Shown here: positions 1 through 64,000 of the stretch, piece after piece
Numbering within the stretch: the first letter of the stretch is position 1
How the letters are laid out: each line of letters starts with the position of its first letter
Assembly (NCBI GenBank): GCA_000231825.2
Contig: JH720325.1
Span: 112,842-176,841 of the forward strand
Origin: Tetrahymena elliotti 4EA
Lineage: Eukaryota > Ciliophora > Oligohymenophorea > Hymenostomatida > Tetrahymenidae
DNA length: 64,000 bases
Reading direction: 5' to 3'
Made by a program: the position numbers and the translations under genes
The notes under the pieces: generated by a model
Told to the model about the DNA's origin: nothing
Database searches by the model: none
What the model saw: the letters and a program-made list of their open reading frames with translations, nothing else

Positions 1-556
1 TTATATCAAGTAAACAAACTGAAAATAGTCAGCCATTACTTATAAATTAATGTATTCATTCATTTATTGATTCATTCAAAAATGCATAATTAATATTGAA
101 ACACTATTTTTACTAAAGGCCAAGATTCAAAGTTAAGAGATTAGAGCATTTTGATAATTCAGATCCTAATTTTTAGGTCCCCATATCATCAATCTTATTC
201 AAACTTTTAAAAATAAAAATTGAATAAACAATCATTTCAAACAAAAAAAACATAAAAATGGGAACTTAGTAAACCAAAATTTAAAGGAATTCATAAATAA
301 AATTGATGTTTTTTCAAAATGTGAGATACATTTTGAATAGTATTTTTACAAGAAAGTAAAAATCTAAATTTATTCATTTGATTATTTTAAAGAAAAGTTA
401 GTAATTTTACCTCAATTCAATGTGAAGTTATGAGTAAGAATTTAACTTAGAGCTTAGTAACTTTAAATAAATAAAAATTAAAGTATATCTATATATCTAC
501 AGAAATTGAATTACTTCAGCAAGATTTGTAAAATATTTTTTATTTTGTGTTAACAT
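1..556 (-). CDS. LRR family protein, 5' end only (paralogue 1)
   Basis: This is the start of a ribonuclease-inhibitor-type leucine-rich-repeat protein whose 3' part lies beyond the window. Exon 1 is 411-556 (146 nt); the ATG at 556 opens MLTQNKKYFTNLAEVIQF, and the exon ends in a cap-like LSSKLNSYSQLHIEL segment. Exon 2 is 114-203 (90 nt), one LRR with the core DDMGTQKLGSELSKCSNL. Introns are phase 2 with GTAAAA donors and AAAAG acceptors. Exon 1 has the same length and pattern as exon 1 of the paralogues at 19138-19283, 39397-39542 and 43567-43712, which supports the start. Such LRRs usually bind proteins; the partner is unknown. Positions 1-113 look like intron. Confidence 0.75.
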
Positions 557-1851
557 TTATTTATTTATAAATATTTGTTTAGATATTAAATTGATAATTA
601 ATTAGTAATTAATATAAAAAATTAGATGAATTTTTTCAAAAAAATCTTTAGCAAACTTGATCACAAAATGAATTAATCTGATTATTTGTAATGAGATTCA
701 GAGACTACCACTGATTTGCAAACAAATTAGAAAGAACCAAATATTTTAAATTAAAAAATTCAAAACAAAATAAGGTAGATCAGAGCACAAGTTATATTTG
801 TAAATTTGTAAATCTTAAAAGAAGTTAAATTAAAATTAAATAAAGAAATAACAGTTTATAAAAATACAGATTATAAATTCCTTTTTTTATTTACTACTAT
901 TATAAAACTTTAATTCTTGAAAGAAAAATTAATTAACAGGTAACAAAAAATTTTATCATATAAGGTTACACTTTTCCAAAAAAATTATTTTAAAAAATCA
1001 CCTTAACTTTGAGTAACTATGGTAGCTATTATTAAGAGTGATTAATTAGATTGAAATTTTAAACTTAAGCTTTATCCAAATGTTGATATCTATTTTTGAT
1101 CTTTAATTTGATTAGATATTTTTTAAATTTTGAGATAATGCTGTAATTAACAATTTTCCTGCAATTTTTAAAAGATTAATAATTTTATATTTTATTAATT
1201 AAATATTAATTAAACCAAAAAATAAAATATTCCACAAACACAAAATTTTTTTATCAAAATTTGTCATTCTGCCAATTTTTTTAAGAATAAATCAATATTT
1301 GTTTGACCTCTATCAAATGATAATTAAATTATTGATTGAATAAAATTAATATAAAATCTTTTAAAAATGACAATTAATGGTTTTCAACAAAAATAATCTC
1401 AAATAATTTTTGAATCATTTTAATGATTTTTGGTTTCACTTTTTCATTTTTTTTCAAAATTAACAATAAATTAAAAAAACTTTAATTCTGATAAAGGAAA
1501 ATATTTTAAACATTGCTAAAAATCCAGTTTTTTTATTTTATATATCATTTTTGATTTCTAAACTAAAAAGAAGAAAATTTTAATTAATAATATTCATGAT
1601 TTTTAACGTTACTTTTTTTGTTTGTTAAATATGAACTTAAAAAATGGATTTTTAATAAATTTGCAAGCCATTTTGCTTTACTGAACACAAATAAACGATT
1701 AATTTATTTATGAAAAAAAAATGTATTTAGAGTTTGTTTTACTATTTTTAAAAAAGTATGAATCAAAGCTGGAAGGCCAAAAAAACAAATTAAAAAATAA
1801 CATTTAAAAGTTTTAGATTAAAATGGAAATGTTTTAATTCAGTGAAAAATT
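557..1851. other. intergenic, AT-rich
   Basis: About 1.3 kb between the 5' end of the LRR gene and the 3' end of the next minus-strand gene. I see only homopolymer-rich AT sequence. The stretch next to the LRR start, about 557-760, is conserved with sequence upstream of the paralogue at 43713-43930, so it probably carries the shared promoter or 5' UTR. Confidence 0.6.
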
Positions 1852-3531
1852 TCAGATATATAAATCCCAGTATAAGTACTTAATTAATGAAAGGTCACCC
1901 AATATTACCTTTATTGGTAGACTAATTATTTCTTTAAAGATATGAATTTTGTATATTTCTGAATTTTTTTAATTGAAAAAATTGGACAAGAGTTCGCTGT
2001 ATTTAAATAGTTCAAAATTTTCTTCTGAGGCAAAAGAAAAACTATATTCAGATTCATAATCTTCATCCACATTTTTCATACTTTCATTTATAATTTCATC
2101 ATAATATGTATTCTAATTCTTAGGAGGACTATTTGGGATTATAAATTCGTTTTAAGAAATTCTATTGTTTAATAAATTCTATTTGAAAATTGTGAGAAGC
2201 CTTTCATTTGAAATTTTATTTTCTTCAATTAGTTTTTGATATTTCTTGTAACCTTTGGAAATAGTAAAAGGATCAAAATAATTGGTTATTTCACTTTCGA
2301 CATCAAAAACATCAATTGAAGTTTTTTTGAAGGATTTGGCTAAATAGTTATTTTCATTAATATCAGCAAAGCAATGAGTTAAATAGGGTAGAGTCATTAA
2401 ATCATTGTAAATTTGCTTAAATTCAGATTAATCAAAGTCTTCAAATGATTTTAAGCTAAACTCTAAATAAAATTACATCAGCTATTTGCATTCCCTTGCA
2501 TTTTGTGTCAAAGTTTTTATCTATTGAATCTCAGTAATCATATTTATAAACATTTTTAATATTTCTAATTTCTGCAAGTATTTTATTTAATCAAAAAATT
2601 AGAATGATGGTACAACATTTTAAACTTCTAAATTTTCCTCACTACTCATTTATTAAATAATAAAAAACCATAAATCTATTGTTTTCAAAGTATCTTTGTT
2701 ATTATTTAATATTCCCATTAATTGTTCATCTATTTCTTTCACGAAGCTTTAAATTTCTTTTTAAAAAATAAATGTCTCTAATTTTTTAAATTCTTTCAAA
2801 GAAGAAATTAGTTTAATTTAATCCTAGCCAAAGATAGTCCCCATCATCAAAAGCCTCAAATGTTTCAGAGAATTACATATAGGTTTTCCTTTGAGTACCA
2901 ACTAGAAATCAAATTCTTCTTCATTTTTTTAGGTTTAATTATTTAAATCAAGATGAAATGACTCTAATATATCTAATTGACTTATACCCACCCATATTTT
3001 TTATAAAAAAGTATCATCATAAGGGCAACGACGACGATAACATATAAGTAAGTGCTTTAAATTCTTAAGTACTGTTATATAATAAGCTAAATCACTGGCA
3101 TTTTGTCTCGCAATCAAGCATTAATTTAAATATATTGATAATTTATTGAAGTTTGCTAAACATTACAAATTTTCTACAAATAAAATTTTAAAGAAATCAT
3201 GTTCGATTATTACATTATCTTCAAATTTTAGATTTAATTCACACAAATTTTTCAAATTTTTTAACTCTAATTGAAGGTATATTGGGATTTCAACACTACA
3301 AATCAAAAAAAGCTATTTGAGAGAACTAAAATTGGTAATATTTAGTTATTTTTTCAATTAAACATTGTTTAAATAAAGGCTTTAAATATTCTGATAAACC
3401 TCAAGAAATAAATTCCATTCTTCTTCACTAGGTTAATTAAAAATTATCCTTTCAATTTATTATTTGTCTTGCTTATTAAATTCAGTTTGTAATTTAAAAA
3501 TTGCTTTTAAAATTTGACTTTTCGAGACCAT
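1852..3531 (-). CDS. diverged LRR-like protein, 559 aa
   Basis: A single uninterrupted frame of 560 codons in the ciliate code, from ATG (3531) to TGA (1852-1854), with many TAA/TAG codons read as Gln. The protein opens MVSKSQILKAIFKLQTEF. It has irregular leucine-spaced stretches such as NVQLKKQLNITNFSSLKQL and LKNLKHLLICYRR, as in the diverged LRR or F-box-like proteins common in ciliates, but I see no clean repeat register. The middle is helical and charged; the C-terminal third has an acidic stretch (DEDYESEYS) followed by a hydrophobic tail. No signal peptide or membrane segment. The start is the first Met after the AT-rich upstream region. The assignment to an LRR-like fold is inference. 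Confidence 0.8.
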
Positions 3532-3572
3532 TTAATTGATTTAGTTATTTATATTTAATAAATCTACTTATT

Positions 3573-3657
3573 AATTCAGATATAATTTGATTGATTATTT
3601 TCTTAATAGAAAGTAATCAGATATTATTTGATTAATTATTTTCTTAATAGAAACTAA
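3573..3657. repeat. two-copy tandem repeat, about 41 bp, upstream of the 1852-3531 gene
   Basis: Two adjacent near-identical copies share the core TTGATT(G/A)ATTATTTTCTTAA, at about 3573-3614 and 3616-3657. They lie 40-130 bp upstream of the minus-strand ATG at 3531, in its likely promoter or 5' UTR. A recent local duplication is the simplest reading. Confidence 0.7.
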
Positions 3658-4833
3658 TATAGAAAGATATTTTAAGATTTTATTGGTATATATTCTTTGT
3701 ATTTCTTTGGACTATTTTGAGATAATATCTTACTTTTCAAAGACAGAGAAAATTTTCACAATTTCCTAATTTGGAATTTCTTTTTAAAAAGATTTCTTAT
3801 TATCAATAAAATAGGTTTTTCAATCAGCTTAAAAAAATTATATAAAATTAATTTAGATAAAAATTAAAATTTATTTTAGTTCTTTAATTACTCATAATGT
3901 AACTTTGAAAATATCTATTTATTTAAACCAAAAAAATAAAGAACACATAACTTATTTTTTTTCAAAAATTTTATCATCAAATAGTTTATTTCTATATGAT
4001 CCGTTAGCGTAAAAATAGAAGTATTTATTTTTCTATATCCTAAATATATTTTTATATGATCTATTGACTTCAAAATATAAATAAGATTTTTTTATGATCT
4101 CATAAATTAAAAATAAAAGAAAAAATATATTTTTATAGGCTTAAAATATATTATGAAATAATAAACTGACTGATATTTAATTCAAAGAAAAACTTAATTT
4201 TGGTTCAAATATTTAAGAAAATAAAAATTCCATTTTGATATTTTCAACAATTTATTTCATTCAGTCCTTCACTTTTATTCATATAACTCATCTTAAAATG
4301 AAAAAAAAAACACAGATTTTCATGCAAGCTTAGAAATTACTAATTTCAAGCTTTGAGGCAATAACAGCCAAGTATTTTAAAAAGCAACCTCCTAATTAAA
4401 TTAAAACAGAAAATAAGGTTTTGTCCAAGACGATCAAACATTTATTTAAGTTAGAGAGGTAATATCTGAAAAAAATTTAATATTATTTTACTCACCAAAC
4501 TTACAAGAAATAATTTAATGAATTTTTTAGCAGTTGATAAATTAAGATATGAATAAACGTTATTATTTAAAAATAATAGAATAGTTTTTAAATTTTTAAC
4601 ACTTAAAAGAATAAATCAGCAAATAAAATTATTATTTAATATTTAGTCAATAAACCATTTAAATTTTTGACATATTTATTAATTAGTTTTATGAAACATT
4701 TTATTTTTTTTAAACTAAAAAAATAATAAAAAAATAAATAAATTGAATAGAAATTGATAGAGATTTAGAATTATTTTAAACAAACTGAAATAAATAAACA
4801 ATTTTGAATTGAAAGTAATTGAAAATGAATTTA
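3658..4833. other. intergenic, AT-rich
   Basis: No coding signal recognised. It lies between the 5' end of the gene ending at 3531 and the 3' end of the gene starting at 7134. Short ATATGATC-type motifs recur around 3995-4100, without clear periodicity. Confidence 0.55.
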
Positions 4834-7134
4834 TCAGAATAGATTTTTAGGAAGAAATTGAATATTTTTTTCATTTTATCTACTTTGGTTTTGGGCTAAT
4901 TAATTTAATTAGATTTGTTAGTTTTCTTTCTATTTTAACAAAATTAAATCTTTTGATAGCTTGTTATTTATTGGTGTATTTGGGATAATTTCAACTTATC
5001 TTTAATCTTAATTCATATTTTGCACAACTATTTTTGTTCTTCTTCTTTCTATGCTGTTATTTCTGTAATTTAAATTGACTCTCTATGGTGCTTTTTCATA
5101 TTCATTGATTTAAGTTTATGAGTCTGTAGAGATAATTTTATTTATTTTTTATGAAGAAGGAAAATTTAAAGAAACTTAATGATTGTAGTCATTATTATAT
5201 TTTGTTGTTTGGGTTATTTATGAAACTGGAGATTATTATTTACAAAGAGCATTTTCAAGCTCAAAATTCATTTACTTTACTTAATTTAATTTTTAAATAT
5301 TCATTTTTGGTCTGCTTTTTAATGGAGCAGAGTGGGCTTCTTTCTGGTTGAAGAAATCTTCAACTTTGCATTAACTTTGTTAAAACCTCTTGCTTGATAT
5401 GTTAATATCAACTAGCTTACTATTTGAGTTCAATGCAGAATTATTTTCTAATTGTATTGAATTTGAGTAGTTGCTTTGATCTAACATTTAGGACTAGTTT
5501 TTATAAGTAGAATTTTAAAAAAGAGAGCCTATATTAGAATTTTAGTTCATGATTTAGTTATTAATCATTCTTTATTTTTTCAAAGACTTATAAGCACCCT
5601 AGGCACTTCTTGTAGATAAATCTATAATTTTATTAGGGGAATTTTGTTAAGATATTTTTGATAAGATAATTTATTTTAGGTTATTTGTTGAGTTGCAGTT
5701 TTCTTCTTCTAAATTGATTGAATCAAGCATGGATGTATTAATCCCATAATTATTTGAAATGTTATTCAAGTAGCTAGGAGTAACTTAAATTGTAGGAGGT
5801 TCAATAACACTTTATTTCTTTGAAATTCTAAATTTTATCCCATTACTTTTAGTCTTTGTAGGTGAAGAACTTAAATAATTTCTACCTTATCTCTCAATAT
5901 GATCAATAAGTTTTTTTGTTTCTGTAGGAGTTAGTCTATATTGTTTTGATTTGATTGGTGTATTTTAAGCAGAGTTTTAATATGATAAATTCTAAAAACC
6001 ATTTTATTACTAATTAGATGGTGTTACTCTGTTTAATTGTGATGCAATTCTTGGTGTTAGATTTGTTTTGCTGCTATTATGATTACTGTCTATTTAAAGC
6101 ATCTAACTTTGTTATTCTAAATAATTCTTATAAAGTTCTCTTTGTTTTTATGTTTCAAGATTGTCTCTAACCCTTAATTGTTCATGAAATTACTTCGTTC
6201 TTACTTATTACTCTGAGTTCTCTTTCAATTTCCCATATTCCTAATAGTTTTTATTTATTAATTCTACTGGAATGAATTCATGAGTTTAGATAGGAAGCTA
6301 TTTCGATTAAGTCTTTTAAAGAAGAAGGCTGTTTCTTCTTATTTCAGTTATCTTTTTAAAAGCATCAACTGTTTTGTCATTTTAATCTATGTATTATTGT
6401 ATCTTTTCCTAAATCATATCTATCTTAATCTTAATTTAGTTATTTCCTTAACCCATTTTAGGAGAATTCACTTAATTTTGAGTTGATTATATTTATTGCT
6501 GTTGTTGCTGAGAAGGAATTACATAAGAAATAGGTGATTGTCTTGATAAATTGAAAGGAGTAAACACTGAAGCATTTCTTTGACTGACTTAATCAAACAA
6601 ATTTAACTTCATTTAATCTTAATTTTTAGGAGAATTAAGTATATGAAGCTTTTTATTGACTTTGTTAATTACTCTTGCTTGTCTTTTTTTGCCAATAATT
6701 TGAAGGATATCTTCATCATCTTCAGAATTTAATCCATAAAGTTATTCTTCCTCCATGTGCTATCTGTGATTCATACTATTTTAAATTTCTTTACTCCCAT
6801 TTTCACTAATTTTATCATTTAACTATTACTAATCTCTATCAAAGCTCCTCTACATTCTACTTCTAAAATTCTTTTTGTTTTCCTAAATTTGTAAAGAATT
6901 CTTTCTCATAAAACTTTCAGCTTGGTCTATGGCTTCAGTTCCTTATAAACATTTAATCTTTTTATAGTATTCTCTTGGGCTATTTTCATTTTAAGCTGAT
7001 AATACTCTAGTATTTCTCCCATTTTTATTTTACGCTCTCTTTTTCTAATTTTTTGTTTAAAGTAGCTTATTCTCTTAGCTAAATTCATCAGAAGTTTCAT
7101 TCCAGCCTCCTAAACCATTTGCTGCTTAAGACAT
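4834..7134 (-). CDS. Gln/Asn/Ser-rich disordered protein, 766 aa
   Basis: One frame of 767 codons from ATG (7134) to TGA (4834-4836), open only if TAA and TAG are glutamine. The protein starts MSQAANGLGGWNETSDEFS. It is dominated by Gln, Asn, Ser and Lys, with poly-Gln patches such as SQQQQQQIQ and an acidic LNSEDDEDI segment near residue 160. A middle part rich in Glu, Gln, Arg and Lys (EYGKLKENSEQQVRTKQF) could form coiled coil. No signal peptide, membrane segment or catalytic motif is visible. SP- and TP-containing stretches suggest phosphorylation sites, which is inference. I do not recognise a family; a scaffold or nuclear regulatory role would be a guess. Confidence 0.8.
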
Positions 7135-10100
7135 CCTAGAATTTAAGTGAATTTAGTTTATTAACTAAGTCGAATTTATATTTTATTAATCATTATTCAG
7201 TATTTCATTTATTTCTTATTCCTAATCAATTTCCAATAAAAAACTCTTTGCCTAATTTTCCAGCCTCTATCGGCTCATTTATTGGAAAGTATGAATATTC
7301 GATCTAAACTATCCTCTATAAAATATAAAAATTATAAAATTTGATTGTAAGTGTGTCTGTGATATTAATGCAAAAAATTGAAATGATTGATTGATTGATA
7401 AATTATAAAATTCAACCAAAAAAAATTAATTGATTAATTAATTATTTAATTATTTGTGTTTTACAGTGCGCTTTTTTTTGTAAATTGATTAAAAGTAATT
7501 GATCATTCTTCAAAACTAACAGTTGATAGAATTACTTATCTAATCAATATCTTAATATTTGCTATTATCTTATCCATTATGAAAATCTATCAAAATAAGG
7601 TTGCCAAGAAAATACACCAACGATTATAATCAATTAAATGAATGATAATTGATGAAATAAATTTTCACTTCATATGCAGGATTTTCGAAAAAGCTAACAT
7701 TTTTCAGAAATAAAATACCATTCATTACGTATTCAATCTAATTTAAATAAAAATAATCTCTGATTGATAACCAAAAACTACATATTTCTAAAAAGAAATT
7801 TATAATAATTAAATTTTAACTAAAATAAAATAAATTAATAAAAATTGATTCTAAAATACTTATTGTAAATCTTTTGTCAAAATAGATCTTATTTCAAAAA
7901 ATTCCTTTTATTTATTAACTTAATCTAAAAGAAAAATTTTAATTTTATTATGAATTAGACTTTCCTTAAATAATGGCAAAAAACATTTTAAATGGAGGTT
8001 AATATCAGTCAAAATTTGAAATAAACACAAAGAATAAACTATTTATTGTATCTTCTTTTCTTTATGCATTAACATGTGCTGGATCACTAAAATTTACAAA
8101 AACAGTTTTAGTAAAAGATATAAAAACAATAAAATTATTTGATTAAGAATGAGGGAAAATACTCTTATTTTTTATAATAATAAGAGTTTCAAAGTCAAAA
8201 TTATAATATTCTAAATAAAATAAAAATTTTTATCTTATTGTTTCAATTTAATTTATTTTAGTTTTCTCAGAGGTTTTATTTTATAGATTATCTGTTTGAT
8301 TGCTTAAATTTAATTAATTTTTACATTTTATTATTTCACTACAAATCCATTTAAAATTAATTTTGAAATAATACAATAATAATAGAATATTTTTAAATAA
8401 TAAATAAATTCAAATTATTAAAGTAGATCTGTTTGTCCTATCAACATATAACATAATAATAACAAAATATCTTTAAAAAAATCATCTTGTTATAGAAATT
8501 TTAGAGCAGAACTTTTGTATCACTAAGAAAAAATATTGGTACTTCTTTTGAAATCTTCAAAACAAAAATGAAATTATATTTATTGAAATATAATTTTAAT
8601 ATTATTTCAAGTTAAAGTCTTATTTCAGCCAAATTTCAACTACAAAAAACCAAATTGTAGTTAAAATAAATAATAAACTAAATATTCAAAAATAAATAGA
8701 CTTTCATCTCTCTTTCTAATTACTGCAATAAAAATCACTTTATTTTTTGAACACATTTAAAGTTGCTAAATATTAAATGTTTTATATGATTGAAATTTTT
8801 TAGTTTAATTTACACAAATTGGTTCTATTGATATGATTTTTAGTATTTAATATAAATGCAATTCAAGGATATTTTTATATTGATCTGTAAATTTAATAAA
8901 AAATAAATCAAATGTAAATTTTATGATTAAAGTTTTTTCTTTAGTAACACAAAAAATACATAATATTGGTTACATTTAATTATTTTTCACATTTTTATTA
9001 AATCAAATTAAGGCTATTCTTTGATAAATATAAATCAAATTTAGATCGTTCTAATTAATGACATTTATAATTTTAACACAGTAACCATTCATTCTTTTTA
9101 GAAAAGATGAAGAAAAATATTTTAAAAAGAAAATTAGATTATTTAAATAATTTGTAAAAAATAAGATATTAAAGAATACATTACTATTAAAGAATTACAT
9201 AAATGCAGTTTTTCAAAAAAAATCCATATTTTATCTCAAACAAAATTGTAATTTGGTCTCAAAAAAAATATCTGAACTAATTAAACAATTTAGGAGGTGG
9301 GATTTTTTTGGTGACTTTAAATAAAATTGGTTTAATTACTATAAAATTTATTATACTTAATCAAAAAAGATATTTTGTAAATCAAAGCCTCTAATTATTT
9401 TATAATTTCTTCTAAATTGATTTTTTTTAAAAGCCAGCAAAAAATATTTTTTTCAAGAATTATTTGATTAGATAAATTCATTTTTCAAATTTAGTTAAAA
9501 CGATTTATGTTGGGTTGATTAGATTCTATTTAAACTAAATTATAAATTTGGATGAGAACAATCAAAAATTAATTAATAAAAGTGATATTTTGATTATGAA
9601 ATAGAGGCAATCAATTAATGATTGATTATGATTTGATATGAGATTGTGCTAATATATCCAATTATACCTACTCTTCTAATAAGCAAATGAGTACACACTA
9701 TAAAAAAATATTAATTAAAAATTCACTTTACATTATTAGATTTTTAAAGTCATTCAAGTTTAAAACTAAAGATAATCAAAAAATAAACAATTTTTTGTTT
9801 GATTTTCACTCAAATAACATAAATAAATGGAATTTATTTTTTTTATTATTCAAAAAATTTTTAAATCAAATAAATCACACTCTAATATCTTTATAGTTTC
9901 TTTACATGGTAAAATGATTATCAAAGATAAAAAGAGGATTAGCTAGTTAGTGATTCAATAAGAGGAACAAATGCTACATGTTACCAAAGCATAAAAGATC
10001 ATTTATTTTATACTTTTAATAACGCATTTGAAAAGTTAATTAATTGACGCACTATTATTGGATTAATTGATGAAATTTTTTAATTAAAATAATAGTCTTA

Positions 10101-10312
10101 TCTTTAAATTAAAATTAAACACACTATTTAATTTATATTTTTGATCCTTTAGTAAACTCAATAATTATTAGCTGCTTACTTGGTAGAGGAGGTCAAAAAA
10201 ATATCCTAGCCTATAGTTTAAATTCAAGATATTAACAATAAAAAATTTATTTAGAAAAAATTTATCAATCAAAAATTAAAAAGAGTATTTAGAAATATAA
10301 GCAAACAAATCA
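7135..10312. other. long intergenic region, 3.2 kb
   Basis: AT-rich sequence between the divergent starts at 7134 (-) and 10313 (+), so it contains both promoters. A 69-codon frame at 9687-9896 is rich in Lys, Asn, Phe and Ile and looks like chance AT sequence. I see no RNA gene, repeat array or mobile element. Confidence 0.5.
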
Positions 10313-11824
10313 ATGATAAGCTATTTTGCTTTAGCAGCTCTAGCAATAGTTCTTTACGTTTTATATGTATTTATTATTAATCCTTACTTGGAGTACAGAA
10401 AATACTTGAAATGGGGTAAAGGTTCTTTCTATCCTTTTGTTGGTGTTTTCTATGGTGCTGCCAAACGTGTTTAAAAATACAACGATGTTGATTACCACTT
10501 AAAGCATATGTATGATGATGGTACAGACCCTAAAATTTACATTGAAAACAATGCCACAAATATTGTCATCAAACTTTCTGATCCTGAATATATTAAGGAG
10601 TTTATTCAACTTGAAAACAAGGCTTATAAAAAGAACAACCTCCTAATAGACAACATCATCAGACTGGTTGGTTAAGGTACGATATTTTCTGAAGGTCCAC
10701 AATGGAAGAAAAACAGAGCTGTCCTTTCTGGTATCTTCCACTTTGAGCAACTGAGCAAGCGTGTCCCATCTTTAGAAAAAACTACTAAGGAAATATATTA
10801 AAGTTATATTGATCAAGAAAACATGAAAAATGTTGATGTAATTGAATTATTCTAGGAAATTACTGCCGAAGTAGTTATCCAAACTCTGTTTAGCAATATT
10901 TCTCGAGATAAATCTTTTTATGGTATGAGTTTGTCTTTAGCTCTATCTTATCTCATCAACTCTGTTGGTAAATAAGTTAGCACACCCTTCTACTTCTTTT
11001 TCCGTACCAAATTCTTTGAATGGGGACTCAGAGAATCTGACAGAAAGTTGAACAAATAGATAAAAGAATTCCGTTAATTGATTGGTGAAATCATCAATGA
11101 ACGTATCAAAGAAGAATAAGAATTAGAAAAACATGGTGAATAAACTACGAAGGAAGATCTTGTTTACTACCTTAAGAAGAATAATCTTCTAGGAGTTCTC
11201 TCACTTGATGAAATTATCAGCGAATTCTTGACTTTTTATGTAGCTGGTAAGGATTCAACTGGCCTTCTATGTGGTATGGTTATTTGGTATCTCACCTAAT
11301 ATCCTGAAATTAAAAAGAAACTCTAAGAAGAACTAGATGCAAACTCAGACAATAGTCCAAATGGTCTCCTTAAGCTTCCTTATCTTAATGGAGTTATCCA
11401 AGAAACTCAACGTCTCTACGGACCTGCTGGTTAATTATTCAATAGAGTTGCTCTTTATGATCACATGCTTAAAGATATTTCTATCAAAAAGGGAGCTGTA
11501 GTTAAGGCAGTACCTTGCTCAGTTCACAGACACCCTAAATACTTCAAAGATCCTCACTCCTTCAAGCCTGAAAGATGGTTTAACAAAAATACTGTTACTC
11601 CTTTTACTTTTATTCCCTTTAATGCTGGTCCCAGAAACTGTATCGGCTAACATCTTGCCTTGATAGAAGCTAGAATTATGATTAACTATTTCATGAAGAC
11701 TTTTGATTTCGAACTTGATTCCACATATGGTCAAATGGTCCTCCACTATGCATTCTTAATTGAACCTGCTAAAAAACTTAAAATAAACCTCAAGCTTAAA
11801 GAAAAGCCTTTAATCGAATCATGA
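10313..11824 (+). CDS. cytochrome P450 monooxygenase, 503 aa
   Basis: A haem-thiolate monooxygenase, probably anchored in the ER by an N-terminal hydrophobic helix (SYFALAALAIVLYVLYVFII). The diagnostic motifs are in order. The I-helix motif AGKDST is at residues 311-316. The K-helix ExxR is ETQR at 364-367. FKPERW follows. The haem loop FNAGPRNCIG carries the axial cysteine at about residue 443. Length is typical of eukaryotic microsomal P450s. The frame is intron-free and ends GAA TCA TGA. Substrate cannot be told from sequence; ciliate P450s form lineage-specific families, so a numbered subfamily would need alignment. Codon use is richer in C-ending codons than in neighbouring hypothetical genes, which suggests good expression. 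The next gene on the same strand begins about 1 kb downstream. Confidence 0.95.
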
Positions 11825-12807
11825 AATTTTTGATAAAATTTTTTATGAAAAGCAAGTATTTACTCATTCAGATACTAATTGAATCCTTTAGATAAAATAA
11901 AGGAAAAATAAATTCTAATAAATTTAGCATAAAAGTATAAAGTAAAAGCTTTTGCTTTAACTAAATATTTGGTTTCTCTATCTATCTTTTTATTATAAAT
12001 AATCACTTTTATGAGGTTAATTAATATATAGCAATAATTTATATTTTTTTATATCTGTAACTCAACATGCTCATTCATTCAATTAATTAATTGTTAAAAA
12101 TAAAAAAAATAAACCAAATAAATCAATCTCTTTAAAAAAATTAATTTCTTCTTTCCATCCATCAAAAATACAAAACTCGATTTTTTTGATTAAATCTAAC
12201 AAAATCAAAATTATTTACATTTTTTAATATGCTAACATGATTATCAAAGAAAACAAATTAAATGACCCCTCCCCTTTCTTTTTCATTTTTACTTTTTTTA
12301 TTTCTAAATCTAAAATAGTATGAAGAGGGAGTAAATATATATAACTTACTTACACAATAAATATTTAAATATTTTCAACTTAATTCCTGAATACTTTTTT
12401 TTAAAGATTATCCATTTAAAACACAAAAGAATTGAAGTTGATAATAAATATCTTATTTAGCTTAACAAGATACTCCTTCAGTAGAGTAATTAAAATAGTA
12501 GCATAAAAATACAAAATTTCAATAAGACCAATAAAAAATTTTAGATCATAATAATTTCATCAAATTTAATTTACAGTTTATCACTCAAGCAAAATATTAA
12601 ATAAAGTAAAAAGATTGAATAAGAGTATGTAAACATAAATAAGAAATAGATTGATATTGATGGTTATATTAGATATACAAATTTAATAATTTATAAAATC
12701 AAATTAATAAATAACTCCAAGCAAAAAAAGTAGGCAAATAAAAAAAATATAAATAATAAGTAAAATTTGTTGGTATTTTATACAGTAAATAGATAGAAAT
12801 AAACAAA
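11825..12807. other. intergenic between P450 and transporter genes
   Basis: Nearly 1 kb of AT-rich sequence. It should hold the 3' UTR of the P450 gene and the promoter of the downstream gene. A short C/T-rich patch (GACCCCTCCCC) at about 12264-12276 stands out against the AT background. No gene seen. Confidence 0.5.
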
Positions 12808-14364
12808 ATGGGTGCATTTGAAGGAACAACTTTAAGATAAAAGCTTATTTATTTATCAATTATGTTGATTTTTGCATGTTAGAATCCCATATCTAACGAA
12901 ACTCCCTTTCTCTTTTACAAATCTGATTTAGAGTGTTTGATTGATCGAGAATGGAAACCTTGCAAAGAGTAGGAGATGTGTGAAAATGGTTATGAGCATA
13001 AATTTGTTAATAAAAATGGCATTAACAGTATATCTATGACTTAAGACTTTGTATGCACAAGAAAATTGATTGAAGCAACAGTCATATTTTTAGGTCCTTT
13101 TGCTTAAATGTTTGCCTATTTTGTAACCATTCTCTTTGAAATACCAAAAAACAAAAAATTTGGAGTCATTTACAAAATGCTACTTTTGTAAGGTATTTCA
13201 TTAATGTGCATAGGTGTTTTCTATCAAAGCTTGATTATTATTGTTCTAATAAGGATTATTTGGAATTTTGTTTGGTCATATTTTTTTGCTTAGGTAATGT
13301 ATTACATTGAAGATATTTTACCTAAAAAAATCTACTTAAAAACACCAGAATTTATGAATATTGTTTGGCCTGTTGGAGGATTAATTTTTGTTTCAATAAC
13401 TTTTTTAAATGGAAATTATGTTTTTCATTGTGTCTATATGATAGGACTTCCGCTTGTATTAACTACATCTGCTTTTTATTGCCTAACTGTAACAAGTAAT
13501 AACCATTAAAATTCAGAAATCAATATTAACTCTCAATCTATGAAATAGTAATTATTACAGAAAAACATATCTACTTATGAGTAATTATAGCTTAAAGAGG
13601 GATAAATTTCAAAAGTTCAATAAACATAGGAATAATTGCAAGCAGAATTAAAGTAAAAGAGCTTTATTCAAGATTTAGTAGAAAAATTCAAGGAATTAAT
13701 GCATAATAAAATACTGCTTAAAAATCTCTTTATTTATATGGGTTCATGGGTAATTTAAATGATGGCTTATAGTGCAACATTTATTGCTTTCAACTCTGTT
13801 GGTGGAGATATGAAAGTAAATGTCTTCATTTCTGTTCTCTTGGAGCTTTCAGGAACTTTTCTCCAAATTTACTTAATGAAAAAATTTGATGCTTTCAAAA
13901 TTTTGTATTATAATTTCTTAATAACTGGTTTGATTTAAACTTCTGTCATAATAAATAATTCAGGATATGTCTAAATGCTTGTTATTGGTTGCACTAAAAT
14001 TTCTAATAAAGTTACCTTTGCTGGGATTTTGATGGCTTTAAATTATCTCCTTCCTAAAAGGTTTATTTAATTGGCTTTTTCATTAACCAATATAGCTTCT
14101 ATTTTAGCTAATAGCAGTCTTGCCTTTTATAAATATTACATGGATTTAATAGGAATTAACTTCTTCTTCGGGTTCGGACTTTTGAGCCTTCTCACTGTCT
14201 TATTGATAAAGTCTTCTACAATAGTTGTGAGTGACCCTAAAAGAGAATAAAATCATTAAGATCATGAAATGAATAAAAAATAATCTGAAATCCCTTCTAG
14301 AAAAATAAGTACAGCTAGTGCATCAAATAATATCTTATTAGTTGATAAAAATGTAATTTAGTGA
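12808..14364 (+). CDS. multi-pass membrane transporter, MFS-like, 518 aa
   Basis: An intron-free frame of 519 codons. After a first hydrophobic helix comes a cysteine-containing extracytoplasmic loop (ECLIDREWKPCKEQEMCENG). Then there are about five membrane helices, including FLGPFAQMFAYFVTILF, LLQGISLMCIGVFYQSLII and VYMIGLPLVLTTSAFY. A charged Gln-rich cytoplasmic loop follows, about residues 233-300, then five or six more helices to about residue 470 and a polar tail. Two helix bundles joined by a central loop, plus a large first extracellular loop with cysteines, match the SLC22-like organic solute transporters of the major facilitator superfamily, which are abundant in ciliates. I see no clean signature motif, so the family is probable and the substrate unknown. 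Confidence 0.8.
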
Positions 14365-14985
14365 AAGAAATTTTAGCCTTTTCAAAAAATTTTTAAAAAT
14401 GATAGTTTTATTTAGTATTTTCTTTTCTATATTATTGGCATATTTAAAAATATCATTAAATAATTATTTCCTATTTCTGTAAGGAATATCTTACTTAAAG
14501 TTACTTTTATTAAATTCAATTTAAAATCAATTATTTACTTTTAAAAATACATCATTGAATCAAATTCATTCTTAAATTCTCTTAATTTAATGAAAAAATC
14601 TTAAATTAAAAAAATTTGTCGAGAAAATGTTGAGGGTAATTTTGGATTTGGGATTTTGAGCTCGTTCCTGTATTTCTACATATATCTCAACATTTTTTTA
14701 ATGATGGTTCACTCTAAATATTTTTTTATAAGCACAATCATTTATAAAAATCATTATGTTAATTTCATGATATCATTTTTCAAAAAACAAAGATAAATTA
14801 TAAAATGTATAATAATAATTAGAAATTTAAAAATAAGTATTTAAAGATCACTTTCTACTATCTTGATTTATCCTGAATTCAATTATTTCTCATCTAAGCT
14901 GAAGTAATTGCTTAGTTAAAGAAGAGATTAGCTTAAGTATTGATATCATTCAATTAGAAAGACATATTATCATTCAATAATCATT
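14365..14985. other. convergent 3' region with a long-range inverted repeat
   Basis: A 620-bp spacer between the 3' ends of the transporter (+) and the LRR gene (-). It contains the 11-bp perfect inverted repeat AAAATGTTGAG (14624-14634) and CTCAACATTTT (14686-14696) around a relatively G-rich 51-nt loop. No gene recognised. Confidence 0.5.
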
Positions 14986-17900
14986 TCAACATATTAAATA
15001 AATATGAACTAGTCTTTTTGATTTTATTAATTTTGTTCTTAATCCTTATGATCCCACTTCATCAATATTATTAAATCTTTTAACAAAAAATAAAAAATAA
15101 ACATCAAATGAAAAAATAAAAATTAATAGCCAAAGTCAAATATTAAATAAACTAAAATTAACTAGTCATTGATAAATTATTTTTTATTCAAAAACTCGTA
15201 ATTAATGTTGAAACATTATTTTTACTTTAGATTTATATTCAAAGTTCTAAGATTAAAACATTTTGTTAAGTCAGATCCTAATTTTTAAGCCCCCAAGATT
15301 CCAATATTATTAGACCTTTTACAATATCAAAAAAAATATTTATTTAAAGAATAAGAAAAAAATAACATTTGAACTATTGAACAATAAATCCATCAAATAA
15401 ACTGAAATTAGTCATTCATTTGCTCATAAATTAAAATCTGTATTAATTTTAAAATGCATCATTAATGTCGATAAACTATTTTACGATAGGAAAAGATTCA
15501 AAGTTTAGAGATGAGAGCATTTTGCTAAGCCAGATCCTAATACTTATGCCCCCATTCCGCCAATATGATTCGACCTTTTTAAAGATTAAAAAAGTAAAAT
15601 AGGGAAAAAAGAAATATTTTAATGAATAAGAAAAACATAAAAATGTGAAATATTTCTGAAATCAATTTATAAAAATTGATGAGCCAAATATTATCAAGTG
15701 AAAAGAAATTAGTTAGTTGTTCAGAAATTCATGTTTTTGTTTATTTAAAAATCATAATTAATGTTGATAAACTATTTTACGATAGGTCAAACGTCAAAGT
15801 TTAGAGGTTAGAGCATTTTGCTAACTCAGATCCTAATCCTTATGCCCCTATTTCGCAGATTTATGAGTTACTTTTCATAAATTATAAAAAATTAATACCG
15901 AGAAAAAAATATCAAAAAGAATGAGAAAAACATAAAAATTTTATGAAATAAGAAAACAAAAAATAAAAATTAATGAATGAGCCAAACATCAAGTAAACTG
16001 AATAACCAGTGACTCATAAATTAAGTAAATTATTTATTCAAAAATGCATGATTAATAAATATTAAAATAATATTTTACGATAGGTCAAAAGTCAAAGTTT
16101 AGAGATGAGAGCATTTTGCTAATATTGATGCTAATCCTTATGTGCCTGCTTTTTCAATATTATTAGACCTTTTAAAAAAAAATAAAAACAAAATTTGAAT
16201 AAACCTTAAAAGCAAATAGAAATTAATAGACTAAATATCTAATAAACTAAAAATTTATTGATTCAAAATTAATAATTAATATTGAAAAGTCATTTTTATT
16301 TACTATAGGAAAAGAATCAACTTTTAGAGATTAGAACATTTAGCTAAATTAAATCCTAATTCTTATGCACACATTTCACCAATGTTAGTATTGCTTACAA
16401 AAAATTTTTATAAAAAATATTAAATAAAGAGATATTTAAAAGAACGAGAAAAGTATAAAAATTTTAATTAAATCTAGAAATTCATGAATAAACCAAGTAA
16501 CTTGTAAACTGAGATAATTCAATAGTTCATAAATTAAAGTAATAACTAATTCTAAAATGCATAATAAACAGTGAAACACAATTTTTACGATAAGTCAAGA
16601 GTCAAAGTTTAGAGATTAGATATTTTTGCTAGCTCTGAAGCTAATCTTTATCCACCCATTTCACCAATATTAGTGTCGCTTTTAATAAATTGTAAAAGAA
16701 AAGTTTGAATAAATACCTGTTCATAAATTAAAGTCTTTATTAAATCAAAAATAGACTATTAATATGATTTTACTATAGGTAGAGAGTAAAAGATTTGAGA
16801 TTCAAACATTTCGAGAGCATAGATGCTAATCCTTATGTTCCCATTTCACCAATGTTTGTGCCACTTTTTAAAATTATAAAAGCAAATAATGAATATCAAA
16901 TATTTAAAAATAGATAAACATAAAATTTAGAATTAAATTTGAAAAAAAACTAATTAATTAGTGAAGTATCGAGAAAACTGAAATTATTCAGTCACTCATA
17001 AATTAAAGACTTTATTATTTAACTAATATTAATCTCAATTTACGATAGGTCAAGATTCAAAGTTTAGAGATTAGAGCATTTTGCTAAAGAAGATACAAAT
17101 CCTTATGCCCCCATTTCACCAATATTTTAATCACTTTTAAAAAATTTAAAAAAAAGATTAAATAAAAATATTAAATGTATTAAATTTGAATATAAAAATT
17201 AAAAGTAATAAGCTAAATATCAAGTAAAGTGAAATATCAAGTTGCTCATAAATGAAAGAAATGATTTATTTCAAATGGCATAATTAATATTTAAATGTTA
17301 TTTTTACTTTAGGTAGAGAGTCAAAGTTTGGAGTTTAGAGCATTTTGCCAACTCAGATCCTAATTCTTTCAACCCCATTTCACCAATTTTATTAGACCTT
17401 TTAAATAATTATTAAAACAAAAATTGCTAAAAGAGTGTAAAGCATAAAAGTTTGAATCAAATCTTAAAAATCCAGTTTCTCATAAATTAGAGAAATTATC
17501 CATAATTAATATTGAAATGATATTTTTACTCTAGGCCAAGAGTCAAAGTTTAAAGATTAGAGCATTTTGCTAACTCAGATCCTAGTTTTTATGTTCCTAA
17601 ATCTCCAATATTATTGTAGCTTTTAAAAGATATTTTGAAGAGATAAATATTTGAAAGAATGAAAAAAAATATAAATTAACATTTTATCTGAATAAACAAA
17701 TAAAAATTAATTATCCAAATATTAAACAAACTAATTTTTGAATTTAAAAATGCATAAAACACTTTGGGATATTATTTTTACTGCAGGATAAGAGTCAAAG
17801 TTTAGAGATTAGAACAATTTGCTAAGCCAGATCCTAATTTTTATGCTTACATTTCACAAATATGAATAGACCTATAAATATTAAAAGTAAATGTTTAATA

Positions 17901-19283
17901 AAGAAATATTTAAAAGAATGTGAAAAATATAAAAAATGTAACTAAATCTAAAAATTACAAATAAAATGAAAGAGTCAAATATCAGTTAGGTAAACTGAAA
18001 TTAGATTTACTCATAAATTAATATATTTATTTATTCATTAAAAATGGCTTAATTAATGTTGGAAAATTATTTTTACGATAGGCTAAGATTCAAAGTTAAG
18101 AGATTCGAACATTTTGCTAAATTAGATCCTAATTCTTGTATGCCTATTTCACCTATCCTATTGTAGCTATTAAAAAATTATAAGACAAATATTGAGAAAA
18201 TATAATTAAAGTAATGAGAAAAAAAGACAAATTTTAATTAAATTAGAAAAAACAAATAAGATGAATAAAATCAAGTAAACTTAAGTTAATCAATAAATCT
18301 CTTATAAATTAAAGAAATTGTTTATTCAGATATTCAGTCAGAATTAATAGTTTATTGCTCTCTTTACTTTAGGTTAAGGGTCAAATTTTAGAGTTTAGAA
18401 CATTTTGCTAGCACAGATCCTAATTCTTATGCCCCTATTTCATTCATATTATTAGACCTTTTAAAGATAATAAAAACAAAGAATATATATATAAATATGT
18501 ATAAGAATGAGAAAAGCATAAACATTTTAATTAAATCTCAAAAATAAAAAGTATTAATTAACCAAAATGTGAAGAAACCAAAAATAGCTGCTTATGTAAT
18601 TAAAATCTTTATAATTCAAAACTATATAATTATTATAGTAATGCTCGTTTTACTAGAGGTAAAGAGTCAAAGTTTAGAGATTAGAGCACTTTTCTAAGGC
18701 AGATCCTACTGTTTATATTCCCAGTTCATTAATATTAGGAAATCTTTTAAAAAAGTTAGAAGCAATAATATGAGAAGCAATTTTTTTATAATTTTGAAAC
18801 TTAAAAATTAGAATTGAATATGGAAAAAAAAAATAAAAGTTAATGAATAAGCAAATATCCAGTAAATCCAAATTGTTCAGCTACTCGTAATTAAAATTAT
18901 TTATTCATTCTAAAACTCAAAATAAATAATGAAAAACTTATTTTACTAAAGATCAAGTGTCAAAGTTTAGAGATTAGAGCAATTTGCTAAATGTGATACT
19001 AATTCTTATACCTCAATTACATCAATATCAAATCTTTTTTTAATTATAAAAACAAAAATGAAATAAAAAAATATTTGATTGAAATCTGAATACAAGAATT
19101 AAAATTAGGAAGCAAAATATCAAGTTAATAATTTTACTTGAAGCTGAGATGAAGATTTTAGTACGGTGTTAAATTAGAGCTTAAAAACTTTAAATAAATA
19201 AATGTTAAAATATATTTCCATATCTTTTAAAATTGAAGTACATCTCTGAGAATTGAAAAATATTTTATATTCTTTATCAACAT
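14986..19283 (-). CDS. LRR family protein, 17 exons, 527 aa (paralogue 2)
   Basis: The complete member of the local LRR family. Exons from 5' to 3': 19138-19283 (146 nt), 18947-19033 (87), 18654-18743, 18368-18457, 18077-18166, 17782-17871, 17530-17619, 17308-17397, 17044-17133, 16774-16863, 16589-16678, 16304-16393, 16079-16168, 15781-15870, 15485-15574, 15226-15315 (90 each) and 14986-15076 (91). The total is 1584 nt with every junction in phase 2 and no in-frame TGA. Each internal exon is one ribonuclease-inhibitor-like LRR; a typical core reads NNIGEMGAQKLGSELAKCSNL then LTLDL. The first exon (MLIKNIKYFSILRDVLQF) and last exon (RLVHIYLIC, stop) look like caps. A curved LRR solenoid of about 15 repeats for protein binding follows from the family; the ligand is unknown. 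No signal peptide or membrane helix is obvious. Confidence 0.85.
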
Positions 19284-20263
19284 TTATTTATTTTTTTAAT
19301 TTTATTTTGAAATTAAATTGAAAATGAATTAGTTCATTAATAATTAATAAGAAAACTTAAATCCAAATTTTTCAAACAGAGATAGACAAAATATTTTAAA
19401 ATTCAAATATTTATATTTCCTTCTTTAAAAAAATAGTGTGTTATGAAGGTTAATATAAAAATAGCATATTTAATTTTAATATAAAATTAAAATAAAATTT
19501 TAATGGAAACTTTTATATTTTTCTGATATTATCATAAAAGCACTTATTCAAAATCAATTAATAAACTTAAATATTGCTAATGAATTTCTATAGTTATTTC
19601 ATTTTTAAATTTAATATTGCTAATAATATCTCCTAAAAGAAACTCTTTCTTGGACATGTTTGTTTTAAAATCCTTTTCAAGTAAGACCCCACAGACTTAA
19701 TATATTATGATGGAATTAATTTACCATAAAACTGTTTGAAAAAATGGGAGTTTTTTAAATAAATTATCCTCTTTTATTTAAAGGTGGATTCTAATTAATA
19801 TTATAATTTGGATTTTACTTTTTCTTTTTATACCTTCTTCAAAAAAATTACTTTTGCTATTTGGTATTATTTCTCCTCTTGACAACTTTGTTTTTTACTA
19901 TTCTATTACTTGATTAATTAATGAAAGAGATTCTCTTTCTTATCTAGAGTTTCTAATTTATAAATTTGTGCTCATCAGATTTTTCTCAAATTAATTGCTT
20001 GAGGAAATAGCCATACTAAGTGAGAGAAATATGTTAGATTCACAATTTTAAATAAAATAAAATAGTTAAATAAAAAGAAGCTTGAAAAAAGAAATATGAT
20101 TTTGATGAATTTTGAATGAATAATTAAACTGTAATCGAAGATTAAGAATAAATATTTACAAGAAATAAATAATGATGGGTAATGCATTAAATATTTAAAT
20201 GATTTATTTATATAGACTTAATTTATATGGTATAATAATTGATTTATTAGTTATTAATTTATT
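19284..20263. other. intergenic upstream of LRR paralogue 2
   Basis: AT-rich. Sequence just beyond 19283 resembles that upstream of paralogues 1 and 3, so the promoter-proximal region is partly shared. A minus-strand frame at 19975-20187 is low-complexity and I do not accept it as a gene. Confidence 0.5.
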
Positions 20264-22274
20264 TCACTCTAATTTTTTATAATTATATTTTACTTGTTTA
20301 AGTTAGTATTTCTAAATTTGTTTAATTTTGTATGTTAGTAGTGTTAGATTGCTTACATCTTTATGATAGTTTACTAAATTGGTTTTTATTTACTTACTTA
20401 CCAACTTACTTTTAATCTTTTTTAGTTAATCTTTGATAAAATTTTTTAGAAAAATGAATAGCTAGATTTTCATAGTATTTTGATAGAAATTATCACCTGA
20501 GAGCAGATGGCTTTTAAATAAAAAATGAAATGAATTTGGTTAGATTTAAGTTAAAATTTATTTTACAATTCTAGTTTTAGATTAAATAGAAATTATTTTT
20601 TTTCTTATTGCGACATATTCTTGCAAAGCTATTTCATTCTTTTATGTTAATTTCTAAATCCTATTATACTCTTCTTCTATATTTGAAGGTAGATTCTTTA
20701 TTTTATTTCCTTCTAAATGTAATTTAATCCATTCCTTCTTTGTTATTTAGTCTTCTTCTGTCAACAGATGAGCTCTATTTTCTTCAAAAAGCTCTTTGTT
20801 TTTTTTCTATTCAGATAAATGATAAATTAATTAAACTATTTGTTAGAATTAATCTGATGAAGCTTTTGGGTTTATTTATTTTTTTGTTTTAGAAAATAAA
20901 TTTGTAATAATTTTTTACTTCTCTGATTTACTCTGTAAGAGTCACTGAGAAACTTATGTTTGAAACAGATCCAATTTATTGAGGATCCAGTTCTTTAGAG
21001 AACATTTAGTTACATAATTCATCTCTTTCTGTTTTATTTCTGTCTAAGTAAACAGAATTCTTATAGTTTTAATATATTTTGCTATTTTAATAAAAATTAA
21101 AATATTTTATTTTTAAAAGACCAATTTTATTTGTTCGTTTGTTTTTTTACCTTTCTTCATCAATGTTATTATCTTAATTGGTATTTTTCTATTTAGAACT
21201 TCTACCTCTTGTTGTGGCTTAAGTTTTGGTTGAAGACTGGTTTTAATTGTTATAGGCTTTGTCTGAATCAGTTGATGCCTAAGAGAATTCTTAGCATTCG
21301 TTTAAAGTATTTAAATCATTATTAAAACTAGTTATCATCTAATTGTCATATGAATTGTTATTTATATTTTTTTATAGATTGCTTCTGTTGTTTGGGTTAT
21401 TTCCACTTTTAAGTAAAAAGGCAAGTTATTTTGAATTTCCTAATTGCTTGACTTAGTGGGTCTACTAACTGTTATGAATTTTACTGATCTAATAATTTTA
21501 CTTATTTTCCAATCCACGGATAAGGATAGCCCCTTTTTCTTATTCTACCATTTTAATGTGATTGAGCTTTATTAGGTTTTTTTCCAAGTTCTCCTTATTT
21601 TAAGCAATAACGGCTTTTTGCCTAACGAATTTATATTGATTATTTTCAAAAATAGTATCCTTCTTACAATTTTTCTAAGAAATTTGATTAATTTCTTAAT
21701 ATTTTTAGTTTTAAATACTGTCTAGTTCTTGCGATACAGGACAAACCTCAGCTGTTTTTCTTTATTAATTCAAAGAAGAGCTTCCATTATTTTTGTCTTG
21801 GCAGTTTTGTGCTAGATTATTTTCTTTCCCTCTGCCCTTTGAAAAAGAATGATGTCTTTTTACAGCATTTCCACTCTACTAAATGTGCATTTTATTATCA
21901 TAATCTCCTTACTCAATAGTTTAACCCTAATTAAACTTAAAAACAGGAGTCTTTTAGTAACTATTCACCTTCTAAATATATTCTTTATCTCTCTTAAGCA
22001 ATTCATTATTTTTAGGTCTAGGGATATTATTGTTTCTCTTCATTTTACTTTAAATTAATTGCAAACTTTCTTCAATAATTTCTCTATTCTCGCTGACACT
22101 ATATCTATTCGATTTAGATATTTTATAAAATGATGCATTTGAATTCTAGCCATCAGTCTATTGCACTATTATTCTATTAGTCTATGAATTTTCTAAGAGA
22201 ATCCCTTCTACAGAAATCCTTTCTTTATCATTAAGTGTGGATATATTTTCTTTTTATATGGATTAATCCTCCAT
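20264..22274 (-). CDS. unknown Asn/Gln/Lys-rich protein, two exons
   Basis: Exon 1 is 20919-22274: ATG at 22274, 452 codons, ending in TEQIRE before a GTAAAAAATT donor. Exon 2 starts at 20806 after an ATAG acceptor and continues in phase 0 as KKNKELFEENRAHLLTEED. The intron (20807-20918) is needed because reading straight on meets TGA at 20811-20813 while clearly coding sequence continues below it. Exon 2 runs open to TGA at 20264-20266, but the part below about 20560 becomes AT-rich and may hide another intron, so the C-terminus is uncertain. The protein is polar, with a charged helical C-terminal region (EGNKIKNLPSNIEEEYNR) that may be coiled coil. No recognised domain. Confidence 0.65.
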
Positions 22275-23483
22275 TCTATCTATCTAAATAATTAATTATT
22301 ATCACTTTAATATTAAATTATTAACTGGATTTTTTTCAAATACAGTGCAAAAAACAAACAAACAAACAAATAGTTATAGTAAATACGGATGTTCTTTTTA
22401 TTTCCTACTATCAATAATTTTAATTTACTGCTTAATAATAATTATTATTATATTTCTATTATTTCTACAAGAGCTTATTATCTTTGCTATTTAAAAAATG
22501 ATTTGACATTTATTTAAATTTCTATTAATAAGAGAAATATCAAAAAATTCAAATTGAAAATCTATTTTAACATATGGAAGCCCAGTTAAAGCACTAGGAC
22601 CACCATTCAAATTAATCTAGAAAAAATAATGTCTGACTGAATTGTTTTCTTTAATTCTTTTTTAAATCAACTAAAGCTATTTTTGGAAACTTGAGAAAAA
22701 TTATCTCATAAAATAAGATAATCATTCTAATATTTAGTAAGCTTTTGGTTATAATATTTTACAATACAATTTATTAATAATTATTTTTAATAAAGTGAAT
22801 AATTGTTGAAGAGAAAAAATTCTACATTTTTATTAATTTTTCCAAATTGGTTTTGATTAAACTCTATTTTTTTATAAAAATCTATTTATGGCCTTGTTTT
22901 ATATTATTTTATTTATTTATATTCGATATTTTAAATAAATTTGATTGTTATTTTTATTGATATTGTATGCAAAGTTAATTTTAAATTTAAATTTATTGCT
23001 GTTTGTCTTAAATATTTTAGTGTCTATTCTAAATAAATATCAACCACTCACAGTTTCTATTAATTTTTTAATAATTAAATTATTAATAAATGAAGAATCA
23101 AAAAATATAGCTGCTAAATGTAGGACTAAAGCTAATCGCTATTTATGCATTTACTTGGCTTTTTATGATAAAATTAAATACTCTAGAGAAAGCAGTATTT
23201 AATCAGTGAAAATCTTGTAATATTTTTTATTATTAAAATATAAATAGTCCCCGCCCATTGAAATCCATGATAATTGTAAAAATAAACCAAATTTACTTTC
23301 TTTAAATTTTATAAATAAATAATTAAATCTGTTGAGGTTGAATGCTTGTAATATTATTAATTAAAATATAATTAAAATAACAAAAAAGAGAGAAACCAAT
23401 AAATTAATTAATTTATTACTAAATTAGCAAAATCAATTAGATAGCAAGTTTATATATAAAGTAAAGTTAGTTGTTCATAATCT
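22275..23483. other. divergent intergenic region
   Basis: About 1.2 kb between the divergent starts of the unknown gene (-) and the MORN gene (+). It includes an (AAAC)n-type tract at about 22350-22372. A plus-strand frame at 22945-23202 is hydrophobic low-complexity AT sequence and is not accepted as a gene. Confidence 0.5.
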
Positions 23484-24666
23484 ATGGGAATAGTTAATTC
23501 TTGTGAGAAATCTACAAGACAATTAGACAATGAAGTCTATTTAAATAGTGCAATCAACGCTTAAAATAGTGCTAAAAAGACAGTTTAGTAGTCTAACAAT
23601 CTCCATCTTTCATCTTAAAACAAGGAAAATATTGTCAAATAAACTAGTAACAAAACAAATTCTCTCCTTAAGTAGCATTAGGAAAACATCTCTCCAATCC
23701 AAGAACTAGCCACTGAAGAGTCCAAAAATAGCAAATCTGCCTATTCAAAAATGTTTGACAAAGGATTAATAGAGAGCAACACATTTAAAGTATTGAAAAT
23801 TGAGCAAAATGAAACCAAATTACTCAACTCAATGTACTCAAACAATCTTTTGAATTCAAATTCTTTGTACGATTGTCAAAGAAATAGATCATCTTATTCT
23901 TAGTAATTTTTATTCTACTAAATTAATAAAATGAAATTAAAAGGTATTATTTAACTAATTTTACATTATTATTAGACATGTAGGAGGAACTGGTCATTGC
24001 AATGTGCTTTAGCAGAATAATTCTTATATAAACAATAGCTAAGCATAGTTTATGGATAGAGATGGTATTAAATCAAGTAGACCTTCTTAGAATTAACAAA
24101 ATATGACAAGATCAACATACTCTACTTCTGTTTATGTCGCTAATGAGAGAAAAAGAGTTAAAGAAATTTATGAAGACGGCTCTGTTTATGAAGGTTAAGT
24201 TTTAAATGGGTTAAGAGATGGGTAAGGCACATTTACCTATTCAAATTAAGGAGCTAAATATGTTGGATAGTGGCTCAAAGGTAACATTGAAGGGTATGGC
24301 ATACTCTACTTTTCTGATAACAGAGTTGCATACGAAGGTTAATGGAAAGAAAATAAATTCAATGGTAATGGAGTTGTTTATAATGAAAACAGCTCTAAAG
24401 CACAAGTTATAAATATAGGATTTAACCACAAAAGCTTTGACAATATTGATGAAGAATGGCTTAAGTATGATGGAAACTTTGTTGATGATCAAAAAGATGG
24501 CCTTGGTACTCTTTATCTTAAAAATGGTGAAAAATTTGTAGGAAATTTCCATAAAGATGCTGTAAATGGTAATGGAGCATTTTACTTACTTGATGGCACT
24601 ATCATCCTAGGAGTATGGGATAATAATAACTTGATACAAGAAACAACAAGAATTAAGAGTTGCTGA
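23484..24666 (+). CDS. MORN-repeat protein with N-terminal lipidation motif, 369 aa
   Basis: Exon 1 is 23484-23902 and exon 2 is 23976-24666, joined in phase 2 across a 73-nt intron (GTAATT...TTAG); reading through without this splice runs into TGA. The N-terminus MGIVNSCEKS fits N-myristoylation at Gly2 (Ser at 6) with an adjacent Cys7 for palmitoylation, which would tether the protein to a membrane. Residues to about 200 are polar and Ser/Asn/Lys-rich. From about residue 204 to 365 there are five to six MORN motifs, for example YEDGSVYEGQVLNG, YVGQWLKGNIEGYG, YEGQWKENKFNGNG and FVGNFHKDAVNGNG. MORN proteins typically organise membrane-cytoskeleton contacts; a cortical or membrane-associated role here is inference. 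Confidence 0.9.
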
Positions 24667-26132
24667 AAACATTTAATCATTCTTAAAAATAAAATTTTAA
24701 TAAAATATCTAACTAACAATCACCATCAATCAATTAAAATTTGCAATAAAACTAAAATAAAATAAAAATACTGAATACTAATTTTCCTAAAAACAAAAAA
24801 TAAATGAATAAATCAAACAAACTACTAAAAAATAATTTATTTTTGGCAAAAAAAAATAAAAAATAATTATTTATTTAAAATTAATTATACATTTTATACT
24901 AAAAATTATATAATTTAAATCAACCTTTGTTCATACTAAAATCTATTCAATCAAATTCTTATCTCAAAAATTTATCAACATTCAAATGAAAGACAAAATA
25001 ATTTCTTATTTCTTCATTTTGTATTTTGTGGATTTAATTATTTTTTAACAATTATTTTCAAAGCAGAGTTTCTAAATCTATTTTATTAAACCTTTACTTA
25101 GTATTTATTTATCACCATTTTATTTATAATCATTTTAACACGTTTTTCATTCAAAGAATTTATATTCTCATAATAATTTTATAAAAATGAATTAAAAAAA
25201 AATAATTATTTAGAAGCTATAGCTAAACTAAGATTATTTTGAAAATAAGAAAATATGCTCGTTCATTGTTCTATAAAATCTAATTAAGAATAAAATGTTC
25301 TTTCGAATTATTATGAAATTCTTCTTAACAAAAAAAGTTATTTTTAAATTATTAGTAGAAATAAAAATTATTTTATCTTTATCCTTGAATCAGAATGCTT
25401 ATGGTTGGTATATTTAAGAATTTATTGGATTTTTAAAAATTAATTAAAAGTGATAAATTAGATATCCTAATTTAAATGGTGTTCTTTAAATGGTATATCT
25501 ATATAGTAAATAAATAGAGAAAAATAATCAATTAAAGCTATAAAGTGTTTATTAATTAGTGATATATTGATTAAAAAGATGTAATTACCTTCATTTAATT
25601 ACATAGAAAAATTTATCTTTATCTTTACACATGTGAATAAATGATTTTTTGTTCTAGAATGCTTACAATAAATTTACATTAAATAAATAAAATAAGTAAA
25701 CAAAATGAATTTTGAAGTTGAATGCTAAATGTGTATGATGTATGACCAAAATTCATTTAAAGTAGAAAAAATGCTTATAATATTTAAATTGATGATATAA
25801 CTTCTTTCAAGAATTCAAAATAAACTCAAAAAGTGGATAACAAAAAACTATTAATAAAATTTATAATAGCTATTTTATTAATAAGAAGAGTAATTGAATG
25901 CTAATATTAAACATAAATATTCATTTTATTTGGTTGTTTAACATATTTATTAAAATATAAAAAATATTGTCTGTAATAGTGTTTATTTTTGAAAATTTGG
26001 TTAATGTAAGATGAAATAAAAAAATGTATTTCTTTATATTTAATATATCGATTATTCAAAAAGTATTTAAATATGAGTGTGTCATCATATTTCATAACAC
26101 ATTACTTTACATTAAAAGTATATATATATATA
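24667..26132. other. intergenic, AT-rich
   Basis: No gene recognised. The first part should be the 3' UTR of the MORN gene. Frames at 25907-26095 (-) and around 26024 (+) are low-complexity and one of them runs into the N gap. Confidence 0.5.
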
Positions 26133-26159
26133 GTACCCTTGGGTACTGCCTATTTAGGC
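26133..26159. repeat. dispersed double-hairpin element, copy 1
   Basis: After a TA-dinucleotide run, two adjacent short hairpins can form: GTACCC-TT-GGGTAC (26133-26146) and GCCTA-TT-TAGGC (26148-26159), followed by TACATACAG. A closely related sequence with the same order of parts is at 54393-54420. The similarity includes the upstream TA run. The element sits 38 bp before an assembly gap, which suggests a repeat that broke assembly. It could be a tiny inverted-repeat element or a structured RNA; I do not recognise the family. Confidence 0.6.
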
Positions 26160-26196
26160 TACATACAGTTTTAACAGGTGTTATTAGTTATTTTAT

Positions 26197-26296
26197 NNNN
26201 NNNNNNNNNNNNNNNNNNNNNNNNNNNNNNNNNNNNNNNNNNNNNNNNNNNNNNNNNNNNNNNNNNNNNNNNNNNNNNNNNNNNNNNNNNNNNNNN
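26197..26296. other. assembly gap of 100 N
   Basis: Exactly 100 N, the usual placeholder for a gap of unknown size. Nothing can be said about the missing sequence. Confidence 0.99.
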
Positions 26297-26964
26297 TTAT
26301 TTTTAATAATATTATGCAATCTTCCCTCATTTTTCTTTGAAAATAACACTCTATTTTTTAGATTAGATGATTTCAAATTTATAATTTAAACCTAATTTTT
26401 GTAATTTTATCCCTTTAAAAATTAATTTAAATATCAATCAATATATTTAATAATGGTTCTATTAAATAGAGTCTAAAGAAAGATTATTTTTTCAATAATT
26501 TACCTGATTTTATTTATTTTTAACTCTAAATAATATTATGGCTAAATTAAAAGCATCTCATTTTATCTTCTTCATATAGAGATCGAATGAGTAATCATTT
26601 TGATTTATCTATTAATTCTATTATAGAAATATAAAGTTCAAGGATTATTTGAATAAAAGATAAAAAGGTAGTAATAATAATATTTTTATTGGACTCTTTA
26701 AGAACCTTTGAATATTAAAAATATTTATATAGCTTTTGAAAACAATTTTGGTTTGTTTAGTTGATTTGTTTTATAATAATTAAGTAAGTAAAAGAGATTG
26801 TGGTTAAATTTAATATGAAAATTCGTAATATTCTTCTTGGTACTTCCTAGAGTTTGTTTATTTCATACAGAACTCTCTATTTTCAAATATAAATTATTGA
26901 TTTTATTGCCAATTAAAAATTATTAATAATTAATTAAAGTTAAATAAAAAATTATTCACAAAAA
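26297..26964. other. intergenic between the gap and the cystatin-like pseudogene
   Basis: AT-rich, with no gene recognised. It probably holds the former promoter of the pseudogene at 26965. Confidence 0.45.
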
Positions 26965-27886
26965 ATGAACAAAGCTCTTGTCTTTGCTACTTTATTAGCA
27001 TTATCTATTGCTCTTATTGATGATTCTACTGTGCTGGTGGATGGAATAATTACAAATTTAGCCGAAGAAAAGGGTCTGATATTAAATTCATTTCTGTTAC
27101 CTCCTGAGTTGTCAAAGGTTTAAACTTCAAGATCAAATTTAATTATACTTAATTTGAAACTGTTAAGACTGGCTATTGTTTAGCTTATGTTTGATTCTCA
27201 GGTTAAACATGTGAAATGAATGAAGTTGAATTAGAAACATCTCTCTTAGCCACTAATAAAGGCATGTAATATGGAGGATGGCTTAACTACACTATCTCTT
27301 CTGGCTTTGAATAGGATCCCTCAAATCCTCTTAACATGGCTATGGTTAAACTTTTCAATGAATTGTTTGTTGAACAAAAATATGAGTTTTGTCAAATTTA
27401 TTAGCATCCAATCTCAAGTTGTTGCTGGACAAAAATTCAAAATTGAATTTGAATTCTTAAACACCAATGGAAAATAAAGTTTCGGAACTTGTATTGCTTT
27501 AGTCAGATCATGGGAAAATTTTGTTGAAATTTCAGAATTATCTGTTGCTAGTGCTCTTAAATCATCTGCTTAAGAAAATTAAAACTAAAATGGAGGATGG
27601 TTGGTAAACACACAACTACAAATTCAGTGAATTACAAAATGGAGCTTCTGCTTTTGGTTCTGCTTACAACAAATTTGTCAATATTCTCCTTAAGAAATCC
27701 ACAAAAAGTGTTTCAGTATCTAATGTTGAATAATAAGTTGTCTTGGGTGTAAAGTTCAAGATTTCATTCATTTTTGCTGAAAAAAGCAATTTGAAGATTG
27801 GTAAGGCTATCATTTATGTATAAGAATGGACCTAAACAATCAAAATCAATTCTTTGGATCTTACTGGATAAGTTATTCAATTCTGA
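26965..27886 (+). pseudogene. broken multi-cystatin-like secreted protease inhibitor
   Basis: The ATG at 26965 opens a hydrophobic signal-peptide-like segment (MNKALVFATLLALSIALI). Three cystatin-like modules then follow, but in different frames. Cystatin hallmarks are visible: a GGW near the start of modules (AGGWNNYKFS, YGGWLNYTISSGF) and QxVxG loops (SQVVAGQKFKIEF; EQQVVLGVKFKISF). These loops insert into the active site of papain-like cysteine proteases. The damage consists of a frameshift after the signal peptide near 27030, in-frame TGA codons in the first module (around 27107 and 27192), a shift near 27408 and another near 27600, before a last open stretch ending at TGA 27884-27886. 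I infer a decayed gene rather than introns because no matching splice sites bridge the breaks. Sequencing error at one or two of the sites cannot be excluded. Confidence 0.7.
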
Positions 27887-28644
27887 GCAATCTCAAGCAA
27901 TCAATCTTTCTTGAATTACTTAACTTTGATACCCATGAAAAGAATATGTTTTAAATGAAATTAAATAAAACTTTAGTATTTTAGTATTTTACATTTATAA
28001 ATTTAGTATTTCTATTCTCAAATCAAATTCTTTTGAAAATTACTACAACGAATAATTTCAAATTCAAAAAAAATTTATTTAAATCAAAGTCAATCAATCA
28101 CATGCTTAATTATTTTGATTTTTTATTGGTTATCAATTATTTGATTTTCCTTTGATAATTTATCAAAAAACTTTATCAAGTCTTTATTAAATAATTTCTG
28201 ATTCTTTTAACTTTGATGTAAGTAATTAATAATTCAATTATGATTAATTCTTTATTAAATGTTTAATAATTTTTCTGTTTTTTAGTTTATCAAAACTGGC
28301 TTAAAAATCTTCTAAAAATTTTTACAAAGAAGGCTTTTTTCCCTCAATTAGATTAAAAATTTGGATTGAAAAGCATAAATTTCAATTGAATTGATATTTA
28401 TTATCCAATTTACAAAATCAGATTATTAAATTATAAATTTTGGTAAATATATTGAAAAAATTCCAAAAAAGCTATTAACTAATTGCTAGGTAAATAAATT
28501 ATGGAAGTAGAATTATTAAGTCTCTAAAAAAACATAAATCTAAATTGCAAATAAATTAAATATAATTAAGAATAATTTTACGATATTAACTAATAAAATT
28601 ATTCTTATTAACAGGATTAAAAGCCTTTTTTCTTTAAAATTACA
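27887..28644. other. intergenic
   Basis: AT-rich spacer downstream of the cystatin-like pseudogene and upstream of the next plus-strand gene. Nothing recognised. Confidence 0.5.
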
Positions 28645-29823
28645 ATGTAAAATAAAAGAACCAGCAAGAAAAATAATGATGATGATGTTATAAAAAAAAA
28701 AATTAGCAAGAAAAATGTAAGCAAGAACATAAAAAGACAGTAAGCTGTTATTTAGTATGTGCCTACTAGTGAAGATGTTATGTAACTATCAGCAGGTATA
28801 ACGATAAACAGTAGTGGAGTGGTGAAATTTGCTTATTAAACATCACATGTAAGCTATGGTGATTTAAAAGTTCAATCCACAAAATTAATACAAAATGAGT
28901 AGATATTTCAGATTTGTTTTGTTCATCCTGAAATAAAATAAAAAATTTCAGTAGAAGAAGCATTAGAATATATTTTGCATACTCCTTGTCCATATATTTT
29001 GGAAGCCAAATAAGCTCTACTTAAATTTTAGCAAATGAAAAGATTTCTATTTAATATAATTGAATCTTCGGCAATAAGCAAAGATTAAATATAGTAGCAT
29101 AGTGATGAATCATAAAAATACTTAGAATCATGTAATTAATACATCGCTGAGTATGCCAGCAATAACGAAGAAAAGATGTTTTATTATCAAATTGGAAGCG
29201 TAAAATTTTAAGAAAAAGATTTTCATATTTTATAGTCAGGTTTCTCTAAGCCTTTTTTAGATTTAGTAGGACTTAATCCATAAAACCTAAGCTTTTTATT
29301 GTTGAGAAATCAAAAAATAGATCTTTTCAAAAATAAAGATGATTTCATAAAGTAGTCTTTGCTCTTTTTAGGAAATCAGAATTAAATTTTCGAAACTAAA
29401 ACATCATTTTTAATAACAACATTTGATGGATTTGATATCAGATTATAATAAACAAAGAAATAAGTTTTTCCTACTTACAAACCATAACTAGTTTCAAACT
29501 TACAATAAGAACATATCCTTTTTCTTATTGAGTTTGACGTTGAATTAGAAGATTTAAAAAATTTGATTTAATATAGATAAAAAATAATATCAAAAGAACC
29601 TGAACTTACTTTTGATGAATATGTAAAAAAAGAACTTTCTCTTATGTTTGAAAACGTTGAATATTCAGTCTTATCTTAATAATTTATCAATAAATTCTAT
29701 GAAGCTAATATTGATCATCTCCAAAAAATTGAAAAAGAAAAAGAAAAAGAAAAAAAGAAAAATAAAACTATTGATATTTGGTAAACTTAATCAAATTTAT
29801 GCAAATATAAATCAATATTATGA
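28645..29823 (+). CDS. unknown protein, possible PAS-like region, 392 aa
   Basis: A single frame of 393 codons, ATG to TGA (29821-29823), with many TAA/TAG Gln codons. The N-terminus is strongly basic (MQNKRTSKKNNDDD, then KKKISKKNVSKNIKR), suggestive of nuclear or nucleic-acid-associated localisation. A central region around residues 170-270 (EYASNNEEKMFYYQIGSVKF, then SGFSKPFLDLVGLNPQNL) has the spacing of a PAS fold, where a sensor core is followed by an FxxLxG-type loop; this is a weak resemblance. Near the C-terminus is a Lys/Glu repeat (QKIEKEKEKEKKKNK). The start is the first ATG after a stop-containing leader. No operon partner. Confidence 0.7.
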
Positions 29824-30767
29824 TAAAATCATTCTGTATTCATTCTGATTCTTTTAGTGTTTCATTCAACTTGTGCTTCAAAATTAAATTAATAGTAAAT
29901 AAGTAAAAATTAATTTTAACTTAATATTTGATTTTATTAAGTAATCAAAATTCATAATAGAAATGTCAGTAATTTATTGAGAGTTTAAAATTTAATTATT
30001 TGATCTAACTTTTTTAGTTATTTTTTTAATTTAGTGGATAGAATTGTATGTAATCTTCATTTATGTAGATCTTTAATATTTAATGAGGAAAATTTAAAAA
30101 CATTATTTTAGTCTTTCAAAAGATTCAAGAAGGTTTATTTGTTAGAATTATGATTTAAATTTTGTTAAATCAGTTTAATTTAATCTATCAAAAATAATAC
30201 CAATTATAAAAAAATTAAAAATATTTTTCACAAAAAGTTACATTTCCATCTTCTCTATGTTTTAGCATATTTTTACCAATTTAGCTAGTGTCCTGAATAA
30301 TTATTAATTTAAGTCACCTTTTCTCAGATATTTCCAAAATTTTTGAAATTTCAATAAGCTAAATTTATTTTTAAAAATGTATTAAAGTCGTATTTAATAC
30401 AAAAAGCTTAAATTTTGGTTATCCCTTTTCAAAAGTCTTATCTAAAACAATAATGAGTTTGTTATTTAATAGAGATGGCAATATTAATCTTATAAGATAG
30501 ATATTTTTTTTCATTAATGATAAACAAAGTTATTCTTATTATAAAGTTTTTATTTAATAATAATGAATACCTTATTTAAATACCCTTTTGAAGAGAAGAC
30601 AAATATTCTTTAGCTTTTTCTATTTATTGTAATGATATCAAAATAATTTTATGTAAGTTTTTTATTATCATGTGAAAGATAAAATAAAGACTTTTATAAA
30701 ATAATAAAGTAATTTAATATTTAAACTGGGATTTATTTGAAAAAAAAAATTTAATGAATCCTTTAGA
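29824..30767. other. intergenic, AT-rich
   Basis: No convincing coding region. A few isolated splice-like signals (for example around 30010-30130) are present without a supporting frame. Confidence 0.45.
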
Positions 30768-31133
30768 ATGGGGAGAGAAATTAATATTAATAGTGCATTT
30801 CAGTATTTTTATGGTTAAATGAGTACCACTAATTTTATAATGATTTAGAACTAGTATTTAGTTACAGATGTTAAATAATTCCTTTAAATGAAAAAGGTTA
30901 AATAGTTGATAAATTAGTCCTTTAATCCTCTTTTCTTTAATAATAGATTGTAAGCTACAAGTCTAGTTTTTAAGAAATACAAAAATAAAAGAATGGATCT
31001 GAAACTCTAAAATGAAGAAAAAATTTAGAATGAAAAGAAATTAATAATGATTTTAAGTAATGTAAATTTTATTTTATTGATGTATATGGCACAATAATAA
31101 ATAAGTTTGTTTAAGAAACTAGGATTGATATGA
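30768..31133 (+). CDS. small unknown protein, about 121 aa, provisional
   Basis: An open frame of 122 codons in the ciliate code, starting MGREINININSAFQYFYGQ-like and containing a lysine-rich stretch (LVFKKYKNKRMDLKL). It contains numerous TAA/TAG Gln codons in a region with more C and G than flanking spacer, which favours real coding. It may instead be a 5' exon of a larger gene, because a GTAATG donor-like site follows an AAG near 31059. No family recognised. Confidence 0.35.
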
Positions 31134-31672
31134 CTCAAATTTATAATTTAAATTTATAATTTGAATGTTTATGATGGTAAATACAAAAAGATTATTATAA
31201 AGTATTATTATCATTAAATTTAATGAAATTTGCAATTTTTAATTTTCCCCTTTTCAATATTATTTAATTAATTCAGCCAGTTTGTTTATTTGAAGATTTT
31301 GATTTTTCTTTTCAGTAACCTTAAATAGTGAATTTTGCTTATTATTGATTTGAATGAATTTCAATTTTTAATTAGAATTTGCTTAATCATTAAATAATAG
31401 TGTAGTCTTTGTTTTTAAAAATGAGTTTGTGGGTGATGTATTTAATTGTTTTTGAGATATTCATTTGTTGCTCTTTTCGTTCAGCAAATAATCAAAGAAA
31501 TTGATTGAAACAAAATTATTAATTTGACTCAAGATTTCTTTTTTAGTAAGCAAAAGATTAATTTTAACAATTATTTGTTTGCCAATAAAATATTAAATGG
31601 AAAAATATCTGAGCTTTATGATTAATTTTTACTGACGATAATCCAATTAAATTGATAAAAAGAAAATAAACC
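31134..31672. other. intergenic
   Basis: AT-rich. If 30768-31133 is an exon of the gene at 31673, this would be intronic, but no convincing acceptor in phase was found. Confidence 0.4.
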
Positions 31673-32464
31673 ATGCAAATAATAAAGGTCAACGCATTCA
31701 AGTATTTTATTACTTAAAATACCCCTTTATCGAAGGTTACAGAAGATTGTAAAAATAAAGACTATTAACTTAATGAGGGAGTTGATGATGTAGAATAAAA
31801 TAAAGACTATTAACTTAATGAGGGAGTTGATGATGTAGAATAAAATAAAAATTATAAGAGTAAAGGAAAAAATATTAGTGAGAATCAATGCATGCATTTT
31901 CTCTTACAAAATTAGGATTAGAGAAGAGATAAACATGTAATATTATACCATTTATTCATTTATTCTATATTATTATTAATATTATTTATTTATTTTATTG
32001 CTTAAGATAATTTAGTGAGTAGTGTTGTTTGTAGATTTTATGTAAAAATTTATATCAAAGGGTATAGACATTCTAATTTAAGTGGCAAGGATGTTAAATT
32101 GCTTGAGTTGATTGTTATTATTTCCTATGAAATCTTTAGATTAGCATGGAGTCTTCAAAGATAATAGAAAAGACTGCTTAACATAGGAATAGTAGAATCA
32201 CACATTAGTGAGTTTTTAAGCATTTTAACAAAGCATTCACTTTAATTTAAGGAAGGGCTATCAAAACTAATAGGTTTTATATTTATTATTTAATTTTCCA
32301 GTATTATTTAAATGTTTGTGAACATTAATTATAGTATTTATCTATTTATTCATCTATTATACAACAAAGTAGTTGGTTGCTATTTATTCAAACCATTCTT
32401 TATTTGTTTATTTTTTCCACTTTCTTAAGTAAAAGCAAGTTTTTTTGTTAGTTCACTTCTTTGA
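31673..32464 (+). CDS. unknown membrane protein with an internal 15-aa tandem repeat, 263 aa
   Basis: A frame of 264 codons from ATG 31673 to TGA 32462-32464. Near residue 28 an exact 45-nt duplication (31754-31798 and 31799-31843) encodes NKDYQLNEGVDDVEQ twice, in frame. A hydrophobic segment follows (HLFIYSILLLILFIYFI), then a helical cytoplasmic-looking part (KDVKLLELIVIISYEIFRL) and a second very hydrophobic C-terminal stretch, giving two to four membrane helices. The last third is low-complexity Phe/Ile/Leu and might be unspliced intron or 3' UTR. Function unknown. Confidence 0.55.
31754..31843 (+). repeat. exact in-frame 45-bp tandem duplication
   Basis: Two perfect adjacent 45-bp copies within the coding region, each encoding NKDYQLNEGVDDVEQ. 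Exact identity in an AT-rich genome points to a very recent duplication or to selection on the repeat. Confidence 0.9.
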
Positions 32465-32787
32465 TGTATGTATATATGGATCAATCAATAAATGCTTGCT
32501 GTTCAATTAATTATTTATGAGTTTGTTTATTTATTAGTAATTCTTAATAGGTTGAACGAAACAATCAAAGTTATTTTTTCTTTTACTGCATTGATTTCTT
32601 AATTAATTTGGTAGAATTAATATAATGCGTGAGTGGGTGTTTGTATTTGTATTGATTTATTTATTTATGTGTGTATAGATGTATGGATGGATGATGATGA
32701 TGTATTTATAGATGGTTAGGAAGAATAGTAATGTAGAGCTAAATGGTAGGGTTAATGAAAATAATTATACAGGTTTTTCTTAAAAGA
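32465..32787. other. convergent 3' spacer with simple repeats
   Basis: Between two convergent genes. It contains GTGTGT and ATGGATGGATGATGATG-type simple repeats at about 32640-32720. No gene. Confidence 0.5.
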
Positions 32788-34615
32788 TCAATTGATGATG
32801 GTGTTTTATTTCTTTCTGATTCCTTGACAGAAGTTGAATATACTCAAATGAGAAGCATTTTCAGATTAAGATCTATTTCTGATATTATCATTATTTTAAA
32901 TTATGTTGTTTACTATTTCACTGTTTTAGGGTAAATTCTCTATGGGATAGATAGGGTCTTCTTCAATTCCACCAATTTCTTCATCATTGTCTTCATCCTC
33001 TTCTTCAATTGTTTTTTACTCAGATCCAGATTTTAAGCTGCTGCTTCCGCTTAACTCCAAGGGTCTCATAGGTAAACTTTAAGAGTAGCTTCTCCTATAA
33101 ATTGAAAAAGAAATAATTAAGATTGAGAAAGCATAATTATTTATATTGATTTGCACACATTATTAATTAATATTGATATTTGATTGAATGTAATCATCAT
33201 TCAACTTATGAATATATTTTTGATATTTTTTGATTAAGCTTGGATGTAGATTTTATTATAAAAAGCATGAGATTGTTTGGTGGTAAATCTTAAAAAGAGA
33301 GCGGCCTCTTTCTTTATGTTTGTGAGTAATAATCAAAATGAATGGGGGCTAATTGAAATTGGTTTAAATCAAAAATTTATCTAATTTTAGATTCTCACAG
33401 GTTTAATAGAAAAATAATAAAATAAAGAGGCAGTAAATAAAATTAACATTGCGCTAATTATTATCTTTTACAACGAAGAAAGAAAGATCAAGAAATTGAA
33501 TAATTTATTGATAGTTTGACTGAGTTAGTTTGCATTAATTTAAAAACCAATCCTCATTATTTATTTACTGAATTATCACTTTTTGATTAGGTGTTTTAAA
33601 TAATTTCAATCAAGTGTATTCGAATACTTGACAATTTTTCAGTCAATCAATTAGTCAGTCAACTAATCAATCTTTATTTAAGCTATTTTTTTTTGAGTGA
33701 GGAAAAAGAAAATTGTGCAAATTAATATTGAATTTATTCTTTTGTGAAAAACAGCTTACATTTCTGGTGCTTATTCATAAGTATCTAGAGAAAATTCATT
33801 TTCCATCATTGTTTCAGGTGCGAGAGGCCTTTATTTTTGTTGAGAAAAATAATTTAATATAATTTATTAATAGCATGCGTGTGTGTATTCAAATTAGTTA
33901 GATTTTCAAGTAGAACAAACAAACAATCAAGAAAGTATTGAATAAGAATTAATTAATAATTATTATTATTATTAATGCAAATGGACTCTATTTTTAATAA
34001 TATTTGTAAATCTCTTAAAGCTCAATAATTTATCTTATTCTTTTGTGCAAATGGCAATTTTAGTTAATAATTTATTCAGTAAATATATTTATTCTGTTGT
34101 TGATTCTTTGAAAACTCGTCAACTTTTACAGAAAATACAAGGAGAAAAAATAACTCAAATAGATTCGAAAAGTTGAAAAGTTGATAAGAACGCTTGTTAT
34201 ACTCTTGTGTTTGTTTATTTATTTATTTGTTTGTTTATACGAATGAATTTTTATAGGTTTTGCATTTAGAAATATATGAAATAAAACTAAATAGCTAATA
34301 AACTAAATAGGTAGCTGCTGCAGCAGCTTATTTCCCAAAATTGCTGATTACTTGACTTTTGCTTGCTGGAGGAAACTGAAATTCTAAATGATGATATAGA
34401 TTAATATTTGAAATAAAAGAGTACATGATTTAAGGGCGAGCAGGGGGCTTATCAAACTTGCTTACATATTCTTTGTAATTCATTGATGAGAAAAACCTAC
34501 CACGATTGGGAGTAATATCTTCAAAATCATTCAAATTTTCCTAAAAAATTGCATCTTTTTCCTTTATAGTTAGCTTTTCTGTCTTTTAAATAAGTTCTTT
34601 ATCAAAATCGCTCAT
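32788..34615 (-). CDS. unknown acidic protein, four exons, 212 aa
   Basis: Exons: 34425-34615 (191 nt), 34304-34375 (72), 33760-33828 (69) and 32788-33094 (307). All introns are phase 2 and the spliced total is 639 nt ending in TGA (32788-32790). It begins MSDFDKELIQKTEKLTIKEK. Exon 1 holds a short motif-like block (EDITPNRGRFFSSMNY). Exon 3 encodes PLAPETMMENEFSLDTYEQ. The last exon has a Ser-rich segment followed by a run of acid residues (TIEEEDEDNDEEIGG). The 49-nt first intron is short but keeps phase; without it the frame leads into non-coding sequence. No domain recognised. The composition suggests a small disordered regulatory protein, which is inference. Confidence 0.65.
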
Positions 34616-35883
34616 TTGGAATCTATTTGTAATATGTGCAAAGGCTGGTTTTTGTCACTTGTTTGTTATATTTATTTTGGGCTTTTGTTTATTTCGTTGT
34701 CTTCTTCTTCTTTTTTTTTGTTTGTTTGATTTACCTCTTTTTCTATTTAAATATTAATAATTCTTCTTTAACTCTTTTTATTTGCTTTTAGACTGATTTA
34801 ATTAATTATTGCTAGTTAAAATAGTAAATCTGCTTTAACTCGAGTAAAATATTAGTTATGTTTCAATTATGTATGTATGTGTGTCTGTCTGTCTCTATTT
34901 TTTTATTATTATTTAATTAGCAATCAATCAATCAATTTATTTATTTATTTATCTATATATTCATTCATTCCTTTTGATATGATAGTACTGTGTTTTGTTC
35001 ATATTTACTTTTTCCTATATATTTGATTTAAATAATCTAAATTCTAATCCTTTTCACTATATTAATAAATTTCCAGTCTCTTTTATTGATTTGCTTGTAT
35101 GGTTATTAAATATTCTTTTAATTTCATCAGCTTGCTTCTTCATGAATGTTTCTGTCAAATAATAGATCAAATTCAAAATTATATTTGTCCCAGAGAAAGA
35201 ATCTCCATACTAAATCTAAATTTAGTAAGCTAATCAAATATTTCCCTAGTTTCATTTTTCCAACAATTGATTAGAAGAGGGTGAAAAGTAACACTCCAAA
35301 CATTTTTTTTTTCACATATATAAATAAAATTGGATTAAATTCGTTTTTTAAAAAATAAATATCATCTTAGTTTAGCTTCTTCAATTTTGACTTCAATTTA
35401 TTTTACAACTAGTGAACAACTTTAGTTAGTATAAGCTTTTATTAATTTTATTCTTAAATTTTGTTAGTTATAATCGTGTACTTTTTATCAAATTAATTTG
35501 CATTTTAAACCAGCAGCAGCTTATAAGAATATATCTTTTTTAGTTTCTTTTTAGCATAATTATGCATAGCAAAATGCCTTTAATTTATTTTTTAAAATTT
35601 TACTGACGAATATTTCAAATTTTGATCATTTCTAAATTAATCTAAAAAGACTTTCACATTTTTCTCTCTTTAAAAAAGAAAGAAACTAAATTCTCATTTT
35701 TGTTTTTTTGAGGTATTTTGTGTAAAAATATATTTCAAGGTGTCTATTTAAAAAATTCATTTTTTTTGATCTTGTCTATCAAAATTTCAAATCGTTTTAT
35801 GAAATAAATAAGAAAATCTTTCTAAATTAAATTTTATTAATTTTGAAGTAGGTATTAATTAATTGATTTTTTTATTATTCTAG
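34616..35883. other. divergent intergenic region
   Basis: Shared promoter region between the acidic protein (-) and the FCP1-type phosphatase (+). It has simple repeats (ATGTATGTGTGTCTGTCTGT at about 34870-34895, and TTTATTTATTTATC tracts). An AG immediately precedes the ATG at 35884, so the phosphatase may have a 5' UTR intron ending there. Confidence 0.5.
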
Positions 35884-38547
35884 ATGTTAAGTGAAAAAGT
35901 TAAAGTTTACTGTCGTGGAGACGATAGAGACTGTCTTATTTCATAAGCAACCGTCAGAAGGTGTAATACATAAATCACGTCTGTATAGCTTAATATTAGT
36001 TAGGGAGATTGGATAGAAAAAGGATAAGAATTAGGGAAAGTTATTTGCTCAGATGGATCAGAAAAAGTAATTAAGTTTAATTTAAGAGGAACAATAGATT
36101 AAATAAATTAAAATATGGATTTCAATGCACCTTCATTTAATTTATTCACCATTAATTTTTGTGGTCATGATGAAGTAAATTAGTCTGAACATTAGCATCT
36201 ATATTTTTGTTCAAAATGTTCTGAAGAAGTCTTGATTTATAGAGATAAGTCAGTAGGAATAATTGTTGCTAAAAATCTTTCAGATTTTATTTCTAGCAAG
36301 AGACTAGAACATAAAGAAGAAAAATATGATATTAAATTTGGTACAATAAAGAAAAATGAAGTAAAATAACCTAAAACTGTTCTCTTTGAAGCAGAACTCA
36401 ATTATGAAAATAACTAAAGTGATAGTGAAAGTGAGGATGAATCTGAAAAAATATAGTTTAAACTTGATGAGATTATCTACATTAAAGACATTAATTACAA
36501 TTATAACAAGGATAGAAGTTGGATATTAAAGTATGAAAAAATTATTTGCTCTCATTAAAAAATAGATCAAAATAATATCTGCGTGTTCTGTTATTCAGAT
36601 GTCCCAAGACATTCTAATAAAGTTTATGCCGGATTAGATGAAAAAGATAAAAGCGTTTTAATAGGTAAAGAATATGCTGAGTATTCTAAAAAGCTAGCTC
36701 ATTAATAATTACATAGCAATTAAAAGCTCATACTTGTTTTAGATTTAGACAATACAATATTGCATGCAGTTCCTTCTATGAATAGTGCTTTGTTTGATAA
36801 TGCAGAAGGTATTTAGAAAGATTCTTTCTAAGAATTTCATAATAAATACAATAAATATGTCATTAAATTTCGTCCTTACATGAAAGAATTTCTTTAAACT
36901 GTATTACCTCATTACGAAATCTATATCTTTACTATGGCAATGCTCGATTATGCAAAATGTGTTTGTGATTACTTAAAAACTACTTACAAAGATATTTTGG
37001 GCGATTATCCTAAAACATTTGATTATGATAGAATTATTTCAAGAGAAAAGTTTACAAGTAGCAATAAAGATCTATAGCAGATCTTGCCCAATTCAGAAAA
37101 AGTCATGCTGATCTTAGATGACAGAGATGATGTTTGGTCCAAAAATAAAATGAATTTAGTCACTACACTCCCTTACATATATTGGTGGGAAGGAAGTGAA
37201 AGCTTCAATGAACAAGCATTCAAAGCAATAGATCAAGTATATTCCAATAAATTCAAATATTTGAGGTCCCTCAATAAAAACTAAAAAAAGTAGATAAAAC
37301 CTGAATCATAAACAACTGATGGTAAAAATAATAATTCTGAAACATCTAAAGATGAAAATGAAACAAAATAAAAAGATGAATCAATGACTCAAAGTAATGG
37401 TAATTCTAGCAATAACAAAGATAATATATAAGAATAAAAAGAATCTGAAAAAATCTAAAACAACACTTCAGAAAATCAAGAAAATGCTTCAGTAGAAAAT
37501 ACTTTAGAAAATTAGAAATAAGAATAAAGCATTGAAGGTGTTGAAGAATAACCAAAATTGATTGAAATCGAAGATCAAAATGGCAATTAAGAATAAAATA
37601 ATGAAATTGAAGAACCAAAAGAAAATAATTAAAGTGATAACAAATTTAATGAGAATAGCAGCTTTGAAGAAGACACCAAAGATTAATCTAGTTAATCAGA
37701 AACAGAAAAAAGTTTGAATGAAGAAAAAATGGATTTAGAAGTTTAAGAATAAAATCAACTGAGTGATTAAAATGAATAATAAGCGAATCAAGAATATCCC
37801 AGTTTCAATCATAGAGAATCTGAAATGGACTTGCAGATTGAGAATGCTTAATAGGAGGAAGAAAGTAAAAGTTCTAATGAAAAAAAAGATGAGTAGAAAA
37901 GCGAAGAAAGCTAGAATCCTTAAGCTCGTCATAGAATATTATTGGATGAAAAAAAATTAAGGCCAAAGTACAAAGAATAAATATTATCATAATATGATAA
38001 TGAAAATTTTTGGAAAACTAACTAGTCTTTATAATACAAGCTTACTGTCATTAAAAAAACAGACAACTACTTGCTTTTCGTAGCACCTATATTGGTTCAT
38101 TTGAAGAATAAATATTATGAATAAACTGACCAAACCAAAAGAGACATCAGAGACACTTTCTCTTATTATGTTTCTCAAATATTAAAAGGAGTCAAAATAG
38201 CAGTTTCTTCTATTATAAGAAAAGATAAAAACGAAACTGCAGAAAATAATATTGTCTGTTTAAGGTTTAAGAAAATGGGAGGTACCCTATTTGAAAAACT
38301 CAAAGCTACAGAATAAATAGATTACTTTGTCATTGGAAGCTCTCCTAGAAAAGATAAGGTTGCCAAAGCTATACAAAACAATATTCCAATAATTTCTTAT
38401 AAATGGATTGAGTATTGCTGGTACTACAACTATAAATTAGATGTTTCTATTTTTGAAGTAAACAAAACAGATCTTTCATTCAAGAAAAATGATTAATAAA
38501 TACAACAAGAACTTTTTGATAAATACTAAAATCTAATTTCAATATGA
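35884..38547 (+). CDS. FCP1-type RNA polymerase II CTD phosphatase with BRCT domain, 887 aa
   Basis: A nuclear serine phosphatase of the HAD/FCP family that dephosphorylates the C-terminal domain of RNA polymerase II so the enzyme can be recycled. The N-terminus (about 1-60) resembles the biotinyl/lipoyl-like region of FCP1. It is followed by zinc-binding-like pairs (FCGHDE...CSKCSEE, then CSHQKIDQNNICVFCYSD). The catalytic motif LVLDLDNTILHAV has the two aspartates at 287 and 289. The second HAD signature VMLILDDRDDVW has Asp412-Asp413. Residues about 435-700 are a Glu/Asn/Lys/Gln-rich acidic linker. A BRCT domain lies at about 715-870, with the conserved tryptophan at 841 in YKWIEYCWYYNY. 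Domain order matches yeast and animal FCP1. The frame has no intron. The extra length relative to yeast is mostly the acidic linker. Confidence 0.95.
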
Positions 38548-39396
38548 TTAATCTTAATGTTTTTATTTATTTCCTATCAATTTATTTTGTATTATAAGCT
38601 AATCAGTATATCAATTCGATTTTGTTATTGTTAATTTAACTTCACTAACTTTCTACTCTTTTTCATTCATAAAACTATCCAAATTATCCTCATTCTCAAA
38701 AAATGTGTTTAGAAAATAAAAATATTCATTTCAACTTAATCAAATTTAAAGCTAGAAATTTGAAATATTTTTGAGATCTGTAATGAACTATTTAAAATAA
38801 TTTAATTATTGCTTGTAAAGTTCATTCCTTCATTACCTCCTGTTAATTCTCATTGAATTAAAATTTCAAACAAATATTTTTTATATTATTTTTGATAATA
38901 GTCATTAATAGTTGATTTTATTATTTGGTTGTTTTAGAGGTTTGAATTAGTTGTGTTTTTGGTTAAAAATTTTTTAGTTTTTTATTAAGTTGATTTGGTC
39001 TTACTCTTATTTGGTAAGGAATAGAAACCCTCTTAAAAAATTATTTCCTATTTGAATTTATATGAAAATTTGAAATAAGAATTTTTTAACTAATTTATTA
39101 ATAATAATATCTAATTGTATAAATATCATTTAACAATTTAAACATTTTTATTCTAATACTAGATATAAACTTTCCATTTTGCTCCTCATAATTCCTTATT
39201 GTCCTCTCTACTAAAAAAAGTATACTATCAAAAACAATAAAAAAAAATTTATTAAATTTGAAATAGTGATTGATCATCAGATTAATTCTAGTTGTTTTTA
39301 TATTTTAAAAAATTTTGTTTGAAAGTTAATTTAATTTTTATAAAAATTTACATATTTATTCAAATCCTAAAAAATATCTTAACAAATTAAAAAAAA
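38548..39396. other. intergenic
   Basis: AT-rich spacer downstream of the phosphatase gene and upstream of LRR paralogue 4, with no gene seen. The last 200 bp probably carry the LRR promoter. Confidence 0.5.
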
Positions 39397-41706
39397 ATGT
39401 TAATTTAAAATATAAAATATTTTACCAATCTAGCTGATGTACTTCAATTTCTTTTAAGTTATAAACATAATTTAATTTTTATGTATTTAAAGTTACTAAA
39501 ATCTAATTTAACTTCTGACTAAAATCTTGGAATCTATCTCAGGTGAAATTATTAATTTTTTTAAAACAATAAATCTCTCTACTTTCATTTTTTAAGAGTA
39601 TTTCAATATTAATTGTGCTCTCTTAATAATCAACTAATTTAATTTATGAGTCATTGATGGTTAATTTAGGTTGGTTGCTTATTATTTGTTTGACTCTATT
39701 CTAATTTTTATGTTTTTCTCATTCCTTTTATATTTCTTTTTTTTAATATTCTTTTTATATTTTTTAAAAATTAGGGAAAATATTGGTGAAATGGGAGCAT
39801 AAACACTAGGGTTTGAGTTAGCGAAATGTTCTAATCTTTAAACTTTGTCTCTTGACCTTAAGTAAAAAGATTGTTACAATATTAATTAATTATGCAATAT
39901 GCAATGAATAAAAATAATTTTAATTTATGAGGAAGCAAGTAACTGAGTAATGGAGTGACTGATTTATTTTAGTAGGTTTACTTGATATTTATCTAGTTCA
40001 CTCGCTAATTAATTTTTATTTTTTTGTTTCCATATTTAATTCATATTTTTGTACACTCATTCTTTTAAATATTTCTTTATTTAATATTTATTTTAATGAT
40101 TTTTTAAAAAAGTGAGAATAATATTGGTGAAATGGGAGCATAAAAACTAGGATTTTAGTTAGCAAAATGCTCTAATCTCTAAATTTTGGATCTTAACCTT
40201 GAGTAAAAATATCGTTTCAATATTATAGTTATACAATTAGAATGAATAAAAAAGACATTAATTTATGAGCTAAAAACTGACTGATAGACAGATTAATTTG
40301 GGTTGGTTTACTTTAAATTTGTCTGGTTTCCTTATTTATTTATTTTTATTTGCTGTTTCCTTGTTGAATTCATTCTTTTAAATATTTCTTAAATATACGT
40401 TTTGATATTAAAAGATCTAATAATATTGGTGAGATGGGAGCATAAAAATTAGGATCTGAGTTAGCAAAGTGCTCTAATCTCTAAACTTTGACTCTTAACT
40501 TTGGGTAAAAATAATGTTTCTAATTAACTATGTATTTAGATTTACCACAATTCCTTGATAGCTGAATCTTGAGATTTCAAATATTTTTGGTTTAAAAATT
40601 GAATGATTAATAGTCCTCTTAAATTTTTTAACTCTTTTTATTAGAATTTATTAAATAGACTCAATGATTTTTTTGTTTTTTCATATTCAAAAAATGAAAA
40701 ATCTATTTACTAAATAGGATCAATTTAAAAGTATAAAAATTTTAGAGTATGTAACAGCCATATTTAAATCAAAATCTTATTACAATTAACAAACTTAATT
40801 TTAGATAAATGTCTTCTGGGATTGATCCTTATTTTAAAATTTCAAAAGGTATGAGAGACTGACTGATTAATTAATTTAGGTTGGTTTATATAATATTTAT
40901 TGAGATTATGCTCATTCATTATTTTTTTTTGGTTGTTGTTTCCTTATTTAATTCAAATTTTTGTTTTATTCTCATTTTTTTAAAGAGATCTTTATTAAGT
41001 ATTTATTTTTATAATTTTTTAAAAGGTTTAATAGTATTGGTGGAATGGGAGCATAAAAATTAGGATCTGAGTTAGTAAAATGCTCTAATCTCAAAACTTT
41101 AACTCTTAGACTTTAGTAAAAACAGTGTTTCAAAATTAATTTATTATGAAATTTAGAATGAACTAAAGATTTTAATTTATGAGAAACTGACTGACTGATT
41201 AATTTGGGTTGATTTACTGCTCTACCATTCAATCATTACTTTTATTAGTTTTTTATCTTTAATTAAAATTTCAATATTTATTAATTTTTTTAAAGCTGGA
41301 ATAGTATTGATGAAAAGGGAGCATACAAATTAGGAACTGAGTTAGCAAAATGCTCTAATCTCTAATCTTTGACTTTAAACCTTAAGTAAAAATAGCTGTT
41401 TCAATATTAATTAATTATACATCTAAAATGAATAAAAAAGACTTTCATTTATGAGAGAGAGACTCACTGATTAATTTGAGTTGGTTTACTTTATGCTTGT
41501 TTTGTTTATTCATTTATTAATTTTATATTTGTTCTTTCTATAATAAATTCAATTTTTGTTTTTCTCATTCTTTTAAATATTTCTTTCTTTATTCAATATT
41601 TATTTTTTAATTTTATAAAAGGTCGAATAATATGAGTAGAATAAGAGGATACAAAGTAAGATCAACAATTATAAAAGCAAAAAGATTAGTCACTATAAAA
41701 ACTTGA
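39397..41706 (+). CDS. LRR family protein, 7 exons, 225 aa (paralogue 4)
   Basis: Exons: 39397-39542 (146), 39775-39861 (87), 40113-40202 (90), 40415-40504 (90), 41026-41115 (90), 41296-41385 (90) and 41622-41706 (85). They total 678 nt with phase-2 junctions throughout. The first exon (MLIQNIKYFTNLADVLQF) matches the other paralogues. Five LRR exons follow, with cores such as NNIGEMGAQKLGSELAKCSNL. The last exon (STIIKAKRLVTIKT, stop) corresponds to the last exon of the 14986-19283 gene. It is the same fold with far fewer repeats: 5 against 15. The 521-nt intron 40505-41025 is about twice the usual size and may mark a lost repeat exon. The strand is opposite to the other three paralogues. 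Confidence 0.85.
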
Positions 41707-41991
41707 ATTGATTACTTTTAATGAAATAATAGATATTGCCTATTATTAAATGATCTAATAATTAATCATAATTATTGTTTTGTTTGAAAAATTACATTAA
41801 TTTCAACTTAATTATGAAGCTTCAAATAAATAAAGAATTCTGTCTAAATATTAAAACTTATCTATCTATCTTAATCATATTTCTTTTATCTATTTAAAAT
41901 AATTTTTATTTAATTTAAAATAACTTGATTTATAATTTCTTATTTAAAAAGTTATCTATTATTTTTATTAATTAAAAATCATCTTTTAATT
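41707..41991. other. tail-to-tail spacer between two LRR genes
   Basis: AT-rich, no gene recognised. Confidence 0.45.
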
Positions 41992-43712
41992 TCAAAAAAA
42001 AGTATTTAATAAAATAAACAGCGAGGTACTTGATACCAAAAGGCTGTAAGCATTTTAAATAAAGAAAAAGGCATAAAAATGTGAATGAAATCTGTGAAGA
42101 AGAAATAAAAATGAATGAATTAGCTAAACTAACTAATATCCAGTAAACAAACCAAAATTAGTCAGTTGTAACTTTTTAATTAATGTATTCAATTATTNNN
42201 NNNNNNNNNNNNNNNNNNNNNNNNNNNNNNNNNNNNNNNNNNNNNNNNNNNNNNNNNNNNNNNNNNNNNNNNNNNNNNNNNNNNNNNNNNNNNNNNNNNN
42301 NNNNNNNNNNNNNNNNNNNNNNNNNNNNNNNNNNNNNNNNNNNNNNNNNNNNNNNNNNNNNNNNNNNNNNNNNNNNNNNNNNNNNNNNNNNNNNNNNNNN
42401 NNNNNNNNNNNNNNNNNNNNNNNNNNNNNNNNNNNNNNNNNNNNNNNNNNNNNNNNNNNNNNNNNNNNNNNNNNNNNNNNNNNNNNNNNNNNNNNNNNNN
42501 NNNNNNNNNNNNNNNNNNNNNNNNNNNNNNNNNNNNNNNNNNNNNNNNNNNNNNNNNNNNNNNNNNNNNNNNNNNNNNNNNNNNNNNNNNNNNNNNNNNN
42601 NNNNNNNNNNNNNNNNNNNNNNNNNNNNNNNNNNNNNNNNNNNNNNNNNNNNNNNNNNNNNNNNNNNNNNNNNNNNNNNNNNNNNNNNNNNNNNNNNNNN
42701 NNNNNNNNNNNNNNNNNNNNNNNNNNNNNNNNNNNNNNNNNNNNNNNNNNNNNNNNNNNNNNNNNNNNNNNNNNNNNNNNNNNNNNNNNNNNNNNNNNNN
42801 NNNNNNNNNNNNNNNNNNNNNNNNNNNNNNNNNNNNNNNNNNNNNNNNNNNNNNNNNNNNNNNNNNNNNNNNNNNNNNNNNNNNNNNNNNNNNNNNNNNN
42901 NNNNNNNNNNNNNNNNNNNNNNNNNNNNNNNNNNNNNNNNNNNNNNNNNNNNNNNNNNNNNNNNNNNNNNNNNNNNNNNNNNNNNNNNNNNNNNNNNNNN
43001 NNNNNNNNNNNNNNNNNNNNNNNNNNNNNNNNNNNNNNNNNNNNNNNNNNNNNNNNNNNNNNNNNNNAAAGAAAGAAAAGGCTTAAAAATGTGAATGAAA
43101 TCTGAAAAAAAGAAATAAAAATGCATGAATAGCCAAATTAACTAATATCAAGTAAACAAACCCAATTAGTCAGTTGTTTCTTTTTAATTAATGAAACATT
43201 TATTAATTGATTCATTTATTCACAAATCCATAATTCATATTGAAACACTATTTTTACTTGAGGTGAAGAGTCAAAGTTTAGAGATTAGAGCATTTTGATA
43301 ATCCAGATACTAATTCTTAAATACCCTTGTCACCAATCCTATTTTTACTTTTAAAAAATAAAAAAGTATTTAAAAGAAAGAAAAAAGCATAAAAATGTGA
43401 ATGAAATCTGAGAAGAACAAATAAAAATGAATGAATTAGCCAAACTAACTAATATCAAGTAAACAAACCGAAATCAGTCAGTTGTTAGTTTTTAATTAAT
43501 GGATTCATTTATTAATTCATTCATTCACAAATGCATAATTCATATTGAAACACTATTTTTTTTTACCTAAAATCAATGCCAAGTTGTGAGTAAGAACTTA
43601 AATCAGAGCTTAGTAATTTTAAATAAATAAAAATAAAAATATATTTTTATATCTACAGAAATTGAAGTACTTTAGCAAGACATGTAAAATAATTTTTATT
43701 TTGTATTAGCAT
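41992..43712 (-). CDS. LRR family protein interrupted by an assembly gap (paralogue 3)
   Basis: Exon 1 is 43567-43712 (146 nt, MLIQNKNYFTCLAKVLQF) and exon 2 is 43258-43347 (90 nt, one LRR). Between 42198 and 43067 the sequence is N, so further repeat exons are missing. On both sides of the gap and in the first intron (43348-43566) the intron sequences are nearly identical, which means whole exon-plus-intron units were duplicated recently. A possible last exon lies at 41992-42043, after a TTACAG acceptor, encoding a short hydrophobic tail (LLVSSTSLFILLNTFF) and TGA. It differs from the last exon of paralogues 2 and 4, so the 3' end is uncertain. Confidence 0.6.
42198..43067. other. assembly gap of 870 N inside LRR paralogue 3
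   Basis: A non-round size suggests the gap was estimated from read pairs. Flanking introns are near-identical, so collapse or failure of a tandem array of exon-intron units is the likely cause. Unit length here (exon plus intron) is about 310 bp, so two or three repeat exons could be missing. Confidence 0.95.
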
Positions 43713-45621
43713 TTATTTATTTTTTTATTTGTTTAGATATTAAATTGAATATTATCTAATTAGTAATTATTAATATGAACAAATTAGATTAATTTGTGTA
43801 AACAAAATTTTTGCAAATTTAATCACAAAAATGAAATAATCTATCTGATTATTAATAACGAGATTCAGATACTACCACTGATTTGCAAAAATTAGGCAAG
43901 AACCAAATATTTTATTAAAATTCAATATTTTTAATTTTTAGGGAAATCAGATTTCAATATAAAATATTAGGCTTTTTATTAACATATATATATAAAGTAA
44001 GCTGAATTTTATTAAAATTAATTTATCTGAACTGGTTAAAAGTAGTGTATTCACTTCCAGATAACTTTAATCTTCAATTTCAAAAAAACAGTGATTTTTA
44101 TTCTTAAAAATTTCCTTTAAATTTACAATAATAAAAAGCTAAAATAAGGTAATAATTCCATTTTTAAAGATTTAATACTTTTCACAACAATTTTTTTTTA
44201 GTTTTTTATTTATGTGTGAAAAAGATATCTTTTTTTTGAGTACAAATTGATAGTTTTGATAATTTAAATTCTTCGTGATTAATTTATTTTGTGTTTAGAA
44301 TTAATTTTTAATTTGTTGACATGACAAATAGATATTAATATAGAAATAAATGATTACTAATTCTCAAATTCATTCAAAAAAATTAGATTTTAACTTCGAA
44401 GCTAAAAATGTCATATTTGATTCAAATATCCAATTTAAAATCCACAAGTTTTGAGATTTTTTTAATTATTATAAATATTTTGGCCTCAAAATATTTCTAA
44501 TTAAGTTAGGAATTCTAAAAATATTAAATAATTGTTATTATTTTCATTATCATTGATTTTAAAATTACCCTAGTGGAAATTCAATATTAAAATAATAGAG
44601 ATTTTGAGTTTTTTTTAAAGTTTTGAAGATATTCATTTGAATTATTGCTTAAATTATTATACCTATGAAATTACTTTGATAAAAATTATAAATAAAATAA
44701 TATTCTTAGATACAACTTACTTTATTGGCAATATCAGTTGCTATATATTTTAGCACTGGTTAATTAGATTACATAGTTCAAGTCCTTCACTTTAATTTAT
44801 TTAACAACCACTTAATGAAAATATCTTTTAAAAACTATTTATGAATTTCAATTTTACTTCAAATAAAGATTAAGATTAACCAGATTTGAGCACTTGCTGA
44901 TACCTCTAAAAAGAGCAGCACTTGCTCTAGGCAAAATTGAGTTGCTAATTTATTTTAAAATATTTATTAGAATCATGAGAAAAAGTATTTTATTTACCAT
45001 AAATCTAATGATAAATAATACATATTAGTAAATTATTATAATCCTTATCCTAAACTAGCCATCCCTTCTTCACTGATTGGGTATCAGTAGGAAAATCACT
45101 TCCATTAATTTGATCAATTATTTCAAAAACAAATTATTTTTATTCTAGAGTTTTAGATAAGAAAGATTTTTATCTTTTTGGAGTTAAGTAATTTTATTAG
45201 ATTATTATTTTGTTTTTGTTTGACTCTGTATTCCACTTACTCCTTCTAAATATTCAATTTAAATACTAAAATAACTTATCCAATACAATATTTAAAGCAT
45301 TATATTTTTTTTTAATACTATTTTTTTTACTTTTTTATAATCAATTCACAAAAGAAAGATTTTTTAATCTGTAATTTTGATAACATAGATAAACAAATCA
45401 ATAATTGACAAAAATATTTTAATTTACAAATTATTTTTTTTGGAATTAGTTTTTTTTGTTAAACTTTAATGAATAAGTGTTCTTTTCCATTATCACATAA
45501 CTTCCTTTTCATTATATTTATCAATTAATAAAGAATTTCATTTAAATATGGAATTTTATGTTTAAAAAGATTGATTATTTTATCTACATAACATAAAAAT
45601 AAATAATGAACTAAACATATA
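43713..45621. other. intergenic, 1.9 kb
   Basis: The first 220 bp resemble the upstream region of LRR paralogue 1 (560-760). A small perfect hairpin AGAGCA-GCACT-TGCTCT lies at 44912-44928, and its GCACTTGCT also occurs at about 44890. No protein gene recognised. Confidence 0.5.
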
Positions 45622-47424
45622 TCATTCATCTTGTAGATCATACAATAAAATGGCTGGATTAATGGGAAAAAACTCAGTGCAATATTTATAAAAGACAATT
45701 TAATGTTAAATGGTAATATTATAGTATAGATTTATATAATGTTCATGAACATTTTTAATTTGAATACGTTTTTAGCTTTCATAAAATTTTCTTTTTTTGC
45801 ATTTGATTTCTATAAATTGGTTTTCCTCAGAGAGTAAGTTAACTAATCTGATGTATGTTCTGTCATCCAATTGGTGAAATTATATTTTGGTGATTTATTT
45901 TAGTAATTTATTTTTGTTTAAGCATTTCTCAAATTCTTCTAAATTAAATTGGAATTCTTTATTGAGTTTAACTTATTAGAAAAGATTTTAGACAATATCT
46001 TTTCTTTTATATTTTCCATTCATATCAATTATCTAGCAGCCTGTAAATTCATTAAAAAGGTAATTTTGGATTGCCAAATTAATTTAAGATTCATTTTTTT
46101 TGATGTTTAACAGAATTACTTTCATATTTTTAAGCTTTTAATCATTAAATAAATTTAGATATTTTTGTAAACGTTTAAATGATGCAACATATTCAATATT
46201 TCTTCCTTTTATGTTGTCATAAATAATATTTCTTGAGAAATTATAAATGTAAAAAGCAACTGAAAGAAAAAGAAGTACTAAATAAGGAAGTATTTCTTTT
46301 GAATAAAGATTTTAATTGTCTTCGTTTTTTTAAACAATAAACAAAATTGTCTGAGCTATTGATGCAAATGTAAAGTAAATTAGACAATCATTATCAATAT
46401 CTATTAAATAAGTGCTTATCTTGTTTGCTAATTTATTTGTATATATATTTTGGTTATTAACATTTATACCAAATGCCATTTTAATCAAAATAAGTATTTG
46501 AAATAAGGCTACTGTTTTACTTTCTGAACGATAACAAATTCTAATAACTTGTTTTAAAATCAAGATGTAACCAATCAGTAGAATAACAATCCAAGTTATT
46601 TATGAAAGTTAATTAGAAACAATCGAATATGTAAAAGATTATATAGTAGAAATGATCACTCTAGGAAATGAAATCAATTACTATATTTTAATAACTTGAG
46701 CTTCTTTTATCATTAATTAGTTTTGAACAAAGTAACAAAGATATACCACAGAAATAACTGGCAACACAATAAATAGACTCTCTATCTAACTTAAATTTAG
46801 CATAATTATCATAGGTATCAACTAAGGAACAAATGCAACAATCATAATAATATATCTTATAAACCATCCTTAGTTATCATCTTCAGTATAATATTTAGAG
46901 AATTTATCAAATCGAATTAAATAGTAAATATCTTCTAAAAATAATATTTATAAGATAGGAACAAATAAAAGCTCTAATTTTTAGAAATTCAATCTCTACA
47001 TATAATACCTAAAAGTAATAGCTGCTCCTATCAAAAAATAAATTAGAATATAGCTCATCCAAAGTGTATCTTTGTACTATTTAGAGAATATCCATATATT
47101 AATAAACTAAAAAAACAAATAAAAATTTTACTATTTCTTAATAAATTAACCACCAAATGCAATTTATTTACAAAACTCTGACAAAAAATATGAACCCTAA
47201 TTAAAATGCTAAGTTAAATTTGATTTATTATAAAAACATTTCTAATTATTTAGTCTAGTTTTGTGCCTTGATTTTATCCTTAAACTTTTTCAATAATGTT
47301 TTATAACTATTTATTTTTCTCCTCTAACAACTCTTTTTTTTAAAATTTGATATTTAATCAATTAATTCTAAAATTTGTCTTAATTTTAACAGATTCTTGT
47401 TTTATTTACTTTATAAAATTGCAT
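45622..47424 (-). CDS. polytopic membrane protein with cytoplasmic tail, about 544 aa
   Basis: The main exon runs from about 47241 down to TGA 45622-45624 and encodes some eight hydrophobic helices. Examples are LWMSYILIYFLIGAAITF, LELLFVPILQILFLEDIYYL, RYIIMIVAFVPQLIPMIIM and ITWIVILLIGYILILKQVI. A hydrophilic C-terminal domain of about 200 residues follows. The 5' end is a guess. Reading straight upstream meets TGA near 47290, so I place a 15-nt first exon (47410-47424, MQFYK) before a GTAAAT donor, joined at an AATTAG acceptor (47242). Total length would then match the 551-aa neighbour at 47832-49487, which has the same topology, so the two may be tandem paralogues. Family and function not recognised. 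Confidence 0.65.
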
Positions 47425-47831
47425 CAATTTTGTTTCTTTAAAACTTTCATTTAAAATTTGACAACAAAATTTGAGATTCATTCATTTAATTTCTTTATTC
47501 ATTTTTTCTTTAGAAATCAATTTAATTTTATCTATAAATTTGTTCTTTTTTAAAGATACACTATCTGTTTATTCTTTTTTTGTTTTTAAATTATGTTTAA
47601 AAAATTTTTTTTTTCAAATTTTTTTTTTTATAAATATTATTTATTTAAGAAAAAAAAAACCAATAAAAAAAGAAAAATTAAAATATTAATTAAATTCTAT
47701 GCATTAACACAATATTAAAGAATTATTAAATATTTTGAAAATAGAGCAGAGGTAATAAATAAAAAATTAGTAAAATAATTTATATATAAAATAAGTACAA
47801 AGAGAGTAAAAATTGATTTCAACTAGGATAG
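47425..47831. other. spacer between the two membrane-protein genes
   Basis: Very AT-rich, containing long poly-T and poly-A runs. A plus-strand frame at 47471-47689 is Phe/Leu/Lys low-complexity and is rejected. The promoter of the downstream minus-strand gene lies here. Confidence 0.5.
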
Positions 47832-49487
47832 TCAAATATCAAATAGATCATAATATATTTAGTTAGGATTGAAAGTTAATTATGATTAAATAGATTTGTT
47901 GAAAACAGATCTTTGTAAGAAGATTAGTAATCTAATTTTAATGAAATAAGCAAAGTGTATTTATTATGTTTATTAGTATTAAAGAGATTAAATCTCCTGT
48001 GTAGTAATATTAACATGTTAATCATTATCAGCAAATATTTTAAGAATTTTTAAGTACTCTAAATGGTAATTTTGAGAGTTATTAATATAGCTTATTTCCC
48101 AAATTTAATGTAGTATTTTTTTATTTTAAAGTAGTGGTTAAAGCATATTTGGATCTAAACTACCTTAAATATTTAACTTTTAATATTTAAGTTTCTAGTT
48201 ATTTTGCATGTTTAATCTTGTTTATTTAGAGTTATTTATTCTGACTTCGCTATTTCCAAAGTGGAAAAAAGCACATTTCAGCAATTATGTTTAAACATTT
48301 ACTTCATAATCATAAATGTCTATAAAAACAATTTCTAGTTATTTATTATTTTCTTGGATTTCATTGTAGCTATATTTGAAGAGTTATTCTTTGTTTTTAA
48401 CAATGATTATTTTTGGACCAAATAGTATTGGATTAATCACAAAAATAATTAATCTTTTGGTATGAATTACTAGGCTTATTATTATTAATATCATGCATAC
48501 CATTTTGTAAGGATTTTAGATATCATTTTCTTTGAATATGGTAGACATTAAATATGAAATAAAAATAAATAGCATCTAAGCAAAATAGAAAATTAGCTAC
48601 CAGTCCAAGAAATTACATCCAAATCTTTGGATGTATTCAAAATCATATTTATTGTATAAAACTCTTAAATCAATAGGAACATGACAAATTAATTATATGC
48701 AAATGATAAATACTTGTTAGATTTTCCTAACTATTAATGTATCTGAGAATGCAATTTCCTTTTTGAATTTAAAAAAGAAAGCTAAGATAAAAAGTCCAGT
48801 AAAGAAACCCCAAATATAGGAAAAGTAGGGAATGGCTTCAGATTGCATCCATCCTATTAAATAAGAGGTTGTAAGGATCCAAGAAATTAGTAAATCTGAA
48901 ACATATTTAAGTGCTCTTGTATGTTAATAATCTCTATTGAAGAATACAACATAAGTAATGATTTGAATAACTATTATAATAGACAGTATAGGAATAAGTC
49001 CAATCAAAACTTAAGGACTATTTAACATACTATTTTCGCTTAACCATTATATAAAGCTGCTTGATATAGGAGTGTAAATTAAATTTGTAATGTAGCAAGA
49101 CGTTCCTAGCCTATATTTAAAGTAGTTTTAGCATTTATTATAAAAAATTAGCATAAGAAAGTCATCAATATGAAGGAAGGAAATGATAAAACAGAGTGTG
49201 TATTAGAATTTAGATAGACTGGTTGCATTTACTTTGATACTAAAAGTGGCTATCCTTTCAATAACAATACATCCTAAGAAGATGGTTAATAGTAAGACAT
49301 CATTTGCTTGCTTTATATTAATAAAGTTAATTAGATGAGTTTATAGAATAAGTAGAATTAAATTAATGGTGATAAATATTACCTTAACTACCTATAAAAT
49401 AAACCATATTAGGCAGATCTAAAGAAGTTTAGTGAATACAAAATAAGTTAAAAAGTATTTCTCTTTTAGATCAAATTAAATAAACAT
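47832..49487 (-). CDS. polytopic membrane protein, 551 aa
   Basis: An intron-free frame of 552 codons, ATG at 49487 and TGA at 47832-47834. The protein has eight to ten hydrophobic helices in the first 340 residues, such as LIWFILQVVKVIFITINLI, NDVLLLTIFLGCIVIERI, VLIGLIPILSIIIVIQIIT and YKMVCMILIIISLVIHT. A cytoplasmic-looking tail of about 200 residues is rich in Gln, Asn and Lys. It shares topology, size and orientation with the gene at 45622-47424. Such large families of multi-pass proteins with soluble tails are common in ciliates; I recognise no transporter or channel signature, so no function is assigned. Confidence 0.8.
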
Positions 49488-49904
49488 AATTCAACTTTTA
49501 ACTGTCTTTCTTATTATGTTTTGTTGTTCTATTATACTTCTATAATTAAATATTTACTTTAATAGATTTGTCATCTAATAATCAAAAGATTTTCAAATTT
49601 GACAATTATTTTTCCAAAAGCTTTTAATGGCTAATTTCCAACTTAAATCTCACTAAAATATTTAAATTTGGAGTTAAGATAGTACAAAGAAAAGCTAGAT
49701 AAATATTGTTTATGAAAAATTGCCATTAAAAAACTAAGGAACTGCAAAAAATATGATATTTATTCAGACGAAATAAGGATCTAAAAAAATATCCACTTTT
49801 TAAAAATGTACTATTCAATAAGGTACATTTATTGGTTACATTTCTTTTTTCTAAACTCAAAAAGACAAAAACAACTCTTTGTATTCATTTCAATATATTG
49901 AATA
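49488..49904. other. intergenic upstream of the tRNA genes
   Basis: AT-rich; no gene seen. Confidence 0.5.
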
Positions 49905-49977
49905 GCCCGCCTAGCTCAGTCGGTAGAGCGCAAGACTCTTAATCTTGTGGTCGTGGGTTCGAGCCCCACGGCGGGCT
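49905..49977 (+). tRNA. tRNA-Lys (CUU)
   Basis: A full cloverleaf with a seven-pair acceptor stem GCCCGCC/GGCGGGC. The D-arm TAGCTCAGTCGGTAGAGC and the T-arm GTGGGTTCGAGCCCCAC carry the internal A and B boxes. The anticodon stem CAAGA/TCTTG encloses loop CTCTTAA, anticodon CTT, which reads AAG lysine codons. No intron, and CCA is not encoded. A T-run follows within 10 bases and should end RNA polymerase III transcription. Confidence 0.97.
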
Positions 49978-50222
49978 ATAATTTTTTATTTTTAAATCTG
50001 TTGATAAAAAATAGTTTTTTTATCCTAAATCAAATATTTTAAAAATAAATAATTTATCTTAATTTTTTAAAAAGTAATTCAGATGGAAAACTGTTTAAGA
50101 TCATTAAACATATAGTTGTACTTTACAGTTTTGAAAAAATGATGATAAGATGTTGATTATTACACAATTAAAAATTTCAAAATTCAATAAAATAAAGGCT
50201 AATTTTTAATATTTATCATATA

Positions 50223-50295
50223 TCCCCTATAGTCTAGCAGGTTAGGATAGAAGGTTTTCACCCTTCAGACCCGGGTTCAAGTCCCGGTGGGGGAA
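50223..50295 (+). tRNA. tRNA-Glu (UUC)
   Basis: Acceptor stem TCCCCTA/TGGGGGA (one G-T pair) and T-arm CCGGGTTCAAGTCCCGG. The anticodon stem GAAGG/CCTTC encloses loop TTTTCAC with anticodon TTC, which reads GAA and, by wobble, GAG. No intron. A run of eight T at 50300-50307 is a good RNA polymerase III terminator. It lies about 250 bp downstream of tRNA-Lys on the same strand. Confidence 0.97.
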
Positions 50296-50478
50296 ATATT
50301 TTTTTTATTATTTTAGCAATAAATATCTCATTTATAAATCTTTTAAACATTTCAGAGTATCATTTTTAAAATAAATTTATCTCTAAATATTTTGTATTGT
50401 AATTGATATTTTTTATAGTCACATACATCTTTGATAACTCTAATTCTTAGATATTAAATCCATTAAAATTTCTTATAG
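50296..50478. other. spacer between tRNA-Glu and the first recognised exon of the micro-exon gene
   Basis: Less than 200 bp. The true 5' exon of the micro-exon gene may lie here or farther upstream; a frame in phase with exon 50479-50483 stays open from about 50440, but no start codon was found. Confidence 0.4.
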
Positions 50479-53400
50479 ATTCTGTAAAACTACTAACATA
50501 TTTGATCTATAAAAATACAGTAGAAATTGTAGAATAAATCTTGATGAAAAGAGAAATATTTTACAAAAATTTAATAAAAATAACTATTGAAATACTGAAA
50601 ATATCATTAATTTTGTGAGGGATAATTAAGATAATCCTATAAATTAACATTTTAAAACACATCTATGAAAAAATAACTGTCTTTTAATATATAGTAATAT
50701 GCGGCTTCTAGCTCAGACCATAAAATTATTTAATTGAAGGGTATTTTTAAAATCATACATGCTGAATTTATTGATTTATTTTGATATTAAAAAGCATTTA
50801 AACTCAAAATAAAAATATATATATTAAATTCAATTTGAAATAAAAATAGCTTGTAATTTTTAGAGATTAAATTAGACAAATATGGTTAAATTGTAAAAAA
50901 AATAAAATAAAATATAGTGAGTATAAATATTTTAAGACAGATTTTAGATTCAAAAACAGAATAAACTTAACAAATTTTAGCGAGTAATAAATTAATTGAT
51001 AAATTTGAAACTAACTTAATAACTATTAATTATATTTTTGGCTTGTTTTTGGAATAATTAGATAGTTAGATGGTTAGTAAAATAATAGAATTAATTTATC
51101 ATTTTTCCTTAAAATTAAAATAGGAAGTATAATTGCTGAACTTTATTTATTGATAACTTTTGTTTTTATCTAAAATTCCATAATAAAAATCAGAAAGTAA
51201 TAAATAAAAATTAAAGAATTTGAATAAGTTCCTTAGGTGTAATGTTTGTTAAATATAAATAATCAAGAAAGTAATTTTTCAATTATTTAAGATGAGATGA
51301 ATCTTAATTTGTTTAATATTAAATATAGATGGTAATGTTTTTTTACAAAAAGTAAATAAATTAAAATATTTAGTTAATTGTGTGAAAAAAATAGGATGTA
51401 AAGAATTTAATTTGTTTGTTCTCATAAGCAGATGAAGAAATCAACCTTAAATTGAAAAAAGAGGGTAGTTGATTGATCATTTTAAATTCATTTTAATACC
51501 AAAAAATGATAAACATATTGAATGAAATGATACATCATTAACAATAATAATAATGATAATTTTTATAAATAGAAGGTTAATATTGATTGATGTCCTTTTA
51601 TTTAACAGTGAATAAACTCTAATGAAAAAGGATGTAAAAGTTTAAAATAATTAGTATTAAAGAGAATAAACCATATTTATTTTCAAATTAGCAAGTAAAG
51701 TTTAGATACATTTTCAATTCTAAAAAAGAAGCTAAATTAAATGCTAAAATGAATAGACTGTAATATTTTTAATAGAAATAGATATTAAATAATAAATTTA
51801 ATTAATATTTTATTAGGGAGTAATTGTTTTTTGATGGTTTAATCAAATTTAACCAATAATTTAAATAAAAAATAAAATTTAAAAGAGATCACAACAACAA
51901 GTAAAATTATTTAAAAGGTAAAATTAAAAAAAAACAAAATATTTTTTTTATTTGAATAGGAAACAGTAAGAATTTAGAATCATAATGAAATAAAAATGAT
52001 AATTTAATAAATTAAAATATTTTCAAATTACTTTTCTAAATTTAAACTAATAAAATGAACCACAAAAAAATAAAAGGAAGTAAATCAATCAATTTATTTA
52101 TTTAAAAATATTCTTAATTGATAAATAACTCTCTACATCAATATTAGCATGTAAAATTAAATAGTCTTAATTGAAATTCAGTACTTATTCTTATTTAAAT
52201 GAAGGACGTAATGAATTTATTAATTTATTTATTAATCAATTTTTTAATTAACTATTTTGCTAATTTTATTTATTACTCAAATTTTTAATTAATGAAATAG
52301 ATTGTAAGAATATTCAATACTTTATCTTTTGTCTTTGTCAATTTATTTTGATCTTTAAAAATAGACTGTAAATCTATTTCTGTTTTTTTTTGATTTTAAT
52401 TTAAATTTAATTATTTTTAAAATAGGGAGTAATTCTCAATATTTATTTTATTTCTTGAAAGAAAAAAATCTTAAAATATCTTGGCAATCTAAAATAGCAA
52501 GTAATTCTTTGTCATCTTTAAATTGAATAAATATTTATTAAATAAATATTAAAATAGGAGGAGGTAGGAGCTTCCAATCACTCAGATTAATTTGAATAAA
52601 TTTATTTTGAAACTTAAAATAGCGAGTAACACTTTCAATTATTTATTTCTAAAAATTTAAATAAAATTCAATCTTCTAAAGCAAGTAACAAGAAACAGTT
52701 TGGAGTTAAATTGATAGATTTTTATAAAGGAAAGAGTAAATAAATTGAATAACCATTTGAAAGTAAAGAATACATTCATATTGATAATGAATTAGGATGT
52801 AATAAAATATGTTTCTGATGAATTAAGCATATCTTAAACTTAAAAAGAGGGTGAGACTTTAATTTGAAAATACTTTTAATTACTATTTTTCGCTAAAATA
52901 GGAAGTAATATTTAAAAATGAAGATATAAAGAATTTGATGAATTTTTCTAATTATTATTGCTTTAGATTGTAAACTTTTCTATTATTCGAATAAATAAAT
53001 AATAACAAACTAACTTAAATAGTTTGTAATACTTTGAAATGAATAAGATAAGAATTAACTTCAACTCCTTTCCTTAATATTTAAATTAATAAAAAGTTTG
53101 TAAAATATTTTTAAAATCAACTCTAAAATTATGAAAATGTTATTTGGTTTTATTTAAAGAATGTAAGTTAGTTAGTTAGTTAGAGATTTAGACAATCTTT
53201 TTACAACAAAATGGCTCAAATACATTATAATTTTTCTTCTTAACAAACAGCAAGTAATTTTTTTAGATTGTTTTAAATAAAAATGCTTTAACAACTTTAT
53301 TATTAAATAAGTGGGTATTCTTCTATATGATAAAATAAATTAATGAAAGAATCAAATAATATTTTTATTTAACCAGCAAGTAAAAGTTATTTTAATTTAT

Positions 53401-55324
53401 TAATAACAAGATAAATTAATAAATATTATTTATTGAACAGGAAGTAATTTAAATAATTTAATAACCTTACAAGATTTAGATTTGATTACTCAATAATTTC
53501 TATTTTTAAATTAGACTGTAAATAATACTTTTGAAAAAATTAAGTTAATAAATGATCTTGAAATTAACATGGAATTTGCGAAATAGCTAGTAATGTTAAA
53601 ACCTTATTCAAATTCAAATATTAATTATTTATTTTCAAAATCTAATAATAGCCTGTAATATTTTTAGATGATTTTAGGTTGTTCTATAAAAATCAAAAAA
53701 TATCTATTTCAAAACAAAATAGATACAAGTAATATTATTAGAAAGTTTTAAAGTTAACATGATTTATTTACAAAATTAATTCTAAATAGCCGGGAGTAAT
53801 ATCTTTAATAATTAAAATAAATTCAATGACTTTTTAAATAAAAATAGTTTGAGGTAATCAATATTTTCATAAATTTGAATTTAAAAATATTGGAAATAAT
53901 TTTAAATAAAAATAGCGAAGAGTAATATTTTGAAATATTTTAATATCTGAAAGAGGCTCATTTACCTTTTGAATCAAAAATAGAGAGAAGTAATATTGCT
54001 ATATTTGAAGATAATAAAATATTTTTTCAAACTTTCTTATAAAAACAGCAAGAAGTAATTAACATGCATTAGCAGATACTTCAAATACATACTTTCAAAA
54101 TAACAGATTGTAAATTTATAACTTATTGAAATCACAATATACAGAATAAACCTTGGCGTTTGAATGTTGTAAAATAGGTTGACGTAATATTTTAAATTAA
54201 TTAAATATAAAAATAAATTAAACTGTTCAATATAAAAGTGAGTAATTCATTAAACATTGATTAGGAAACATTTTCCAAAGAAATAAATAATGAATATTTA
54301 TATTGGCTGACTCACTCTATAATAATTATTATAATAGATTGTAAAATTATTTGATTTAATCAAAAATAAATAATTATATATATATATGTATAGTACCCTA
54401 AGGTACTGCCTTTTCAGGGCTATACACTGAAATTTTGGATAATATTGATTTAATCATTTACTTTTTTTTCTTTTCTGATTTTGGTTTTTAGTGAAAGTTT
54501 TTTTGATCTAAATAAATAATTAAATATAAATTTAAAATGAAAATTAGTAAGTAAATTAAAATAAACAATTGCCAACAAACAACTAAAATATTTTGGATTA
54601 TTCAAAAATTAATTCAAATTAGCTGGTAAATAATATTAAAATTTAAGTTGATTTAGAATAAATTAATTCTTTTAATTTATGTAAAAGTGAGTAAGATTTA
54701 CAAGATATTTAGAGTAGATGTTAATCATTTCAATTAATTATTTGGCAGATAGTAAAATTTATTGGGAAGAGCAAACTGGATATAATATTTATTTTTTTAA
54801 TAACCTTTTCATTTAGTGAGTAAATTTTAATTATTGAAGATGAAGGATGAGTAAACTATAAAATAAATATTCTTAGGCTGTAATTACATTAATATAGGAA
54901 ATTAAATTGTTTTTAATGTCCAATTTAAACATTAGCTTGTAAATCAAAAAATATCTTTTGATTAGAAATATTGAACTGATTTAAATAAATAGCTGGTAAA
55001 TTTTTTATTTTAACTTGATGATTTATTTGAAAATAGAAAGTAGAACTTATAAATTAGAAAAAATTGAGCAATTGATTAATAAAATATATTTTTATTTTCA
55101 ATAATAATTAGGTAAAATATATTAAAAATATACTTTCTTTATCAATGGACAACCTTTTAAAATATTCTTATGTTAAAAAGAGAGTAAATTTGTTCAATTT
55201 ATTTATTTTTGAAAAATAAAAACTTATTATTTAGAGAGATATGAAGATCATCGAAGAAGTGTCCTAAGATTCAAGAAATACAAATAAAGAAGACACAAAT
55301 TCAAGTCATGAAATAAATGGTTGA
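50479..55324 (+). CDS. micro-exon gene: about 62 exons of 3, 6 or 15 nt
   Basis: From 50850 to 55183 the sequence repeats the pattern 3' splice site, 3 nt (or 6 or 15), 5' splice site, every 50-110 bp; one interval is 207 bp. Examples: AATAG|CAA|GTAATT (52498), AATAG|CGA|GTAACA (52623), AATAG|ATACAA|GTAATA (53723), AATAG|CCGGGA|GTAATA (53790). Larger in-phase exons lie upstream at 50521-50614 (94 nt) and 50717-50740 (24), with a 5-nt exon at 50479. Joined with all introns in phase 2, the micro-exons give one open frame: FDEQLDGQKKKWIGRIKLED, HNNKKQNMTLLDKRSDKKEI, GKFFLINGKKLYLYNRDLSE, EENKKLLTEFNCEYELF, then TGA split between the exons at 54993 and 55037. A last larger exon (from 55235) would be 3' UTR. 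Both Gln codon types (TAG, CAG) occur in this frame. Start codon and function are unknown, and I recognise no homologue. Phase 0 is also open from an ATG micro-exon (51329) to a TGA micro-exon (54239), but there every Gln is CAA, unlike other genes here. Confidence 0.75.
54393..54420. repeat. dispersed double-hairpin element, copy 2
   Basis: After TATATATATATGTATA come GTACC-CTAA-GGTAC (54393-54406) and a GCC...GGGC hairpin (54408-54420), then TATACACTG. It corresponds part by part to the element at 26133-26159. It sits inside the longest intron of the micro-exon gene (54341-54547, 207 bp against about 70 bp usual), so it looks like an insertion. Confidence 0.6.
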
Positions 55325-57175
55325 TTTAAAAGGATTAATAAGTTATAATACATTAAATATGTAAGTAATTTATGTATGCAATTGTTACTTGTTTATTTAT
55401 ATCTTAATAAAAATAATTAAATGTTTTTTTTCTCTCTTTAATTCTTTACATTTCATAGAAGCGCTGTTTTAATTTTAAATGAAATTCCTTAATAAATTAA
55501 ATGAGAGATAACTTCCTAAGCTCTTTTTATGTATTAATTTCTTTCAATATCAAATCTAATATAAAATCTGCAAAATAATTAGATTATTCAATAATATTAT
55601 TTTTAATTAGAAAATAAATCAGAGAAAAAATTAATTTAGTACCTTAATTTAAATGAATAAAATCACACACATTTTATGTGTAAATAAAATTGAATAAAAA
55701 GTTATTTTGATGATTAATTTATAATATTCAATTTTTTAAATTTTGAAAATTTAAGTCATTCTCTTTAATAATGATTTTCAGCACAAAATAATTTATTTCT
55801 GATTTTCAGAAATTGTAAAATCATCTAAATATCAAATTAAGTAAATACAGTCAAAATTTAATTGATAAATTTATTCTTTTTTTAATTGTTTTCAGGTTTC
55901 ATTAATTGCTTATTAAATAAATTTTTGGGCTAAGAGTATGATAAAAAAATTTCAAAGTAGAAATTTAAATTTGAACTTTCTTTTAGTGCTTTTTAAAAAT
56001 ACCTTTTTACAATAATTTCTGTATTACATTACCTTGACTTTTCTCTATGAAGAAAAAATAGATTTAAGCTTTAAATATTTTCTCATTCTCTAAAGTTTAA
56101 TTATTTAATTACCTTCTTTTAATGTTTCTTAAAAATTTTTTTTAAAAAAATAAAAAATAAGTGAGATTTAGGATATTAGTTACTATCTAATCAAATTAGA
56201 TGACTTGATATCTTCGTTTTTATAAAAAATAAAGTTATCTCATTTATTTTTTTATAAAAAGAATGTAACCAAAGTAAAAAATGTAATGTAAATCAAGATA
56301 AATAATCATTTTATTCATAAATATTAAGATAAAATAAATTTTCACTTCTTAAAAGATAAAAAATAATAAATTAGTTTTAATATCAAGTAAAAGAACAAGC
56401 AATTAATGTAAAAAAAGATAATGAGTTTAATTTGTATTTTTAAAAATTAAACTAAAAAGTATTTCACAAATATTTTAATTCCTAGATTTTTTTATCATTT
56501 GATTTTGTGAGCTTTGATATTTCCTTTATTTAAATTACCATGATTAATATGATTAATGATGATAAAGGTTAAATATTTTTAATTGAACAGCGGGTTTTGA
56601 ATGCTTGGCTAGTGCTACTTGTATTGATACTACATAAATTTTTTATGTTTCTGAATAATATCTAGTAAATAGTATAATTTAATCATAAATTAGTTTTGCA
56701 TTAATTTATAGATGTTCCATTAAACATAAAAGATCAGATTTTATACTTGCATTTACATATATCGTATATTTACACATTTTGAGAGATAAAAAACTTGAAA
56801 AAATGAATTAGATTGCTTTATCAAGCTGCGGAATGATAATGTTAACTATCTTTACCTTAGTTAAATCTTAATGAGTGAGTGAATTTAAAAAAACAAATGA
56901 AGCAGGGTAGGTAGATTGATGCCACCAACAATATTTTATGTGTACAGTAATTAATCTAAAGAATTGACTTTGTAAAAGCAGAATTAAACAAACATCAAGA
57001 TTAACTAAATCAAAAAAGCAATTCGCTGATTTTACTAAAAAGTAATTAATTATTTTTGACAAAAAGAGAAGAATAATAACATACATATTAAAGAAAACAC
57101 ATGGAGTTTCCTTGCTTTTTTTCTGACTCATAAGAATAAGAAAATGCAAAAAAATAATATGAAAACGAGTAGTAC
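55325..57175. other. intergenic, 1.85 kb
   Basis: AT-rich with no recognised gene; the frame at 56868-57149 on the minus strand is not convincing. A short C/G-richer patch (AACAGCGGGTTTTGAATGCT) at about 56586 is unexplained. Confidence 0.5.
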
Positions 57176-58312
57176 ATGCAGTCTAAATTAGATGAAGAGG
57201 AGAATGAGGATTCAACTGGATTCAGAAGCACAGAATCACAGTATTTTTCTTAGAATACAACCAATCATGAATAAAACAGAGATGAGTTGAATGAGATAAG
57301 AAAAAGATGTTTTTATGACGATTTTGATAAAGATTAAGATATGGATAAATAATTAGATTTTGTGAAAAAAGATATTGGCTATGTTTCTTTTAAGTTTAAT
57401 AAATCTATTTTATCCAAAGAATTTTATCATTTGTGTTATGATTTCTTCATTTTTGCTGATTTGTTTGGCTGCCAAAATAGCGATGGAGATCATGATTAAT
57501 TGGCTTCAGAACACATGAGTAAAATCCATTTGATAAGGCCAACAAGTACATTTATAAAATACAACAAATTTACTGCTTATTTGCTAGAAATAACAGAAAC
57601 AGGTGTATAAGATCATACAATAGCTATAAATCGCTTAGTAAATGCTTAACACATCACAGCTTATAGTATCGCTAATCGCTTATAAGAACTTTAAAACGTT
57701 TTCTAAAATATGTACAATTTCTCTAAAAAGCTAAAATCTATTTATAATTGGGATAAAGTCAGAGAAGATCTCAATCGCAATTATGAAAAATCATTTGAAT
57801 AAGCTCTATCAATCATTAAAAGAATATTAAACTTAGAAAATAGATATATGAGTTTTGTAATCAGACGTGTATGTCCACAAACTCTAACAGAAAAATACTG
57901 TGCTAACATAGCCTCAGATAATTTAATAAATTTAATATCAAACAACAGACTTGACGAGGCTAATCTTTATTTTATCAGAAAGTGCTTTCCCAACATTCTA
58001 GACATGAGATCCTTACAAGAAATGATATACAAGTTTTCGCTAGATGAAATAACGCTTTAATCAGTAGTAACATGCTTAGATGGTGAATAATTACCTTGCT
58101 AACTATATCTCAAAAAAATTAACTTATGTGGCTACGAAATATGCCCAGGAGTTACTCTTCATGACACTATGATCATCTTCGATTACTAATTTAATCCTAA
58201 TATCATCAAAGTATTAGAAGAGAAAAGAAGCAGAAATAACTTTAAAATCGATCTTTTCGATTTTCGGTATGCAGCTGTATCCGAAATATTTTAGGATAAG
58301 TTTTATAAATGA
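57176..58312 (+). CDS. unknown protein, 378 aa
   Basis: An intron-free frame of 379 codons from ATG 57176 (MQSKLDEEENEDSTGFRSTE) to TGA 58310-58312. The N-terminal 60 residues are acidic and polar. The rest is compact mixed alpha/beta sequence with good hydrophobic patterning: FYHLCYDFFIFADLFGCQ, SFEQALSIIKRILNLENRYM, a Cys/Arg-containing RRVCPQTLTEKYCANIASDN, and a C-terminal block with several Cys (CLDGEQLPCQLYLKKINLCG). No signal peptide or membrane helix. I do not recognise a family. The start is the first in-frame ATG; upstream ATGs are in other frames. Confidence 0.8.
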
Positions 58313-59539
58313 AAAATTACACAAAGTGAAAAAAGAAATATCTTGAATACTACTAAAACAAAACAAAAAAAACAAAGTAAAAAATTAACTAATAAACCCA
58401 AAGTAATAATGAGATAAATAATAAATACAAACATAAATTATTAAACTAGTGATCAACTTAATTAATTAATTAATAACAAAAACTATAAACTTTAATTCTA
58501 TCAAAAAAAGGGCCAAAGTATAAGAAAATTATTTGTAAATAAAAGTATTCAAATAATGATTATTTAAACGAAAAATACTTCCATCAATTAATAAATTTCA
58601 TAAAAATTAGTTTTGTTGTTATTGCTGATTTTGTCACTGATTAATTTCACTTAATAAATATGTTTAACAAATTTTTATTGGAGAAAGCTCCTTCCAAATT
58701 CTTTAACAAACCTTCTTAAACATTTATTTCCTTTATAAAAATAATATCAATTCATATCACACTTTTAAATTCACTAATTTATTTTTTTTCGTAAATTTAA
58801 GTTTATTTTAAAAGTATTTTGTTTCTTTTCACTCAACAAATTAAACAACAAACAAACAAACTGGTGTTTTGAATTTTATTTTTTGCTTTTTTTCTAGAAA
58901 AAGTGACCTTTCTACTTCTTGGTAGAATAAAAATTAATCGATTCTAGAAAAAATAGAATAGAAAAATTAATTAATTATTAAAAAATTCAAGCAGCTTAGC
59001 TTTTAGAAAGTGAAAACTAATCTGAATGATTTATTGATTTTAAGGTTTCAGTTTTATTAGTATTTAAATAAATAACTTCCCTTAAAATATAATGAACACT
59101 TTTCTAAATTCAATCAGAATTTATTAAATTAATCTTCTTACAAACCAATAAACAAATATATTTATTATTTTCAAATAGTTTTATATTTTTGCTTTTTCAT
59201 TTATCTCAATTCTATTCTTCAATCTATAAATTACCTTTCTATTTTTCAATAAACAGTTTAAGCGTTAGAGATTTGATCCAGTAATTGAAATTTTAACTTT
59301 GTTTATTTATTAAATTATTACATTTTTATTTACTCTTTTCCATACTTTTTTTATAAAGCCAATAAAAAATGTAACTTAAATTGCAAAGATTCATTGAGGT
59401 ACTTTGAGGATAATAAACCTCTTATTTTAATAATTAAATAATGATTTTATTTGATTCATTTATTTATTTTTCAATATCAAAGATGATACTAAACATAAAT
59501 AGAAGAAATAAATACATAATAATGTGAATATTTTTATTT
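58313..59539. other. convergent intergenic spacer
   Basis: AT-rich 1.2 kb between the 3' ends of the unknown gene (+) and the thiolase gene (-). No gene or structured element recognised. Confidence 0.5.
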
Positions 59540-61061
59540 TCAGACAAGTTGAATGATAACAGTGGAACCACCACCACCTCCGTTGCAAATACCAGCCATA
59601 CCGATTTTACCATTTCTTTGACGAAGAACAGTGATTAAATTTTAAATGATTCTGGCACCAGACATACTAAGAAATATTTTGAAGTGTTAAAATTATATTT
59701 TAAAAAATTAAATAAATAATTTACCCAACAGGATGACCAAGTGAAACAGCACCACCATTTACATTGACTTTTTCATGAGGAACGTTTAATATTTTCATGT
59801 TGGCAATAGGAGTGACAGAGAAGGCTTCATTGAATTCGAATAAATCAACTTGGTTTAAGGTCAAATTAGCTCTTTTTAAGGCCTTTTCACCAGAAATAGA
59901 GGGAGCAATACAAAAATCAACTGGTTCTACTTCTCCATCAGCATAACTTAAAACTCTAGCTAATGGCTTAATCTATAATTCCTTAACTTTTTATTCACTC
60001 ATCAAGACTTTTTAAATAAAATTATTAACATGAATTCAATACATTTAATGTAAAGTACTTAAAACACAAGCACCATCATTTAACTTAGAGGAGTTGGCTG
60101 CAGTGTTAACACCGTTTTAAATAAAAGCAGGTTTTAATTAAGGTATTTTAGCTTTATTATATCTTAATGGCTCTTCATCAGCATCAATCTATTTAAATAT
60201 TAATTATTTTGTCAATTAAATTCATCTCATTTAAACACTTTTACAATTTTATTTTAAACAGTAACAGGGACAATATCGTTTTTGAATTCAGGAGTCTTGA
60301 TAGCTCTTAAAACTCTTTCATAAGATTCAATACAATATTCATCATTTTGCTTTCTGTCAATTTTGAAGTCAGCAGCAGTCTTTTCAGCACAAACACCCAT
60401 AGCCTATAATTTTAATATTAAAAAATTGAATGATCAATAATAATAAAATTTCAAAATAAATACCTTATTGTCATAGAAATTAGTTAAACCATCATAAGCT
60501 GCACCATCAACTAAAGTTTAGTTACCAAAGAGTTGACCCTTTCTATGCTATTTTTATATTTTCATTACAATTAATATTTCACCCTTTTTCCTAAAACTTA
60601 AATGAATTACGTTATTGACGTAGAAAGGAACATTGCTCATAGATTCAAAACCACCACAAAGAACAACATCAGCTTATCCTAATTGAATGATTTGACTTGC
60701 TTGCATGACACTCTTCATACCACTGGCACAAACCTTATTGACGCTATAACAGTTAACTGAGATAGGTAAACCTAAATTTTTATTTAAAAAACCAATTAGC
60801 TTATATAATCCCAGTTATTCTTTTAATATATTTACCAGCTAAGAGGGCTGCTTATCTGGCAGGGTTTTATCCGATACCAGCACTGCAAACATTACCCAAA
60901 ATAACTTCTTCAACTTACTTAGGATCTAAGTTGATAGATTGTAATGCACCTTTAATAGCAGCTGCAGCAAGATCAGGTCCTCTAAGAGCAGCTAACTTTC
61001 CTCCAATAGCACCAATAGGTGTTCTCTTAGCGGCAACAATAAAAACTTATCTTCCTTCCAT
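59540..61061 (-). CDS. acetyl-CoA acetyltransferase (thiolase), 7 exons, 389 aa
   Basis: A thiolase that condenses two acetyl-CoA to acetoacetyl-CoA or catalyses the reverse. Exons: 60836-61061, 60611-60771, 60464-60547, 60245-60403, 60059-60188, 59725-60007 and 59540-59666. They total 1170 nt with matching phases. The N-terminus [20 protein letters not shown] is the usual thiolase opening. The nucleophilic cysteine is Cys90 in [16 protein letters not shown] and His345 in GHPVGMSGARI are present. The second catalytic cysteine is Cys375 in [10 protein letters not shown]. Length equals that of biosynthetic-type thiolases (about 390 aa). I see no clear mitochondrial presequence or C-terminal peroxisomal signal (it ends IIQLV), so a cytosolic role such as sterol or isoprenoid precursor supply is possible. 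The STI1-type gene starts divergently 1.4 kb away. Confidence 0.95.
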
Positions 61062-62468
61062 TTATATTAATTTATGTTTTGAAATTTGTTTTTGAAATTT
61101 AGGAATATTATTTATATTTTTGTTTATAAATGTATTATGAATTAAATTGTTATTGAAAGATACTTCTTAAAGCTATTTTTGATATATCTATCTTATATTT
61201 AATAAATTAATAGATATTAATTGACATTATTTTTGTTGGTGAGTACATTGATAATCAAAGATATATTATCTTTTGTATTAGAAATCTCTTATTGCATAGA
61301 GTCTAATAAAATTCACAAAATATATTTCGCACTATTCACCTGATTATTACATATCTTATTTATTTTTATCAGTTGTAATCTCAAACTTTTAATTACATGA
61401 GAGATTTAATTTTGTATTCTTCTGAATTTCCTTTTTATCTCCTCAGTATTCGTAAGAATTTTTTTTCTTTACATTTATAATACTTTAAGGTACTTCTATT
61501 TAAATAAGAATAAAAGTAAAATAAGAAATTCCATTTATTTATGTCAAATTGATAAATCTTCAATATATTTGAACTAGCTTTTTAATTTAGAAGTATTTAA
61601 ATACATACAAAAAAATAGCCAAAAACATGTTTTGTTTTGATATTTATCAAGTCAAAAATAATTTTGGTTCAAATTAAAATCAAATATTTTACCTTATTAT
61701 GGTTTTATTAGTTAAAATAAGTATGTTTGTGTAAATAAAATCTATAAAAACACTTAATCTGTAATTAATCAATAATCATCTATTTAAATAAATTCTAGTT
61801 TATACATAGCTTTTGAAGGATAATATTGAAAATATTGATATATATTTTTGTCTGTAGACTTATTTTTTGGATTTAGAAGAATTCTAGATGGTTAAAGGAA
61901 TTAGTCAATAATACCTTTTAGAAGCATGATATATTTAGAACTCTTTAGAAGAAGGTAGTTCTATTGGATGAGGTGTTTGGTTTATGTTTAATTAAAATAT
62001 TCGATATTAATAATTCGCATTATCAAAATTTAGATTTAATTGACCTAAATTACTTTTTTCTTAGAATTTAAGAATTTCTTAATTTATGCTTACAAAATTA
62101 TTGCTTCATAATTACTTCTACTTTATTAGATTCTGATCTAATTTAGATTTCTTTTTATATTTATCATCTTTTTTATCAATAACAATTTTGATAATATTTA
62201 TTTACTATTTTAAATTCTTCTAAAAGTAAAAAAAATATCAAAAAAGGAAATTTAGTTAATTTAAATAAAGATATTCATTCTATTTATTTTTTTTACATTT
62301 TTAAAATTAATTCTGATAAAAAAATATTCAATCAACTTAATCAAATTTGTATGCAAAAAATAAATATATATTTTTTAAAATTCAAATAAATTAATTTAAT
62401 AAATTCTGCAAGTAAATTAATATTTTCAAAGGAATTAATTATAAGAAGGAAAGTTTGATTGATAAAAA
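61062..62468. other. divergent intergenic region between thiolase and STI1-type genes
   Basis: AT-rich 1.4 kb carrying both promoters. A short plus-strand stretch around 61850-61930 has some coding-like codons but reaches TGA quickly. Nothing else seen. Confidence 0.5.
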
Positions 62469-63383
62469 ATGAGCGATGATGAAATGCCACCTGAGCTTGA
62501 TGACTTGTCAGAAGTCATTTAGAAAGCTAGACCTAAAGAAGAAAAAAGTACTACATAAAATGTTGGAGATTATACTAAGACTAGGGAAGAAATATAAAAG
62601 GAAGTATCAGATTAATTAGCTAAAGAAATGGAACAAAAAATGAAATTAAAAGCAGAAGAAGAGAAAAGAAAGAAAGAAGAAGAAGCTAAGAAACCAAAAG
62701 ATACCAAAAAGTAAGGATTGTTTTCAGGTGGGCTTGCTAAGGGATTTTTATCTAATCCTGCTCCTAAAGCTGCTAAGAAATAGGAAGAAATAATAGAAGT
62801 AAAAGTGAATAAGGAGGAATAAAAAAAGAATAAACTTGAAATAAAAGAAGTTTAGGAAGCAATGAAACTTAATGATACTTTAAATAACACAAAAGATTAA
62901 TGGATGAATCCTTAATTACTTAATCAAATAGCTACTAATCCTTTAATAGCCAAGTTATTCACAAATCCAGAATATATGTAAGCTATTTCTTTAATGCAAA
63001 CAAAACCTAAAGAAGCTATGGAAAGATATGGTAAAAATCCAGAATTTATGATGGTCTTCTAAGAATTTTGCAAAGTTATGGGTACCCATTTCCAAGATTT
63101 ATCAGCCAAAGAAAAAGAAGAAGCCAAAAACAAGGAATAAGAAAAACCATTGTTATAAAAAGTAGAAAAGTTAGACCCAGAATAAAAGAGAATAAATGAT
63201 TTAATTTAAAATGACCCTTAAGTTAAAGAAGCCCTATAAGATCCTAAAGTCTAATAATTCATTCACTTCTTGCAAACCTAAAAAAAGGTCGATTTCCATT
63301 CAGTTATGCAAAAAGATAAAGACCTTGCTAGAAAGTTATAAATTTTAATTTAAAAAGGTATTTTGAATATGTAAGGATTCTGA
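62469..63383 (+). CDS. STI1/HOP-type chaperone-associated protein, 304 aa
   Basis: A frame of 305 codons from ATG 62469 to TGA 63381-63383. The start MSDDEMPPELDDLSEV is acidic and is followed by a Lys/Glu coiled coil (residues about 55-80). An STI1-like helical domain spans about 145-210: Trp145 in WMNPQLLNQIATNPLIAKLF, then PKEAMERYGKNPEFMMVFQE. A second DP-type domain occupies about 230-304 (DPQVKEALQDPKVQQFIHFL). Such NP/DP-containing domains occur in HOP/STI1, HIP and related co-chaperones that handle Hsp70 and Hsp90 clients. No TPR motifs are present, so this is not a full STI1; it may be a HIP-like or ciliate-specific adaptor. Cytosolic, by absence of targeting signals. Confidence 0.8.
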
Positions 63384-63833
63384 GAAATGAAGTTCAAGCA
63401 ATAAATAATAAAAAAACATAATTATGATTTGTTTTGAGGAAATATTTTGAGATTAAATAAAAACAAGTTAATTTAAAATAAAATAATAAATATTAGTTAC
63501 AAATTTTAAGATAAAAAAATATTAAATTTATATTATTTTTTAGTATGCAATTATATTTTGATGGATTCACTAATAAATTCTTTCAAAATAAATGGAAACA
63601 ACAAACTGATTCTTGAATAATATTCTTTACAAAGTAAAAATACTATGAAATTATGAATGTTAACTAATTACAAATAAAAAGATTTAAAATTATTAAATTA
63701 ATTTAGTATGTAATAACTAATTCTACAAAATTTAAAAAATAAATGGAATTAACTAACTAATTCTTCATAATTGTTTTTATTAAAACTTAATAAATAGTTT
63801 CTTTTTTTATTGAGAGTTTTATTGTCGATTTTA
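63384..63833. other. convergent 3' spacer
   Basis: AT-rich, no gene. Confidence 0.5.
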
Positions 63834-64000
63834 TCACATTGGAGGAGGGGGAGGTGGGGCTTGATATTAACTATAATTTTATGGGTTTGGAGGATAATTT
63901 TAATTTATAGGATTCATTGGAGCAAATTGTTAATTTGGAGGAATTTGGCCTTGGTTATATGAAAAATACATATTTTAAGGAGGATAATTTTATTGAGGAG
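63834..64000 (-). CDS. C-terminus of a Pro/Gln/Asn-rich protein, partial
   Basis: The last 55 codons of a minus-strand gene that continues beyond the window; stop TGA is at 63834-63836. The visible tail is low-complexity with repeating NYPPQN / NYPPNPQN units and ends QAPPPPPPM. Proline-rich tails of this kind bind SH3, WW or profilin-like partners, but no other domain is in view, so no function is assigned. Gln is encoded by both TAA and CAA. Confidence 0.65.

What the first reader, a model, noticed from the sequence alone, without database searches (positions are those of the whole stretch)
50850..55183. A gene built from dozens of single-codon-sized exons
Between 50850 and 55183 I count about 62 segments bounded by AG on the left and mostly GTAA (some GTAG, GTGA, GTAT, GTTA) on the right. 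Fifty are 3 nt, ten are 6 nt and two are 15 nt. No segment breaks the multiple-of-three rule, and introns between them are not repeats of each other. Joined, they yield about 90 codons without a stop in phase 2, with protein-like hydrophobic patterning. Exons this small cannot be defined by ordinary exon definition. They raise the question of how the spliceosome recognises 3-nt exons and whether introns are removed stepwise. Micro-exon genes are known in schistosomes, but there exons are longer and fewer.
Basis: partly seen in the sequence, partly recalled or inferred. Interest (0 to 1): 0.97.

Follow-up and report, generated by a model that had tools for sequence, protein, structure and literature searches.

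The report
Gene with sixty one-codon exons
A ciliate genome carries a family of eleven related loci, and in the six read here dozens of conserved pairs of splice signals (about sixty in a complete copy) enclose pieces mostly just three letters long; joined, these pieces are predicted to spell a small, variable protein, which would force the splicing machinery to assemble a message almost one codon at a time.

Summary
AG-N3-GTAA occurs 42 times in 4.4 kb; shuffles average 1.2 (largest 7 of 1000). The strongest evidence comes from the window's own genome: DNA searches find ten further loci. In the five that I could read, the AG/GTAA pairs and 3/6-nt lengths recur. A splice-chain search blind to frame, with exon lengths 0-18 nt equally likely, picks 237 exons in six loci; 235 are multiples of three, 5 of these being zero. 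Read in intron phase 2 the loci give related peptides (IGKxSLINGKKIY...) without a stop until a TGA near the 3' end; phase 0 has stops in five of six loci, phase 1 in six. Exon letters differ more (28%) than introns (14%); composition explains part. I conclude: a real, unannotated gene family, most likely spliced stepwise. No RNA was available; start codon and 3' end are open; no known protein matched. Closest kinds: schistosome MEGs, aphid bicycle genes, Tetrahymena 90-bp-exon LRR arrays.

The parts
50850..55183 (+). Array of 62 predicted micro-exons (50 x 3 nt, 10 x 6 nt, 2 x 15 nt) separated by 61 GT-AG introns (41-207 nt, median about 61), all of one phase, predicted to be phase 2
   Evidence: Exon starts: 50850 50918 50981 51062(15) 51124 51194 51268 51329 51395 51462 51573 51631 51692 51757 51817 51886(15) 51960(6) 52077 52148 52205 52301 52365 52426 52498 52558(6) 52623 52682 52730(6) 52796 52848 52902 52967 53023 53097 53160 53251 53312 53377 53441 53515 53587 53652 53723(6) 53790(6) 53848(6) 53916(6) 53984(6) 54049(6) 54107 54178(6) 54239 54338 54548 54623 54688 54749 54817 54877 54936 54993 55037 55181; 3 nt unless noted.
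52301..54183 (+). Part of the array whose exon order and lengths, with few changes, and peptide core (IGKxxLINGxxxY...SxEENxK) recur in the more distant paralogues C40, C24a and C24b
50717..50740 (+). Possible 24-nt upstream exon (donor GTATTT), open in phase 2; not confirmed by paralogues
   Evidence: aligned stretch of P82 differs and P33 reads N
50544..50614 (+). Candidate first coding exon (ATG, 71 nt, donor GTGAGG, ends in phase 2); weak
   Evidence: both paralogues read N here
54993..55039 (+). Predicted stop codon TGA split between micro-exons CTG (54993-54995) and AAA (55037-55039); CTG|A also in P82 and P33
55110..55113 (+). Zero-length site: acceptor AG (55110-55111) directly followed by donor GTAAAA; same in P82 and P33
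55235..55420 (+). Predicted terminal exon (acceptor ending at 55234 or 55238; 3' end approximate), mostly 3' UTR in phase 2; a coding tail only if exon 54993 is skipped
54376..54521 (+). 146-nt insertion in one intron, flanked by a 12-nt duplication AAATAAATAATT (54364-54375 and 54510-54521); a dispersed repeat, absent at this place in P82 and P33

Best explanation
The region holds 62 AG...GT splice-site pairs around pieces of 3, 6 or 15 nt that recur in related loci of the same genome, and it is most likely one protein-coding gene, predicted to be spliced from these pieces in intron phase 2 into an mRNA for a small (about 80-residue) protein. Shown here: the pairs, their conservation among paralogues, the multiple-of-three rule, and related peptides that fit best in phase 2. 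Inferred: the introns are ordinary GT-AG spliceosomal introns recognised across the intron (about 60 nt from GTAA to TAG), because the exons are too short to carry information. Inferred: two spliceosomes cannot sit on both sides of a 3-nt exon at once, so removal would be sequential; each splice brings a codon up to the growing 5' exon and places a fresh GTAA donor 3 nt behind the junction, a ratchet (recursive splicing) in which nearly every tooth carries one codon and a few carry none. Inferred, with less confidence: the array lets single codons change, appear or vanish without breaking the frame, and the family uses this to diversify a short protein built on an IGxxSLINGxxxY motif; what the protein does is not known.
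For: Excess over chance. Ten further loci by DNA match. In P82 (L040) and P33 (L042+L041) nearly every site is kept: over the first 60 exons, gaps set aside, GT 118/118 and 117/117, AG 114/118 and 116/118, introns 86.2% and 86.1%, exons 72.4% and 71.9%. Much the same 3/6-nt length pattern in fragments C40, C24a, C24b at about 70% identity. Frame-blind chain with uniform length prior: 235 of 237 exons are multiples of three in six loci (scores 33-57, 29-62 exons); best of 47 control scans scores 4.1, and the ten best controls hold 2-4 exons. Of the indel runs in the whole array 51 of 69 (P82) and 59 of 74 (P33) are not multiples of three, yet the exon-length differences that I matched all are (lists). 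Phase 2 has no stop in the 12 pairs compared and the highest BLOSUM sum in 12 of 12 (stops scored -4); in a base-matched shuffle phase 2 has p<0.05 in 7 of 9 pairs, phase 0 in 1, phase 1 in 3 (pairs share sequences). Third codon positions of phase 2 differ most (identity 65% against 75% and 76%).
Against: No transcript evidence. The first coding exon is not established. The TGA falls before the last micro-exons and the terminal exon in all three full copies, yet those are kept too. Phase 0 has no stop in C40. By count of identical residues phase 2 is alone highest in 6 of 12 pairs, tied in 5 and lower in 1 (C40-C24b, 19 against 22 in phase 0). For W-P82 phase 2 is not better than the shuffle (p 0.21). 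For the window alone, absence of stops in phase 2 is not unusual (0.78 expected, p 0.43) and codon usage does not separate phases 0 and 2. No annotated protein, Pfam family above cut-off or convincing solved structure matches, although the protein collection holds Tetrahymena thermophila proteins; that search needs shared 5-residue words and can miss short divergent proteins. The chain search took its splice-site weights and intron length from the window array; the other loci are paralogues, not other species.
Confidence: 0.9

Rival explanations
1. A non-coding array of a bipartite DNA- or RNA-binding motif TAG-N3-GTAA, in which N3 is a free spacer; conserved flanks and variable centre follow from binding, not from splicing.
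For: Flanks conserved, centres variable; spacing of neighbouring sites mostly 50-80 nt.
Against: Centres are multiples of three in 235 of 237 chain exons; related peptides, best in one phase; no N3 or N6 site on the other strand of the region; both ends look like intron ends and the DNA between is intron-like in composition.
Confidence: 0.05
2. A decayed or silent gene: the array is a relic that is no longer transcribed or spliced.
For: No expression data; one intron holds a 146-nt repeat insertion; in P33 one exon is reduced to zero length and one is deleted.
Against: Among window, P82 and P33 the splice dinucleotides are 97-100% kept while introns differ by 12-14%, and the phase-2 frame is open in all three up to the shared TGA. 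A relic would have lost both.
Confidence: 0.05
3. A real gene in which many micro-exons are cassette exons: alternative skipping of single codons makes a pool of slightly different proteins from each locus, as proposed for schistosome MEGs; the CTG exon at 54993, whose inclusion brings a stop, would be a regulated one. Not exclusive of the main explanation.
For: All curated exons are symmetrical, so any subset keeps the frame; by my reading of the alignment, skipping 54993 would open a C-terminal reading into the last exon in window, P82 and P33.
Against: Nothing here tests skipping; donors are uniformly strong (54 of 62 GTAA).
Confidence: 0.3
4. Chance or composition artefact of a very A+T-rich sequence.
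For: GTAA and TAG are short words in a stretch with about 18% G+C.
Against: 42 against a mean of 1.2 and maximum of 7 in 1000 shuffles; no second array in the rest of the window or in about 240 kb of other sequence from the genome; recurrence in paralogues.
Confidence: 0.001

Closest known systems
Schistosoma mansoni micro-exon genes (MEGs)
   Same: Many very small, mostly symmetrical exons; fast-evolving paralogous families (PMC10526429, abstract and passages; PMC4350168, passages).
   Different: There 10 to 20 exons of 6-81 bp, mostly 15 bp (the abstract says 3-81), and introns of 0.1-5 kbp. Here about 60 exons, 50 of them 3 nt, introns of about 60 nt, in a ciliate; sequence relation not tested.
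Aphid bicycle and megacycle genes
   Same: Many unusually small internal exons, nearly all of phase 2, rapid protein divergence with conserved gene structure; megacycle has more than 100 microexons (PMC9168663, passages).
   Different: Bicycle genes average about 17 exons; megacycle encodes about 2000 residues with over 100 microexons, so up to about 20 codons each; here about 80 residues from over 60 exons.
Tetrahymena LRR genes with arrays of exactly 90-bp exons
   Same: Probably the same genus, arrays of equal exons with an extreme phase-2 bias, expanding paralogues (PMC6564038, abstract and passages).
   Different: Exons are 90 bp and encode leucine-rich repeats; the paper proposes expansion by duplication. 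Here exons are 3 nt, no leucine-rich repeat is found, and neighbouring introns are hardly alike.
Recursive splicing at ratchet points (Drosophila)
   Same: Acceptor directly followed by donor; stepwise removal; apparent zero-nucleotide exons (PMC8605326, passages).
   Different: There within long introns; here introns of about 60 nt, and nearly every step would leave one codon in the mRNA. Stepwise removal is inferred here, not shown.
Isolated ultra-short exons (the single-nucleotide exon of Arabidopsis)
   Same: Shows that a spliceosome can include an exon of one nucleotide (PMC4674806; title and start of abstract in a search listing).
   Different: A single exon in an ordinary gene, not an array that makes up the coding sequence.

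Membership tests
Schistosome MEG-type micro-exon gene | Coding region mostly of very small symmetrical exons | tested here: met
   235 of 237 chain exons in six loci are multiples of three, none over 12 nt in that run; curated window list at most 15 nt; splicing itself not shown
Schistosome MEG-type micro-exon gene | Introns long, 0.1-5 kbp | tested here: not met
   41-207 nt, median 61
Schistosome MEG-type micro-exon gene | N-terminal signal peptide | not tested
   First coding exon not established
Aphid bicycle gene | Many small internal exons, nearly all phase 2 | tested here: met
   All exons in one phase; phase 2 by stops and paralogue peptides
Aphid bicycle gene | Sequence or structural homology to bicycle proteins | not tested
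   No comparison with bicycle sequences was made
Tetrahymena 90-bp-exon LRR gene | Tandem 90-bp exons coding leucine-rich repeats | tested here: not met
   Exons of 3-15 nt; no LRR match among Pfam results at E up to 10 and 1
[quoted passage not shown]
Recursive splicing | Acceptor and donor abutting (ratchet point) | tested here: met
   AG|GTAAAA at 55110-55113 in window, P82 and P33; AG|GTAACA in P33 in place of exon 52682
Recursive splicing | Lariats or intermediates showing stepwise removal | not testable with these tools
   No RNA data
Spliceosomal GT-AG introns | GT...AG ends, A+T-rich interior | tested here: met
   54 of 62 donors GTAA, 40 of 62 acceptors TAG, interior 16% G+C; not compared with annotated introns of this genome

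The most novel reading that the evidence does not exclude
A gene family whose messages are assembled codon by codon: a recursive spliceosomal ratchet in which some sixty steps each add one or two codons (and a few add none), so that each codon is an independently mutable, removable cassette, and the coding letters evolve faster than the introns that carry them.
Probability: 0.5. Interest if true: 0.97.

Novelty: new variant of a known kind. Interest (0 to 1): 0.93.

Why it matters
Exon definition, minimal exon size and stepwise intron removal are usually studied with single microexons. Here a whole coding sequence appears to consist of exons too small for exonic signals and too close for simultaneous spliceosomes, in what is probably Tetrahymena, a genus that can be grown and transformed in the laboratory (general knowledge), with natural variants in which exons are gained, lost or reduced to zero. 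It makes the order of intron removal and the lower limit of exon size directly testable. It also points to genes that junction mapping can miss: the Tetrahymena RNA-seq study seen here required at least 8 matching bases on either side of a junction (PMC3274533, passage).

Tried and rejected
Chance: rejected by shuffles and controls. Intron phase 0 (ATG exon 51329 to TGA exon 54239 looked gene-like): rejected, because four TGA exons interrupt it in the window, because TGA (54688) reads CGA in P33, stop to Arg in phase 0 but Cys to Cys (TGT to TGC) in phase 2, and because peptides agree better in phase 2. Codon usage alone could not decide: exon order did not matter for the best frame (p 0.19 and 0.43); phases 0 and 2 had about equal p (0.012).

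Protein identity: single peptides and the alignment A1 gave nothing in Pfam above cut-off (best NA37, E 0.008, 16 bits against 24.6), nothing in the protein collection, in PDB with one peptide nothing and with A1 four weak hits (phage P68 tail fibre and a minor structural protein, E 0.007 and 0.010; AcrIIA15 and Hemolysin II, E above 5), taken as chance. A search of the own genome with the peptide found nothing, which proves little, as members in micro-exons could not match. Diversifying selection: not claimed; dN/dS by a simple NG86-type count is 0.83, 0.35 and 0.75, synonymous sites are fast too, part of the exon excess is base composition (expected identity 0.81, seen 0.72; p 0.0016 and 0.0002), and in the last third of the array exons (0.84, 0.79) are close to introns (0.86, 0.85). 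The G+C-rich stretch at 54390-54440 looked like a small RNA; Rfam gave nothing reliable and the genome search shows a dispersed repeat. A cluster in L017 was inspected and rejected as chance. Literature: the listings of searches (15 of 55 listed) and 89 of an open-licence library show no paper on such genes in ciliates; subscription papers are mostly not held.

Left out of the codon comparisons: exons after the TGA, an extra TGT exon of P82 and P33, and, for the distant pairs, everything outside 28 exons; one search ran 9 of the 12 pairs. Exon strings were aligned by hand, with five exons (window 51573 and 54749, one each in P82, C40 and C24a) that the chain had skipped.
Full report
WHAT WAS CLAIMED AND WHAT IS THERE. 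Reading the sequence and curating the list (recounted; the site at 51062 taken as 15 nt) gives 62 segments: 50 of 3 nt, 10 of 6 nt, 2 of 15 nt, 240 nt in all; 54 donors are GTAA and 40 acceptors TAG. The introns have median 61 nt (41-207), 17% G+C against 35% in the exons, and lengths spread over all residues modulo three. One search looked only for multiples of three.

NOT CHANCE. AG-N3-GTAA occurs 42 times in 4.4 kb (N6: 9), other spacings near background, none at N3 or N6 on the opposite strand. In 1000 dinucleotide shuffles of the region the mean is 1.2 and the maximum 7. Three in a row at intron distance: 19 matches, none elsewhere in the window, none in 100 shuffles. Genome-wide the single motif is not enriched (52,611 against 66,470 for the pattern read backwards), and in about 240 kb of other sequence from the genome (22 stretches of 10 kb and 8 of 3 kb, partly overlapping) no other array appears; the largest cluster, in L017, was chance on inspection.

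THE ORGANISM. The P450 gene at 10313 reads through with table 6 (TAA and TAG = Gln) and ends in TGA; its protein is 86% identical over its full length to a Tetrahymena thermophila protein. So this is probably another Tetrahymena species or a close relative. The window is contig C33:112842-176841 of a 90-Mb genome in 134 contigs.

A FAMILY. A DNA search with 50300-55500 (65-82% identity over matches longer than 300 bases) and one with a related locus find in the same genome: C33:49.9-54.6 kb, C82:192.8-197.5 kb, C40:352.7-356.6 kb, C40:600.9-603.6 kb, C24:37.7-41.8 kb, C24:44.1-45.6 kb (part), C24:65.2-69.9 kb, C24:301.0-304.9 kb, C106:133.8-135.9 kb and C3:1135.1-1136.2 kb (parts). Ten besides the window. 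I could read five: P82 (L040) and P33 (L042+L041) over the whole array, C40 (L043), C24a (L044) and C24b (L045) over 2.1-2.2 kb each. The other five are known to me only as matches.

CONSERVED ARCHITECTURE. In P82 and P33 nearly every micro-exon site is present, mostly with the same length. Over the first 60 exons, gaps and the repeat insertion set aside, GT is kept at 118 of 118 and 117 of 117, AG at 114 of 118 and 116 of 118, introns at 86.2% and 86.1%, exons at 72.4% and 71.9%. In the fragments at about 70% identity the order of 3- and 6-nt exons is nearly the same, including the run of six 6-nt exons. The exon-length differences that I matched are all multiples of three: 15 to 12 nt at 51886 (P82, P33), 3 to 6 nt at 51329 (P82) and at 52426 (C40, C24a, C24b), 6 to 3 nt at 52558 (the same three), 3 to 0 at 52682 (P33), exons 51194 (P82) and 52796 (P33) deleted, one 12-nt and one 3-nt exon present in P82 and P33 but not in the window, 6 to 9 nt at 54178 (C40). 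Yet of the indel runs in the whole array 51 of 69 (P82) and 59 of 74 (P33) are not multiples of three.

A FRAME-BLIND TEST. I scored chains of acceptor-exon-donor units with splice-site weights and an intron-length term but no coding term. With exon lengths 0-18 equally likely, the best chains in the six loci contain 237 exons: 174 of 3 nt, 51 of 6, 4 of 12, 1 of 9, 5 of 0 and 2 of 1 nt (both in P33); 235 are multiples of three. In the window this strict setting keeps 30 exons in one chain (21 of 3 nt, 9 of 6). Scores are 33-57 against a best of 4.1 in 47 control scans (22 stretches of 10 kb on both strands, the rest of the window, and its reverse strand); the ten best controls hold 2-4 exons. 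With a prior favouring 3 nt the window chain has 61 exons. Caveat: the weights and intron length were set from the window array.

READING PHASE. Joined in the three phases, the window gives 0 stops in phase 2 up to exon 54993, 4 in phase 0 and 3 in phase 1; for the window alone 0 stops is not unusual (0.78 expected, p 0.43). Across the six loci phase 2 has no stop before the shared TGA, phase 0 has stops in five (not C40), phase 1 in six. In phase 2 the loci give related peptides: window LLDKRSDKKEIGKFFLINGKKLYLYNRDLSEEENKKLLTEFNCEYELF, P82 LLDIENLNKEIGKLSLINGKNIIEYNRKLSREENKKLWIEFNIEYELF, C40 LWENYSSEKQIGRVSLINGERIYHWDYDKSKEENLKSLT, C24a LWESSDWKKQIGKVSLINGKKIYDWNDDLSDGENYKSCKLN, C24b LWQNFFWKKRIGRVSLINGEKIYQYNKNLSEEDNFK (five exons that the chain had skipped were added by hand). 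Over 12 pairs phase 2 always has no stop and the highest BLOSUM sum (stops scored -4); by identical residues it is alone highest in 6, tied in 5, lower in 1. When partner letters are shuffled among positions with the same letter in the first sequence, phase 2 exceeds the shuffles at p<0.05 in 7 of 9 pairs, phase 0 in 1, phase 1 in 3; W-P82 is not significant, and pairs share sequences. Third positions of phase 2 differ most.

THE EXONS CHANGE FASTER THAN THE INTRONS. Exon identity (72%) lies below each of 2000 sets of random intron segments for both paralogues. Part of this is composition: G and C differ more often; with base-matched intron sites 81% is expected, p 0.0016 and 0.0002. The excess is in the first two thirds of the array (exons 65-70%, introns 83-87%); in the last third exons are 84% and 79%, introns 86% and 85%. 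Simple dN/dS is 0.83, 0.35 and 0.75, so positive selection is not shown; the unusual point is that coding letters vary while the splicing scaffold is held.

ENDS OF THE GENE. Upstream, a 24-nt exon (50717-50740) and a candidate first exon from ATG 50544 fit phase 2, but the paralogues read N there or differ, so the start is open. At the 3' end all three full copies carry a TGA split between exons 54993 and 55037. Beyond it lie the rest of 55037, exon 55181, a zero-length site (AG|GTAAAA at 55110-55113, also in P82 and P33) and a terminal exon. By my reading, if exon 54993 is skipped phase 2 continues into the terminal exon; whether that happens is unknown.

HOW IT LIKELY WORKS. From general knowledge, splice-site factors cover more than 3 nt on each side. 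PMC5014332 (passages) holds intron definition to be probably predominant in lower eukaryotes with small introns, and suggests that Tetrahymena may have two modes. Flanking introns would have to be removed one after the other; after each step the exon just joined plus its GTAA forms the next donor. Zero-length sites can only work this way. This is recursive splicing with a one-codon payload; it is inferred, not shown.

COMPARISON WITH THE KNOWN. Schistosome MEGs: 10-20 exons, mostly 15 bp, introns up to 5 kbp (PMC10526429, abstract and passages). Aphid bicycle genes: about 17 small exons on average, nearly all phase 2, fast evolution; megacycle over 100 microexons for about 2000 residues (PMC9168663, passages). 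Tetrahymena LRR genes: arrays of exactly 90-bp exons with over 98% phase-2 introns (PMC6564038, passages). The constant phase 2 recurs in the last two and here; why is open. The listings of the literature searches named in Tried and rejected show no ciliate gene of this kind in the open library.

VERDICT. A real and, as far as the searches reach, undescribed gene architecture: new variant of a known kind (micro-exon genes), at its extreme. The missing piece is RNA. On re-checking the calls I lowered confidence from 0.91 to 0.90 for the phase-0 result in C40 and the residue-identity ties.

Noticed in passing
54364-54521: A dispersed repeat (146 nt with one copy of its 12-nt duplication AAATAAATAATT; core of about 70 nt with a hairpin and AAATTTTGGA) sits in one intron of the array; one search scored 40 strong genome matches, this one included (86-100% identity over 60-106 bases; 192 candidates), and it is absent from P82 and P33 at this place.
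   Followed up: partly
426-470 and 43580-43625: A short stretch (..TGAGTAAGAAYTTAA...AGAGCTTAGTAAYTTTAAATA..) occurs twice on the + strand, with a similar end near 39504 on the - strand; possibly another dispersed element.
   Followed up: no
49904-49978 and 50223-50295: tRNA-Lys(CTT) and tRNA-Glu(TTC) just upstream of the array.
   Followed up: no
41775-43300: Long open frames on both strands in the most A+T-rich part of the window (12% G+C in 42001-44000, the lowest 2-kb step); probably non-coding.
   Followed up: no
31752-31849: Perfect tandem repeat, period 45, 2.2 copies: a multiple of three, perhaps inside a coding exon.
   Followed up: no
50741-50849 (aligned P82 and P33): P82 and P33 have a further micro-exon-like site AG|TGT|GTA upstream of exon 50850 that the window lacks.
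   Followed up: partly
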